Below are positions 1 to 40,325 of a stretch of 40,325 nt of DNA, piece after piece (position 1 is the stretch's first letter; each line of letters begins with the position of its first letter). The stretch comes from a virus. Location: positions 1-40,325 of IMG/VR virus record IMGVR_UViG_3300025098_000112. The stretch is one strand, 5' to 3'. Under the pieces are notes generated by a model. That model did not search any database, was not told where the DNA came from, and saw only the letters and a program-made list of their open reading frames with translations. Made by a program: the position numbers and the translations under genes.

Positions 1-544
1 CACCAAAGGTCTTAAGCTTTGCACCTGCAGGACGTACCAAACCAATATCCCACTGAGGGATTTCACCAGCCCAGAGGAGAGCAAGAACTTGACGAAGAGC
101 TTTAGCCCAACCTTCCTTACTGTCTTTAACAACGATAGTAGTCTCACTGTCGAACAACTCAGGGATCTCAGGAAGCTTACTAATGAACTGACGCTCGACA
201 CTGAAGCCGACTCCCGTACCGCACAAGAGAATGAACATAGCCTCATCGAAGGACTTAGGGTCCTCTACGGGTAGGTAACTACAGTTATACATGCAAGTGT
301 TGTCACGGTTAGCTGCTGGACCTGCGGTCATCATGGCTCGCATGGAAGGCATAACCTCTAGGTTAAGAATAGAAAACATTAAATCATCCTTAGTGTTCTC
401 ATCAATCTTATGCCCTACTACATTGTTAATGTAACGATCTACTGTTTCGCCCCAAGACTCTCTTCGTCCTTCATCATCAAGCCATCGTGCATACCGTGAG
501 GTATGAATAAAAGCTTGGTAGTCTGTTGGTAGGTAGTTATTCAT
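1..544 (-). CDS. nrdJ: Class II (B12-dependent) ribonucleotide reductase, N-terminal part, cut by window edge
   Basis: The first 181 codons of a reading frame that starts at 544 and leaves the window. The translation contains YQAFIHTSRYARW, GRRESWGETVDRY, AGPAANRDNTCMYNCSYLP and LLCGTGVGFSVERQ, which I recognise as the N-terminal part of adenosylcobalamin-dependent ribonucleotide reductases common in marine phages. The enzyme reduces ribonucleotides to deoxyribonucleotides in the host cytoplasm and so feeds phage DNA synthesis. The cysteine-containing NTCMYNCSY segment lies about where class II enzymes carry a redox cysteine. The start ATG overlaps the MazG stop (ATGA), so it is co-transcribed with mazG. 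The catalytic C-terminal half is not visible. Confidence 0.88.
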   Translation of the reverse strand, partial: MNNYLPTDYQAFIHTSRYARWLDDEGRRESWGETVDRYINNVVGHKIDENTKDDLMFSILNLEVMPSMRAMMTAGPAANRDNTCMYNCSYLPVEDPKSFDEAMFILLCGTGVGFSVERQFISKLPEIPELFDSETTIVVKDSKEGWAKALRQVLALLWAGEIPQWDIGLVRPAGAKLKTFG

Positions 545-927
545 CTATTATCTCCGCTTCCCTTTAATACACCACGTTGTTCTCTATCGTCTAACTTTGC
601 CATGTTCATCTCCATGACCTTCTTTAGGTTGCCCCCAAAGATATTGGCTAACGCTACAGTATAAAACAATACATCACCCAGTTCTTTAAGGACTTCTTCA
701 TCTGTAAATTTATTCTTATCTCTAAATAGTTTCTTTACCTTTTCTGATACTTCTCCTGCCTCTCCTACCAGACCCAAAGTATTTTCTACTAAGCGCTCTC
801 TCCCTTTAGTGAACACCTTATCCTCTACAAATTGACTGTAGAATCTTACAGGGTCTTGATCGTATTCAGTACTATTCTGAAACATATCGAAATATCCAAA
901 CGCCTCTAAGTCACTCTTGTTAATCAT
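541..927 (-). CDS. mazG: MazG-like nucleoside triphosphate pyrophosphohydrolase
   Basis: A 128-residue protein with the MazG helical metal-binding signature: GLVGEAGEVSEKVKK at about residues 52-66 and KELGDVLFYTVALAN at about 81-95. Together these give the acidic residues that bind Mg2+ in the all-alpha NTP pyrophosphatase family. MazG proteins hydrolyse (d)NTPs to NMPs. In phages they are thought to recycle nucleotides or to alter the host alarmone pool, though the second idea is debated. The length suits a single-domain phage MazG. The start is preceded by AAGGGA and overlaps the upstream gene by 4 nt, and the stop overlaps the reductase start. The neighbours point to deoxynucleotide supply. 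Confidence 0.9.
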   Translation of the reverse strand: MINKSDLEAFGYFDMFQNSTEYDQDPVRFYSQFVEDKVFTKGRERLVENTLGLVGEAGEVSEKVKKLFRDKNKFTDEEVLKELGDVLFYTVALANIFGGNLKKVMEMNMAKLDDREQRGVLKGSGDNR

Positions 928-1094
928 GGTCTATCCCTTACCAATAACTTTGATATTGTCACATCATCTACGTCATAGAACATATTTAAAACTAACTCTT
1001 CTATATCTTCTTTGTGTGCCTCTTGTAGAGATGATAGTAGATTGTTATCCTCGTCTACTTTAATTACAAAAGAAACAGTGTAGTCATGTGTCAC
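924..1094 (-). CDS. Small acidic protein of unknown function (GTG start)
   Basis: A 56-residue frame that fills the gap between the DUF3310 gene and mazG. It starts at GTG 1094, with GGAG nine bases upstream, overlaps the previous stop (GTGA) and ends inside the mazG start (ATGA). The translation begins MTHDYTVSFVIKVDEDNN and is rich in D and E (DEDNN, HKEDIEELV, YDVDDVT). I do not recognise a family. The tight overlaps on both sides and the good ribosome binding site are the evidence that it is real. Confidence 0.7.
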   Translation of the reverse strand: MTHDYTVSFVIKVDEDNNLLSSLQEAHKEDIEELVLNMFYDVDDVTISKLLVRDRP

Positions 1095-1330
1095 TTGTGA
1101 ATCTCCTTTAATGTTTCTACTAACTTGTTGAGATAGTACTGTGCTTTTTCCATATCCTCTACAGGCTTGCCTTTATATCCATGCCTATGTTGATACTTAA
1201 TTAAGTTGCCGTGGCAGTAACCTTTGAACTCCTCTGGGGTAAGTACTTGTTTGATATACTCAATACACTCCACTCCATTTCCTATTGTGTAGTGCGGCGG
1301 GCTATTAACAGGATCAAACTGTTTTGACAT
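1091..1330 (-). CDS. DUF3310 protein, T7 gp1.7-like (possible nucleotide kinase)
   Basis: 79 residues from ATG 1330, chosen because AAAGGGA lies just upstream and the codon overlaps the previous stop (TGATG). The sequence VNSPPHYTIGNGVECIEYI, then YCHGNLIKYQHRHGYKGK and DMEKAQYYLNKL, is the DUF3310 pattern (HY...G.EC.....F..GN..KY..R...K....D..KA..YL). The domain occurs in T7 gp1.7, which has been described as a thymidylate/dGMP kinase. A role in dNTP supply fits MazG and ribonucleotide reductase next door, but kinase activity is an inference from T7 only. Confidence 0.85.
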   Translation of the reverse strand: MSKQFDPVNSPPHYTIGNGVECIEYIKQVLTPEEFKGYCHGNLIKYQHRHGYKGKPVEDMEKAQYYLNKLVETLKEIHK

Positions 1331-1689
1331 CAAGCATTCCCTTTTGTTTTTGTCCATGCATCTAATCGTATAACTTTACCGCTGCTAGTCTTTACATCTA
1401 CAGGGGGTAGACCTTCTTCCTCTTCTATAAAATCCATATCTTCCAGATGTTCCAAGTCTAACAAAGCGTTTCTATATTCCATAACTTGTTTGCGTAAAGT
1501 TTGATTTCTCTCTGCTAAATGTAGGAATGATGTAAGGAATGTAGTTACGTTTAGTAATTCGTCAAGGGTATCCCTATCTAAATCACAATCCTTGGGTACA
1601 TAAGTAACTACACTCAACGCATCCTCTTCTTCTGAATCATCTAAGGATAGAATGATAGCTACTTCTTGATTGGATATTTTTCTAACCAT
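1330..1689 (-). CDS. Acidic protein of unknown function
   Basis: 119 residues, start ATG 1689 directly after the endonuclease I stop, with AAAGGAAA as ribosome binding site. The protein is acidic (DDSEEEDAL, EHLEDMDFIEEEEG) and has a likely helical middle part (LTSFLHLAERNQTLRKQVMEYRN, read here in two pieces). No family is recognised. Its place between endonuclease I and the nucleotide genes suggests an accessory replication or nucleotide role, but nothing in the sequence proves it. Confidence 0.75.
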   Translation of the reverse strand: MVRKISNQEVAIILSLDDSEEEDALSVVTYVPKDCDLDRDTLDELLNVTTFLTSFLHLAERNQTLRKQVMEYRNALLDLEHLEDMDFIEEEEGLPPVDVKTSSGKVIRLDAWTKTKGNA

Positions 1690-2136
1690 TTATATTTTCC
1701 TTTGTACAGTAATCTTATCTAAGTTTATGTCAGTAGTAGGATCTTCTTTTAACCATTCTTCCGGGATAACTCTGTGCGCCCATTTAAAATTGTTCTTGTC
1801 GCACCATTCCTGATACATTGTTTTAGCTCCTTTGTAAAGCTTAGATCTTGAGTTACTAAATACAAACCTAATGTCTAGATGAGGGTGTTGCTTTTTTATC
1901 TCCAAGTGTTTGCGTCTATCTTCACTATCAAAGATACCTTTGGTTTCAATTATTATGTTGTTATCCAACACAAAGTCAGGGGTATAAGTTCTATATCTAA
2001 AGTCTTCCCATTCTATCTTTAGTTTCTCATACCTTACAGACTTCTGATTACTACTCAAGAATGCAGCGACTTCTTTCTCTAAGCCGCTGCGATACCTTCT
2101 TGAGTTATGCCTTCTAGGTTTCTTCTTTGGTGGCAT
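1690..2136 (-). CDS. T7-type endonuclease I (Holliday junction resolvase)
   Basis: 148 residues, the same length class as T7 gp3 (149). The basic N-terminus (PPKKKPRRH) is followed by RSGLEKEVAAFL with E20, then YTPDFVL with D54 and IIIETKG with E64 and K66. These match the T7 catalytic set E20, D55, E65, K67. The enzyme cuts branched DNA and Holliday junctions, resolving replication and recombination intermediates before packaging and helping to degrade host DNA. It overlaps the upstream small gene by 23 nt and lies with exonuclease, polymerase and helicase, as in T7-like genomes. Confidence 0.93.
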   Translation of the reverse strand: MPPKKKPRRHNSRRYRSGLEKEVAAFLSSNQKSVRYEKLKIEWEDFRYRTYTPDFVLDNNIIIETKGIFDSEDRRKHLEIKKQHPHLDIRFVFSNSRSKLYKGAKTMYQEWCDKNNFKWAHRVIPEEWLKEDPTTDINLDKITVQRKI

Positions 2137-2323
2137 TAGCGGGTTCCAAAGAAGATTTTAACTCGTTTGTTTTTAACTGCTGCACCGCTTGTACACATTG
2201 TGTAATGTGATTCAAGAGGGCAGATGCATTGGAGCCTATGTTTAATACGTTTAGTATCTCCTTCTGATCCTCTGTCATATCTTCTATATCATATTCTTTA
2301 TCGTCTAGAGTTAGCTTAGTCAT
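2114..2323 (-). CDS. Small protein, MxKLTLDDKEYDI family (DUF6447-like)
   Basis: 69 residues beginning MTKLTLDDKEYDIEDMTEDQ, then a Leu-rich helix with LNHITQCVQAVQQLKTNEL. The N-terminal pattern (KLT.D.KEYD...L/M...) resembles small phage proteins I associate with DUF6447, and I am only moderately sure of that name. Function is unknown. ATG 2323 is preceded by GAAAGGAAAGAC. It overlaps endonuclease I by 23 nt, which suggests translational coupling. Confidence 0.65.
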   Translation of the reverse strand: MTKLTLDDKEYDIEDMTEDQKEILNVLNIGSNASALLNHITQCVQAVQQLKTNELKSSLEPANATKEET

Positions 2324-2334
2324 GTCTTTCCTTT

Positions 2335-3180
2335 CTATAAGATGTAATCGACTAGGGGTGCTTCTTTGTTTCCTGAGTAGACCTTAGAGGGTAACGTCTG
2401 CATAGTAGGCCAGCACTTACGCTTATGTGAACAGAACCTACAGGAAGAGTTTAACTTCATGTTACCTGATGGTTTCTTTCTATACGTTTCTGGTACTGCC
2501 CCAAAGCAGCGCTCAAAAGGTTCATCATTATTAATGTAATCATATGTTCCTTCTATGTCCTCTATTACCTTCTCTTCATTGACACCCTCTGCTGATACGT
2601 ATTTAAACTCGCCATTGGATTTGTTGACAACCCACCAACCACCTACACCTACGTTAGCTGCCTTAGCATAACCAACCAGTTGAGGTACATACCCAAATGA
2701 GTCTCCTTGGGCAAGTGTTTCAAAGTTAGTGAACTTGTTAGTGTAGGACCACGGCGATGCAGACTTAACATCATCAAGCTTATTGTCCAGTATCATATCA
2801 AACTCACCCTTGATATCTTTACCTTCACCTAAGTTCAATGTTACCTTGTCATTGTCTTTAAACTTAACACCAGCTTCACGAAGCAGCCCTTTGAATAACG
2901 CCTCAACAAAATCGCCTAGCATCATCTGTAGTAGGAATGATGTAGGCTTATGCTCATCTGTCTCAGGGTCATTCTTTTCAAACCAGAGTTGGCACTTAGG
3001 ACGCCCGATATTAGACATCCTAAGTTTAAATGCATCTCTTGGCCCGCCATTAAACTGCTTCTCTAAAGCCTTAGCAACGTCTGCTACTATGGCTTCAATG
3101 TTTTCTTTAGACATACCTGCATCACCATCTAAGGCTTTGCGTAGATACGAATGTACGGACAGTTCTGCGGGGTGCATCAT
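2335..3180 (-). CDS. PD-(D/E)XK exonuclease, RecB/Cas4-like
   Basis: 281 residues. The core reads KGEFDMILDNKLDDVKSASP at about residues 123-142, giving a GEFD...DxK active-site arrangement typical of PD-(D/E)XK nucleases. Near the C-terminus, SSCRFCSHKRKCW forms a cysteine cluster like those that hold an Fe-S centre in Cas4/AddB-type exonucleases. It probably supplies the 5' exonuclease that T7 obtains from gp6, processing host DNA and replication intermediates. The start at 3180 (TAATG overlap with the upstream stop) and its place beside endonuclease I and polymerase support this. The exact substrate is not shown by the sequence. Confidence 0.8.
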   Translation of the reverse strand: MMHPAELSVHSYLRKALDGDAGMSKENIEAIVADVAKALEKQFNGGPRDAFKLRMSNIGRPKCQLWFEKNDPETDEHKPTSFLLQMMLGDFVEALFKGLLREAGVKFKDNDKVTLNLGEGKDIKGEFDMILDNKLDDVKSASPWSYTNKFTNFETLAQGDSFGYVPQLVGYAKAANVGVGGWWVVNKSNGEFKYVSAEGVNEEKVIEDIEGTYDYINNDEPFERCFGAVPETYRKKPSGNMKLNSSCRFCSHKRKCWPTMQTLPSKVYSGNKEAPLVDYIL

Positions 3181-4028
3181 TACTCTGCTTCTTGTACTTC
3201 TACGATTGAAGAAACAAGATCTGCATCACTAGCACTCAATGCTGATGAACTATTCTCCTGCCACTTCTGAGATACATAACTGTTGGAGTACTCTACCCAG
3301 TTCAAGAAGTCCTGTAGTGTAGCACTGTCCTGCTCTTGAAAGTTTACCTTGCTTCCTAAATCAGCCACTAACACAGCGTACTTAGCACCTGTAGGCAACT
3401 CACGCTTAGCACTAGAGAGTGCAACAGTATGCTCTACTGGAGTGAGCTTCTTAGACATGATCTTACTTAGTGCATTGTCTAATGACTTCATGCTCTCTGT
3501 ATTCTTGATGTCCATAACAAACGGAATCTCATCCTCGTAACCTTGTAAAGGATTACCCGAATAGTCCATTGGATTGTCCAGAATAATCATACCCAGCGTA
3601 ACCTTTACACGTTTGATGCTGCGAATAAGATTCTTCGTTGCCTCTGGTAAAGATTGAAAGTCTTCAATGTAACCACTAGGTCGGCCCAAGTTGAACTTAC
3701 CTGTGGTATCTTTTAGATCCCCATTCAAACTATTAGACATGAGACTTTTGTTCATTGTCTCTGATGCTGAATCCCAGCGCTGCCACTGCTGACGCTGTGC
3801 AAACACACGAATAGATGCCTTGCGAGTATAGACAACTTCCCCGTCAGGCATTGTTACTTTGAATGCACCTACAGGTACGGTGATCTTCTCATCATCACCA
3901 ATAGATACGGTGATAGGATTGTGCACCTGTGCTACACGAGCAAGGGTTGATGCGGTGGGTGTAGATGACATTCCCATTGCCTCTGATAAAGACATACCAT
4001 CTACGGATAATGCTACTGATGTACTCAT
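3180..4028 (-). CDS. Conserved replication-module protein, possible ssDNA-binding protein
   Basis: 282 residues, rich in Ser/Thr at both ends. The beta-rich middle includes ITVPVGAFKVTMPDGEVVYT, an aromatic/basic stretch RVFAQRQQWQRWDS, and a region with RVKVTLGMIILDNP and EIPFVMDIKN. The C-terminus is acidic (SSIVEVQEAE), as in many phage ssDNA-binding proteins, where an acidic tail contacts polymerase and helicase. The gene sits between polymerase and exonuclease, the place of gp2.5-type proteins in related layouts. No diagnostic motif is visible, so ssDNA binding is an inference from position and composition. Confidence 0.6.
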   Translation of the reverse strand: MSTSVALSVDGMSLSEAMGMSSTPTASTLARVAQVHNPITVSIGDDEKITVPVGAFKVTMPDGEVVYTRKASIRVFAQRQQWQRWDSASETMNKSLMSNSLNGDLKDTTGKFNLGRPSGYIEDFQSLPEATKNLIRSIKRVKVTLGMIILDNPMDYSGNPLQGYEDEIPFVMDIKNTESMKSLDNALSKIMSKKLTPVEHTVALSSAKRELPTGAKYAVLVADLGSKVNFQEQDSATLQDFLNWVEYSNSYVSQKWQENSSSALSASDADLVSSIVEVQEAE

Positions 4029-4072
4029 ATTTATTTTCCTTTGTTGAGTTTGTCGGAAGTGAAGTTATATCA

Positions 4073-6151
4073 TTAAACGTCTTTTGTGTCAAGCCAATTA
4101 GGACCAATCTTGGCTTCTAATAACATAGGCACATTCATTTCTACGCCGTATGCTTCGTATATAATTTTGTCTAAGTCCTCGTTAAGATCTGTTATCATTT
4201 GTATTACATAATCTGTCTCCTCTGGATGTACATCTACCACCATTGAGTCATGCACTGTGTTCACAACTTTAGATTGTAAGGGCATAAGTCTGTTCTCTAG
4301 CTCCATAAGAATGACAGGAGTGACATCCCCTGTAGCAAAGCCCTGCACTGGATAGTTTTTTATGGTAGTAAAATTAGTAGGTGTGCCATTCATACGTCTC
4401 TCTGTATTAGGGAAAGCATACTGTCGGCCTGACACATTGGTTATCTTCTGGTAGCGAACTGCCTCATCTCCTAACTTCTTATGCCAAGCAGCTATACCTT
4501 TGTACTTCTCGTTGAAGTGCGTGTAGTACGCAGCTTCTGCCTTACTCCTGCCATACCCACTAGCACCAAAGAGAGGAGCAAAGGTATGAGCCTTAGCTTC
4601 TTGTCTGCCCGTAGGTTGCCCTGCATCAGTGATAACCTTTGCAGTGTAAGCGTGTACGTCAAACCCTGTGGCAATCTCTTCCATAGCTACCTTGTCCTGA
4701 GACAGGAATGCTGCCGCCCTAAATTCAAGCTGGGCAAAGTCTGCTTCCATAACGCTCCCGTCTTTCCAGCGTGAAACAAAGACACGTTTGACTGGGAATG
4801 TATTACCTCGTGGCATGTTCTGCATGTTAGGGTTACGCCCACTGAACCTGCCCGTTGAAGTTATGTGCTGGGTAAGACCTACATGAAGGAATCCATCAGG
4901 CTTAGTATAAGTACGTATGCCATCAACAAAACTAGAAAGGTAAGAACTGATAGCGCTAAGCCGCTTAAGATCTGAAAGAAAAGATACTGCACTTTCCATG
5001 TTATTTGTTTTAGCCGTTGCAATAAGTGCATCCATGTTATCCTTTCCTGTACTGAAACCATTGGCACTAACCCATGATTTACTAGGTGGGAAGAAGCCTA
5101 AGCCTGCCATCTCGTTTGTCTGCTGTAGCTGGTAGCCTCGTGCATCACAGTCCTTACACTTGTTAGCTTTGCTGTATCTTGAACCATCTTTCTTCTTCTT
5201 GAAAGCCTTGCCTTCTCCATCACAAGTAGGACAAGTAAAAGCCTTAGTCTTACGTAACAGGGTACTGTTTTTGTTTACTGCGTCTTTATACTCTTCAGCA
5301 GTAGAAGTATATTCAAACAGATCTGCCCATTCCTTTTTGTTGTTTACCTTTCTACTGAACAGTACCTGAGAGGATTGCTCTGGACTATTAAGATTGATAG
5401 GCGTGTCACCCATAAGCTCTCTTGTTTTCTTCTGTAGTCTTTCTTCTATCTCTGCTTTCTCTTTCTCAAACTCCTGTTGCACTACATCTAAAGCATCCTG
5501 ATCTATCTTGATGCCATTCATATAGATACGAGTAAGTGTCTTACAGACGTTGAACGTGATATCCCGGATAGTATGTAAAGACTTTGACTCTGGTGCGTTG
5601 TAGTCTACCTCAGTAGCTTTATACAAAGCTGCAGTTGTTTTTAGATCACACGATAAGTAATGTGTTAGTTCATCTAGAGGTATCTGATTTGTACCATAGC
5701 CATCCTTGAAGTATCTCTTTAGGGTATCGTCCTTCTGATAGTACAACTCTCTACGCTTAGCACAATTGTCTAAGCTCAGTGATTTCTTTTTAACACTACC
5801 TGTAACTAATATCTCTAAGTGATCCCCTCGCATTAGTACATACTCTGCCAGCATAGTATCATAGATCTTACCGTCATACTTGAAACCACTAGCCCATAGC
5901 CACGCCAAATCATGCTGTGCATTGTGCATGATAAGTAGTGTGGTAGTATCTAATATAGCTTGTACAGCTTTGAATGCATCTCCACTATAATCTTGCTGCT
6001 CCTCATGATCAAACGTATAGATGTATTGACGGTGAGTATCTACATCCTGCACACCTACTTGTGTCAGTGTATTGTCTGACTCAAAGGGGTCCATGTGTAG
6101 TTTGTTGTTTCGTTTGGTAGTTGTATTCTCGACATCAAGAACACGCTTCAT
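4073..6151 (-). CDS. Family A DNA polymerase with DnaJ-type zinc-finger insertion
   Basis: 692 residues. The proofreading exonuclease has D6/E8 (LDVEN), N77...D81 (HNAQHD) and Y165...D169 (YLSCD). A zinc finger follows at about 305-340 with CPTC (307-310, followed by DGEG) and CKDC (332-335, followed by ARG), like half of the DnaJ central domain. Polymerase motif A is D471 (EADFAQLEFRAAA), motif B R516...K520...F524...Y533G, and motif C H634-D635-S636. The inserted finger between the exonuclease and polymerase domains is the mark of HMO-2011-type phages. The residue equivalent to E. coli Pol I 762 is Phe. Motif C reads HDS instead of the usual HDE. This is the main phage replicase, working with the primase and helicase genes of this arm. 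Confidence 0.95.
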   Translation of the reverse strand: MKRVLDVENTTTKRNNKLHMDPFESDNTLTQVGVQDVDTHRQYIYTFDHEEQQDYSGDAFKAVQAILDTTTLLIMHNAQHDLAWLWASGFKYDGKIYDTMLAEYVLMRGDHLEILVTGSVKKKSLSLDNCAKRRELYYQKDDTLKRYFKDGYGTNQIPLDELTHYLSCDLKTTAALYKATEVDYNAPESKSLHTIRDITFNVCKTLTRIYMNGIKIDQDALDVVQQEFEKEKAEIEERLQKKTRELMGDTPINLNSPEQSSQVLFSRKVNNKKEWADLFEYTSTAEEYKDAVNKNSTLLRKTKAFTCPTCDGEGKAFKKKKDGSRYSKANKCKDCDARGYQLQQTNEMAGLGFFPPSKSWVSANGFSTGKDNMDALIATAKTNNMESAVSFLSDLKRLSAISSYLSSFVDGIRTYTKPDGFLHVGLTQHITSTGRFSGRNPNMQNMPRGNTFPVKRVFVSRWKDGSVMEADFAQLEFRAAAFLSQDKVAMEEIATGFDVHAYTAKVITDAGQPTGRQEAKAHTFAPLFGASGYGRSKAEAAYYTHFNEKYKGIAAWHKKLGDEAVRYQKITNVSGRQYAFPNTERRMNGTPTNFTTIKNYPVQGFATGDVTPVILMELENRLMPLQSKVVNTVHDSMVVDVHPEETDYVIQMITDLNEDLDKIIYEAYGVEMNVPMLLEAKIGPNWLDTKDV

Positions 6152-6165
6152 ATTAATATACCTTC

Positions 6166-7401
6166 CTACGCAGAATACTGCGCTCTAGCTCCATCTAACT
6201 CGCAGGGTATCTTACCATGCCAGCCACCTTTTAACTTGTTCTTAGCCAGTACAAGATAGCGCTGATTGTCTACCTCATCCTCATCCCCTAGCTCTGCCAT
6301 TGAAGGGTTCTTAGATATAAGAATCATGAGGTCTGCCTCTGCAGCCTTGCCTGTTTTACTCCCTTCAAGCATAGACTGGTCTACGTTAATCCTATTCTCT
6401 GCTGCTGCAGACAATTGGGACATCCATATAATTGCTGTGTTGTATTGCTTTGCAATGTTACGTGCATGAATAGCCGCATCCTTTAGGTACACGTCTGACT
6501 TGTCACTGGTACGAGGTGCAAACTTATCACCCATGTCAAGTACCACAATGTCAGGCTTGTAGTTTTTAATAGCCGCCTCTACCCATACCATGTCTTTACC
6601 CGTACTGTCGTACAGATCTATGTTATCTCTAACACGTTGGTATCTTGTCGAAGCTAAAGGAAAGTTATCTTTAACTTCTTCCATAGTCAGGCTGGTAGCA
6701 GCAGTAAGATAGCGAAAAGCTACACGTTCATACGCCTCTTCATTACAAAGAATAAGACAACGTGCACCCTGCTTCGCAAAACCATTAGGCCCTGCAATAA
6801 GAGATGCATGAAAGCTTGTCTTACCTGTGTTAGGCCGTGCGCCTACAATTAAGAAGTGCCCACCACTAATACCCTCAACCTTACGGTGTAAGCTAGGGAT
6901 GTTGAACTTCCACTGAGATTGTTTCTCGTTAGCCTTGAGCAGTGTCTCAATAGATATATCACAGAAATTTAAGTTAAGGCTTGGGGTAAAGTCATCCTCG
7001 TAATCACTCAGTAGTTTTCTCAGTGGCTCAAGACTTTTCTGTGTACCATTAACATAATCAAAACCTATGTTGGCTACCTCTTCCCCTACCATCTGCTGAA
7101 AAAGTTTAGACAAAACTTCCTTGGCGATAGGCTTAGACATAGGTTCTTCTTTGCGGATCTTGTTAAAGATTTCCTTATATACTGTCTTGTTAGATGTAGT
7201 AAGTGTTGCGTTGGAAGAGAAGAACAAGCCCTCTACTTCCGACACAGATAGATCCTTATCATACTCCTGCATAGCCATCTCTACGGTGTGTTTAATCTTT
7301 CTAACATCTTTCGTAAAGAGTTTGTCTGGGGTACGGATACCCTTATGTCCCTCATAAAATTCTTTATTCATGAGAGATCTTATGAGTGCTAATTCCATCA
7401 T
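6166..7401 (-). CDS. Replicative DNA helicase, RecA-fold (DnaB/T7 gp4 helicase type)
   Basis: 411 residues. An N-terminal helical region (ELALIRSLMNKEFYEGHKG) precedes a RecA-like ATPase domain. Walker A is GARPNTGKTS (187-196), followed by LILCNEEAYERVA with the Glu typical of this class, Walker B at VVLDMGDK and an IIWMSQLSAAAENR segment with the sensor Gln. It unwinds the fork ahead of the family A polymerase. Primase and helicase are separate genes here, not fused as in T7 gp4. ATG 7401 overlaps the previous gene by 4 nt (ATGA). Confidence 0.92.
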   Translation of the reverse strand: MMELALIRSLMNKEFYEGHKGIRTPDKLFTKDVRKIKHTVEMAMQEYDKDLSVSEVEGLFFSSNATLTTSNKTVYKEIFNKIRKEEPMSKPIAKEVLSKLFQQMVGEEVANIGFDYVNGTQKSLEPLRKLLSDYEDDFTPSLNLNFCDISIETLLKANEKQSQWKFNIPSLHRKVEGISGGHFLIVGARPNTGKTSFHASLIAGPNGFAKQGARCLILCNEEAYERVAFRYLTAATSLTMEEVKDNFPLASTRYQRVRDNIDLYDSTGKDMVWVEAAIKNYKPDIVVLDMGDKFAPRTSDKSDVYLKDAAIHARNIAKQYNTAIIWMSQLSAAAENRINVDQSMLEGSKTGKAAEADLMILISKNPSMAELGDEDEVDNQRYLVLAKNKLKGGWHGKIPCELDGARAQYSA

Positions 7402-7943
7402 ACTTTATTGGCCTCGCTTCTTTCTATGGCACGTTTACGTTCTTCATCAGTCATGTCTGATATAGATCTACTCTTTACCTTTTCAATAAGCTCTAATGCA
7501 TTTTGCCATGAAAGCTTGAACCATTCTTTAACGTAGTCATTGGACATAGATTTAGCAAGGTCGTGTACATCTGACTCTGCCTTACGTCTGTCACTGAAAT
7601 GGGCATACCCTCGTAGGTGAAAGTCTCTGAAGGGACTAGACGTTTGATATGCATTAACCCTATCCTCAACATCAATAGCCATACCAATCTTAACCCAGTC
7701 ACGCCATGCAGGATTAGTCAGAGCATATACATAGCCTTCCTTGGTGTTAGAGTACTTACCTAACCCTTCAAAGGCTGCATCATTAAAAGATTTATATCGT
7801 CCCGGCTTATGTAAGTCATGCGTCTGTGGAATATACTTACCGTTGACCCACATACGGCTCTCATTTCTTTTACGCATAGCATCTGGGCTATCCTTGTAAT
7901 ACTTATCACGGCCTGTCGTATCGTTATGTTCTTTCTTATACAT
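7398..7943 (-). CDS. GIY-YIG superfamily nuclease-like protein (T5orf172/MUG113 type)
   Basis: 181 residues. The C-terminal half carries EGYVYALTNPAWRDWVKIG at about residue 69, followed by DVEDRVNAYQTSSP and a late FSDRRKAESDVHD. This is the GYVY...VKIG...R pattern of T5orf172/MUG113 domains, a branch of the GIY-YIG nuclease fold. The N-terminal 65 residues are charged and have no recognised domain. Its place between helicase and ThyX, like a homing-type gene inserted in a replication module, is typical, but no intron or recognition site is visible. It overlaps helicase by 4 nt and the upstream small gene by 8 nt. Nuclease activity is an inference. Confidence 0.8.
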   Translation of the reverse strand: MYKKEHNDTTGRDKYYKDSPDAMRKRNESRMWVNGKYIPQTHDLHKPGRYKSFNDAAFEGLGKYSNTKEGYVYALTNPAWRDWVKIGMAIDVEDRVNAYQTSSPFRDFHLRGYAHFSDRRKAESDVHDLAKSMSNDYVKEWFKLSWQNALELIEKVKSRSISDMTDEERKRAIERSEANKV

Positions 7944-8124
7944 GTTTTTCTTTCCCTATATAGGCTGAATAGTTTATTACTCGTCCTGTATTCCACCTTG
8001 CAGCTTCTGTCTCTGCTTCTTTTTCCGTACTGAATGTGCGTACCTCTGTGTCATACGTCCAAGGATCTTCCTTTCTTACTAAGGTGTATTCACCTTTCTC
8101 TATTTCAATCTGAACTGCGTACAT
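7936..8124 (-). CDS. Small protein of unknown function
   Basis: 62 residues (MYAVQIEIEKGEYTLVRKED...). The pattern reads as beta strands, then an alpha helix with FSTEKEAETEAARWNTG, resembling small phage proteins that carry a 'modified by time/tag' type fold, but no family is certain. ATG 8124 has AAAGGA upstream, lies inside the preceding gene (20-nt overlap) and its end overlaps the GIY-YIG gene by 8 nt. These couplings are the main evidence that it is real. Confidence 0.7.
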   Translation of the reverse strand: MYAVQIEIEKGEYTLVRKEDPWTYDTEVRTFSTEKEAETEAARWNTGRVINYSAYIGKEKHV

Positions 8125-8275
8125 CTTTAATCCTTTCTGATTCTAAACCCGCCTTAACTAAGGCAACAAACCCTACGTTAAAGATAGCTGCGAATATCTC
8201 AGGGGCACATTCTATTTGTAGAGTAGCGCTACCATCACGATGTTCTTCTACATCTATTACTTTTATCTCATTCAT
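8105..8275 (-). CDS. Small hydrophobic-helix protein of unknown function
   Basis: 56 residues from ATG 8275, beginning MNEIKVIDVEEHRDGSATLQ and containing FAAIFNVGFVALVKAGLES. A second in-frame ATG lies one codon upstream. GGAG precedes both, with the better spacing (6 nt) to 8275. It overlaps the upstream membrane-protein gene by 8 nt and the downstream gene by 20 nt. The N-terminal beta-like half plus a single helix is seen in small phage nucleotide-module proteins, but I cannot name a family. Confidence 0.6.
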   Translation of the reverse strand: MNEIKVIDVEEHRDGSATLQIECAPEIFAAIFNVGFVALVKAGLESERIKDVRSSD

Positions 8276-8423
8276 CATTCACTCCTATACATGGTAACAA
8301 GATAGACAGCTTGCAGTACTTAGGGTACTCATCATATGTCATAGCTATCAGCACGGGTGGTGCTGCTATAAGTAAAGCTACAATAGCTGACGCCTTGATT
8401 GCACCATTGATGTTACCCCTCAT
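8268..8423 (-). CDS. Small single-span membrane protein
   Basis: 51 residues, start ATG 8423 overlapping the thyX stop (TAATG). One hydrophobic segment (about residues 12-29, SAIVALLIAAPPVLIAMTY) is followed by a polar tail with two cysteines. It probably inserts in the inner membrane. No family is recognised. The overlap with thyX and with the following gene suggests that it belongs to the same transcript. Confidence 0.6.
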   Translation of the reverse strand: MRGNINGAIKASAIVALLIAAPPVLIAMTYDEYPKYCKLSILLPCIGVNDE

Positions 8424-9091
8424 TAGTCATTCTCCCTTAATGATTCCCATGACACAGGAAATAATTTTACCATTACACGATCAATCTCCCATGCTACCTC
8501 TGCTGTCTCTGCTTGTGTGTCAGGCGCACAGCGAAGCTTACACATGTCAGCAAAGGCATCCAAGCTACCTGACCAGTACCACTCAGTCATCATGCTCTGT
8601 GGTAGTACCATACGTGCTTGCTCTGGACATACACCCTTCTCAAGCAACTCTTTGTAGTCGTGTAGACAAACTTTGTGACAACTCTCAAGTAATAGATCCA
8701 TATCCTCATCATACCACTCGCCAGTACTGCCTTGCTTCTTATCCTCGCTACGTCCACGCCAAGACTTAGGCACATAAAACTCAGGCTCACTATCCACATA
8801 CCTACGGCTAATCTCATTCCACCGTAGGAACTTATGCTTGACTAGCTGTCTAGCTACAAAGACTGGTGCCTTGATGTGGAAGCTGGCAAAGCAATGCCCA
8901 AATGGGCTGATGTGCTTGTGATTGGCTAGGTATTGTATAAGCTTCTTATCCCTAACTTTCATGTGTTGCTTGAAGCTGTAAGCATCTGACTCTTCATAGT
9001 CCCACTCACTCTCCTTGCCAAAGCTTACTCGTGCAGCATTGACTACAGTCAAGTCGCTACCCATGCTACCTTTATATGTTACTTCAATCAT
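8423..9091 (-). CDS. thyX: Flavin-dependent thymidylate synthase ThyX, variant signature
   Basis: 222 residues. The fold signature is clear: VVNAARVSFGKES, HISPFGHCFASFHIKAPVFVARQ, then the signature helix and EISRRYVD. The classical ThyX motif RHRX7S is present as K85-H86-K87 with S95 seven residues on, so both arginines are lysine. ThyX makes dTMP from dUMP using methylenetetrahydrofolate, NADPH and FAD, and replaces or supplements host thymidylate synthesis during phage replication. A small basic gene overlaps its start and a small membrane protein its stop. It complements the ribonucleotide reductase and MazG genes downstream. Confidence 0.95.
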   Translation of the reverse strand: MIEVTYKGSMGSDLTVVNAARVSFGKESEWDYEESDAYSFKQHMKVRDKKLIQYLANHKHISPFGHCFASFHIKAPVFVARQLVKHKFLRWNEISRRYVDSEPEFYVPKSWRGRSEDKKQGSTGEWYDEDMDLLLESCHKVCLHDYKELLEKGVCPEQARMVLPQSMMTEWYWSGSLDAFADMCKLRCAPDTQAETAEVAWEIDRVMVKLFPVSWESLREND

Positions 9092-9221
9092 TATCTTTAC
9101 CTTTATGTTTTTCTTTTCTTTTAGTTACAGGTTTTTTCTTATCAGGTATAACCTGTTGTTTATACTTAGGCTGTCTTACATCCTTAGCCATAGGATTTTG
9201 TTTATTATTAAACTTTATCAT
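9084..9221 (-). CDS. Small, very basic protein
   Basis: 45 residues, start ATG 9221 overlapping the primase stop (ATGA), end overlapping the thyX start by 8 nt. The translation starts MIKFNNKQNPMAKDVRQPKY and ends with a lysine-rich tail (PDKKKPVTKRKEKHKGKD). The protein is almost certainly disordered and could bind nucleic acid, but no family is recognised. Its exact fit between two real genes is the evidence. Confidence 0.6.
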   Translation of the reverse strand: MIKFNNKQNPMAKDVRQPKYKQQVIPDKKKPVTKRKEKHKGKDND

Positions 9222-10006
9222 AATAACATTTCCCTTAACCGCTTTACATCGGATTGTAATCTGTATTTGATGTCATCGTCAAGTCTAAAAGCTTGTGTTC
9301 GTATGCCTGTCCATGCCTCTACCTCTCTCCTATACTGAAGTGTCTTGGTCATGGCATCAGGGTCTAACGCTATGATAACATTAGAAAATTCTCCTATGTG
9401 TTCCATGTGTTCATGCCCTAGTGACGTACCCATAATAGCCAAGCCTGTGACTTGGGGTAGAAGCTTAGCAACTGTGATAGCACTTATAACATCCTCGACT
9501 ATAACTGCTGTACCGTTTGGTTTACCTACTATCCTTTTGTATACACTAGCCTTTCCGGTATATCTGTACCACTTTGGTATAGCATTGTGCAATGCTCTGC
9601 CTACCGCATCAATGATAGAACCTTTGTGTTTAATAGGAAACACAGCACGTTTCTCACTTACATCATATAAGACACGCTCGCCTTGTAGATCCCACTTATC
9701 TAGGAATGAATCAAGTAACGTGTATTCCCGGCCAACAGGTTCAACCACATACTCAGGTATTACCATACACTCAGGCTCAGGCTTAACGTATGCCTCTGCA
9801 GTAAGCTTAGCTTGTATCTCTGCTGCTGTCAGGTTGACATGCACTGCACCTCTAGATCTACAGCCTAGCTTGTAGCAGTTGTATATCATGGAGCCAGATC
9901 TATTTACTACAGTAAATGTATTGGAGCCACGGCATGACGGACAGTCAGATCTGTGTGTCTCACCATCACCCAAACTTAATGACTTAACGTAATCACTTAT
10001 CGTCAT
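9218..10006 (-). CDS. DNA primase, zinc-ribbon plus TOPRIM (T7 gp4 primase type)
   Basis: 262 residues, matching the primase half of T7 gp4. The N-terminal zinc ribbon has C22, C25, C44 and C49 (DCPSC...NCYKLGC). The TOPRIM core has E171 (VIVEDVISAI) and D215/D217 (ALDPDA), with a basic region between (VGRALHN, KWYRYTGK). It makes RNA primers for lagging-strand synthesis with the separate helicase. ATG 10006 has GGAG five bases upstream and lies inside the end of the integrase gene (14-nt overlap), so primase is coupled to integrase translation. Confidence 0.92.
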   Translation of the reverse strand: MTISDYVKSLSLGDGETHRSDCPSCRGSNTFTVVNRSGSMIYNCYKLGCRSRGAVHVNLTAAEIQAKLTAEAYVKPEPECMVIPEYVVEPVGREYTLLDSFLDKWDLQGERVLYDVSEKRAVFPIKHKGSIIDAVGRALHNAIPKWYRYTGKASVYKRIVGKPNGTAVIVEDVISAITVAKLLPQVTGLAIMGTSLGHEHMEHIGEFSNVIIALDPDAMTKTLQYRREVEAWTGIRTQAFRLDDDIKYRLQSDVKRLREMLL

Positions 10007-10928
10007 TGGATCTCCTTTGCGCTAATGCAGCAGACGCACCACTGAATGTGTTTACCAAGTAAGGCTTAACACTTTGGGGGTTGGTGTGTCCACTGACTTG
10101 CATAATACCTGCCATGTCTACGCCTGACTCTACCATCTCTGTAATGCCAGTACGCCGTAAGTCTCGTGCTTGTAGCACAAAAGGTAATCCTGCAGCTTCC
10201 TTAACTTGATTGACTAGCACATGTATCTCTTGATCGTCGTAAGGTGTGTGTGCCCCTGCTCTGGGGAGTACACGAGGCGCTACGTAGTCTTGGAAGTCAA
10301 AGTCTTCCTTCTGCTCTCGGAGCATCTGACACAAGCTTTCATCTGTAATAGGTAAGTGTACATCGGCCCTACGTTTACTCTGCTCTAAGTCTAGGCGCTT
10401 GGCATCTAAGTCTAGGTTGTCCCACCTGAGGAGACGCATGTCACCTACACGCTGTGCCCACTCGTATGCCATGTGAACGATCAGGCCAACGCTACGCCAC
10501 TTCCACTCAGAGTATGCGGTATCTAAGAAGAGACGCACCTGATCCTTAGTCCATTTAATTTTACGAGGCTTATCCGTTGTACGTTGTAACAATGTCACAG
10601 GGTTAGAGAGTATAGCCTCATGTCGTATGGATGTATTGAATACAATACTGAGACACGTAGCCATATAGTTAGAGCTACGTACCCCATGCACGAGAAGCCA
10701 CCTGTCATATGCGGTAGTCACATGTTTGAAACGTACATCCATAAGCTTGATGTTACCTAACTGCTTACCCTTTTGCACAGGGGTATCGCATACCTTAGAT
10801 AGGTACATCATGTAATCTTTCTGAGTACGAGGACGCAATGCAGCAAACTTAGGTGTGTGCATATAGAAGTCACATGCTTGCTTTATTGTGTGCTTACCTT
10901 TTAGTTCTACTACATTGCGTTTCGCCAT
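9993..10928 (-). CDS. int: Tyrosine recombinase / integrase
   Basis: 311 residues. An N-terminal SAM-like arm-binding domain (about 10-110: AALRPRTQKDYMMYL) precedes the catalytic domain. Visible active-site residues are the first Arg in WAQRVGDMRLLRW, Lys in QSKRRADVHLPI, the ARDLRRTG box, GHTNPQ with His, and the nucleophile Tyr in SVKPYL. The usual HxLR box reads RDLR, so Arg stands in for the first His. It would catalyse site-specific recombination, raising the possibility of lysogeny or genome resolution. No repressor or attP site is obvious nearby. ATG 10928 follows AAAGGAACCGCA. Confidence 0.9.
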   Translation of the reverse strand: MAKRNVVELKGKHTIKQACDFYMHTPKFAALRPRTQKDYMMYLSKVCDTPVQKGKQLGNIKLMDVRFKHVTTAYDRWLLVHGVRSSNYMATCLSIVFNTSIRHEAILSNPVTLLQRTTDKPRKIKWTKDQVRLFLDTAYSEWKWRSVGLIVHMAYEWAQRVGDMRLLRWDNLDLDAKRLDLEQSKRRADVHLPITDESLCQMLREQKEDFDFQDYVAPRVLPRAGAHTPYDDQEIHVLVNQVKEAAGLPFVLQARDLRRTGITEMVESGVDMAGIMQVSGHTNPQSVKPYLVNTFSGASAALAQRRSNDDK

Positions 10929-10940
10929 TGCGGTTCCTTT

Positions 10941-11030
10941 CTATAACAGTCCTGTGCCTAGCCCAAAGAATATGATAGCCATGATAAACATGAAGATGTA
11001 GTTCAATAGCTTATCAAAAAAGCGGCTCAT
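10941..11030 (-). CDS. Tiny membrane protein (29 residues)
   Basis: MSRFFDKLLNYIFMFIMAII and then FFGLGTGLL: a short amphipathic start and one transmembrane helix over most of its length. ATG 11030 has GGAG with six-base spacing and overlaps the previous gene by 17 nt. Such micro-proteins are common in phage early regions and often target host membranes, but function here is unknown. Confidence 0.5.
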   Translation of the reverse strand: MSRFFDKLLNYIFMFIMAIIFFGLGTGLL

Positions 11031-11187
11031 ACATATCTCCCTGTGCTATACGTCCTTTGATATACTCAAGCTCACGTTCCATGTTCTCTACGTCCTCGTC
11101 GATCCACAATAGATCGTCAATGCTGCGAGCAAGATCATCGTGATATCGCTGTAAAGGTACAACATATTTATTACCTACACTTTCCAT
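11014..11187 (-). CDS. Small acidic helical protein
   Basis: 57 residues, beginning MESVGNKYVVPLQRYHDDLA and containing DLLWIDEDVENMERELEYIK, a likely alpha-helical hairpin or short coiled coil. AAAGGGAATAGATA precedes ATG 11187. It overlaps the tiny membrane-protein gene by 17 nt in another frame. No family is recognised. Confidence 0.6.
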   Translation of the reverse strand: MESVGNKYVVPLQRYHDDLARSIDDLLWIDEDVENMERELEYIKGRIAQGDMYEPLF

Positions 11188-11199
11188 TATCTATTCCCT

Positions 11200-11514
11200 T
11201 TATCCGTTTACACAGTGGTCGTGGTTGATGTAGTAGGACACGCCAATCTCGTAGCTGTCATGATCGTACTGATACAGTGCAACCAAAGAGTCACATACAT
11301 TCTTGACTAGCTTGTACTTATCTTCGTCATCTAGCTCATGGCTGTACCCAAAGTCTACAGGGATAGCTGTCAGTACATCTTTCCAGTGACTGTATATATC
11401 AGTACCTGATTCAGTCTTCTCACCTGTCTTTTCGTAGCGCTGTTGAGTTACAAACACTACTGCATCGTGGTGATCCCATACTTTTACTTCTAAAGTTTGT
11501 GTCTCAATCTTCAT
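11200..11514 (-). CDS. Acidic protein of unknown function
   Basis: 104 residues from ATG 11514 (MKIETQTLEVKVWDHHDAVV). A longer version from TTG 11523 is possible. The body is mixed alpha/beta with many His, Asp and Tyr residues (YSHELDDEDKYKL, YQYDHDSYEIGV, INHDHC). ATG 11514 lies just after the stop of the upstream gene (7 nt from its first coding end). No domain is recognised. An anti-host role is plausible for its position in the small-gene strip but unsupported. Confidence 0.65.
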   Translation of the reverse strand: MKIETQTLEVKVWDHHDAVVFVTQQRYEKTGEKTESGTDIYSHWKDVLTAIPVDFGYSHELDDEDKYKLVKNVCDSLVALYQYDHDSYEIGVSYYINHDHCVNG

Positions 11515-11519
11515 ATCTA

Positions 11520-11861
11520 TCAATCCATTCTTGTTACATAGTGTCCATTGTCTGTAGGTAATGCTACCATACCATAGGGGTAAAAGTAAACATCACCCTT
11601 CTTGAGTTTGACCTTAGCAATAGGATTAAGGTCATCATCTTCTGGATAGGTGTATGTACCATTAGGTAATACCTTACCCTTGAACTGGTACAGCTTACCG
11701 AATCCATACGCTTCTGTCATGTGGTCTACAAGATCAAGACCTTCTTCGTCACCGCCATCTTCTACATAGTCGGCAACCCAATGCGGTAATAAACCCAACC
11801 ACTCTACGAGTTGATCTTGTGTGTAGTCAGGGTAAGCTTCTGTGTTAAGTAGTAGTCTCAT
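11520..11861 (-). CDS. Acidic protein of unknown function
   Basis: 113 residues beginning MRLLLNTEAYPDYTQDQLVE, with EDGGDEEGLDLVDH and a beta-rich C-terminal half (GTYTYPEDDDLNP, GDVYFYPYGMVALPTDNGHY). ATG 11861 overlaps the methyltransferase-like gene by 4 nt and is 28 nt downstream of a copy of the 17-bp palindrome. No family is recognised. The strong negative charge resembles DNA-mimic inhibitors, which is only a speculation. Confidence 0.65.
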   Translation of the reverse strand: MRLLLNTEAYPDYTQDQLVEWLGLLPHWVADYVEDGGDEEGLDLVDHMTEAYGFGKLYQFKGKVLPNGTYTYPEDDDLNPIAKVKLKKGDVYFYPYGMVALPTDNGHYVTRMD

Positions 11862-12631
11862 AGTACATTCTCCATTGTTAATTCTTTACTGTCGGACGGT
11901 CCGTCACCAGAGTTGAACTCATAAACTGCACGAGCAAAGCCACGGGGTGTAGCACTGCGAATGTTCTTAGTCTTAACAGACTTACCACCAAGTTTCAAGT
12001 GTTGTCTGCTGTGCCCTTGCTCTGGCTCTACTGGGTCAGTCCACGGCATAGTGAACCCATTGCCTGTCCAGAGGCATGTCTTCTTAGGGTATGCATCACG
12101 AGGTGCAATGTAGTCAGGCCACAAGGGATGCTCTGCCTCACTGTCAGCGATGTACTTGCCGTACTCATAGGGGTGGAATGAGTAGTTAGGTTTACGCCAC
12201 AACGTAGACAACACACTGACAGGATTCTCTATGAAGTAAGGTACGCCTAGCTCATTGAAGAACTGCGAGCACATCATAGCATAGCTTGCTGCTTTAGTCT
12301 GAAACTCAGGGTCACGCTTAGCCTTAGCCTTGAAGTGTGGCGCACCTGATACAGCCAAGTCAGTACACACAGGAAACGCCATGCCGAATACAACACTCTC
12401 AAACTGAAAGTTTACAGCTATCCTGTTGAGAGTGCTTTGATCGTGAAGGTCTGCATGAACATAACGGATCAGACCACCGCCCTCAAAATTATCTATACAT
12501 ATTTTTTCTGCATCATGCTGTATGTCAAAGGCATAGCAAATATATCCTGCTTCTGCCCACGGCTTGAGTGCCTCACCTGTGTAGTCATATAGGCTTATGA
12601 CATACTTACCTGCGTTAGGATTCGTCATCAT
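11858..12631 (-). CDS. DNA cytosine-C5 methyltransferase-like protein
   Basis: 257 residues from ATG 12631, preceded by AAGAAGGGAA. Motif I-like YVISLYDYTGEALKPWAEAG (10-29) is followed by FDIQ, then GMAFPVCTDLAVSG with the candidate catalytic C89 in a P-x-C setting, and PYFIENPVSVL (E135-N136), matching motifs IV and VI of C5-cytosine methyltransferases. It is shorter than bacterial Dcm enzymes, so the target-recognition part is small or absent. It may modify phage DNA against restriction. A copy of the palindrome is translated near the C-terminus (GDGPSDSKEL). The start lies within the end of a small upstream gene. Confidence 0.75.
   Translation of the reverse strand: MMTNPNAGKYVISLYDYTGEALKPWAEAGYICYAFDIQHDAEKICIDNFEGGGLIRYVHADLHDQSTLNRIAVNFQFESVVFGMAFPVCTDLAVSGAPHFKAKAKRDPEFQTKAASYAMMCSQFFNELGVPYFIENPVSVLSTLWRKPNYSFHPYEYGKYIADSEAEHPLWPDYIAPRDAYPKKTCLWTGNGFTMPWTDPVEPEQGHSRQHLKLGGKSVKTKNIRSATPRGFARAVYEFNSGDGPSDSKELTMENVL
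11890..11906. repeat. 17-bp palindrome copy, TGTCGGACGGTCCGTCA
   Basis: Inside the last codons of the methyltransferase-like gene and 28 nt upstream of the start at 11861. One arm base differs (T at position 15), so the arms mismatch there. Confidence 0.9.
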
Positions 12632-12770
12632 CAAAGTTCCCTTCTTCAAATATAACTTTATACCCTGCATCTAATAGTTCATGCGCTCTGTCAAGAGCAT
12701 TCTCACGATCAAGAGTCCACATCTTATTATAATAGAAACCATCCTTGCCTATCGTAGCTACGTAGTACAT
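12615..12770 (-). CDS. Small acidic protein of unknown function
   Basis: 51 residues: MYYVATIGKDGFYYNKMWTL, then a helix (DRENALDRAHELLDAGYKV) and an acidic end (EEGNFDDDES). GAGG lies upstream of ATG 12770, one base after the previous stop. The end overlaps the methyltransferase-like gene by 17 nt. The strand-helix-strand pattern resembles the small protein at 7936-8124. No family name can be given. Confidence 0.6.
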   Translation of the reverse strand: MYYVATIGKDGFYYNKMWTLDRENALDRAHELLDAGYKVIFEEGNFDDDES

Positions 12771-12771
12771 C

Positions 12772-13137
12772 TCACGATACCTCTTCAAACATTTCTAAAG
12801 CTTGATTGTGTGTAAGCTTCCACTGCTTGTCACTAGTCAAAGACTTAACTTGCCACGGCATTTTCTTAGCGTTGGTGTTGTACCCTACGAGAGTAACCTT
12901 CTGCCCACCAATCTCAGAGATACGAGTAGTGTCTAACTTGTAGAACTGTGCAAAATGTGTAAGCGCAATCTGCTCTTGTGTATCCGCACCATCAAGCAAT
13001 ACCTGTACCTTGTATGTAGCTTCACCGCCTGAGTAGGAGCAGTTACCTACCTTGATAGTCACATCGTGTATGCCAGCATTCTCTAATGCTTCCTGCATTG
13101 CTTCACGTATTTGTCTTAGCTTTTGTTTGTCAAACAT
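12772..13137 (-). CDS. Conserved-looking phage protein of unknown function
   Basis: 121 residues. The first 20 form a helix (MFDKQKLRQIREAMQEALEN). Two beta-rich parts follow, with VGNCSYSGGEATYKV and a stretch around GGQKVTLVGYNTNAKKMPW, and the end is VKSLTSDKQWKLTHNQ. The final part looks like a small SH3-like domain often fused in phage unknowns. AAAGGATTACATT precedes ATG 13137 and a palindrome copy sits 24 nt upstream of the start. No function is known to me. Confidence 0.7.
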   Translation of the reverse strand: MFDKQKLRQIREAMQEALENAGIHDVTIKVGNCSYSGGEATYKVQVLLDGADTQEQIALTHFAQFYKLDTTRISEIGGQKVTLVGYNTNAKKMPWQVKSLTSDKQWKLTHNQALEMFEEVS

Positions 13138-13161
13138 AATGTAATCCTTTCAATGAGTTAG

Positions 13162-13178
13162 TGACGGACGGTCCGACA
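13162..13178. repeat. 17-bp palindrome copy, TGACGGACGGTCCGACA
   Basis: Between two small genes and 24 nt upstream of the start at 13137. The next 14 bp (13179-13192, GTAAAGCCAGACCG) are identical to those beside the copy at 16494, so a unit of about 31 bp is repeated. Confidence 0.9.
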
Positions 13179-13207
13179 GTAAAGCCAGACCGCCCTGCTA
13201 GGGAGTG

Positions 13208-13435
13208 CTACCCTGCGAAGTGTTGCAAGCGGCGCTCAGTGTTACGGTTACGCTTGTGCTCAAAGTACACAGTGCGTTTGCCTAAGTGATAGGCAGTCAT
13301 GCAATCGCCTAGCTCACGGCGCAAGCCACGGCTGACCACCTTACGCTTACGTGTCAGGCCCTTGATGCCAGCGAAGTTGAAGCGAAAACCTTTAGTACCA
13401 TCGTTAAGTTTTTTGGTTGCGAATAATACGAACAT
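13208..13435 (-). CDS. Small basic protein of unknown function
   Basis: 75 residues, strongly basic (LTRKRKVVSRGLRRELG, HKRNRNTERRLQHFAG), so it may bind nucleic acid. ATG 13435 is preceded by GGAG in the end of the upstream gene, and start and stop overlap closely. The following 70 bp contain a palindrome copy. No family is recognised. Confidence 0.65.
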   Translation of the reverse strand: MFVLFATKKLNDGTKGFRFNFAGIKGLTRKRKVVSRGLRRELGDCMTAYHLGKRTVYFEHKRNRNTERRLQHFAG

Positions 13436-13436
13436 A

Positions 13437-13574
13437 TCATTTCTCCTGTGTGAGTTCGTTACGGATCTGGGTTAGTAGTTCTTTTAGTTTGGCATCGTTT
13501 GCCATACGTGTACTTGGCAGTATTTTTTCACACATGTCAAGTACCTTCAAGTTAAGTGCATTAGAAATGCTCAT
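13437..13574 (-). CDS. Small helical protein of unknown function
   Basis: 45 residues, MSISNALNLKVLDMCEKILP and a charged helix (DAKLKELLTQIRNELTQEK). ATG 13574 overlaps the previous stop (ATGA) and has GGAGG nine bases upstream, one of the best ribosome binding sites of this strip. The small size and lack of motifs allow no function call. Confidence 0.6.
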   Translation of the reverse strand: MSISNALNLKVLDMCEKILPSTRMANDAKLKELLTQIRNELTQEK

Positions 13575-13852
13575 GCTGTAAGACCTCCGTCAATCACGAT
13601 AAGCTTAGGTTTCTTAGCAACAGCGCTGGGCTTTGTCAAGAGGCAGTAGATATCTGCATAGAAAGCAGGGTCGTGATCCTTGAGGTGTAGTGACGGACGG
13701 TCCGACAGTACATCCCACCACAGCATGTCGTATTCTGTAGACAACATGTCGTATATGTTAGATGCATTCTCTTCACTGCGACATGCAGCGACAAGGCAGG
13801 TATCTGCCTCATCGTAATCCATAACGCATACATAGTGCATGTTTGGTTTCAT
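13571..13852 (-). CDS. Protein of unknown function containing a translated palindrome copy
   Basis: 93 residues, beginning MKPNMHYVCVMDYDEADTCL. The middle part reads VLSDRPSLHL where the 17-bp palindrome is translated, and the end is KKPKLIVIDGGLTA. AAAGGATATTACTTA precedes ATG 13852. The pattern of strand, helix (RSEENASNIYDML) and strand is like other small proteins of this arm. No family is recognised. Confidence 0.65.
   Translation of the reverse strand: MKPNMHYVCVMDYDEADTCLVAACRSEENASNIYDMLSTEYDMLWWDVLSDRPSLHLKDHDPAFYADIYCLLTKPSAVAKKPKLIVIDGGLTA
13691..13707. repeat. 17-bp palindrome copy, TGACGGACGGTCCGACA
   Basis: Lies in the middle of the 93-residue gene, where it is translated as LSDRPS. 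It is not close to a start codon. Confidence 0.9.
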
Positions 13853-13872
13853 TAAGTAATATCCTTTCGTTG

Positions 13873-14487
13873 TTATGTCATTACTACAGCATCAACATGA
13901 TAGCGTGACACTGCATCACCAGTAGGCAGGGACTTGTTCATACCACCACGATCAGCAACAAAGTTGCACCATGTGTCCCACCAGTATTCGGAACCCTTGC
14001 GGCGGCATAGCTTGACGTACTCACGTATCTTTTTGAGACGTACTTCTTGCGATGCTTTCTTGTTGATACGCAAGGCTGACTCACTCAACCCTAACGCCCT
14101 GACATTGTGTCTGTCAAGACATGCTACTTGAAAGCCTAGCATCTGACCAATGAAGCCAGCCTTGACCATACCAATGCTAGGTATACGCATAAACAGATCT
14201 ACCACAGCTTGTGCACCATCAATGGTGTCACATCCAGCAGTCTCACGTATGTTAAGCATGAGTGTGTGCAACTCTACCTTGTGCTCTTGTGCATAGGTAA
14301 TGCCTTGAGCCTTAGTACTGCTGACCCACTTGGACATGATGCCATGCAGCTTGATAGACTTGCGTTGCTCTATCACACGAGACAACGGCATGTTGATCGT
14401 GCATAAGGTGAACTCAATCACGTCATACAATCCATCAGGGGATTGCAATGCGTGTTGTACGATTTCTGTGCAGTCACGTTGGTACAT
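13873..14487 (-). CDS. Protein with helix-hairpin-helix / HhH-GPD-like segment
   Basis: 204 residues. At about 105-140 the sequence has FMRIPSIGMVKAGFIGQM followed by VACLDRHNVRALGL. This resembles the hairpin (LPGIGxxxA) and the following D-x-H-x-x-R region of HhH-GPD base-excision enzymes (endonuclease III family). No Fe-S cysteine loop is evident at the end, so it may be a small or diverged DNA-binding glycosylase-like protein. The C-terminus is basic and aromatic (CRRKGSEYWWDTWCNF). AGGAG lies upstream of ATG 14487, and a palindrome copy sits 21 nt before the start. Enzyme activity is uncertain. Confidence 0.6.
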   Translation of the reverse strand: MYQRDCTEIVQHALQSPDGLYDVIEFTLCTINMPLSRVIEQRKSIKLHGIMSKWVSSTKAQGITYAQEHKVELHTLMLNIRETAGCDTIDGAQAVVDLFMRIPSIGMVKAGFIGQMLGFQVACLDRHNVRALGLSESALRINKKASQEVRLKKIREYVKLCRRKGSEYWWDTWCNFVADRGGMNKSLPTGDAVSRYHVDAVVMT

Positions 14488-14508
14488 AGGGAAGCACTCC
14501 TGTTGTTA

Positions 14509-14525
14509 TGTCGGATCGTCCGACA
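14509..14525. repeat. 17-bp palindrome copy, TGTCGGATCGTCCGACA
   Basis: In the 43-bp spacer between the genes at 14531 and 14487, 21 nt upstream of the latter start. The centre reads TCG instead of CGG. Confidence 0.9.
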
Positions 14526-14530
14526 GTAAG

Positions 14531-14947
14531 TTAAGTCGTTGATAAGTAACGTATTTTAGGTTTGATGTCTGTATCAACCACCTTAGATAAGCATACCATA
14601 TCTGATTTGTCAATAGGTTCCAGAGTTTTGCTATCAACAAAGCTTGTGAATTTGTACGGGTTGTACGTTGCCTTGCCATGTAAGCGCCAAGCTGGACCCA
14701 TCAATGGGTCACTATCATCTCGCTTGCTGTAGCCACTGACCTGTATGAAATCACCAAGCGTACCACGCACAAAGGCATGCACATTTTTCTTGCCCTCACG
14801 TAGTACACGCTTACGTCCAGACTGACGCACCACAAATTGCGCATCATCTATCCACACTTCATCAGCGTGAAAGAGTACACGCCCTGTCTTAGTATTACGG
14901 ACAGAGAATGTATGCTTGTGCAGGTTCCAGTAAACTTCAACTCGCAT
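14531..14947 (-). CDS. Conserved phage protein of unknown function
   Basis: 138 residues: MRVEVYWNLHKHTFSVRNTK, a beta-rich body with DDAQFVVRQSGRKRVL and KNVHAFVRGTLGDF, then ATYNPYKFTSFVD. I recognise the KNVHAFVRG segment as recurring in unrelated phage genomes, without a known role. GGGGGA precedes ATG 14947, and a palindrome copy is 31 nt upstream. The beta-rich fold and net positive charge leave nucleic-acid binding possible. Confidence 0.7.
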   Translation of the reverse strand: MRVEVYWNLHKHTFSVRNTKTGRVLFHADEVWIDDAQFVVRQSGRKRVLREGKKNVHAFVRGTLGDFIQVSGYSKRDDSDPLMGPAWRLHGKATYNPYKFTSFVDSKTLEPIDKSDMVCLSKVVDTDIKPKIRYLSTT

Positions 14948-14960
14948 GGTAGTCCCCCAT

Positions 14961-15419
14961 TTATGCAGATTGTTTTAGTGACGGACGGTCCGACACAACA
15001 CCATTACATACTAGGGATGAGCGCCATCCGTTAAGTTTCAATTCTATGTCAAGCTCCTGCCATCCAAAGGACAAAACCACGAAGGCTCTACGTAATTGTA
15101 GACACAGCACGATGTCACCCACCGACATACTAGGGGAGGGCCTGATGGTCGTGCGCCTAAGCTTGCCACTGCCGTAGCCATTGCACTCATCAAAGATCCA
15201 CTCAAGTACGTCATCCATGTCATGACTAGTCTGCGCTGTCATCACACCCATATGTAAGAAAGATGTCGGCTCATAGAAATCTTTAGCTAAGGCTTTCTGT
15301 ATTACATCCACGCCATTTCCTGCAGGTAAACTACGCAAGGACACATACATATCTATGTCATCCTGCCTAATGATTTCACTCTTGGGTTGATAGACTAAGA
15401 ACGATTGCGATGCGGTCAT
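14961..15419 (-). CDS. Protein of unknown function, C-terminus passes through a palindrome copy
   Basis: 152 residues, beginning MTASQSFLVYQPKSEIIRQD. The last 15 residues (CNGVVSDRPSLKQSA) are encoded across the palindrome, which suggests the repeat arrived late and extended or replaced the original end. GAGGAG precedes ATG 15419. No domain is recognised. The body mixes helices (DVIQKALAKDFYEP) and a hydrophobic strand region (VGDIVLCLQLRRAFVVLSFG). Confidence 0.65.
   Translation of the reverse strand: MTASQSFLVYQPKSEIIRQDDIDMYVSLRSLPAGNGVDVIQKALAKDFYEPTSFLHMGVMTAQTSHDMDDVLEWIFDECNGYGSGKLRRTTIRPSPSMSVGDIVLCLQLRRAFVVLSFGWQELDIELKLNGWRSSLVCNGVVSDRPSLKQSA
14979..14995. repeat. 17-bp palindrome copy, TGACGGACGGTCCGACA
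   Basis: In the last codons of the 152-residue gene (read VSDRPS) and 31 nt upstream of the start at 14947. Confidence 0.9.
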
Positions 15420-15423
15420 GGTA

Positions 15424-15603
15424 TTACTCCTCTTGCGGGTTAAAATAGGGCATTGACAAGTTATCCATGAGGATATCTTTCACTTCTCCACCAGTCATGC
15501 CAAGCATTCCAGCATATGTCAAGATAGAAATGTTAGGGTTGAGATCATAGAAGTCACGTATCTCATCATCAGTCCACTCATGTATGTATTTTAGATCAGG
15601 CAT
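15424..15603 (-). CDS. Small acidic helical protein
   Basis: 59 residues from ATG 15603 (MPDLKYIHEWTDDEIRDFYD). An in-frame extension upstream exists but lacks a ribosome binding site, while AAAAGGAATCATGAC directly precedes this ATG. The same leader precedes the gene at 16128. The remainder (LTYAGMLGMTGGEVKDILMD) resembles a small helix-turn-helix-like domain. It could be a small regulator, but this is a weak structural impression only. Confidence 0.6.
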   Translation of the reverse strand: MPDLKYIHEWTDDEIRDFYDLNPNISILTYAGMLGMTGGEVKDILMDNLSMPYFNPQEE

Positions 15604-15760
15604 GTCATGATTCCTTTTCAGTGATTTCATTTTGTTAGGTCCAACGTTGGACTTAAGTTTCAATTGAGCAGGTAAAAATACACTTGGGTTGTAGACTGTC
15701 GGCCTATCTCCACACCATTGATTATGTATAGTGAAAGTTAAATATAACTTCCAAGTGTAC
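15604..15760 (-). other. Spacer with 14-bp palindrome and no convincing gene
   Basis: This 157-bp stretch holds the perfect palindrome GTCCAACGTTGGAC (15639-15652), 35 nt upstream of the 15603 start. That is the same relative place that the 17-bp palindromes take before other genes, but with a different sequence. An open frame continues upstream in phase with the 59-residue gene, without start signals. A region near 15696 (CTGTCGGCC) may be a decayed half of the 17-bp palindrome. Confidence 0.5.
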
Positions 15761-15871
15761 TTATATCTGCCTAACAAACAGGCCAGTATTTGCTAAGGCT
15801 GCTGGGCCACGCCATTTTACGAAGGCTTTTGAAGTGTCGGACGGTCCGACAGTAATGCCAAACCGCCCCAT
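15761..15871 (-). CDS. Doubtful 36-residue reading frame across a palindrome copy
   Basis: Starts at ATG 15871, five bases after the upstream stop, and reads MGRFGITVGPSDTSKAFVKW and so on for 36 residues. The palindrome at 15835-15851 is translated as TVGPSDT. No good ribosome binding site is seen, so this may simply be spacer. It is listed because the neighbouring genes are all tightly packed. Confidence 0.3.
   Translation of the reverse strand: MGRFGITVGPSDTSKAFVKWRGPAALANTGLFVRQI
15835..15851. repeat. 17-bp palindrome copy, TGTCGGACGGTCCGACA
   Basis: In the spacer after the 83-residue gene. The flank at 15852-15865 matches the 14-bp flank of the 13162 and 16494 copies at 12 of 14 positions. 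Confidence 0.9.
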
Positions 15872-15876
15872 GATTG

Positions 15877-16128
15877 TCAATAGATTTCGTCTAGCTCTTC
15901 ATCAAAGCCGAACTCTTCGTCCCACTCTTCGGGTGTCATACCTGACATCAAGAACTCACGCTGTTCTGCTGACAGGTCAGGCATAACATTCTGTATTAGA
16001 TCACCTGATGCAAGCCAGTACTCAATCACACCTTGAGTGGTAGGCAAGAGCATGTTGTTTATCTTGCCAGTCATCATAGACTTTTTGTGCACCAAAACTT
16101 TATTCTCTGCTATATGTTCTATCTGCAT
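15877..16128 (-). CDS. Small acidic protein of unknown function
   Basis: 83 residues from ATG 16128 (MQIEHIAENKVLVHKKSMMT). A longer frame runs upstream through the palindrome, but AAAAGGAATCATGAC sits just before this ATG. The C-terminus is very acidic (TPEEWDEEFGFDEELDEIY), like that of small phage inhibitors or RNA-polymerase-binding proteins. No family is recognised. A palindrome copy is 39 nt upstream. Confidence 0.65.
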   Translation of the reverse strand: MQIEHIAENKVLVHKKSMMTGKINNMLLPTTQGVIEYWLASGDLIQNVMPDLSAEQREFLMSGMTPEEWDEEFGFDEELDEIY

Positions 16129-16129
16129 G

Positions 16130-16330
16130 TCATGATTCCTTTTTACTTGGTTGTTTTGAAGTTGAAGTGTCGGACGATCCGACAGTAGAAGTCCCATAAC
16201 TGTCAGCCATCCATGCTAGATTGTCAAGGGGTTTGGGATGTTTGCGCTGCTGCATATTACACAGCCACCTGCTACGCCACACCTTATCAGCACGGCGAGC
16301 GTACCTGTCACGTCTGCTCACACCTAACAT
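16130..16330 (-). CDS. Small basic protein whose end overlaps a palindrome and the next leader
   Basis: 66 residues from ATG 16330 (MLGVSRRDRYARRADKVWRS), preceded by GGGGGGTG. The N-terminal half is arginine-rich. The C-terminal 25 residues (GTSTVGSSDTSTSKQPSKKE) are encoded by the palindrome and the ribosome binding site of the next gene. The tail is low-complexity, so the original stop may have been lost when the repeat module was inserted. No family is recognised. Confidence 0.55.
   Translation of the reverse strand: MLGVSRRDRYARRADKVWRSRWLCNMQQRKHPKPLDNLAWMADSYGTSTVGSSDTSTSKQPSKKES
16168..16184. repeat. 17-bp palindrome copy, TGTCGGACGATCCGACA
   Basis: In the end of the 66-residue gene and 39 nt upstream of the start at 16128. 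The centre reads CGA instead of CGG. Confidence 0.9.
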
Positions 16331-16335
16331 GTACG

Positions 16336-16464
16336 TCACCCCCCATGCATGGCATAGAGCATGCCACAAAAGAACATCATACCTGACGTGCTGACGTAGG
16401 TAAGAAAGTAAGCAAAGTTTTGAAGGCGAGTAGGTCTAAGAATGTATTTTGTACGATGGCGCAT
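16336..16464 (-). CDS. Small membrane-type protein
   Basis: 42 residues: MRHRTKYILRPTRLQNFAYF followed by a hydrophobic segment (LTYVSTSGMMFFCGMLYAM). A basic N-terminus and one transmembrane span suggest insertion in the inner membrane. ATG 16464 follows ACAAGGAATTGACCC, the same leader as at 16779, and a palindrome copy is 29 nt upstream. Confidence 0.5.
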   Translation of the reverse strand: MRHRTKYILRPTRLQNFAYFLTYVSTSGMMFFCGMLYAMHGG

Positions 16465-16493
16465 GGGTCAATTCCTTGTGTGTGTGTTTGAAG

Positions 16494-16510
16494 TGTCGGA
16501 CGGTCCGACA
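16494..16510. repeat. 17-bp palindrome copy, TGTCGGACGGTCCGACA
   Basis: In the spacer between the genes at 16540 and 16464, 29 nt upstream of the latter start. It carries the 14-bp flank GTAAAGCCAGACCG at 16511-16524. Confidence 0.9.
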
Positions 16511-16539
16511 GTAAAGCCAGACCGTTGATACTGGTATCA

Positions 16540-16779
16540 TTACCAAGCTTCTGATTGGATCTCTTTGCGATGGTCATCATAAAGCTTTACAGCTTTGTGC
16601 ATACGCTTGAGGGCGGTTTCATACTTGCGACAACCTTGTATTTCTTGAAGTATTTCTTTGAGGGTCCAACATTCAACCAGCACATCCCAACCGTCTTCTT
16701 CGTAATGCGCCTTAGCGTGATCCTGAATTTGTGTGGCAAAGTAAAGCGGGACATTAAATGTTTTTTCTAGATCTGTCAT
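16540..16779 (-). CDS. Small helical protein of unknown function
   Basis: 79 residues, MTDLEKTFNVPLYFATQIQD and then mostly helix (LVECWTLKEILQEIQGC, YETALKRMHKAVKLYDDHRK). ATG 16779 follows ACAAGGAATTGACCCA. It is the second gene of the leftward arm. No family is recognised. Small helical early proteins like this often act on host factors, but nothing specific is visible. Confidence 0.65.
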   Translation of the reverse strand: MTDLEKTFNVPLYFATQIQDHAKAHYEEDGWDVLVECWTLKEILQEIQGCRKYETALKRMHKAVKLYDDHRKEIQSEAW

Positions 16780-16849
16780 TGGGTCAATTCCTTGTATGTA
16801 TGTGAGAGAGAGTGATGCGCCCCGCTGTGATGCAGGGCGCTTGACTGTG

Positions 16850-17437
16850 TTAGCCTACGATTTCAGCGTGTAGGGCCTTGAGGAAAGCGCTGGTGTTCAA
16901 CCCGTTGCTTTCGAGGGCGGCTTTTACGAATGTCGCAAGCTCCGCTTCAGTCTGAAATTGCTTGGTGTCGGACGGTCCGTCAGTAGCAGCCTCTGGCTTG
17001 GCTTGGGCTTTTCCTGCAGATGTATTACCTGCAGACTTAGGCGCTTTCGGCTCCGCTGGCTTGCTTGCCTTGGTGATCCGCTTACGGATGGCGCTCATCC
17101 CTAGACCGTCAAGTTTCCCGTCAGTGTTTAAGCGCTGCACAAGCTCCCAGTTTTCCGCAATCTTTTTGCAATCATTGTAATCTTGCCGACTAATAGTCGT
17201 ATGCTGAGCCATTGCTTGGCCGAAAAGCTTGTCAGATTTGTACAAGGGACGAAGCTGGATCACAAGCAATCCGATTTCTTTGTAGCAATCCAATTGCTGC
17301 TCTTGCAAGAGCCACATACGATCATGAACCGCTTCCATCTGAGCAAAGGCGGCGCTTGCTGTGAACGTCTGACCGTTGTGTGTTACCTTGCCGTCCAAGT
17401 GTACTTTTGCGTTTGTGTTTGTTTTTGCGTTTGTCAT
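16850..17437 (-). CDS. First gene of the left arm, helical protein with Ala/Lys/Pro-rich linker
   Basis: 195 residues from ATG 17437, chosen because AAGGAA precedes it and the upstream part has no start signal. The N-terminal 120 residues are helical (FAQMEAVHDRMWLLQEQQLD, RQDYNDCKKIAENW, MSAIRKRITKASK), somewhat like phage proteins with a DUF3102-type helical domain. A low-complexity linker (KPAEPKAPKSAGNTSAGKAQ) then carries a translated palindrome copy (TDGPSDT), followed by a C-terminal helical piece. A TTGACA-type promoter sits 51-79 bp upstream. Being first in the arm, it may be an early regulator, which is only positional inference. Confidence 0.65.
   Translation of the reverse strand: MTNAKTNTNAKVHLDGKVTHNGQTFTASAAFAQMEAVHDRMWLLQEQQLDCYKEIGLLVIQLRPLYKSDKLFGQAMAQHTTISRQDYNDCKKIAENWELVQRLNTDGKLDGLGMSAIRKRITKASKPAEPKAPKSAGNTSAGKAQAKPEAATDGPSDTKQFQTEAELATFVKAALESNGLNTSAFLKALHAEIVG
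16966..16982. repeat. 17-bp palindrome copy, TGTCGGACGGTCCGTCA
   Basis: Inside the 195-residue gene, in its low-complexity linker, translated as TDGPSDT. Confidence 0.9.
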
Positions 17438-17487
17438 CGAAGTATTCCTTTTTTGCTGTGGCCGGTGTTGGCCGTTTCGATGCAATC

Positions 17488-17516
17488 AATCTGGCCGATG
17501 GTCGAGGGAATGTCAA
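17488..17516 (-). promoter_or_regulatory. Candidate sigma70 promoter for the left arm
   Basis: On the minus strand TTGACA (17516-17511) is followed after 17 bases by CAGATT (17493-17488), a perfect -35 with a weak -10, as is common in alphaproteobacteria. It points at the 195-residue gene that opens the left arm. Confidence 0.5.
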
Positions 17517-17556
17517 CGGCTTTTGGTGCGCATTATGCGCAAGGAAAAGGAAGCAG

Positions 17557-17573
17557 TGTCGGACGGTCCGACA
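17557..17573. repeat. 17-bp palindrome copy, TGTCGGACGGTCCGACA
   Basis: The copy nearest the control region, 40 bp upstream of the -35 box of the leftward promoter candidate and 119 nt before the first gene of the arm. Confidence 0.9.
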
Positions 17574-17669
17574 GTAGGGTAGGGTAAAAGCAGAACATCC
17601 GGTGAGAACGAATCAGGAACAGCCTCGTGCGTGATCATGTGTGTGATCATATGTGCATGCATGTGTGTT

Positions 17670-17678
17670 TGTGCATAA
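17670..17678 (-). promoter_or_regulatory. DnaA-box match TTATGCACA
   Basis: The minus strand matches the bacterial DnaA consensus TTATNCACA exactly. A second identical copy lies at 17971-17979. Confidence 0.4.
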
Positions 17679-17970
17679 GCGATGCATGATCGCATCACGC
17701 TGCAGATGTGCGCATAGCAGGCCTATATGTGCGGCTTGCAGATACACAATCGGTAGAAAAAGCGTGTAAAAACAAGCGTTTAGCCCTATGCACATGCGCA
17801 GAATGCACACACACGGCCCCACATACACCCCCCTGCGTGGGCCACCCCCCCGGTGTACGTACGTATATACATACTCTGCAACAGAACTGGATTTTACTTT
17901 TCATGTACGAGCACTTACACACAACTATACCGTGTAAACAGTAATGTTATACTATAACAATGCTTAAAGC

Positions 17971-17979
17971 TGTGCATAA
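17971..17979 (-). promoter_or_regulatory. DnaA-box match TTATGCACA
   Basis: Second copy of the nonamer, same strand as the one at 17670, at the edge of the A/T-rich part of the control region. Confidence 0.4.
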
Positions 17980-17981
17980 AG

Positions 17982-18018
17982 TTGTAACATAGATCACGTT
18001 TTGTTACAATTGTTACAA
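17982..18018 (+). repeat. Cluster of TTGTTACAA repeats with overlapping CRP-like dyad
   Basis: TTGTTACAA occurs twice in perfect tandem (18001-18009, 18010-18018). An inverted copy of its core (TTGTAACA) is at 17982-17989. The dyad TGTAA-CATAGA-TCACG at 17983-17998 fits the CRP half-sites TGTGA/TCACA at 8 of 10 positions. The cluster ends 27 bp before a TTGACA box, a usual place for a regulator. Confidence 0.5.
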
Positions 18019-18045
18019 ATGCATCACTTTTTGGCGAAACAAGGA

Positions 18046-18073
18046 TTGACAATGGGGGTGCTTTGTGTAAAAC
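18046..18073 (+). promoter_or_regulatory. Candidate rightward promoter 1
   Basis: TTGACA (18046-18051), 16-bp spacer, TAAAAC (18068-18073). The -10 is imperfect (4 of 6). It is downstream of the TTGTTACAA cluster, so it may be a regulated start. Confidence 0.4.
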
Positions 18074-18092
18074 TACGTAGTAGTAGTAGGTA

Positions 18093-18344
18093 AGTTAAAC
18101 TTAAAAGTTAAACTCTTTAGAATACAACTAATAATACTTAACTTAAATAACTAAACTATATACAGTTACACTTATATCATTGGACTTAGGAAGAGTTAGA
18201 CATTAAAGTTAAACTTTAATGTTAGACTTACAAGTTGACAGCTTTATATTTGTATGATAGTATACTTATATGAGTGGTATTGATAATTATAACTATAAAT
18301 ATACCACTATACTTTAACTTAACGTGTGACTTTAAAGTTTAACT
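18093..18344. repeat. AGTTAAACT repeats and 23-bp palindrome
   Basis: The 9-mer AGTTAAACT occurs at 18093-18101, 18106-18114 and 18207-18215, and on the other strand at 18336-18344. The third copy is the centre of a perfect palindrome of two 11-base arms around one base (18200-18222, arm ACATTAAAGTT). The repeats flank the promoter at 18235, so they look like operator or iteron sites. Confidence 0.5.
18235..18263 (+). promoter_or_regulatory. Candidate rightward promoter 2 for the right arm
   Basis: A perfect TTGACA (18235-18240), 17-bp spacer and TAGTAT (18258-18263). The start would be near 18270, about 130 bases before the first gene of the arm. An 8-bp inverted repeat (AGTGGTAT 18273-18280, ATACCACT 18301-18308) begins right after it. 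Confidence 0.55.
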
Positions 18345-18398
18345 ATCACTAATTTTTTAGTCGCACGTAATTTCCCTTGTAATTACCCCTTGACTCTT

Positions 18399-18653
18399 AT
18401 GAAAAAACAAGTAAAACTATACCCTAGTGAGGATGTATTAGTACAATTCTATAGTGCTTTAGCGTCTAATAACTCTGATGCACTTAAAAAGGTACATATT
18501 CCTAAGAGTGATGTATTCTATGTACGTGAAAAGATATTTCAGGACACTGGAGAGAAGTATACGTTAGATAGAGTTGAAAGAGCTATGTACTTAGAGGGTA
18601 TGATTGACTCTAGAGACGTACTTGATCCTAAAAGAAAGAGGGACTGGGAATGA
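18399..18653 (+). CDS. First gene of the right arm, protein of unknown function
   Basis: 84 residues from ATG 18399 (MKKQVKLYPSEDVLVQFYSA). A TTG start three codons earlier is possible, and neither has a clear ribosome binding site. The protein is charged and helical (SNNSDALKKVHIPKSDVFYV, TLDRVERAMYLEGM) and could be a small DNA-binding or regulatory protein. Its stop overlaps the next start (ATGA). No family is recognised. Confidence 0.65.
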   Translation: MKKQVKLYPSEDVLVQFYSALASNNSDALKKVHIPKSDVFYVREKIFQDTGEKYTLDRVERAMYLEGMIDSRDVLDPKRKRDWE

Positions 18654-18853
18654 CTGTAGCAATGGAACGTATTTTAGCGTGGAAAATTATGCCACGTTTA
18701 ATGATGTTAGTTATGACTGTTATGTATATCCGCTGTATTGAGTGGGCCTTATCACAACCAGACTTGTCTACCCAACAATCAGCTTTAATATCTGTAGTTA
18801 CTGGTGCTATGACTGGTGCTTTTGCTGTATGGCTAGGAAATGAGAACAAATGA
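18650..18853 (+). CDS. Small two-span membrane protein, possible holin partner
   Basis: 67 residues with two hydrophobic segments (about 17-33, MMLVMTVMYIRCIEWAL, and 46-62, ISVVTGAMTGAFAVWLG). I have seen very similar proteins (MTVMYIRxxEWAL...DLSTQQSAL) just before lysis genes in marine phages. It overlaps the genes on both sides by 4 nt. Its place before a 3TM holin and an endolysin suggests part of the lysis machinery, for example an antiholin, but this is not proven. Confidence 0.7.
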   Translation: MTVAMERILAWKIMPRLMMLVMTVMYIRCIEWALSQPDLSTQQSALISVVTGAMTGAFAVWLGNENK

Positions 18854-19203
18854 TTGGTCAAATCTTAGGAGCAGTTGGTGGATTAGCTACAACATACTTG
18901 GATGGCAAGGTAGCAATACAGAAAGCTAACGCAGAAATCAAAGTAAAGCAAGCTACTGGTGAGATTGACTGGGATTTAGCTGCAATTCAAGCTACTCAGA
19001 ATAGCTGGAAAGACGAATGGATAACATTACTTTTCAGTATTCCTCTTATTCTGGCGTTTTGTGGTGACTGGGGGAACAGTATAGTACAAGCTGGCTTTGC
19101 TGCACTGGAGTCTATGCCTACGTGGTATCAATACAGCCTTGGTGGTATAGTATCAGCCAGTATAGGCATTCGTTCTGTAAGTAAATTCTTTGGGAAAAAA
19201 TAA
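18850..19203 (+). CDS. Holin of the 3TM, gene-transfer-agent type
   Basis: 117 residues. A charged amphipathic N-terminal half (KANAEIKVKQATGEIDWDLA) leads into WKDEWITLLFSIPLILAFCG, a second hydrophobic stretch and GGIVSASIGIRSVSKFFGKK. This is the pattern of the 'holin of 3TMs, for gene-transfer release' family found in alphaproteobacterial phages and GTAs. It would form the inner-membrane pore that releases endolysin. Start and stop overlap the neighbouring lysis genes (ATGA, TAATG). Confidence 0.8.
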   Translation: MIGQILGAVGGLATTYLDGKVAIQKANAEIKVKQATGEIDWDLAAIQATQNSWKDEWITLLFSIPLILAFCGDWGNSIVQAGFAALESMPTWYQYSLGGIVSASIGIRSVSKFFGKK

Positions 19204-19712
19204 TGAAAAAGAACTTTGACAAATGCCTATCAATGCTACTTCATCATGAAGGTGGTTTTGTAAATCATCCTCAAGATCCGGGTGGAATGACTAACTTAGG
19301 TGTAACTAAAAGAGTATATGAAGCTTGGGTAGGACGTGAAGTAACAGAAGGTACTATGCGTGACTTGACGTTTGTAGATGTTGCACCTATATACAAAAAG
19401 AATTACTGGGATAAGGTACGTGGAGATGATCTTCCTAGCGGTGTAGACTGGTGTGCCTTTGATTGGGCTGTGAACAGTGGATCTGGACGCCCAGCTAAGG
19501 CTATTCAACGTGCAGTGGGTGCTACAGCAGATGGAGCTATTGGACCTAAAACACTTCAGTCTGTTATGAATCATGAACCTAAGATGATCATTGAGAGTGT
19601 ATACACTCAACGACAAAGTTTTTATGAGTCACTAGGACACTTTGATACTTTTGGCCGTGGTTGGACCAGAAGAAATAAAGAGACGCTAGACCAAGCTTTA
19701 TCAATGATTTAG
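19203..19712 (+). CDS. Endolysin, glycoside hydrolase family 108 (N-acetylmuramidase)
   Basis: 169 residues. The N-terminal LLHHEGGFVNHPQDPGGMTN gives the family signature with catalytic E16 in HEGGF and the DPGG turn. The middle continues with NYWDKVRGDDLPSGVDW and FDWAVNSGSG. The C-terminal part (AVGATADGAIGPKTLQSV) is the PG_binding_3 domain that usually follows. It cuts the glycan strands of peptidoglycan after the holin opens the membrane. No signal peptide is present. It directly overlaps the holin stop (TAATG). Confidence 0.94.
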   Translation: MKKNFDKCLSMLLHHEGGFVNHPQDPGGMTNLGVTKRVYEAWVGREVTEGTMRDLTFVDVAPIYKKNYWDKVRGDDLPSGVDWCAFDWAVNSGSGRPAKAIQRAVGATADGAIGPKTLQSVMNHEPKMIIESVYTQRQSFYESLGHFDTFGRGWTRRNKETLDQALSMI

Positions 19713-19729
19713 TTTTAGAGGAATATAAA

Positions 19730-20251
19730 ATGCGAAGACAACAACCTACAACAGGTATGCCTAAAGGCCGTGCTGGTAAACTTACCCCTGCTCCGGGCGC
19801 AGGTAAACCAAAGCAAGCTGTGGGCGTAGGTAAACTCAAACCCCCAAAGGGTATGCCAGCACCTGCACCGGGTCGAGGTAGAGGCAGAGGTAAACCATTG
19901 CCAGCACCACTACCATCACCGACTCCGGGTCGTGGTAGAGGCGGTAGACGCCCTACTCCTATGCCAGCACCTGCGCCGGGTAGAGGCCAAGGCAGAGGTA
20001 AACCATTACCAGCACCTGCGCCGGGTAGAGGTAGAGTTAAACGTCCTATGCCAGTACAGGCAGGTCAAGCACAACAAAAAAAGTTGACCCCTGTACAGTT
20101 GGCCCGTAAAAGGCAGATGGCTGCTAAAAGAAGACCTGCTCAATTAGCAAGAGCGCAAGCTCAACAAAAGAGAGCTTTAAACAGAGCAAACCGTGTAGCA
20201 CAAAGAAATAATAGGTCTACCACCCCCACTCAGGCAGCACGTAGGCGCTAA
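19730..20251 (+). CDS. Pro/Gly/Arg-rich repeat protein
   Basis: 173 residues, essentially disordered and very basic. Residues 44-105 repeat a unit like PAPGRGRGRGKPLPAP three to four times, with codon changes between copies (CCGGGTCGAGGTAGAG against CCGGGTAGAGGCCAAG). The rest is Lys/Arg/Gln-rich (LARKRQMAAKRRPAQLARAQ). No family is recognised. The RG-rich composition suits RNA or DNA binding, such as condensing DNA in the capsid. A good AGAGGAATATAAA leader precedes ATG 19730. Confidence 0.7.
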   Translation: MRRQQPTTGMPKGRAGKLTPAPGAGKPKQAVGVGKLKPPKGMPAPAPGRGRGRGKPLPAPLPSPTPGRGRGGRRPTPMPAPAPGRGQGRGKPLPAPAPGRGRVKRPMPVQAGQAQQKKLTPVQLARKRQMAAKRRPAQLARAQAQQKRALNRANRVAQRNNRSTTPTQAARRR

Positions 20252-20254
20252 TAA

Positions 20255-20551
20255 ATGGCTATTCCTGAAAGAGTCAAAACTAAGATGAAGGATGCAGGAC
20301 TTAAGGCGGTGAATAAACCCCAGCGCCTTAAGGATGGCAGTGGTAAGTCACATCACGTTATGGCTAGTGAGGGTGGTAAGTATAAATATATTAAGTTTGG
20401 TGAAAAGGGAGCCAGTACTGCAGGTAAGCCAAGGGAAGGTGAATCTGAGAAGATGAAGAAGAAACGTGCAAGCTTTAAAGCAAGACACGCTAAGAATATC
20501 AAAAAAGGCAAGATGTCTGCTGCATACTGGGCAGACAAAGTAAAATGGTAA
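20255..20551 (+). CDS. Conserved basic marine-phage protein (DUF6321-like)
   Basis: 98 residues. VNKPQRLKDGSGKSHHVMAS, YKYIKFGEKGASTAGKPREG and FKARHAKNIKKGKMSAAYWA follow each other as in a family I associate with DUF6321 in marine podo- and siphoviruses. It is small and very basic, with a conserved C-terminus ending DKVKW. Function is unknown. The spread of such proteins through the structural half of marine phage genomes suggests a virion or packaging role. Confidence 0.75.
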   Translation: MAIPERVKTKMKDAGLKAVNKPQRLKDGSGKSHHVMASEGGKYKYIKFGEKGASTAGKPREGESEKMKKKRASFKARHAKNIKKGKMSAAYWADKVKW

Positions 20552-20572
20552 ACACATAAAGGAAACTAAGAA

Positions 20573-20938
20573 ATGAAAACTCTAGCAATCGCATTAGGTC
20601 TTACTGGTTTGTTGGCTACGTCAGCCACAGCAGCGGATTTTCCAATCGCAGGACAAGCAGTAGAACTGGGTGCAGAATCAGATACAAACTATACGACAGG
20701 CATTGAAGATTGGGATTGGGAACTAACTCCATATGCCGCTATCACTATGAATAACCTTCGCTTGGGGGTAGAGACAGACATTGATATGTTGAAGTTGGAT
20801 GAAGATAAAGTATTTCAAGGTGTAGATCTAACTGCAGATTATCCGTTATCTACATCTGTAAATCTTTATGGGGAAGTATCCTCAGACGATAGCTTTACAT
20901 TTGGTGACGTTAAGTTAGGCGCTACTGTAAAGTTCTAA
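20573..20938 (+). CDS. Small secreted outer-membrane-like beta protein
   Basis: 121 residues. Residues 1-21 are a clear Sec signal peptide (MKTLAIALGLTGLLATSATA) with cleavage after AATA-type residues. The mature part (about 100 residues) is acidic, with alternating beta strands (WELTPYAAITMNNLRLGVET, VNLYGEVSSDDSFTFGDVKL), and ends in Phe (GATVKF), the usual terminal residue of outer-membrane barrels. It should leave the cytoplasm and may sit in or under the outer membrane. Possible roles are superinfection exclusion or receptor masking. AAAGGAAACTAAGA precedes ATG 20573. Confidence 0.75.
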   Translation: MKTLAIALGLTGLLATSATAADFPIAGQAVELGAESDTNYTTGIEDWDWELTPYAAITMNNLRLGVETDIDMLKLDEDKVFQGVDLTADYPLSTSVNLYGEVSSDDSFTFGDVKLGATVKF

Positions 20939-21180
20939 TGTCTTTAATATCTCACCTTCCCTTACCTAACATGCCATTCCAGACACATGTAAATATTGTG
21001 TTTGAGAATGGTGTGGGAGAGCCTGTAAAAAAAGATGTAGATACAAAAGAACCTAACAAGATTACTCCTGATACACCAGTAGAAGATCTTAAGATAGTGA
21101 ATCAGATGTATGCCTACAATCCTAATCCAAATAAACTACGAACTCCTGATGGACAGATCGTAGACTTTATTATAGCCTAG
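20938..21180 (+). CDS. Small protein of unknown function
   Basis: 80 residues: MSLISHLPLPNMPFQTHVNI and then GVGEPVKKDVDTKEPNKITP, a proline- and lysine-rich linker, and VNQMYAYNPNPNKLRTPDGQ near the end. ATG 20938 overlaps the stop of the secreted protein gene (TAATG), so the two are translationally coupled. No family is recognised. Confidence 0.65.
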   Translation: MSLISHLPLPNMPFQTHVNIVFENGVGEPVKKDVDTKEPNKITPDTPVEDLKIVNQMYAYNPNPNKLRTPDGQIVDFIIA

Positions 21181-21193
21181 ATAGGAATTACTA

Positions 21194-21526
21194 ATGCCTA
21201 AAACAGAAACATCTCGTGCTGATCAAAAGGTAAAGCAGTTACGAAAGCGTATATCAAATTTAGCACCTGTACATAAGCGTAAATTATTAAAAGAAAACAC
21301 TGTCAGTAATGTTATTGAAGGTTTAAGGGCTACAGGTACTGCAGCTAAATCTGCTTGGAACTCTAAAAAGGTAAGTGCTCTTGAGGCTAAGATAGTTAAA
21401 TTAGAAGCGGCTAAAGAAGAAGCTCGCCAGTTGAAAGAAACAAAAGCTTTTAACAAGGGTAAACCTTTTGCGGAATACCACGGTAAATCTGCTAAGCTAT
21501 TAAAAAAAGCTAATGCAAAAAAATAA
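21194..21526 (+). CDS. Basic coiled-coil protein of unknown function
   Basis: 110 residues, beginning MPKTETSRADQKVKQLRKRI. Heptad-like helices (VSALEAKIVKLEAAKEEARQ) suggest a coiled coil. The ends are Lys-rich (KSAKLLKKANAKK). Charge and neighbours suggest a small virion-associated protein. No family is recognised. Confidence 0.65.
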   Translation: MPKTETSRADQKVKQLRKRISNLAPVHKRKLLKENTVSNVIEGLRATGTAAKSAWNSKKVSALEAKIVKLEAAKEEARQLKETKAFNKGKPFAEYHGKSAKLLKKANAKK

Positions 21527-21548
21527 TAATTACTTATAGGAGAAGCGC

Positions 21549-21719
21549 ATGAATAAGAAAATGAATAAAGGAATGGCCGCATTAAAAAAAGAAGCACCAG
21601 CAGTAGCAGCAAAGATGGGCTACAAGTATGGTGGCATGGCTAAGAAAAAATCGGGTTATAACAAAGGTGGTATGGCTAACTGCGGTGCTTCTATGAAAGC
21701 TACACAGGGGAATAAATAA
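21549..21719 (+). CDS. Small basic protein with GG-M/K motifs
   Basis: 56 residues, MNKKMNKGMAALKKEAPAVA and then YKYGGMAKKKSGYNKGGMAN. The GGMAKK and YNKGGMA pieces recur at the C-termini of the two virion proteins at 27850 and 29596. TAGGAGAAGCGC precedes ATG 21549, and the stop overlaps the next start (TAATG). No family name is known to me. A shared targeting or assembly tag is an inference. Confidence 0.65.
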   Translation: MNKKMNKGMAALKKEAPAVAAKMGYKYGGMAKKKSGYNKGGMANCGASMKATQGNK

Positions 21720-22303
21720 TGGCTAGTTATAAAGATTATAAAAGTATCTCTGCTGCACGAAAAGCAGGATCTATGTACTACACAGATAAGAATGGTAAGA
21801 AAGCTTTAGCTGTAACCAAAGAAACACTAGATGCTTGGAAAAAGAAAAACAAGGGTAAGTTTAAAGGTTCTGCTTTAACTGCTTGGGCTAATGCTAAAGG
21901 TAAGAACATTGGTGCCTCTGCTGGTACAGCCCCACCTAAGAAACCTTCTGTTCCCGGTGCAAAGCGTCCACCTAAACGTCCTGTAGATCCACGTTCACAG
22001 CGTCCTAAACAGCCTAAAGGTGCACCAACTCTTAGAGAAAGAAACCCTGTAGAGACAGATTATCTTCTTCCGGGTACAGATAAAACTCTTAAAGATGTCT
22101 TTACTAAAGCAGAGATTGATGCAGCTTCTAAACGTGCACGAAAGCAGTTGGGTACGGATGCTAAGCCTTACACCAAACCTGTTCCGGGTAAAGCTATTTA
22201 CGATGCTATTAAAGAACGCACAAGTGTTTCTGAAATTAAAGCACGGGCAAAGCGGGAATCAGAGAAGCGGTCACGTTATAAGCGTGGTGCGAGTGCTGGA
22301 TAA
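21719..22303 (+). CDS. Basic, Pro/Lys-rich protein of unknown function
   Basis: 194 residues. The N-terminal 75 look folded (YKDYKSISAARKAGSMYYTD, DAWKKKNKGKFKGSALTAWA). A Pro/Lys/Arg linker follows (PKKPSVPGAKRPPKRPVDPR), then a charged helical C-terminus (SEIKARAKRESEKRSRYKRG). It belongs to the run of small basic proteins before terminase and may be a packaged DNA-binding protein. No family is recognised. Confidence 0.65.
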   Translation: MASYKDYKSISAARKAGSMYYTDKNGKKALAVTKETLDAWKKKNKGKFKGSALTAWANAKGKNIGASAGTAPPKKPSVPGAKRPPKRPVDPRSQRPKQPKGAPTLRERNPVETDYLLPGTDKTLKDVFTKAEIDAASKRARKQLGTDAKPYTKPVPGKAIYDAIKERTSVSEIKARAKRESEKRSRYKRGASAG

Positions 22304-22675
22304 ATGCCTGATCTAACTAATTCAAAGTTTCATACGCAAGGGTACACTATTGCATCTACTTCGGCAGATGCTAGTGCTACCGTTGTGTATACTTGCCCTG
22401 CTAACTTCAGTTCTATTACTAGGTATCTACACATTAGTAACAGTTCTAATTCTACTAAGAAAGTGTTTGTACAGTTTTACCATGCTGACGACAACGAATA
22501 TCACTATATAGCTAATGGACTTAGTATGGCAGGACACTCTGTAACTAATTTAGTTAATGGTGGATACTTTAACCTACACTCAGGCGATAAAATTTTAGTG
22601 TACGGTGAAACTACTAACACTATGGAAGTACTTGTTTCAGTAGAGGAATACTTTGACCCTGCAAGGAGAGCATAA
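22304..22675 (+). CDS. Beta-rich structural-type protein
   Basis: 123 residues, mostly beta strands with Ser/Thr/Asn (YTIASTSADASATVVYTCPA, YLHISNSSNSTKKVFVQFYH, GGYFNLHSGDKILVYGETTN). The pattern resembles small head-decoration or fibre-attachment proteins seen in marine phages. The start at 22304 is one base after the previous stop. A virion role is likely but rests on composition and context only. Confidence 0.6.
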   Translation: MPDLTNSKFHTQGYTIASTSADASATVVYTCPANFSSITRYLHISNSSNSTKKVFVQFYHADDNEYHYIANGLSMAGHSVTNLVNGGYFNLHSGDKILVYGETTNTMEVLVSVEEYFDPARRA

Positions 22676-22680
22676 CGGGG

Positions 22681-22709
22681 TTGCAATCTTATCTATAGTA
22701 TGATATAAC
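22681..22709 (+). promoter_or_regulatory. Candidate sigma70 promoter before the DUF1127 gene
   Basis: TTGCAA (22681-22686), 17-bp spacer, TATAAC (22704-22709). It lies in the only sizeable gap of this part of the right arm, 46 bp before a strong AAAAGGAG site. Confidence 0.5.
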
Positions 22710-22755
22710 TAAATATGGTAAAACTATTCCTGCACAAGACAAAAGGAGTAGTGCT

Positions 22756-22896
22756 ATGTTTAAGAATATCTTAAAGAAGTTTCAAGAAAATCAACAACGA
22801 AGAGCAGACTATTGGATACTCATGAATCTGAGTGACAAAGAACTGCATGATATGGGGATCAGTAGAGGTGAAATCAGGCAAAAAGTCTACGGTTAA
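22756..22896 (+). CDS. DUF1127 (YjiS-like) small protein
   Basis: 46 residues, MFKNILKKFQENQQRRADYW and LSDKELHDMGISRGEIRQKV. The C-terminal LxxLSDxxLxDxGISRxxI pattern is the DUF1127 domain, which is abundant in alphaproteobacteria. Some members there, such as CcaF1 of Rhodobacter sphaeroides, are reported to bind RNA and affect sRNA turnover. A phage copy could alter host RNA metabolism, but that is inference. AAAAGGAG (22741-22748) precedes ATG 22756 and it seems to have its own promoter. The next gene starts inside it in another frame. Confidence 0.8.
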   Translation: MFKNILKKFQENQQRRADYWILMNLSDKELHDMGISRGEIRQKVYG

Positions 22897-23053
22897 TGCA
22901 GCGGGTAATTATACTAAGCCTAGTATGCGTAAGCGCCTCGTTGCTTCCGTCAAAGCTGGCGGGAAAGGTGGAGCACCCGGACAATGGAGCGCCCGCAAAG
23001 CACAGATGGTTGCAAAGCAATATAAAGCTAAAGGTGGAGGATACAAGTCGTGA
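22868..23053 (+). CDS. Conserved small basic phage protein (GTG start)
   Basis: 61 residues from GTG 22868: VKSGKKSTVNAAGNYTKPSM and then GGKGGAPGQWSARKAQMVAK, with the end KAKGGGYKS. I recognise this KSTVN.AGNYTKP.MRKRL...GQWSARKAQ pattern from many marine phage genomes, with unknown function. GGGGA lies about ten bases upstream. The gene starts 29 nt before the DUF1127 stop, in another frame, and its end overlaps the next start. It could be packaged with DNA, but this is inference. Confidence 0.75.
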   Translation: MKSGKKSTVNAAGNYTKPSMRKRLVASVKAGGKGGAPGQWSARKAQMVAKQYKAKGGGYKS

Positions 23054-23202
23054 AAGTAGATGCACCTAAAGGTTATCATTGGATGAAGCAGAAAGATGGT
23101 GGCCTAAAGCTAATGAAACATAAAGATAAGTTTGTACCTCATAAGGGTGCATCTCTTACTGCTAACTTTCCTGTACAAAAGAAACACGATGCCAAAAAGT
23201 AA
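23050..23202 (+). CDS. Conserved small basic phage protein (GTG start)
   Basis: 50 residues from GTG 23050 (GTGA overlap with the previous stop): VKVDAPKGYHWMKQKDGGLK, then LMKHKDKFVPHKGASLTANF and PVQKKHDAKK. The sequence APKGYHWM...LMKH...FVPHKGASLTANF is a conserved marine phage unknown. It overlaps the next gene by 14 nt. No function is known. Confidence 0.75.
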   Translation: MKVDAPKGYHWMKQKDGGLKLMKHKDKFVPHKGASLTANFPVQKKHDAKK

Positions 23203-23449
23203 AAGTCAAAAGAGCCTGACCAGTTGGACCAAGCAGAAGTGGAGAACCAAAAGTGGTAAGCCATCGACGCAGGGTCCAAAGGCTACAGGTGAAAGGTATT
23301 TACCTGAGAAGGCTATTAAGTCTCTTAGTGCTTCTGAGTATGCCGCTACATCACGAGCAAAACGAAAAGGCACTAAGGCGGGTAAGCAGTTTGTGGCTCA
23401 GCCTAAAAAAGTTAGAGCCAAAGTAAAACCGCATAGGAAGATAACATGA
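23189..23449 (+). CDS. Conserved basic phage protein (DUF5872-like)
   Basis: 86 residues: MPKSKSQKSLTSWTKQKWRT, then KSGKPSTQGPKATGERYLPE and YAATSRAKRKGTKAGKQFVA. The W.KQKWRTKSGKPS...TGERYLP pattern is a widespread marine phage family that I think is DUF5872, though the number is uncertain. Very basic, function unknown. It starts inside the previous gene and overlaps the terminase small subunit start by 4 nt. Confidence 0.75.
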   Translation: MPKSKSQKSLTSWTKQKWRTKSGKPSTQGPKATGERYLPEKAIKSLSASEYAATSRAKRKGTKAGKQFVAQPKKVRAKVKPHRKIT

Positions 23450-23814
23450 CTCGTACACTTACAGAGAATCAACAAAGATTTATGGAAGTTCTCTTTGAAG
23501 AGGCTTCGGGTGATGTGGTACGTGCTAAGAAGTTAGCGGGTTACAGTGAGAATACTCCTACTCGTATGATTGTTGAATCTTTAAAGGATGAGATATTTGA
23601 CGCAACTAAAACGTATATGTCTCGCTTGGGTCCTAAAGCGGCTTTTGCTTATTCAAGTGCTTTGGATGATCCTACCCAGTTAGGGATTAAGGAAAAGATG
23701 GTAGCTGCAGGTCAAGTATTAGATCGTGCTGGTGTTGTTAAGACAGAGCGTGTTTCTGTAGAAAGCTCTGGTGGTCTGTTTATTCTACCGCCTAAAGAAA
23801 GTGACGATGGCTAA
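23446..23814 (+). CDS. terS: Terminase small subunit
   Basis: 122 residues. The N-terminal helix-turn-helix region (LTENQQRFMEVLFEEASGDV, VRAKKLAGYSENTPTRMIVE) is typical of small terminase subunits of the Terminase_2-like kind, which bind the packaging site and regulate the large subunit. The C-terminal part (IKEKMVAAGQVLDRAGVVKT and ESSGGLFILPPK) matches this class, with an end that recruits TerL. Place and size fit, just upstream of terL. Confidence 0.8.
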   Translation: MTRTLTENQQRFMEVLFEEASGDVVRAKKLAGYSENTPTRMIVESLKDEIFDATKTYMSRLGPKAAFAYSSALDDPTQLGIKEKMVAAGQVLDRAGVVKTERVSVESSGGLFILPPKESDDG

Positions 23815-24226
23815 GTACACTAAGAAGGAAGACTTAGGTTATTGGATGTTACCTAAGCCTGACTTTAAGAAAAGACAATGGGAAAAGATCCCTAGATTAA
23901 CTAAACAATATGTTCCCTTCGGTTATGAGATAGACCCTGAAGACGATTCTTGGTTGATTCCTATAGTTAAAGAACTAGAACTATTAGAGCTTGCAAAGAA
24001 ACATATAAAGCAGTATAGTTATAGAGAAGTATCTGCATGGTTATCCACTCAGTCTGGTAGATACATTTCTCATATGGGATTAAAGAAGAGAATAGATGTC
24101 GAAAGAAGACGTAAATCAGTTGCTCAAATTAAGCGCAAGCTTGCCCAAAGGTACAAAAAAGCGATCCAGCAGTACGAAACGCTTGAAAAAGAAAGGGTCG
24201 GCTACCACACCTACACCCAAGAGTAA
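23807..24226 (+). CDS. Basic HTH-like protein between terminase subunits
   Basis: 139 residues from ATG 23807 (MAKYTKKEDLGYWMLPKPDF). An in-frame extension upstream lies in the terS end and is not needed. The middle (YSYREVSAWLSTQSGRYISH, MGLKKRIDVERRRKS) looks like a helix-turn-helix of the resolvase/transposase type, and the C-terminus is basic and helical. Its last 131 nt are shared with the N-terminus of terL in another frame. I have seen this gene before terL in marine podoviruses. A packaging-accessory role is inferred. Confidence 0.75.
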   Translation: MAKYTKKEDLGYWMLPKPDFKKRQWEKIPRLTKQYVPFGYEIDPEDDSWLIPIVKELELLELAKKHIKQYSYREVSAWLSTQSGRYISHMGLKKRIDVERRRKSVAQIKRKLAQRYKKAIQQYETLEKERVGYHTYTQE

Positions 24227-25685
24227 GGCTGAGTCTGCACAGGAAACAGTACCTGCAACAGTAATATCAGCGCCTTATGACGAAGAGGTAGCACAGAACG
24301 TAGTATTTAAGCCTAATCCCGGCCCTCAGACACAGTACTTAGCTTCAAGTGAACGTGAGGTCTTGTATGGTGGGGCAGCAGGTGGTGGTAAGAGTTACGC
24401 AACTCTAGCTGATCCTTTACGTAGTTTGAATGACCCTGACTTTAGTGGGTTACTTGTACGTCACACAACAGAAGAGTTGCGTGAGCTTATACAAAAAAGT
24501 CAGGAACTTTATCCTAAAGCTATTCCGGGGATCAAGTGGTCTGAACGTAAGAGTCAATGGACTACACCTAGAGGTGGCAAGCTTTGGATGTCTTATCTAG
24601 ATAGAGATACTGATGTTATGCGGTATCAAGGTCAGGCATTTAACTACATAGCATTTGACGAACTTACTCAGTGGTCTAGTCCTTTTGCGTGGGATTATAT
24701 GCGCTCACGTTTGCGTACAGCTTCGCCTAACTTGAGCTTGTACATGAGAGCAACAACTAACCCCGGCGGTAGCGGCCACTCATGGGTCAAGAAGATGTTC
24801 ATTGATCCTGCTAAGCCTAATACACCTTTTTGGGCTACTAATATAGAAACAGGTAATAGGCTAGAGTTTCCTAGAGGTCACTCCAAAGAAGGTGAGCCTT
24901 TATTTAAAAGACGATTTATTCCTGCCAGTTTGTTTGATAACCCTTACTTAGCTGACAGCGGTGACTACGAGGCAATGCTTTTATCTTTGCCTGATCATCA
25001 GAGAAAGCAATTACTAGAAGGTGACTGGGATGTAAATGAAGGAGCAGCGTTTCCTGAGTTTAATAGAAAAGTACATGTAGTAGATAGCTACGATATACCT
25101 AGAAGCTGGACTAAGTTTAGATCATGTGACTACGGTTATGGAAGTTGGACAGGAGTTTTATGGTTTGCGGTAACTCCTTCAGAGCAACTAGTAGTGTACA
25201 GAGAGATGTACGTAACTAAAGTCACAGCTACAGATTTAGCTGATATGATACTAGAAGCAGAAGAAGATGATGGAACTATAAGATACGGCGTACTTGACTC
25301 GTCCCTCTGGCATAAAAGAGGTGATACTGGCCCGTCACTTGCAGAACAGATGAACATGAAGGGATGTCGCTGGAGGCCCTCAGATCGTTCTCGTGGTTCA
25401 AGGGTAGCAGGTAAGAACGAGATACATCGCCGTTTGCAGGTGGATGAGTTCACTGAAGAATCCCAACTCGTGTTCTTTTCCACCTGCACTCATACTATAG
25501 CGCAGATACCTAGTATTCCTCTAGATAAAAGAAACCCAGAGGATGTAGATACAAACGCAGAAGATCACTTGTATGATGCTTTGCGGTACGGTATAATGAC
25601 ACGCCCAAGAAGTTCCTTATGGGATTATAATCCTGCAACATCACGATCAGGCTTTCAAGCATCTGATCCAACATTTGGATATTAA
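24096..25685 (+). CDS. terL: Terminase large subunit
   Basis: 529 residues. A low-complexity, Lys/Ser-rich N-terminus (1-60) precedes the ATPase, with Walker A in YGGAAGGGKSYATLAD (about 91-106), an arginine region RHTTEELRELIQKSQ and Walker B FNYIAFDELTQW. The RNase H-like nuclease region follows, with FRSCDYGYGSWTGVLWFAVT and GVLDSSLWHKRGDTGPS holding acidic residues. It cuts concatemers and pumps DNA into the prohead. ATG 24096 is the only plausible start, which makes the first 43 codons overlap the previous gene. Confidence 0.95.
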   Translation: MSKEDVNQLLKLSASLPKGTKKRSSSTKRLKKKGSATTPTPKSKAESAQETVPATVISAPYDEEVAQNVVFKPNPGPQTQYLASSEREVLYGGAAGGGKSYATLADPLRSLNDPDFSGLLVRHTTEELRELIQKSQELYPKAIPGIKWSERKSQWTTPRGGKLWMSYLDRDTDVMRYQGQAFNYIAFDELTQWSSPFAWDYMRSRLRTASPNLSLYMRATTNPGGSGHSWVKKMFIDPAKPNTPFWATNIETGNRLEFPRGHSKEGEPLFKRRFIPASLFDNPYLADSGDYEAMLLSLPDHQRKQLLEGDWDVNEGAAFPEFNRKVHVVDSYDIPRSWTKFRSCDYGYGSWTGVLWFAVTPSEQLVVYREMYVTKVTATDLADMILEAEEDDGTIRYGVLDSSLWHKRGDTGPSLAEQMNMKGCRWRPSDRSRGSRVAGKNEIHRRLQVDEFTEESQLVFFSTCTHTIAQIPSIPLDKRNPEDVDTNAEDHLYDALRYGIMTRPRSSLWDYNPATSRSGFQASDPTFGY

Positions 25686-25687
25686 GT

Positions 25688-27850
25688 ATGGACCCTAAAG
25701 ATTTTGACGATACCTACGAGGAAAACATTGAATCCTCTGACTCTTCTTTTATTAAGGATGTATCAAACGCTGATGCACTTTTTGACGAGAAGGTAGGAAC
25801 TATTACTGGTTTCGTTAGCGAGCGTTACAAAAAAGCGGAGGATGCTCGTCTTGTAGATGAAGAGCGTTGGATGCGGGCTTACCGTAACTACCGTGGTATG
25901 TACAGTTCAGATGTACAATTTACAGAAGCTGAGCGTTCTCGTATCTTTGTTAAGGTAACTAAGACTAAAACTTTAGCAGCTTACGGACAAGTAATTGACG
26001 TACTGTTTGGTAATTCTAAGTTTCCTATTAGCGTAGATCCTACTACTTTACCTGAAGGTGTTGTTGAGTCTGTACACTTTGACGCTAATCCGCAAGCAGA
26101 GCAAGGTAAAGACGAACTTACTTCTGCATTTGAGCCTATGAAAACACCTTTCACAGGTGATGAAAAGCTTCAGCCCGGCGAGACTTTAAACGACTTACAA
26201 GAGCGTTTAGCAGGTATGAAGAATAAACTGGCTCCTGTACAAGAGAAGCTTGTTGAGGGTTCGGGTACGTTACCTACTAGTGTTACTTTCTTTCCTGCAC
26301 AAGTGGCAGCTAAGAAGATGCAAAAGAAAATTCATGATCAACTAGAAGAAAGCGGAGCCAATAAACAGCTTCGCCTTAGTTCTTTTGAACTAGCTCTTTT
26401 TGGTACAGGTATTATGAAAGGACCTTTTGCTGTCAATAAAGAATATTCTAATTGGAATGAAGAAGGTGAGTATACGCCTGTAATTAAAACAGTACCTTCT
26501 ACAAGTCATGTTTCTATCTGGAACTTCTATCCTGATCCTGATGCAGCAAACATGGATGAAGCAGAGTATATTGTTGAGCGTCATAAGATGTCTCGCTCAC
26601 AACTACGTGCTCTCAAGGGGCGTCCCTTCTTCCGTGACAATGCTATCGACATCTCGCTTAACTTGGGTGAGTCCTACGACAAGAAGTGGTGGGAACAGGA
26701 GATGGAAGATGATAAGCAAAGCAGTAAAGCAGAACGCTATGAAGTGTTTGAGTTCTGGGGTTTTGTTGATAAAGAAGTACTAAAAGGGTATGACATAGAT
26801 ATCCCTAAAGAGTTAAAAGATTCAGATCAACTTAACGTAAACATTTGGGTATGTAACGGACAAGTACTACGTTTGGTTATGAATCCATTTAAACCTGCAC
26901 TGATTCCTTACTATGCTGTACCCTACGAAGTTAATCCTTACTCATTCTTTGGGGTAGGTATTGCGGAGAATATGGATGACACACAGACCCTTATGAATGG
27001 GTTTATGCGTATGGCGGTAGATAACGCAGTACTTTCGGGTAACTTGTTGATCGAAGTTGACGAGACTAACTTAGTACCGGGACAGGATATGTCTGTGTAC
27101 CCGGGCAAGGTGTTTCGGAGACAGGGGGGTGCCCCGGGTCAAGGCATTTTTGGGACCAAGTTTCCGAATGTCGCTGGCGAGAACATGCAACTATTTGATA
27201 AAGCAAGAGTATTAGCAGATGAGTCAACTGGATTCCCATCTTTCGCACATGGTCAAACAGGCGTTACGGGTGTTGGTCGTACTGCTAGTGGCATTAGCAT
27301 GCTTATGGGTGCAGCCAACGGCTCTATACGGAATGTAATCAAGAACGTAGATGACTATCTGCTTAGCCCTTTAGGTAAAGCTTTCTTTAATTTCAACATG
27401 CAGTTTGATTATGATCCTGAAATTAGAGGTGACTTAGAAGTAAAATCTCAGGGTACTGAAAGCTTAATGGCTAATGAAGTACGCTCACAACGCTTGATGC
27501 AGTTCTTGCAAGTTGCACAGAACCCAACACTAGCACCGTTTGCTAAGATGGATTACATCATTCGTGAGATTGCTATCAGCATGGATCTGGACCCCGATAA
27601 GGTTACTAACTCTATGCAAGACGCAGCTATCCAAGCAGAGATCCTAAAGGGGTTCACAGCGCCTCAACAGCCGCCGCAAGGGGTGCCTAGCCCAGAAGGT
27701 GGAGAGGCTCCTCAAGGCGCTCCTCAAGCGGCCCCTGAAGGTGCACCACCACAGGGCGCAGCAGATATGAGTGGCGGTGGCGGTGGTAACATTGGTATCG
27801 GTGGTGCAGCAGCGCCGGGTGAACAAGGCTTTAGCGGGAACGTACAGTAA
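25688..27850 (+). CDS. Portal protein (podovirus head-tail connector), long type
   Basis: 720 residues, longer than T7 gp8 (536). The body (ERWMRAYRNYRGMYSSDVQF, FGTGIMKGPFAVNKEYSNWN, IPYYAVPYEVNPYSFFGVGI, ENMDDTQTLMNGFMRMAVDN) matches podovirus portals. The C-terminal 80 residues are Gly/Pro/Ala/Gln-rich and presumably disordered (PQGAPQAAPEGAPPQGAADM). It forms the dodecameric ring at one capsid vertex through which DNA passes. It starts two bases after terL stops and its stop overlaps the next start (TAATG). Confidence 0.93.
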   Translation: MDPKDFDDTYEENIESSDSSFIKDVSNADALFDEKVGTITGFVSERYKKAEDARLVDEERWMRAYRNYRGMYSSDVQFTEAERSRIFVKVTKTKTLAAYGQVIDVLFGNSKFPISVDPTTLPEGVVESVHFDANPQAEQGKDELTSAFEPMKTPFTGDEKLQPGETLNDLQERLAGMKNKLAPVQEKLVEGSGTLPTSVTFFPAQVAAKKMQKKIHDQLEESGANKQLRLSSFELALFGTGIMKGPFAVNKEYSNWNEEGEYTPVIKTVPSTSHVSIWNFYPDPDAANMDEAEYIVERHKMSRSQLRALKGRPFFRDNAIDISLNLGESYDKKWWEQEMEDDKQSSKAERYEVFEFWGFVDKEVLKGYDIDIPKELKDSDQLNVNIWVCNGQVLRLVMNPFKPALIPYYAVPYEVNPYSFFGVGIAENMDDTQTLMNGFMRMAVDNAVLSGNLLIEVDETNLVPGQDMSVYPGKVFRRQGGAPGQGIFGTKFPNVAGENMQLFDKARVLADESTGFPSFAHGQTGVTGVGRTASGISMLMGAANGSIRNVIKNVDDYLLSPLGKAFFNFNMQFDYDPEIRGDLEVKSQGTESLMANEVRSQRLMQFLQVAQNPTLAPFAKMDYIIREIAISMDLDPDKVTNSMQDAAIQAEILKGFTAPQQPPQGVPSPEGGEAPQGAPQAAPEGAPPQGAADMSGGGGGNIGIGGAAAPGEQGFSGNVQ

Positions 27851-29418
27851 TGTCATCAATCAGTAGGCTTATATCTAAAGAACTTAGGAATGCATTTAAC
27901 ATGCCTTCGGGCGCTATTGATAATCCTAAGTATAATCCTCTGTTTAAAGAAGGTAAAAGAGATCCTGTAAAGCTGTCTGAAGAGGATGAAAAACTTACTT
28001 GGGATATGGTTGGTTTAGAAGATACTGTAGTTGCAGAATTTTATAGTCCTTTAGAATCCGCTATACAGGAAGCACCTATAGGTAAAAAGGGTACTAAAGG
28101 TCAGAACATAGAAGCGTTTGTGCGTAAACGTGCACCTAAAGTTTCTCAAGGAGAATTAGACTTTAGGCAGTTTGGATTAGAACCTGAAGAAAAGTATACT
28201 AAGGATGTGATAAGCGGAGCTTTTGAATTAGATCCTCTAAAGATACAAGCTTTAAAAAAAGCACCTAAATATAGAGGTACGCAAAGACAGACAGACCTAG
28301 AAGATTTAGATATAGGTTATCAGGAAATAGGCATTGATGTTATACAAAAAGACTTAGGTTTAATGACGCATCATGGACCTTCTACACTAGCACATGCTAG
28401 GTATAGCTATAGACAAGAAACTCCTTTGTATAAAACAGAGGCAGAAAAACTTTCTAATGTAAGATTCGATGAAGATGCTGATTATCTTTTAATAGAAGAA
28501 CTTCAATCTGATGTAATTCAAAAAATGGTAGACAACCCTGAAAAAGCTAAAGCAGAATCTATACAAAAATATAGAAAACAATTTGAATCAGATATAGATG
28601 ATATAGCCTTTAACAGAGAGTTTGCACAACCCGGAGACTTATTTGAAGAATTTGAAGATTACGTATTTGACAAATATATACCTATAATGACAGACAAAAA
28701 ACTTACAGAGGTAGAAAAGTCAGAAAAACTTAAAAAAATATTAGGTGAAAATACACCTGACACCGCTAATAAATTTTATGACGTAACATCCCCTCTTACA
28801 CTCCGAATGTATTTTGATGTGTTAGCCGCTAAAAAACTTAATGTATTTGATTTCCCCGATAGATCTGATGTATTACAGAGTATCGTGTCAGGGGCGAATG
28901 AAGTTATAAACAATAGTCGAATGGCTACATCTAAAAAAGACACTCCCTTACCTAAGCTTACAGATTCTGTAAGAGTCTTATTGCAATCTATTATTGCAGA
29001 TGCTAAAGCTAATAATGTTGATGAAATTGTATTACCGCCTATTGAAAAGCTTGCAGAAAAACGCTTCTCGAAAGGTTCAAAAGAATATGAGAGTGCTATA
29101 AAAAAAGGTTCAGGTTTCTACAATACATACGTTACCGCTTTTGATAAAGCACTTAAGCAATTAAAAGATGAACTAGGCGATCAAATAAAGATAGGCAAAA
29201 AAGATTTAAACTATAAACGTACTGGTATGAGTAAAAAAGATCAGTTACTAGCTGAGCGTTTTCCTAGAGGGGATTTGGCTAAAAGATTAAAAGCAGCAGC
29301 AGAAAAACCTGAAATACTACAAGGTAAGTCTATTAACATTAAAGATTTAAAGCTAGATCCTAAAAAGCAGAAACTACGGTTTAACCAAGGTGGCTTAGTA
29401 CAAAGACCCAACAAATGA
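27850..29418 (+). CDS. Virion-associated protein with polyvalent-type EELQSD domain
   Basis: 522 residues. Around 175-225, MTHHGPSTLAHARYSYRQET followed by DYLLIEELQSDVIQKM resembles the segment 'LAHxRF...hIEEiQSD(W)HQ' of phage large polyvalent proteins, which are often injected with the DNA. The C-terminus ends in RFNQGGLVQRPNK, sharing a GG tag with the downstream protein. The gene is noticeably A-rich compared with its neighbours. It sits right after portal, a usual site for internal or ejected virion proteins. Exact role unknown. Confidence 0.7.
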   Translation: MSSISRLISKELRNAFNMPSGAIDNPKYNPLFKEGKRDPVKLSEEDEKLTWDMVGLEDTVVAEFYSPLESAIQEAPIGKKGTKGQNIEAFVRKRAPKVSQGELDFRQFGLEPEEKYTKDVISGAFELDPLKIQALKKAPKYRGTQRQTDLEDLDIGYQEIGIDVIQKDLGLMTHHGPSTLAHARYSYRQETPLYKTEAEKLSNVRFDEDADYLLIEELQSDVIQKMVDNPEKAKAESIQKYRKQFESDIDDIAFNREFAQPGDLFEEFEDYVFDKYIPIMTDKKLTEVEKSEKLKKILGENTPDTANKFYDVTSPLTLRMYFDVLAAKKLNVFDFPDRSDVLQSIVSGANEVINNSRMATSKKDTPLPKLTDSVRVLLQSIIADAKANNVDEIVLPPIEKLAEKRFSKGSKEYESAIKKGSGFYNTYVTAFDKALKQLKDELGDQIKIGKKDLNYKRTGMSKKDQLLAERFPRGDLAKRLKAAAEKPEILQGKSINIKDLKLDPKKQKLRFNQGGLVQRPNK

Positions 29419-29606
29419 TAATAAAAAAACTAGTAAACGATAAACCTCTATGGGATTCTTTTTGTGAAACTGTTGATAATAAAATCAGTCAGGTACATAA
29501 GAACATGGAACAATTAAAATCACCAGAAGAGTTGTTTCGCTGTCAAGGTGAGATAGCTGCTCTACGTAAACTCAAATACTTGAGGGATGAAATAAATGGC
29601 TCTTGA
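29415..29606 (+). CDS. Small helical protein of unknown function
   Basis: 63 residues: MIIKKLVNDKPLWDSFCETV and KNMEQLKSPEELFRCQGEIA, with two helices and a charged end. It overlaps the previous stop by 4 nt (ATGA) and the next gene by 11 nt. Small proteins of this type beside portal or scaffold genes are common in podoviruses. No family or function is recognised. Confidence 0.7.
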   Translation: MIIKKLVNDKPLWDSFCETVDNKISQVHKNMEQLKSPEELFRCQGEIAALRKLKYLRDEINGS

Positions 29607-31239
29607 AGATCAGATGAACGAAATGATAACAGAACCTTCTGTTGATCCTGTTAGTGGAAACGAAATACCTCTAGGCTCTACTGCTGAAGAAGTACGAGAT
29701 GACATAGACGCTAAACTTTCTGAGGGTGAGTATGTTGTACCTGCAGATGTATTACGTTTCTACGGTGTAAAGTTTTTTGAGGATTTGCGTGACAAGGCAA
29801 AGTCTGAGTATGCTGAAATGGCAGAAGAAGGACGCATAGGTGGAGAGCCTGTCTCTGAAGAAGGTCCTGAAGATGTAGAGATTTCTGACGAGGATATGAT
29901 GGAAGGCATCTCTGATGAGGACATGGCTGACATAAAAGCGGTATTGGAAGGTACAGCTTCTTTGCCTATGGATGCCAGTGATGAAGATATGGCTGAAGTA
30001 CAAAGCGTTATGGAAGGTGAAGCTACAACGACTATGGCACAAGGTGGTATTACTTCTATGCCTAAAGCCTCTCAGATGAATGTACGAGAAGATGTAGACG
30101 GTATGATAGACCGCATGTATGAGATGGTTAAGAACAACCCAGAGGTAAAAAAGAAACTGGATGCTAAAGGTATTAAGATGGCAGAAGGTGGTTATGTAAA
30201 GGGTTACGCAGATGGCGGCTTTGAAGATGGCTCTGAACCTGACTTTTTATCAGGCTCTAATACTGGTCCTGTTCCTAGCTTTCTTTCAGGTATGGGTGCA
30301 TTAGGTTTTTCCCAGACTTTAGGTGCTACACAAGGTTACTCAGGTCCTAGAGCTACAGAGCTTGTGGACTACTATAATCCTTCTACAGGTGCTACTATGC
30401 AGATTTCTGTATATTCCGACACTAAGCAGCCTGTAACTCCTGTACCTCAAGGGTTTCAATTAGGTAAACCTCAAGCTCCTTCTCGGAGGGATTCTGATGA
30501 CGATGATGACGATGATAAACCACCAGCACCTAGATGGTATGATGACATAGAGTTTGGTAATTCTGAGTCTGTTTCTGAGTGGGCTAAGACACAGAAGGGT
30601 CCACCTTCTTTACTGAGAGCTTCTGCTATTGGTGCTGCTGGTACAGTTAGTACTGTAGCAAACTTACGTGCTGCTGCTATACTAGAGAAAGCTAAGAATG
30701 GCGGTAAAGATAACAGCACTAGTACTTCTTTGAATGAACAAGCTAATGCTATGCAAGAAACGTATAGCCCTTTTGAGAAGTTTCTCTCTAAGATGTTTGG
30801 TGATTCAGGTGAAGTACAAGCTAAGTTTGCATCTTCGCAGGTAGGAATTAACTTGGCAGATCCTACTAAGAATACTATTGAGCCTACTCCACCAGAGAAA
30901 GATAATAACGGCGGTGGCGGCTCAGATAATAACGGCGGCGGCTCAAATGATGATCCAATCACACCAACTCCCCCTTCAACACCCAGCAAGGATAGTTCAG
31001 GTAGTGGTTCAACAAATCCCGGAGACAGAGGATTTACGCCCGGAAGTCAAACACCTCCTTCTGCCTCTTCAGATGTAGGTAATGATGGTATGACAGATGC
31101 AGAAAGAGAATCTGGTGCTGGATCATATAGTAGAGACACAGAAGATGATAATAAGGGTTTATCTGGTAGTGCATCAAATGTTGCTGATGCAAAGGACTTA
31201 GGCTATAACAAAGGCGGCTTGATGAAGAAACGAAAGTAA
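29596..31239 (+). CDS. Acidic, low-complexity virion protein with YNKGGLMKKRK C-terminal tag
   Basis: 547 residues. The N-terminal IDAKLSEGEYVVPADVLRFY and GVKFFEDLRDKA segment is conserved in marine phage virion proteins. The SDEDM pattern occurs three times (about 96-135), followed by GG motifs (MAQGGITSMPK, MAEGGYVKGYADGG) and a C-terminal Ser/Gly/Asn/Pro-rich part (GGGGSDNNGGGSNDDPITPT). It ends YNKGGLMKKRK. It is probably a structural or internal virion protein, judged by its position between portal and scaffold. Cleavage or assembly use of the tag is inference. Confidence 0.75.
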   Translation: MALEDQMNEMITEPSVDPVSGNEIPLGSTAEEVRDDIDAKLSEGEYVVPADVLRFYGVKFFEDLRDKAKSEYAEMAEEGRIGGEPVSEEGPEDVEISDEDMMEGISDEDMADIKAVLEGTASLPMDASDEDMAEVQSVMEGEATTTMAQGGITSMPKASQMNVREDVDGMIDRMYEMVKNNPEVKKKLDAKGIKMAEGGYVKGYADGGFEDGSEPDFLSGSNTGPVPSFLSGMGALGFSQTLGATQGYSGPRATELVDYYNPSTGATMQISVYSDTKQPVTPVPQGFQLGKPQAPSRRDSDDDDDDDKPPAPRWYDDIEFGNSESVSEWAKTQKGPPSLLRASAIGAAGTVSTVANLRAAAILEKAKNGGKDNSTSTSLNEQANAMQETYSPFEKFLSKMFGDSGEVQAKFASSQVGINLADPTKNTIEPTPPEKDNNGGGGSDNNGGGSNDDPITPTPPSTPSKDSSGSGSTNPGDRGFTPGSQTPPSASSDVGNDGMTDAERESGAGSYSRDTEDDNKGLSGSASNVADAKDLGYNKGGLMKKRK

Positions 31240-31267
31240 AGACTAACCATAATAACTATAAGGCTAC

Positions 31268-31281
31268 CCAGCTACGGCTGG
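31268..31281 (+). promoter_or_regulatory. RNA hairpin with UACG tetraloop upstream of the scaffold gene
   Basis: CCAGC-TACG-GCTGG forms a 5-bp stem closed by C-UACG-G, a very stable UNCG-type loop. It lies 23 nt upstream of the scaffold start and has no T tract after it, so it is more likely an mRNA processing or stability element than a terminator. Confidence 0.5.
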
Positions 31282-31304
31282 CCCCAACATAAAGGAACTA
31301 AACT

Positions 31305-32183
31305 ATGGCACAACTAGAGAGTGTAGAACAACCAAAAGTAGCAGGATTTGTAGATTCTAATTACAGCAATGCTAATAAGAGACGTATTGAAAAAGAGGAA
31401 GAGGAACTTCAGAAGCTTGTAAATGGAGAGACTACTGAAGAAGATCAAAAAGTAGAAACCAAAGAAGCCTCTGAGGAAGAAACCAAAGACGAGAAACTTT
31501 CTGGTGAAGAACGTACATATAAGAAACGCTATAGTGATTTACGTAATCATTTAAACAAGCAGTCAGAAGAACTAAAGAAGCTAAAGACACAGTTAGAAAA
31601 TGCGCAGGAACGTGGTGAGATACGTGCACCTAAGTCTGATGAAGACATTGCTAATTGGGCAGAGAAGTACCCTGATGTCGCAGCTATCGTTGAGACAATT
31701 GCAGAAAAGAAAGCTCAAGAGAAGTTTAACTTAGCTGAAGGGCGTCTACAAGAACTAGACCGTATGTCTGCAGAAGCTGAGCGTAACAAGAATGAAGATG
31801 CTATTCGTGATGCGCATCCTGACTTTGATGATTTACGAGAGAGTGATGCCTTTCATGATTGGGCTGGAGAGCAACCTAAGTGGGTACAAGATGCTATCTA
31901 CGAGAACAGTGATGATCCAAGATCTGTAGTTCGTGTTATTGATCTATATAAAGTAGATAATAATATGGACACCAAGTCTCGTAAGAAGTCTAGTAAGGAA
32001 GCAGCATCTGCTGTGGTCACTAAACGAACAACTAAACCTGAATCAAACGACTCAGCAGGACGATTCAGTGAATCTCAAGTTAATAGCATGTCTGTGCATG
32101 AATATGAAAAGAACTCAGATGCTATTATGGAAGCTATGCGCACTGGTAAGTTTGTCTACGATATGACAGGCGGCGCACGGTAA
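31305..32183 (+). CDS. Capsid scaffolding protein
   Basis: 292 residues, acidic and highly helical. Acidic repeats (EKEEEELQKLVNGETTEEDQ) and a coiled coil (RNHLNKQSEELKKLKTQLEN) are followed by IANWAEKYPDVAAIVETIAE, an acidic middle and a basic patch (TKSRKKSSKEAASAVVTKRT) that could bind capsid. It lies directly before the major capsid gene, the usual place for scaffolds, which guide prohead assembly and are then removed. TAAAGGAACTAAACT precedes ATG 31305. Confidence 0.8.
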   Translation: MAQLESVEQPKVAGFVDSNYSNANKRRIEKEEEELQKLVNGETTEEDQKVETKEASEEETKDEKLSGEERTYKKRYSDLRNHLNKQSEELKKLKTQLENAQERGEIRAPKSDEDIANWAEKYPDVAAIVETIAEKKAQEKFNLAEGRLQELDRMSAEAERNKNEDAIRDAHPDFDDLRESDAFHDWAGEQPKWVQDAIYENSDDPRSVVRVIDLYKVDNNMDTKSRKKSSKEAASAVVTKRTTKPESNDSAGRFSESQVNSMSVHEYEKNSDAIMEAMRTGKFVYDMTGGAR

Positions 32184-32450
32184 ATCAAAAATTGTTATTG
32201 ACAACCTATATTTAGTAAGTATAACTATAGGTGTTATAGGAGTATAGTACAAGCCTCTGAAAAGACTACCTTGTATTATACTCAACTCACTAAGCTAAAA
32301 ACTAATAAGTTAAGACTTACCTGTTAGAATAGGCCCGTTGTTTTGTTGGTTGGCCGACTGACATAATATACGCACCCTAGAAAGACAGCCTCTTACTAAA
32401 TGTTACAAGCTTAATTAAACCTAAGCCAAACATCTATGGAGGATTATATC
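32184..32450 (+). promoter_or_regulatory. Capsid leader with 13-bp hairpin at its 5' end
   Basis: The gap between scaffold and capsid holds the promoter above. AGTATAGTACAAG (32241-32253) is followed by its complement CTTGTATTATACT (32270-32282), with one G-U pair. The 5' untranslated leader would be about 220 nt and end with GGAGG at 32438-32442. The rest (32290-32430) shows no gene. Confidence 0.6.
32198..32225 (+). promoter_or_regulatory. Strong sigma70-like promoter for the capsid gene
   Basis: TTGACA (32198-32203), 16-bp spacer, TATAAC (32220-32225), a near-consensus promoter that should fire near 32232. It lies in the 267-bp gap before the capsid gene, so capsid can be expressed apart from the upstream packaging genes. 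Confidence 0.65.
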
Positions 32451-33524
32451 ATGGCTTTTACATCAGCAGCAGGTTACGGGAATTTGCCAAACGGCAATTT
32501 TAGCCCAGTAATCTATTCAAAAAAAGTACAGCTTGCTTTCCGCAAGAGTACAGTATGTGGTGACATCACCAACTCTGATTATTTTGGGGAGATTTCTGCC
32601 CAAGGTGATACAGTGAAAATTATCAAAGAGCCTGAAATTTCTGTAAGCTCATACGCTCGTGGAACACAGGTTTCAGCACAAGACTTAGACGATGAGGATT
32701 TCTCCTTAGTCGTTGATAAAGCTAACTATTTTGCCTTCAAGATGGATGATATTGAGGAAGCGCACTCCCATGTCAATTTCATGTCTCTTGCAACGGATCG
32801 TGCAGCTTATCGTCTTGCTGATCAGTATGACCAAGAAGTTCTTGGCTATCTGTCAGGCTATAAACAGTCTGCTTTGCATGCAAATGCTGGCGCTGTTAAT
32901 GACCAAGTAAACGGCACTAAAGCTGTTGCTACTGCTGGCTCAGATGAGTTGTTGACTTCAATGAAACTCCGTAAGGATTCATTTGGCAACATCACAACTG
33001 GCTCTGCTGGGGATCACTCAATCCCATTGGCAGCACGTTTGCCCGGCGCTACTGAACTACCGACTGCAACTGCTTCACCTGTAATGGTTGTAGCACGTAT
33101 GGGTCGTTTGTTGGATCAACAGCAAGTTGATACTGCAGGGCGTTGGCTGGTTGTTGACCCGGTATTCATGGAGCTACTTCGTGACGAAGATAGCCGCTTC
33201 TTGAACGCCGATTTCGGTGACTCAGGCTCACTTCGCAATGGTCTAAACCTCAACAACTTCTTTGGTTTCCGCTTGTACGTATCAAGCAACTTGCCTTCAG
33301 TAGGCACTGGTGCTGGAACTACAGGTTCTGCAAACCAAAACGCCAACTATGGTGTTATTGTTGCGGGTCATGATTCTGCTGTAGCAACTGCTGAGCAAAT
33401 CAACAAGACTGAAACTTACCGTGACCCTGACAGCTTTGCTGACATTGTTCGTGGTATGCACCTTTACGGTAGGAAGATTCTTCGCCCAGAAGCTCTTGTT
33501 ACTGCTAAATATAACGCAGCTTAA
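32451..33524 (+). CDS. Major capsid protein
   Basis: 357 residues from ATG 32451, preceded by GGAGG; an upstream ATG at 32436 overlaps that site and is rejected. The sequence (SAAGYGNLPNGNFSPVIYSK, FGEISAQGDTVKIIKEPEIS, DLDDEDFSLVVDKANYFAFK, SHVNFMSLATDRAAYRLADQ and a C-terminal FADIVRGMHLYGRKILRPEA) fits HK97-fold capsid proteins of marine podoviruses. It forms the icosahedral shell with scaffold help. It has its own strong promoter and leader, in keeping with high expression. Confidence 0.9.
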   Translation: MAFTSAAGYGNLPNGNFSPVIYSKKVQLAFRKSTVCGDITNSDYFGEISAQGDTVKIIKEPEISVSSYARGTQVSAQDLDDEDFSLVVDKANYFAFKMDDIEEAHSHVNFMSLATDRAAYRLADQYDQEVLGYLSGYKQSALHANAGAVNDQVNGTKAVATAGSDELLTSMKLRKDSFGNITTGSAGDHSIPLAARLPGATELPTATASPVMVVARMGRLLDQQQVDTAGRWLVVDPVFMELLRDEDSRFLNADFGDSGSLRNGLNLNNFFGFRLYVSSNLPSVGTGAGTTGSANQNANYGVIVAGHDSAVATAEQINKTETYRDPDSFADIVRGMHLYGRKILRPEALVTAKYNAA

Positions 33525-33537
33525 GGGAGAATACAAG

Positions 33538-33951
33538 ATGGCTTTACAATCCCCCGTCCGTATTGAGACTGCCGTGATTGCTCACGGTGATCTCACCACT
33601 AGTTCAACTCATGACATTGGTACAGTCCCAGACAATTGTGTGGTACTTGCTGCTGGCGCTGAGTGTACTGCTGCAGCTACCATTGGTGGTGCTAACGCAG
33701 TGAGCTTTGGTGTAACAGGTGGTGACGTTGATCTGCTAGGTACTGCAGATATTAACGGCGCTAAAACATTGGCTGCTACCACTACTACAGTGAATGGCAT
33801 CACAAATGTTACTGTTGCTGACACTGTTATCACAGCTAAGCTGGCTGGCTCAAACGCACCTTCTGCAGGTTCGTTCAAGTTCTTTGTAATGTACATGCCT
33901 ATGGGCGCTACAAAGGCAGCGGCAGAAGTAGATCGTGATACGCTTGCATAA
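33538..33951 (+). CDS. Capsid decoration or head-stabilising protein
   Basis: 137 residues from ATG 33538 after AAGGGAGAATACAAG. It is almost entirely beta strands with small residues (LTTSSTHDIGTVPDNCVVLA, ECTAAATIGGANAVSFGVTG, LAATTTTVNGITNVTVADTV). It follows the capsid gene by 13 bp and is followed by a terminator-like hairpin, the usual place and type for head decoration proteins. No certain family. Confidence 0.7.
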   Translation: MALQSPVRIETAVIAHGDLTTSSTHDIGTVPDNCVVLAAGAECTAAATIGGANAVSFGVTGGDVDLLGTADINGAKTLAATTTTVNGITNVTVADTVITAKLAGSNAPSAGSFKFFVMYMPMGATKAAAEVDRDTLA

Positions 33952-33964
33952 ATGAACTAACTTT

Positions 33965-33990
33965 AGGGGCTGCTTTCTAGTGGCCCCTTT
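33965..33990 (+). terminator. Terminator-like hairpin after the capsid-decoration pair
   Basis: AGGGGC (33965-33970) pairs with GCCCCT (33983-33988) around a 12-base loop, followed by TT and an A. The T tract is short, so read-through to the tail genes is likely and the hairpin may act as an attenuator. Confidence 0.5.
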
Positions 33991-34011
33991 AGGCTATCTT
34001 AGGGAAATATA

Positions 34012-34719
34012 ATGGCTTACACTTATCTTGATCTTACAAACGAAGTACTAGCTAGGTTTAATGAAGTAGCTTTAACTTCATCTAACTTTGTCAACTCTCG
34101 TGGGTTTCAAACTCAGTGTAAGAACGCTGTAAACGATGCCATTAACTATATTAATACTCGTGAGTTTAGTTGGCCTTACAATCACGCTACGCAGACAGAG
34201 ACACTTGTAGCGGGAACAACTAGATATACTATACCTACAAATGCTAAGCATGTAGATTATGATACATTTAGACTTGTAGATGATTCTTCTCTAGGAGTAG
34301 AAGGTAAATCTCTTACTATTATTGACTATAAAGATTACTTAAATAAGTTTATTAATCAAGAAGACAGATCAGATGTTGGAGGCGTACCCTCTCATATATT
34401 TAGAACACCAGATAATAACTTTGGTTTATATCCCTACCCCGACAAAGCATACTCTTTAAAGTTTGAATATTACATATACACTACTGCATTAAGTGCATCA
34501 ACTGATGTACCTACTATACCTGCACAATATCGGCAAGTAATTGTGGACGGAGCTACCGCCTTTGGTTATCAGTATAGAGGGGAAGGTGGCGAATATCAAT
34601 TAAACTTTGCAAGGTTTGAGGACGGTATTAAAAGCATGCAAACTTTACTGTCCAACAGAGCCGATTACATTCGCTCTACAGTAATATACAAATCATCCGT
34701 AGGAAGTTCTTTAGTATAA
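34012..34719 (+). CDS. Tail adaptor protein (T7 gp11 / tail tubular protein A type)
   Basis: 235 residues. MAYTYLDLTNEVLARFNEVA, AVNDAINYINTREFSWPYNH, AKHVDYDTFRLVDDSSLGVE and QYRQVIVDGATAFGYQYRGE follow the layout of podovirus adaptor proteins, which form the ring between portal and nozzle. AGGGAAATATA precedes ATG 34012. The stop overlaps the start of the next tail gene (TAATG). Confidence 0.85.
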   Translation: MAYTYLDLTNEVLARFNEVALTSSNFVNSRGFQTQCKNAVNDAINYINTREFSWPYNHATQTETLVAGTTRYTIPTNAKHVDYDTFRLVDDSSLGVEGKSLTIIDYKDYLNKFINQEDRSDVGGVPSHIFRTPDNNFGLYPYPDKAYSLKFEYYIYTTALSASTDVPTIPAQYRQVIVDGATAFGYQYRGEGGEYQLNFARFEDGIKSMQTLLSNRADYIRSTVIYKSSVGSSLV

Positions 34720-36443
34720 TGGCAGATGAAGCAGGTCTTAATCCTTTTATCTTTCCGTGCCAAGGTGGACTAGTCCTTAATAGGTCTACGTTTACTATGC
34801 AACCGGGACAGGCTTTTGAGTTGCAAAACTTTGAGCCTGATATTAAAGGTGGGTATAGACGTATCAATGGATATGCTAAATGGAATACTAATATTGTTCC
34901 CCAATCTGCTACTGATACTGAAAAAGTTCTTATGTCAGCTTTTCATAGAGATGAAATTATAGCTGCTAGAGGTACTAAAATATATAGAGCAGCTAATGGT
35001 AGCAGTAATACTAATGGCGCTACTACTAACTCAGCCACAAGTATTACAGTAAACAGTACTGCAGGGTTTAGTGCTACTGGTACTATTTTAATTGGGTCAG
35101 AACAAATTACTTACACTAGTATTGACTCCGTTACTTTCATTGGTTGCACTCGTGGTGCCAATAGTACAAGCGCAGCAGCACACGCAGATGATGTGGTAGT
35201 AACTCAATACTGGACTGAGATTGACACAGGACGTACAGGTGCAAAAAAGTATTCGCACTTTAGGTATAATATAGACGGTAATCCTACTCTTGTTTTTGCT
35301 GATGGGGCCAATAGTGCATCTTTATATACAACAGGAAACTCCGTAACCGATATTAATACTACTAATGCTCCAGCAGATCCTCAGTTTGTAACAGGATTTA
35401 AGAATGCTTTATTCTTTGCGGGTATGACATCTAATCCCCAAGAGTTAATATTTAGTGCACCTTATGGTCCTACTGATTTTACACCTGCTAATGGTGCTGG
35501 ATCAATACGAGTAGATAGTCCTATTACTGGTATATTTCCTTTTCGTGATTCTTTATTTATTTTTTGTGAAGAACGTATTTTTAGACTTGATGGTAATACT
35601 ATAGCAGACTTTCAGCTACAGCCTGTATCAAGAAACATTGGTTGTATGAATGGTTTTACTATACAAGAATTTGCAGGGGATATTGTATTCTTAGGTAGAG
35701 ATGGTTTAAGAACTGTTGCAGGAACTGAACGTATTGGTGACGTTGAACTTGGATCAATTAGTACCCCTGTTCATCAACTATTTAATGTCTATTCTGATAT
35801 TTCTGAATTTGATTCAGTTATTGTTCCAGATAAAACTCAATATAGAATATTCTTTTGTGATACGTCTGGTAACGATGCAAGAACTAAAGAACGTACTAAA
35901 GGTGTAATCTGCCATAGAACTGCAGAGGGTTACGAGTTTGCGGAAACTTTAGGTATTCAACCTTCTTGCACAGATCACATAAATGAAGATGGTGTTGTAT
36001 ATGTAATACACGGCGGTTATGACGGTTATGTATATCAACAAGAGCAAGGTAATACTTTTGATGGTACTACTATTATTGGTAGATACAGATCCCCAGATAT
36101 TACTATGGGGGACGCAGGTATAAGAAAACAATTTCAACGTGCAGTAATTAACTATGCACCAGAAGGTTCTATAAACTCAGATTTATTTGTGAGGTATGAT
36201 TACGAAGATCCTAACTCAGCAAGACCTGCAGCTTACCCTTTTGATTCAAGTAAGGTTGTGGCTTTGTATAGCGTGGGTGAGTACGGAACAGTTACATATG
36301 GCGGTCAGTCAAACCCATTGATTAGACAACCAATAGAAGGTTCAGGTTTTGCGATAGCATTGCGTGTTGTGGATAATGGTGTATCAGTACCTTATTCACT
36401 TAAAGGCTTTCAGTTAGAATTTAAAGCAGCCGCTAGGAGATAG
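34719..36443 (+). CDS. Tail nozzle protein (T7 gp12 / tail tubular protein B type)
   Basis: 574 residues. Beginning ADEAGLNPFIFPCQGGLVLN and RSTFTMQPGQAFELQNFEPD, with a beta-propeller-like body (FATGFKNALFF-type repeats, QYRIFFCDTSGNDARTKERT, VYVIHGGYDGYVYQQEQGNT), it matches nozzle proteins of short-tailed phages (shorter than T7 gp12, 794). A small hydrophobic/Ser-Thr insertion around 95-150 has NTNGATTNSATSITVNSTAG. It forms the hollow tail tip through which DNA leaves. Overlaps the adaptor gene by 1 nt. Confidence 0.82.
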   Translation: MADEAGLNPFIFPCQGGLVLNRSTFTMQPGQAFELQNFEPDIKGGYRRINGYAKWNTNIVPQSATDTEKVLMSAFHRDEIIAARGTKIYRAANGSSNTNGATTNSATSITVNSTAGFSATGTILIGSEQITYTSIDSVTFIGCTRGANSTSAAAHADDVVVTQYWTEIDTGRTGAKKYSHFRYNIDGNPTLVFADGANSASLYTTGNSVTDINTTNAPADPQFVTGFKNALFFAGMTSNPQELIFSAPYGPTDFTPANGAGSIRVDSPITGIFPFRDSLFIFCEERIFRLDGNTIADFQLQPVSRNIGCMNGFTIQEFAGDIVFLGRDGLRTVAGTERIGDVELGSISTPVHQLFNVYSDISEFDSVIVPDKTQYRIFFCDTSGNDARTKERTKGVICHRTAEGYEFAETLGIQPSCTDHINEDGVVYVIHGGYDGYVYQQEQGNTFDGTTIIGRYRSPDITMGDAGIRKQFQRAVINYAPEGSINSDLFVRYDYEDPNSARPAAYPFDSSKVVALYSVGEYGTVTYGGQSNPLIRQPIEGSGFAIALRVVDNGVSVPYSLKGFQLEFKAAARR

Positions 36444-36446
36444 AAT

Positions 36447-38210
36447 ATGGCAGGTTACGCACGGCAGAGTACGTATACAGACGGTGACATTATTCAGGCA
36501 TCAGACTCTAATGACGAGTTCGATCAGCTTGTTGCTGCATTTAACGCACTTAGTGGACACAAACATGATGGTACTGCAGCAGAAGGTCCGATTATTGGCT
36601 TCTTAGGTGATCCCGGTGTAGGTACAGCCCTAAACAAAATTGAAGTAGATGCTACCAATAGTAGGATTAAATTTTCTATTAATGTTTCTACTGTATCTAC
36701 AAACAAAATCTTTTTTCAATCAGAAGGTATTATCCCTGCAACGAACAATGATATTGATTTAGGCAGCAGTTCTCTAAAGTTTAAAGATGGTTACTTTGCA
36801 GGTAATCTTGATGTAGCTGGTAACATTACTCTTGGTGGTAACATTACATTAGGTGATGCAGATACAGATGGCATTACACTAAACTCTGAGATTGCATCTC
36901 ATGTAATTCCTGATGCAGATGATACTTACGACTTAGGCGAGGTAGGTAAAGAGTGGCGTAATCTTTATATTGATGGCACTGCTAATATTGACTCTCTGGT
37001 AGCTGATACTGCAGACATCAACGGTGGTACTATTGATGGTGCTACTATTGCTACCTCAGACATTACAGTAGGCTCAGGCAAAACACTTGATGTATCTGCG
37101 GGTACACTTACACTAGCTGCTGATCAAATCTCTGGTGATAAAGTTGAAGGTGGTACAATTAATGCTATCACCATTACAACACTAGCATCTACCACAGGCA
37201 ACATTACAAATGTAAATGCTACTACAGTAGATACTGCTAATATTGAAGTAACTAATATTAAAGCTAAGGATGGCACAGCAGCAGCTACAATAGCTGACTC
37301 TACTGGTGTTATTACAGTACCATCTGCAGTACTAACTACAGCAGACATCAACGGTGGTACAATAGACGGTGTAACTATTGGTGGCTCTAGTGCAGGTGAT
37401 ATTACTTTCGCTAATCTGTCGGATGGTACAATCACTGCTACAGCATTTGTCGATGAAGATGATATGTCTTCTGACTCTGCTACACTTATTCCCACACAGC
37501 AATCAGTTAAAGCTTACGTAGATGCACAAGTAACTGCACAAGACCTTGACTTCCAAGGTGATAGTGGTGGTGCATTAAGTATTGATTTAGATAGTGAAAC
37601 CTTGACAATTGCAGGTGGAACTGGTATAACTACCACGGGTTCTGGTAATACAGTAACAGCCGCTATTGACTCTACTGTAGCTACGCTTACTGGCACTCAA
37701 ACTATTACAAACAAAACTATTGATGTAGATAATAATACTGTATCTAATATTGAAGTAGATAACTTTAAAGCTGCTGCTATTGTAACTGAGTCAGAAGGTA
37801 TTGCTTCTAACGATAATGATACTACATTACCTACCAGTGCTGCAGTAAAAGATTATGTAGATACAGCAATTACTGCAGAAGATCTTGACATCACCACAGA
37901 TTCTGGTACAATAGCTATTGATTTAGATAGCGAGACACTTACTGTAGCTGGTGGTACAGGTCTAGCTTCAAGTGCTACAAGCAATACAGTAACTTTAGCA
38001 ATTGATAATACAGTAACTACACTTACTGGAACACAGACGCTAACCAATAAGACTTTGACATCACCTACAATAAACGGTGGTTCTCTTGACAGTGCTGTAA
38101 CTGGTGCCACTCAAAGCTCTGGTACTAACAACACTACAATCGCTACTACAGCTTTTGCAACTACGGTAGCTGTAGACGAAGCGACAGCATTAGCCATCGC
38201 ATTAGGATAG
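36447..38210 (+). CDS. Tail fibre or fibre-associated protein with internal repeats
   Basis: 587 residues. The N-terminal 60 (YARQSTYTDGDIIQASDSND, FDQLVAAFNALSGHKHDGTA) match the baseplate/tail-attachment end of marine podovirus fibres. The rest is Thr/Ala/Gly/Ile-rich with repeated units: ADINGGTIDG appears twice, and a block of about 114 residues (QSVKAYVDAQVTAQDLD and IDLDSETLTIAGGTGITTTG) is repeated as AVKDYVDTAITAEDLD and IDLDSETLTVAGGTGLASSA. TLTGTQTxTNKT repeats complete it. It may bind the host surface with the next gene. Confidence 0.8.
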   Translation: MAGYARQSTYTDGDIIQASDSNDEFDQLVAAFNALSGHKHDGTAAEGPIIGFLGDPGVGTALNKIEVDATNSRIKFSINVSTVSTNKIFFQSEGIIPATNNDIDLGSSSLKFKDGYFAGNLDVAGNITLGGNITLGDADTDGITLNSEIASHVIPDADDTYDLGEVGKEWRNLYIDGTANIDSLVADTADINGGTIDGATIATSDITVGSGKTLDVSAGTLTLAADQISGDKVEGGTINAITITTLASTTGNITNVNATTVDTANIEVTNIKAKDGTAAATIADSTGVITVPSAVLTTADINGGTIDGVTIGGSSAGDITFANLSDGTITATAFVDEDDMSSDSATLIPTQQSVKAYVDAQVTAQDLDFQGDSGGALSIDLDSETLTIAGGTGITTTGSGNTVTAAIDSTVATLTGTQTITNKTIDVDNNTVSNIEVDNFKAAAIVTESEGIASNDNDTTLPTSAAVKDYVDTAITAEDLDITTDSGTIAIDLDSETLTVAGGTGLASSATSNTVTLAIDNTVTTLTGTQTLTNKTLTSPTINGGSLDSAVTGATQSSGTNNTTIATTAFATTVAVDEATALAIALG

Positions 38211-38219
38211 GAAAAGAAA

Positions 38220-38564
38220 ATGGCAAATACATTTAAGGTCATAACTAAGGCAGGGGTTACATCAGAAGATGTTATCTATACTGTTGCAAGTTCTACTACT
38301 GCAGTAATCCTTGGGTTAGTTTTAGGCAATACTACAGGCTCACAGATTACTGGTACAGTTACACTATCAAGTGATACAGCTAACAGATCAGGTGCTAACG
38401 ATGAAGCAAACCAAGATGTAGAACTTGTAACTAACGCAGCTATACCTGCTGGATCATCACTCTCTGTATTAGATGGTAAGGTAGTTATGGAAGCAACAGA
38501 CGTAATTAAAGTTACAGCATCTGGTGCAACAGATATTGTAATCAGTGTAATGGAGCAAACCTAA
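38220..38564 (+). CDS. Small beta-rich tail protein
   Basis: 114 residues (MANTFKVITKAGVTSEDVIY, VILGLVLGNTTGSQITGTVT, NQDVELVTNAAIPAGSSLSV). It lies between two fibre genes. The all-beta, Thr/Ser-rich sequence resembles small fibre-connecting or tail-cap proteins found at this place in marine phages. AGGAAAAGAAA precedes ATG 38220, and its stop overlaps the next start (TAATG). Confidence 0.7.
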   Translation: MANTFKVITKAGVTSEDVIYTVASSTTAVILGLVLGNTTGSQITGTVTLSSDTANRSGANDEANQDVELVTNAAIPAGSSLSVLDGKVVMEATDVIKVTASGATDIVISVMEQT

Positions 38565-40325
38565 TGGCAGGATATATCGGTTCTAAGGCGGTCAACCTCA
38601 GTACCACTGGGGCTGATATTAATGGTGATGCCAATATAGATGGTAATCTCTCCTTTGGCGACAACGACAAAGCCATCTTCGGCGCTGGGTCTGATCTTAG
38701 CATCTTTCATAACGGCACTAGTAGTCTGATTGAGGATAATGGTACTGGAGGGCTTACAATACGAAGTAACTTACTTACTGTCCAGAATGCTGCTGGTAAT
38801 GAAACAGTTGCACAATTTTTAGAAGATGGTTTTGTTAAATTATTCCATAACAACTCTCAAGTTTTTACAACCATCAGCAGCGGCGCAAGCATCACAGGCT
38901 CTTTAGGCATTGGCACATCAACACCCCGCACAGGCTTGCACCTATACGGCGCAGGTCAAACCACTTCTGCTATTAGTGACGCTGGTAGCTTGGGTGCTTT
39001 TTTACGTGTTAGTGATACTGGTGCTGCTGGCGGTGCTGGCGGCGGTGTAATCTTTGGAACTAATGCATCTGAAGCGGATGGCTTCGCTGGGTTTGCTGCT
39101 ATTAAAGGCTTACTATCCAACGGCAATGATAGGACGATTGGTGCGTTAGCTTTTTCGACGAGAGCATCCACAACGGATACAGCCTTGACTGAAAGAATGA
39201 GGCTAACCAGTGATGGCAACTTTGGGATTGGACGTACCCCACGGACACGCCTTGAGGTTGCATCTGGTAATGCTGCTGGTGACGCTGGATTGAATGCTCC
39301 TGTTTTGCGTATTACCAATACGACATCTTCAGCTGATTGGGATAATGGCGATGTAAACGGAACGATTGAGTTTTACGCTGATGATGTCTCTGGAAATGCG
39401 CCATACGACACGGCATTTATTCAGTCAGTAAATGATATTAACAGCGGAACTTTACCATCTGGTGCGCTTGTTTTCGGCACTGCAACATACAATGCTGTTG
39501 GTGGCGCCACAGAGCGTATGCGCATCGACAGCAGCGGTGCATTGCTGGTGGGGACTACTAATTCGCTTCCTGCTGATAATAGTGTTGAGGGTATAGCACT
39601 ATCACCTCAATATAATGGTGGAATTATTCAAGTGTCTAGGACTGGCCAAGCTGGGTTGACGGTAAACAGAAGAACATCTGATGGCGACATTGCGTTGTTC
39701 AAAAAAGACGGCACCACGGTGGGGAGTATTGGAAATTTTGGGACAAATATGTATATTGGTGGGCCGTCTGCGGCAGGCCTTTACTTAGGCGGTTCCCGTA
39801 TCCAACCTATGAACAGTGGCTCTTTGTCTGATAATTCCATTGATATGGGACACCCCTCTCTCCGCTTCCAAGACATATACGCCACCAACGGCACAATCCA
39901 AACATCTGACCGCAACGAAAAGCAAGACATTGCAGAGCTTACAGACGCAGAGCAACGTGTAGCTGTAGCGGCCAAAGGCTTGCTGCGTAAGTTCCGCTGG
40001 CGTGATGCAGTAGAAGCTAAGGGTGATGAAGCCAGAACACACTTTGGTATCATTGCACAAGACTTACAAGCAGCATTTACATCTGAAGGTTTAGACGCTT
40101 CTCGTTATGCCATGTTCTGCTCAAACACTTGGTGGGAAACACAGACAGAGGTGCCAGCGGTAGAAGCTGTGGCAGAGGTTCTTGACGAAGAAGGCAACGT
40201 AGTCACTGAGGCTGTAGAAGCCGTTGATGCCTACACCCGCACCGATACATATGACACACAAGAAGAAGCGCCAGAGGGTGCTACAGAGCGCACTAGGCTT
40301 GGGGTTCGATACAGCGAGCTACTGG
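38564..40325 (+). CDS. Tail fibre/spike with S74 intramolecular chaperone domain, C-terminus cut by window edge
   Basis: 587 codons are visible with no stop. The N-terminal half (GYIGSKAVNLSTTGADINGD, FGDNDKAIFGAGSDLSIFHN) is the beta-rich repeat of fibre shafts, then SSGALLVG-type repeats (ERMRLTSDGNFGIGRT, ERMRIDSSGALLVGTT). Near the end, TSDRNEKQDIAEL and FRWRDAVEAKGDEARTHFGI with IAQDLQAAF match the Peptidase_S74 chaperone domain. It cuts itself off at the Ser of TSD after helping the trimer fold. The end (ERTRLGVRYSELL) reaches the window edge. It probably recognises the host surface. Confidence 0.88.
   Translation, partial: MAGYIGSKAVNLSTTGADINGDANIDGNLSFGDNDKAIFGAGSDLSIFHNGTSSLIEDNGTGGLTIRSNLLTVQNAAGNETVAQFLEDGFVKLFHNNSQVFTTISSGASITGSLGIGTSTPRTGLHLYGAGQTTSAISDAGSLGAFLRVSDTGAAGGAGGGVIFGTNASEADGFAGFAAIKGLLSNGNDRTIGALAFSTRASTTDTALTERMRLTSDGNFGIGRTPRTRLEVASGNAAGDAGLNAPVLRITNTTSSADWDNGDVNGTIEFYADDVSGNAPYDTAFIQSVNDINSGTLPSGALVFGTATYNAVGGATERMRIDSSGALLVGTTNSLPADNSVEGIALSPQYNGGIIQVSRTGQAGLTVNRRTSDGDIALFKKDGTTVGSIGNFGTNMYIGGPSAAGLYLGGSRIQPMNSGSLSDNSIDMGHPSLRFQDIYATNGTIQTSDRNEKQDIAELTDAEQRVAVAAKGLLRKFRWRDAVEAKGDEARTHFGIIAQDLQAAFTSEGLDASRYAMFCSNTWWETQTEVPAVEAVAEVLDEEGNVVTEAVEAVDAYTRTDTYDTQEEAPEGATERTRLGVRYSELL

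Follow-up and report, generated by a model that had tools for sequence, protein, structure and literature searches.

The lac auxiliary operators, one upstream of the promoter and one in the downstream gene, serve repression by looping or roadblock, and phage N15 carries dispersed palindromic sites. In Cluster K mycobacteriophages, start-associated sequences are said to be repeated words just upstream of start codons, reportedly not palindromic in their short form; we know of no cognate protein for them. In SopB, residue R219 lies outside the HTH. The R219A variant of SopB is reported to lose specific sopC binding (PMC7205306), and the stoperators of mycobacteriophage L5 are described as asymmetric 13-mers that are oriented with transcription and bound by a monomer with two DNA-binding domains (PMC9283540).

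The stretch analyzed here, termed the window, comprises 40,325 nucleotides of viral DNA (IMG/VR record IMGVR_UViG_3300025098_000112). It is HMO-2011-type, with a family A DNA polymerase near that of HMO-2011 (tblastn, 55.6% across the whole length), and both DNA_pol_A and DnaJ_CXXCXGXG (DnaJ-type zinc motifs) are present among its ORFs. With the L5-type Cluster A system its early strip shares one site in many scattered copies, in promoter regions and short intergenic spaces, and a proposed control over both initiation and elongation. The first-pass annotation had likened the sites to stoperators; the likeness is one of layout only, the sites being palindromes of 14 to 17 bp and unoriented, unlike those of L5. 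In comparison with Pfam and PHROG family profiles, the candidate binder has no credible match. ParB, SopB, and KorB share with this locus palindromic sites and a helical domain, which in one model weakly matches the SopB DNA-binding domain; however, the candidate protein has about 200 residues, and its sites are tied to promoter-like boxes and gene starts. The likeness to lac is one of operator layout, with up to ten operators over 6 kb here, and the likeness to Cluster K start-associated sequences lies in repeated words closely upstream of start codons. We consider it probable that the palindromes are operators bound by the product of the strip's first gene, which would be a dimeric autoregulator that also represses the early operon by a roadblock-type mechanism.

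Palindromes of the early strip

Ten exact copies of TGWCGGA-N3-TCCGWCA lie within 5.7 kb of the 40.3-kb window, all where the first-pass annotation had placed them and with 0 mismatches. Its statement that no copies occur outside the early strip holds for the exact pattern; one degenerate copy, with two mismatches, lies in the integrase gene and is perfect in the relatives L012, L033, and L034. Variation had been described as limited to the center and to positions 3 and 15, and the base readout agrees: position 3 is A at sites 13162, 13691, and 14979, position 15 is T at 11890 and 16966, and the center (positions 8–10) is CGG in eight of ten sites, TCG at 14509, and CGA at 16168. The expected excess over shuffled sequence is likewise found. 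With up to two mismatches, the window has 11 matches compared with a mean of 0.52, and at most 3, in 100 dinucleotide-preserving shuffles, and the exact pattern has 0 occurrences in 200 first-order Markov simulations. A scan of relatives, which had been proposed as a check, gave 8.45 exact sites per 10 kb of early strip and 0.21 in the rest of the same loci, computed over the loci of 62 representative phages. The features are as follows, palindromes being given without strand.

17557–17573: putative operator 1, upstream of the −35-like TTGACA box (next entry)
17511–17516, minus strand: TTGACA, −35-like box of the presumed early promoter, with similar spacing in 26 of 26 distinct stretches
17488–17493, minus strand: CAGATT, weak −10-like, accompanying the TTGACA box
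16850–17437, minus strand: first early-strip gene, encoding the candidate palindrome-binding protein, 195 aa, proposed from co-occurrence, covariation, and a structure model
16966–16982: putative operator 2, within the linker-coding part of the candidate gene
16494–16510: putative operator 3, 29 nt upstream of the ATG at 16464
16168–16184: putative operator 4, 39 nt upstream of the in-frame ATG at 16128
15835–15851: putative operator 5, intergenic
15639–15652: single off-type site GTCCAA-CG-TTGGAC, the type of CRP-1-like phages
14979–14995: putative operator 6, at the 3ʹ end of 14961–15419 and 31 nt upstream of the phrog_586 gene
14509–14525: putative operator 7, 21 nt upstream of the ATG at 14487
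13691–13707: putative operator 8, within ORF 13571–13852
13162–13178: putative operator 9, 24 nt upstream of the ATG at 13137
11890–11906: putative operator 10, at the 3ʹ end of the methyltransferase gene and 28 nt upstream of the ATG at 11861
10315–10331: degenerate copy with 2 mismatches, in the integrase gene

Six of the ten sites lie 21–39 nt upstream of a likely minus-strand start codon, four of them intergenic and two within the end of the gene before it (the distance for site 16168 is counted from the in-frame ATG at 16128 and not from 16132). The other four comprise two intragenic sites (13691 and 16966) and two intergenic sites at 119 and 231 nt from the next start. Among the representatives, leaving out 8 of the 62 that have fewer than two sites, a start codon is found within 30 nt of 39% of 241 sites compared with 16% of random positions. 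The off-type site at 15639 sits in a segment of the window that is absent from the relative L033.

In phages whose first-gene protein is of the window's subfamily (window-type), TTGACA follows the first site by 32–45 nt in all 26 distinct stretches, at a chance of approximately 0.012 per 25 nt; this spacing was first spotted by inspection of sequences and counted afterwards. The 26 stretches derive from 55 of 64 window-type loci. The nine left out have no site 20–260 nt before the gene; five of them start no more than 43 nt from the gene, and the remainder (L209/L323, which are one contig, L324, and L353) do not start within that distance. Searching uniformly for promoters ahead of the first genes yielded nothing consistent. 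In the three GTCCCA-type phages read, the first operator nearly touches TTGACA.

The first-gene protein and its matched sites

No repressor gene had been recognized at first pass. By known families this still holds, yet a candidate is now provided by the strip's first gene. Its product is best read as a member of a new protein family without a credible Pfam, PHROG, NCBIfam, or PDB match: family members gave only chance-level matches to Pfam, PHROGs, NCBIfam, and PDB sequences (best 0.004, for single members). The predicted structure has an N-terminal helical domain, a linker, and a C-terminal helix pair, and no known DNA-binding fold emerged from a fold search of the models, which returned no PDB match at E 0.001 or better. 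On a second look, the best fold match was to the DNA-binding domain of SopB (Z 4.6, rmsd of 3.7 over 78 residues); it is within the tool's stated noise for helical models and is absent from the match list of the CRP-1-type model. Scans of 10, 16, and 23 members gave no ParB-family sequence match, and profile searches of PDB sequences gave none either. A viral fold library gave S4S2E1, which carries no name there, as the top match (E 2.1e-3), and it also returned a DUF3102 protein (E 0.21). An hhalign comparison shows the two main subfamilies, window-type and CRP-1-type, to be related, with a probability of 90.9 and E 1.2e-6 against 0.6 and 0.3 in reversed controls, and gp74 of HMO-2011 is a family member (E 1.5e-17). 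Profile comparison with reversed-profile controls did not show homology between the family and the first-gene proteins of GTCCCA-type phages.

Members are encoded in 109 loci, 64 window-type and 45 CRP-1-type, which are non-independent samples. The site type of the member's own subfamily is present in 107 of these, at three or more copies in 55 of the 64 window-type and 44 of the 45 CRP-1-type loci, and at one or two in 8 of the 64. Sites of the other subfamily number at most one per member locus (four of the 107 have one), and a lone off-type word accompanies the main type in each of the window, L039, L058, L325, and L335. The two loci without own-type sites are L353, where the gene is at the contig end, and L082, which has five copies of a third type of its own, CCCCAA-CG-TTGGGG. 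Among 44 loci fetched by protein similarity, 36 have at least three sites, 7 have one or two, and 1 has none, and all 11 loci fetched by the DNA pattern alone and not near window relatives encode the protein (L009, L014, L018, L021–L023, L193, L209, L230, L240, and L282). In cultured phages, HMO-2011 has five AGTCCG-N4-CGGACT sites around gp74, and CRP-1 and CRP-345 have both a member and sites; for seven cultured kin, the stretches read show neither one (best E 0.077, CRP-603 gp01).

Across 470 loci of at least 3 kb, 103 have at least three sites and a member, 22 have sites only, 12 have a member with fewer than three sites, and 333 have neither. The sites-only loci include L002–L004, which are cut-outs of the window, the HMO-2011 locus L302, whose member is in L356, and further loci that begin or end near the first site; L011 is sites-only too. 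Six loci with at least three site-like words (L207, L238, L443, L400, L449, and L478), the last three of GTCCCA type, have no member by profile search and are not explained by cut-off ends.

Other binders were considered. The product of phrog_586, a homologue of L5 gp82, was rejected because site carriers such as L009, L014, L018, and L021–L023 show none in the stretches examined. A host-encoded regulator was dropped because the sites switch type along with a phage gene. No bacterial contig encoding a family member turned up in either of two genome-contig scans, which thus gave no host or prophage evidence.

Site type also covaries with single residues of the protein. Where residue 84 is Arg or Lys, G stands at half-site position 1 in 170 of 170 half-sites (17 rows); where it is Phe or Met, in 1 of 68 (7 rows), and the Phe84 and Met84 proteins occupy distant, separate branches of the tree. 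These 24 rows remain from the 64 window-type loci after removal of 36 duplicates, 3 loci without the motif, and 1 with fewer than four half-sites. The column test, in which labels had earlier been the residue itself, was repeated with labels taken from the sites; two gap-free columns then divide the 21 G proteins from the 8 non-G proteins, namely residue 84 and a variable column close to the C-terminus. At the inner base, residue 120 (L048 numbering) was compared across a set of 33 proteins, one of which, L082, was left out for its untyped sites. It is Arg in 24 and Lys in 5 of the 29 proteins with GTCCAA sites and Asn in all three with GTCCGA sites, an A to G change found on three branches; residue 121 separates the two groups likewise. 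Residue 120 is no absolute gate, since Lys120 phages such as L071 and L078 carry sites with one GTCCGA arm. That the first-gene protein binds DNA is very probable and strongly supported by these computations.

Proposed repression and its rivals

We infer dimer binding, repression, roadblock, and a role in lysogeny as the steps of the proposed mechanism. A dimer would read two TGWCGGA half-sites three bases apart. One putative operator is located some 40 bp upstream of the −35-like box in the presumed early promoter; others occur within the regulator's coding sequence and where genes meet, in many cases directly ahead of ribosome-binding sites. The protein would most likely limit its own operon. 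Upstream and intragenic binding could damp initiation, possibly by looping, and protein bound downstream could block elongating polymerase, as at stoperators or auxiliary operators. Repression or roadblock appears somewhat the likelier main effect of the protein. The same protein and sites could instead form an activator or an early-to-late switch, Cro-like or of class I, which we regard as unlikely but worth weighing: the first operator precedes TTGACA in every distinct window-type stretch and nearly adjoins it in the three GTCCCA-type phages read, a site upstream of the −35 could serve activation equally well, and the gene heads the early operon and is cotranscribed with it. An activator, however, would not need copies within genes and at many downstream gene boundaries.

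The palindromes might also act in early mRNA as hairpins, protein-bound or not, for translation control, processing, or stability. Many lie 15–25 nt ahead of a start codon, and the window type permits a 7-bp stem with a 3-base loop. The first-pass annotation had preferred a dimeric-protein site to an RNA stem, and the relatives agree, both in the covariation of half-site bases with early-protein residues and in their arm changes. Across the early strips of the 62 representatives, a single arm base is changed in 66 sites (56 pair-breaking, 10 leaving G-U), whereas double arm changes comprise 3 compensated and 5 others; changes are thus mostly uncompensated, which argues against selection for a stem. 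In addition, a 2-base spacer precludes formation of the whole stem, the first site precedes the promoter-like box, and an Rfam scan of 11500–18400 gave no match to E 1, leaving hairpins improbable. Intrinsic terminators were rejected by eye only, the palindromes having no following T-run. A ParB-like partition or DNA-organizing protein with dispersed centromere-like sites would accord with the weak SopB match and with palindromes scattered as in N15; it is scarcely probable, given that no ParA-type family was found in the 53 window ORFs (Pfam to E 0.001, in a record that may be incomplete), that an integrase is present, and that the sites are tied to gene starts and a promoter-like box. Least probable of all is that the sites are recombination or boundary repeats promoting gene shuffling, with binding secondary or absent. 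Their place at gene boundaries and the off-type site at 15639, in the segment L033 lacks, would fit, but residue covariation and promoter-box spacing would be left unexplained.

Possible immunity groups and integration

Related viruses with their own matched versions of word and protein suggest an undescribed control switch for early genes. Tentatively, the repressor reading could extend to a new modular immunity system of marine phages, in which a small first-gene regulator with a new DNA-binding domain acts on operators across the operon and its own coding sequence, its specificity drifting by a residue–base code (84 for the outer base, 120 for the inner). If so, related phages would split into immunity groups, and all operators would have to change together with the protein. 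The residue–base pairs are a natural experiment in the joint specificity change of one protein and many scattered operators. With a candidate regulator and defined operators, early-gene control, and perhaps the choice between lytic and lysogenic growth, becomes testable in cultured phages through HMO-2011 gp74, CRP-1 gp01, and CRP-345 gp01.

The site/protein system is not needed for integration, because CRP-3, shown by others to integrate (PMC6918029), has neither sites nor a member in the stretches read; the same is found in the integrase-bearing CRP-603, CRP-2, CRP-207, CRP-235, and CRP-738. No integrase was found in the contigs of L009 (19 kb) and L022 (26 kb). As an integrase is also encoded by most carriers, the regulator may silence the early genes of lysogens: among those with at least 6.5 kb downstream, 24 of 26 CRP-1-type and 9 of 13 window-type carriers have the gene there, and in the four window-type carriers without a downstream copy it lies elsewhere in the record.

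Palindromes of the early strip

The ten TGWCGGA-N3-TCCGWCA palindromes reported in the first-pass annotation are borne out as exact and far above chance expectation. The assignment of the phage to the HMO-2011 type is likewise sound, because its DNA polymerase shares 55.6% identity with that of HMO-2011 and 68.0–70.6% with those of Roseobacter phages CRP-207, CRP-2 and CRP-603. In the window, a virus record of 40,325 bases, the palindromes occupy a strip of small minus-strand genes that is flanked by the integrase gene and by a control region without clear genes. Features of this strip are as follows.

11890–17573: the ten palindromes, read as putative operators
14531–14947: homologue of mycobacteriophage L5 gp82 (PF25735, phrog_586), also present in Bacillus, Streptomyces and Roseobacter phages
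15639–15652: lone GTCCAA-CG-TTGGAC site of CRP-1 type
16850–17437, minus strand: first gene of the strip, encoding the 195-aa candidate protein
16966–16982: in-frame operator in the linker-coding part of that gene
17527–17541: TGCGCATTATGCGCA, another perfect palindrome, lying in the gap that separates the first operator from the TTGACA box; phage loci L321, L328 and L338 contain similar words

Site positions are kept in near relatives (L012, L017, L020 and L032–L034), and a pattern scan of viral contigs located the same palindrome core with different flanks in other phages. When 294 loci, each 3 kb or longer, were screened for repeated gapped palindromes with no preset pattern, many relatives proved to have other dispersed palindromes, namely GTCCAA-N2-TTGGAC, GTCCGA-N2-TCGGAC and GTCCCA-N3-TGGGAC; the triplet-shuffle control yielded none in 294 loci. 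Among cultured phages, CRP-1 and CRP-345 each have four GTCCAA-type sites within the stretch read, and HMO-2011 has five AGTCCG-N4-CGGACT sites. The flanks of the lone CRP-1-type site of the window match those of sites in L070 and L071, and the segment that holds it seems absent from the relative L033, in which the spacing is shorter; this off-type site was probably acquired by recombination from a phage of different specificity. Contig L207 has four TGTCGGAT-N2-TCCGAC words (151, 2605, 4964 and 8541) spaced 2.4–3.6 kb apart, with no member of the candidate protein family alongside them.

The early strips of 62 representative phages contain 225 exact sites. A single arm base is changed in 66 further sites, breaking the pair in 56 and leaving G-U in 10, and these single changes are confined to one or two positions per half-site type; double arm changes are uncompensated in five sites and compensated in three. 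Additionally, in window-type phages a TTGACA box lies 32–45 nt downstream of the first site in 26/26 distinct stretches, drawn from the 55 of 64 window-type loci with such an upstream site. The first site would therefore lie outside the transcript of that promoter. Together, the mostly uncompensated arm changes and the position of the first site back the earlier reading of a DNA site and not an RNA stem.

The candidate protein family and its sites

Homologues of the first gene of the strip (members) are present in window-type carriers, and the CRP-1-like counterpart is gp01. Family profiles A3 (23 sequences) and A2 (16 sequences) are homologous across 130 columns, whereas reversed controls are not. 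With both profiles, 109 loci have a member, 64 of window type and 45 of CRP-1 type. On recount, own-type sites accompany the member in 63/64 and 44/45 of these loci, with at least three in 55 and 44, respectively; the collection is biased by the fetching method, so this co-occurrence is given without a P value. L353, whose contig stops inside the gene, has no site, and L082 has its own distinct site type. The site type of the other subfamily never occurs more than once per locus, and four loci have one. Fetching by protein gave 44 loci, of which 36 have at least three sites, seven have one or two and one has none; members are also encoded in 11 loci fetched solely by DNA pattern, none of them a near relative of the window.

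The family also includes HMO-2011 gp74, whose gene is the second one annotated on the plus strand at the start of that phage's early strip. Neither member nor sites were found in the stretches read of cultured CRP-2, CRP-3, CRP-207, CRP-235, CRP-603, CRP-738 and HTVC033P, the best profile score among them being that of CRP-603 gp01 (E 0.077). In phages with GTCCCA-N3-TGGGAC sites (L372, L417, L426, L427, L429, plus L400 at 7908–8432), the early proteins differ and the layout is alike by eye; homology with the candidate family was not established. An operator within the gene, again in its linker-coding part, is present in 5/5 of the first five.

Putative specificity residues and predicted structure

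DNA binding by the candidate protein is strongly supported. In window-type phages, G occupies half-site position 1 in 170/170 half-sites when residue 84 is Arg or Lys (17 rows, many closely related) and in 1/68 when it is Phe or Met, which lie on distant tree branches. In a site-labelled column test, two gap-free columns split the proteins into groups of 21 and 8, one being residue 84 and the other a variable near-C-terminal column. We infer that the helix carrying residue 84 is the recognition helix. Among CRP-1-type proteins, 29/29 with GTCCAA sites have Arg or Lys at residue 120, and 3/3 with GTCCGA sites, on three separate branches, have Asn there; residue 121 also separates the two groups. 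By eye, L082, with CCCCAA half-sites, has Asp at the position aligned with residue 84, where others have Arg or Lys. Some Lys120 phages have mixed-arm GTCCGA-CG-TTGGAC sites, which would fit a dimer whose subunits each read one half, and because these occur with Lys120, residue 120 is no absolute gate for base choice.

Predicted models of both subfamilies (mean pLDDT about 75) begin with a helical domain, which a low-confidence linker joins to a pair of helices at the C-terminus. Aligned CRP-1-type proteins also have the linker operator, as judged from the residues SNVG or a variant. Fold searches with the models returned no significant relative; on a second look, the window protein alone gave the SopB DNA-binding domain as its best match (Z 4.6), no more than a hint of a SopB-like fold.

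Proposed regulation, promoter-like modules and lysogeny

As proposed, the candidate protein would be a dimeric autoregulator that restrains the early operon both at the promoter and throughout its extent. Repression is the proposed direction of this control, and the main rival is that the protein acts as an activator. For 39% of 241 sites, versus 16% of random strip positions, the next 30 nt contain a start codon accompanied by a ribosome-binding-like word. CRP-1-type phages have a promoter-like module, TTGATA-N17-TATAAC, around AGTGAAAGT; in 16 of the 33 representatives listed, it precedes a site by 38–53 nt. About 50 nt upstream of sites in L039, L037, L063 and others, and near record position 20–60 in HMO-2011, a promoter-like module has an inverted repeat of the type ATACTTT-AGTG-AAAGTAT between its -35-like and -10-like boxes; this repeat may serve a different regulator as operator.

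Where the downstream sequence extends for 6.5 kb or more, an integrase is present there in 24/26 representatives of CRP-1 type and 9/13 of window type, and the remaining four of window type have one elsewhere in their records; none was found in the shorter records L009 and L022. The site–protein system is no general need of lysogeny in the group, as far as the stretches read extend, because CRP-3 integrates, as shown in PMC6918029, yet has neither member nor sites there. The words "repressor", "promoter" and "palindrom" are absent from the main text of PMC9038755 and PMC6918029. Literature searches, with most subscription papers and preprints outside their coverage, gave, among the matches listed, no paper on such palindromes or a repressor in HMO-2011-type phages or on a marine phage immunity repressor; of six palindrome strings, one occurred, in a single paper on Hedgehog proteins, surely by chance.

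Several CRP-1-type phages have a GTCCAAGGTTGGAC site within the integrase gene (for example, L301 6868, L306 7079 and L048 14633), and the integrase gene of window relatives likewise contains a site. These may be conserved as operators or at the protein level.
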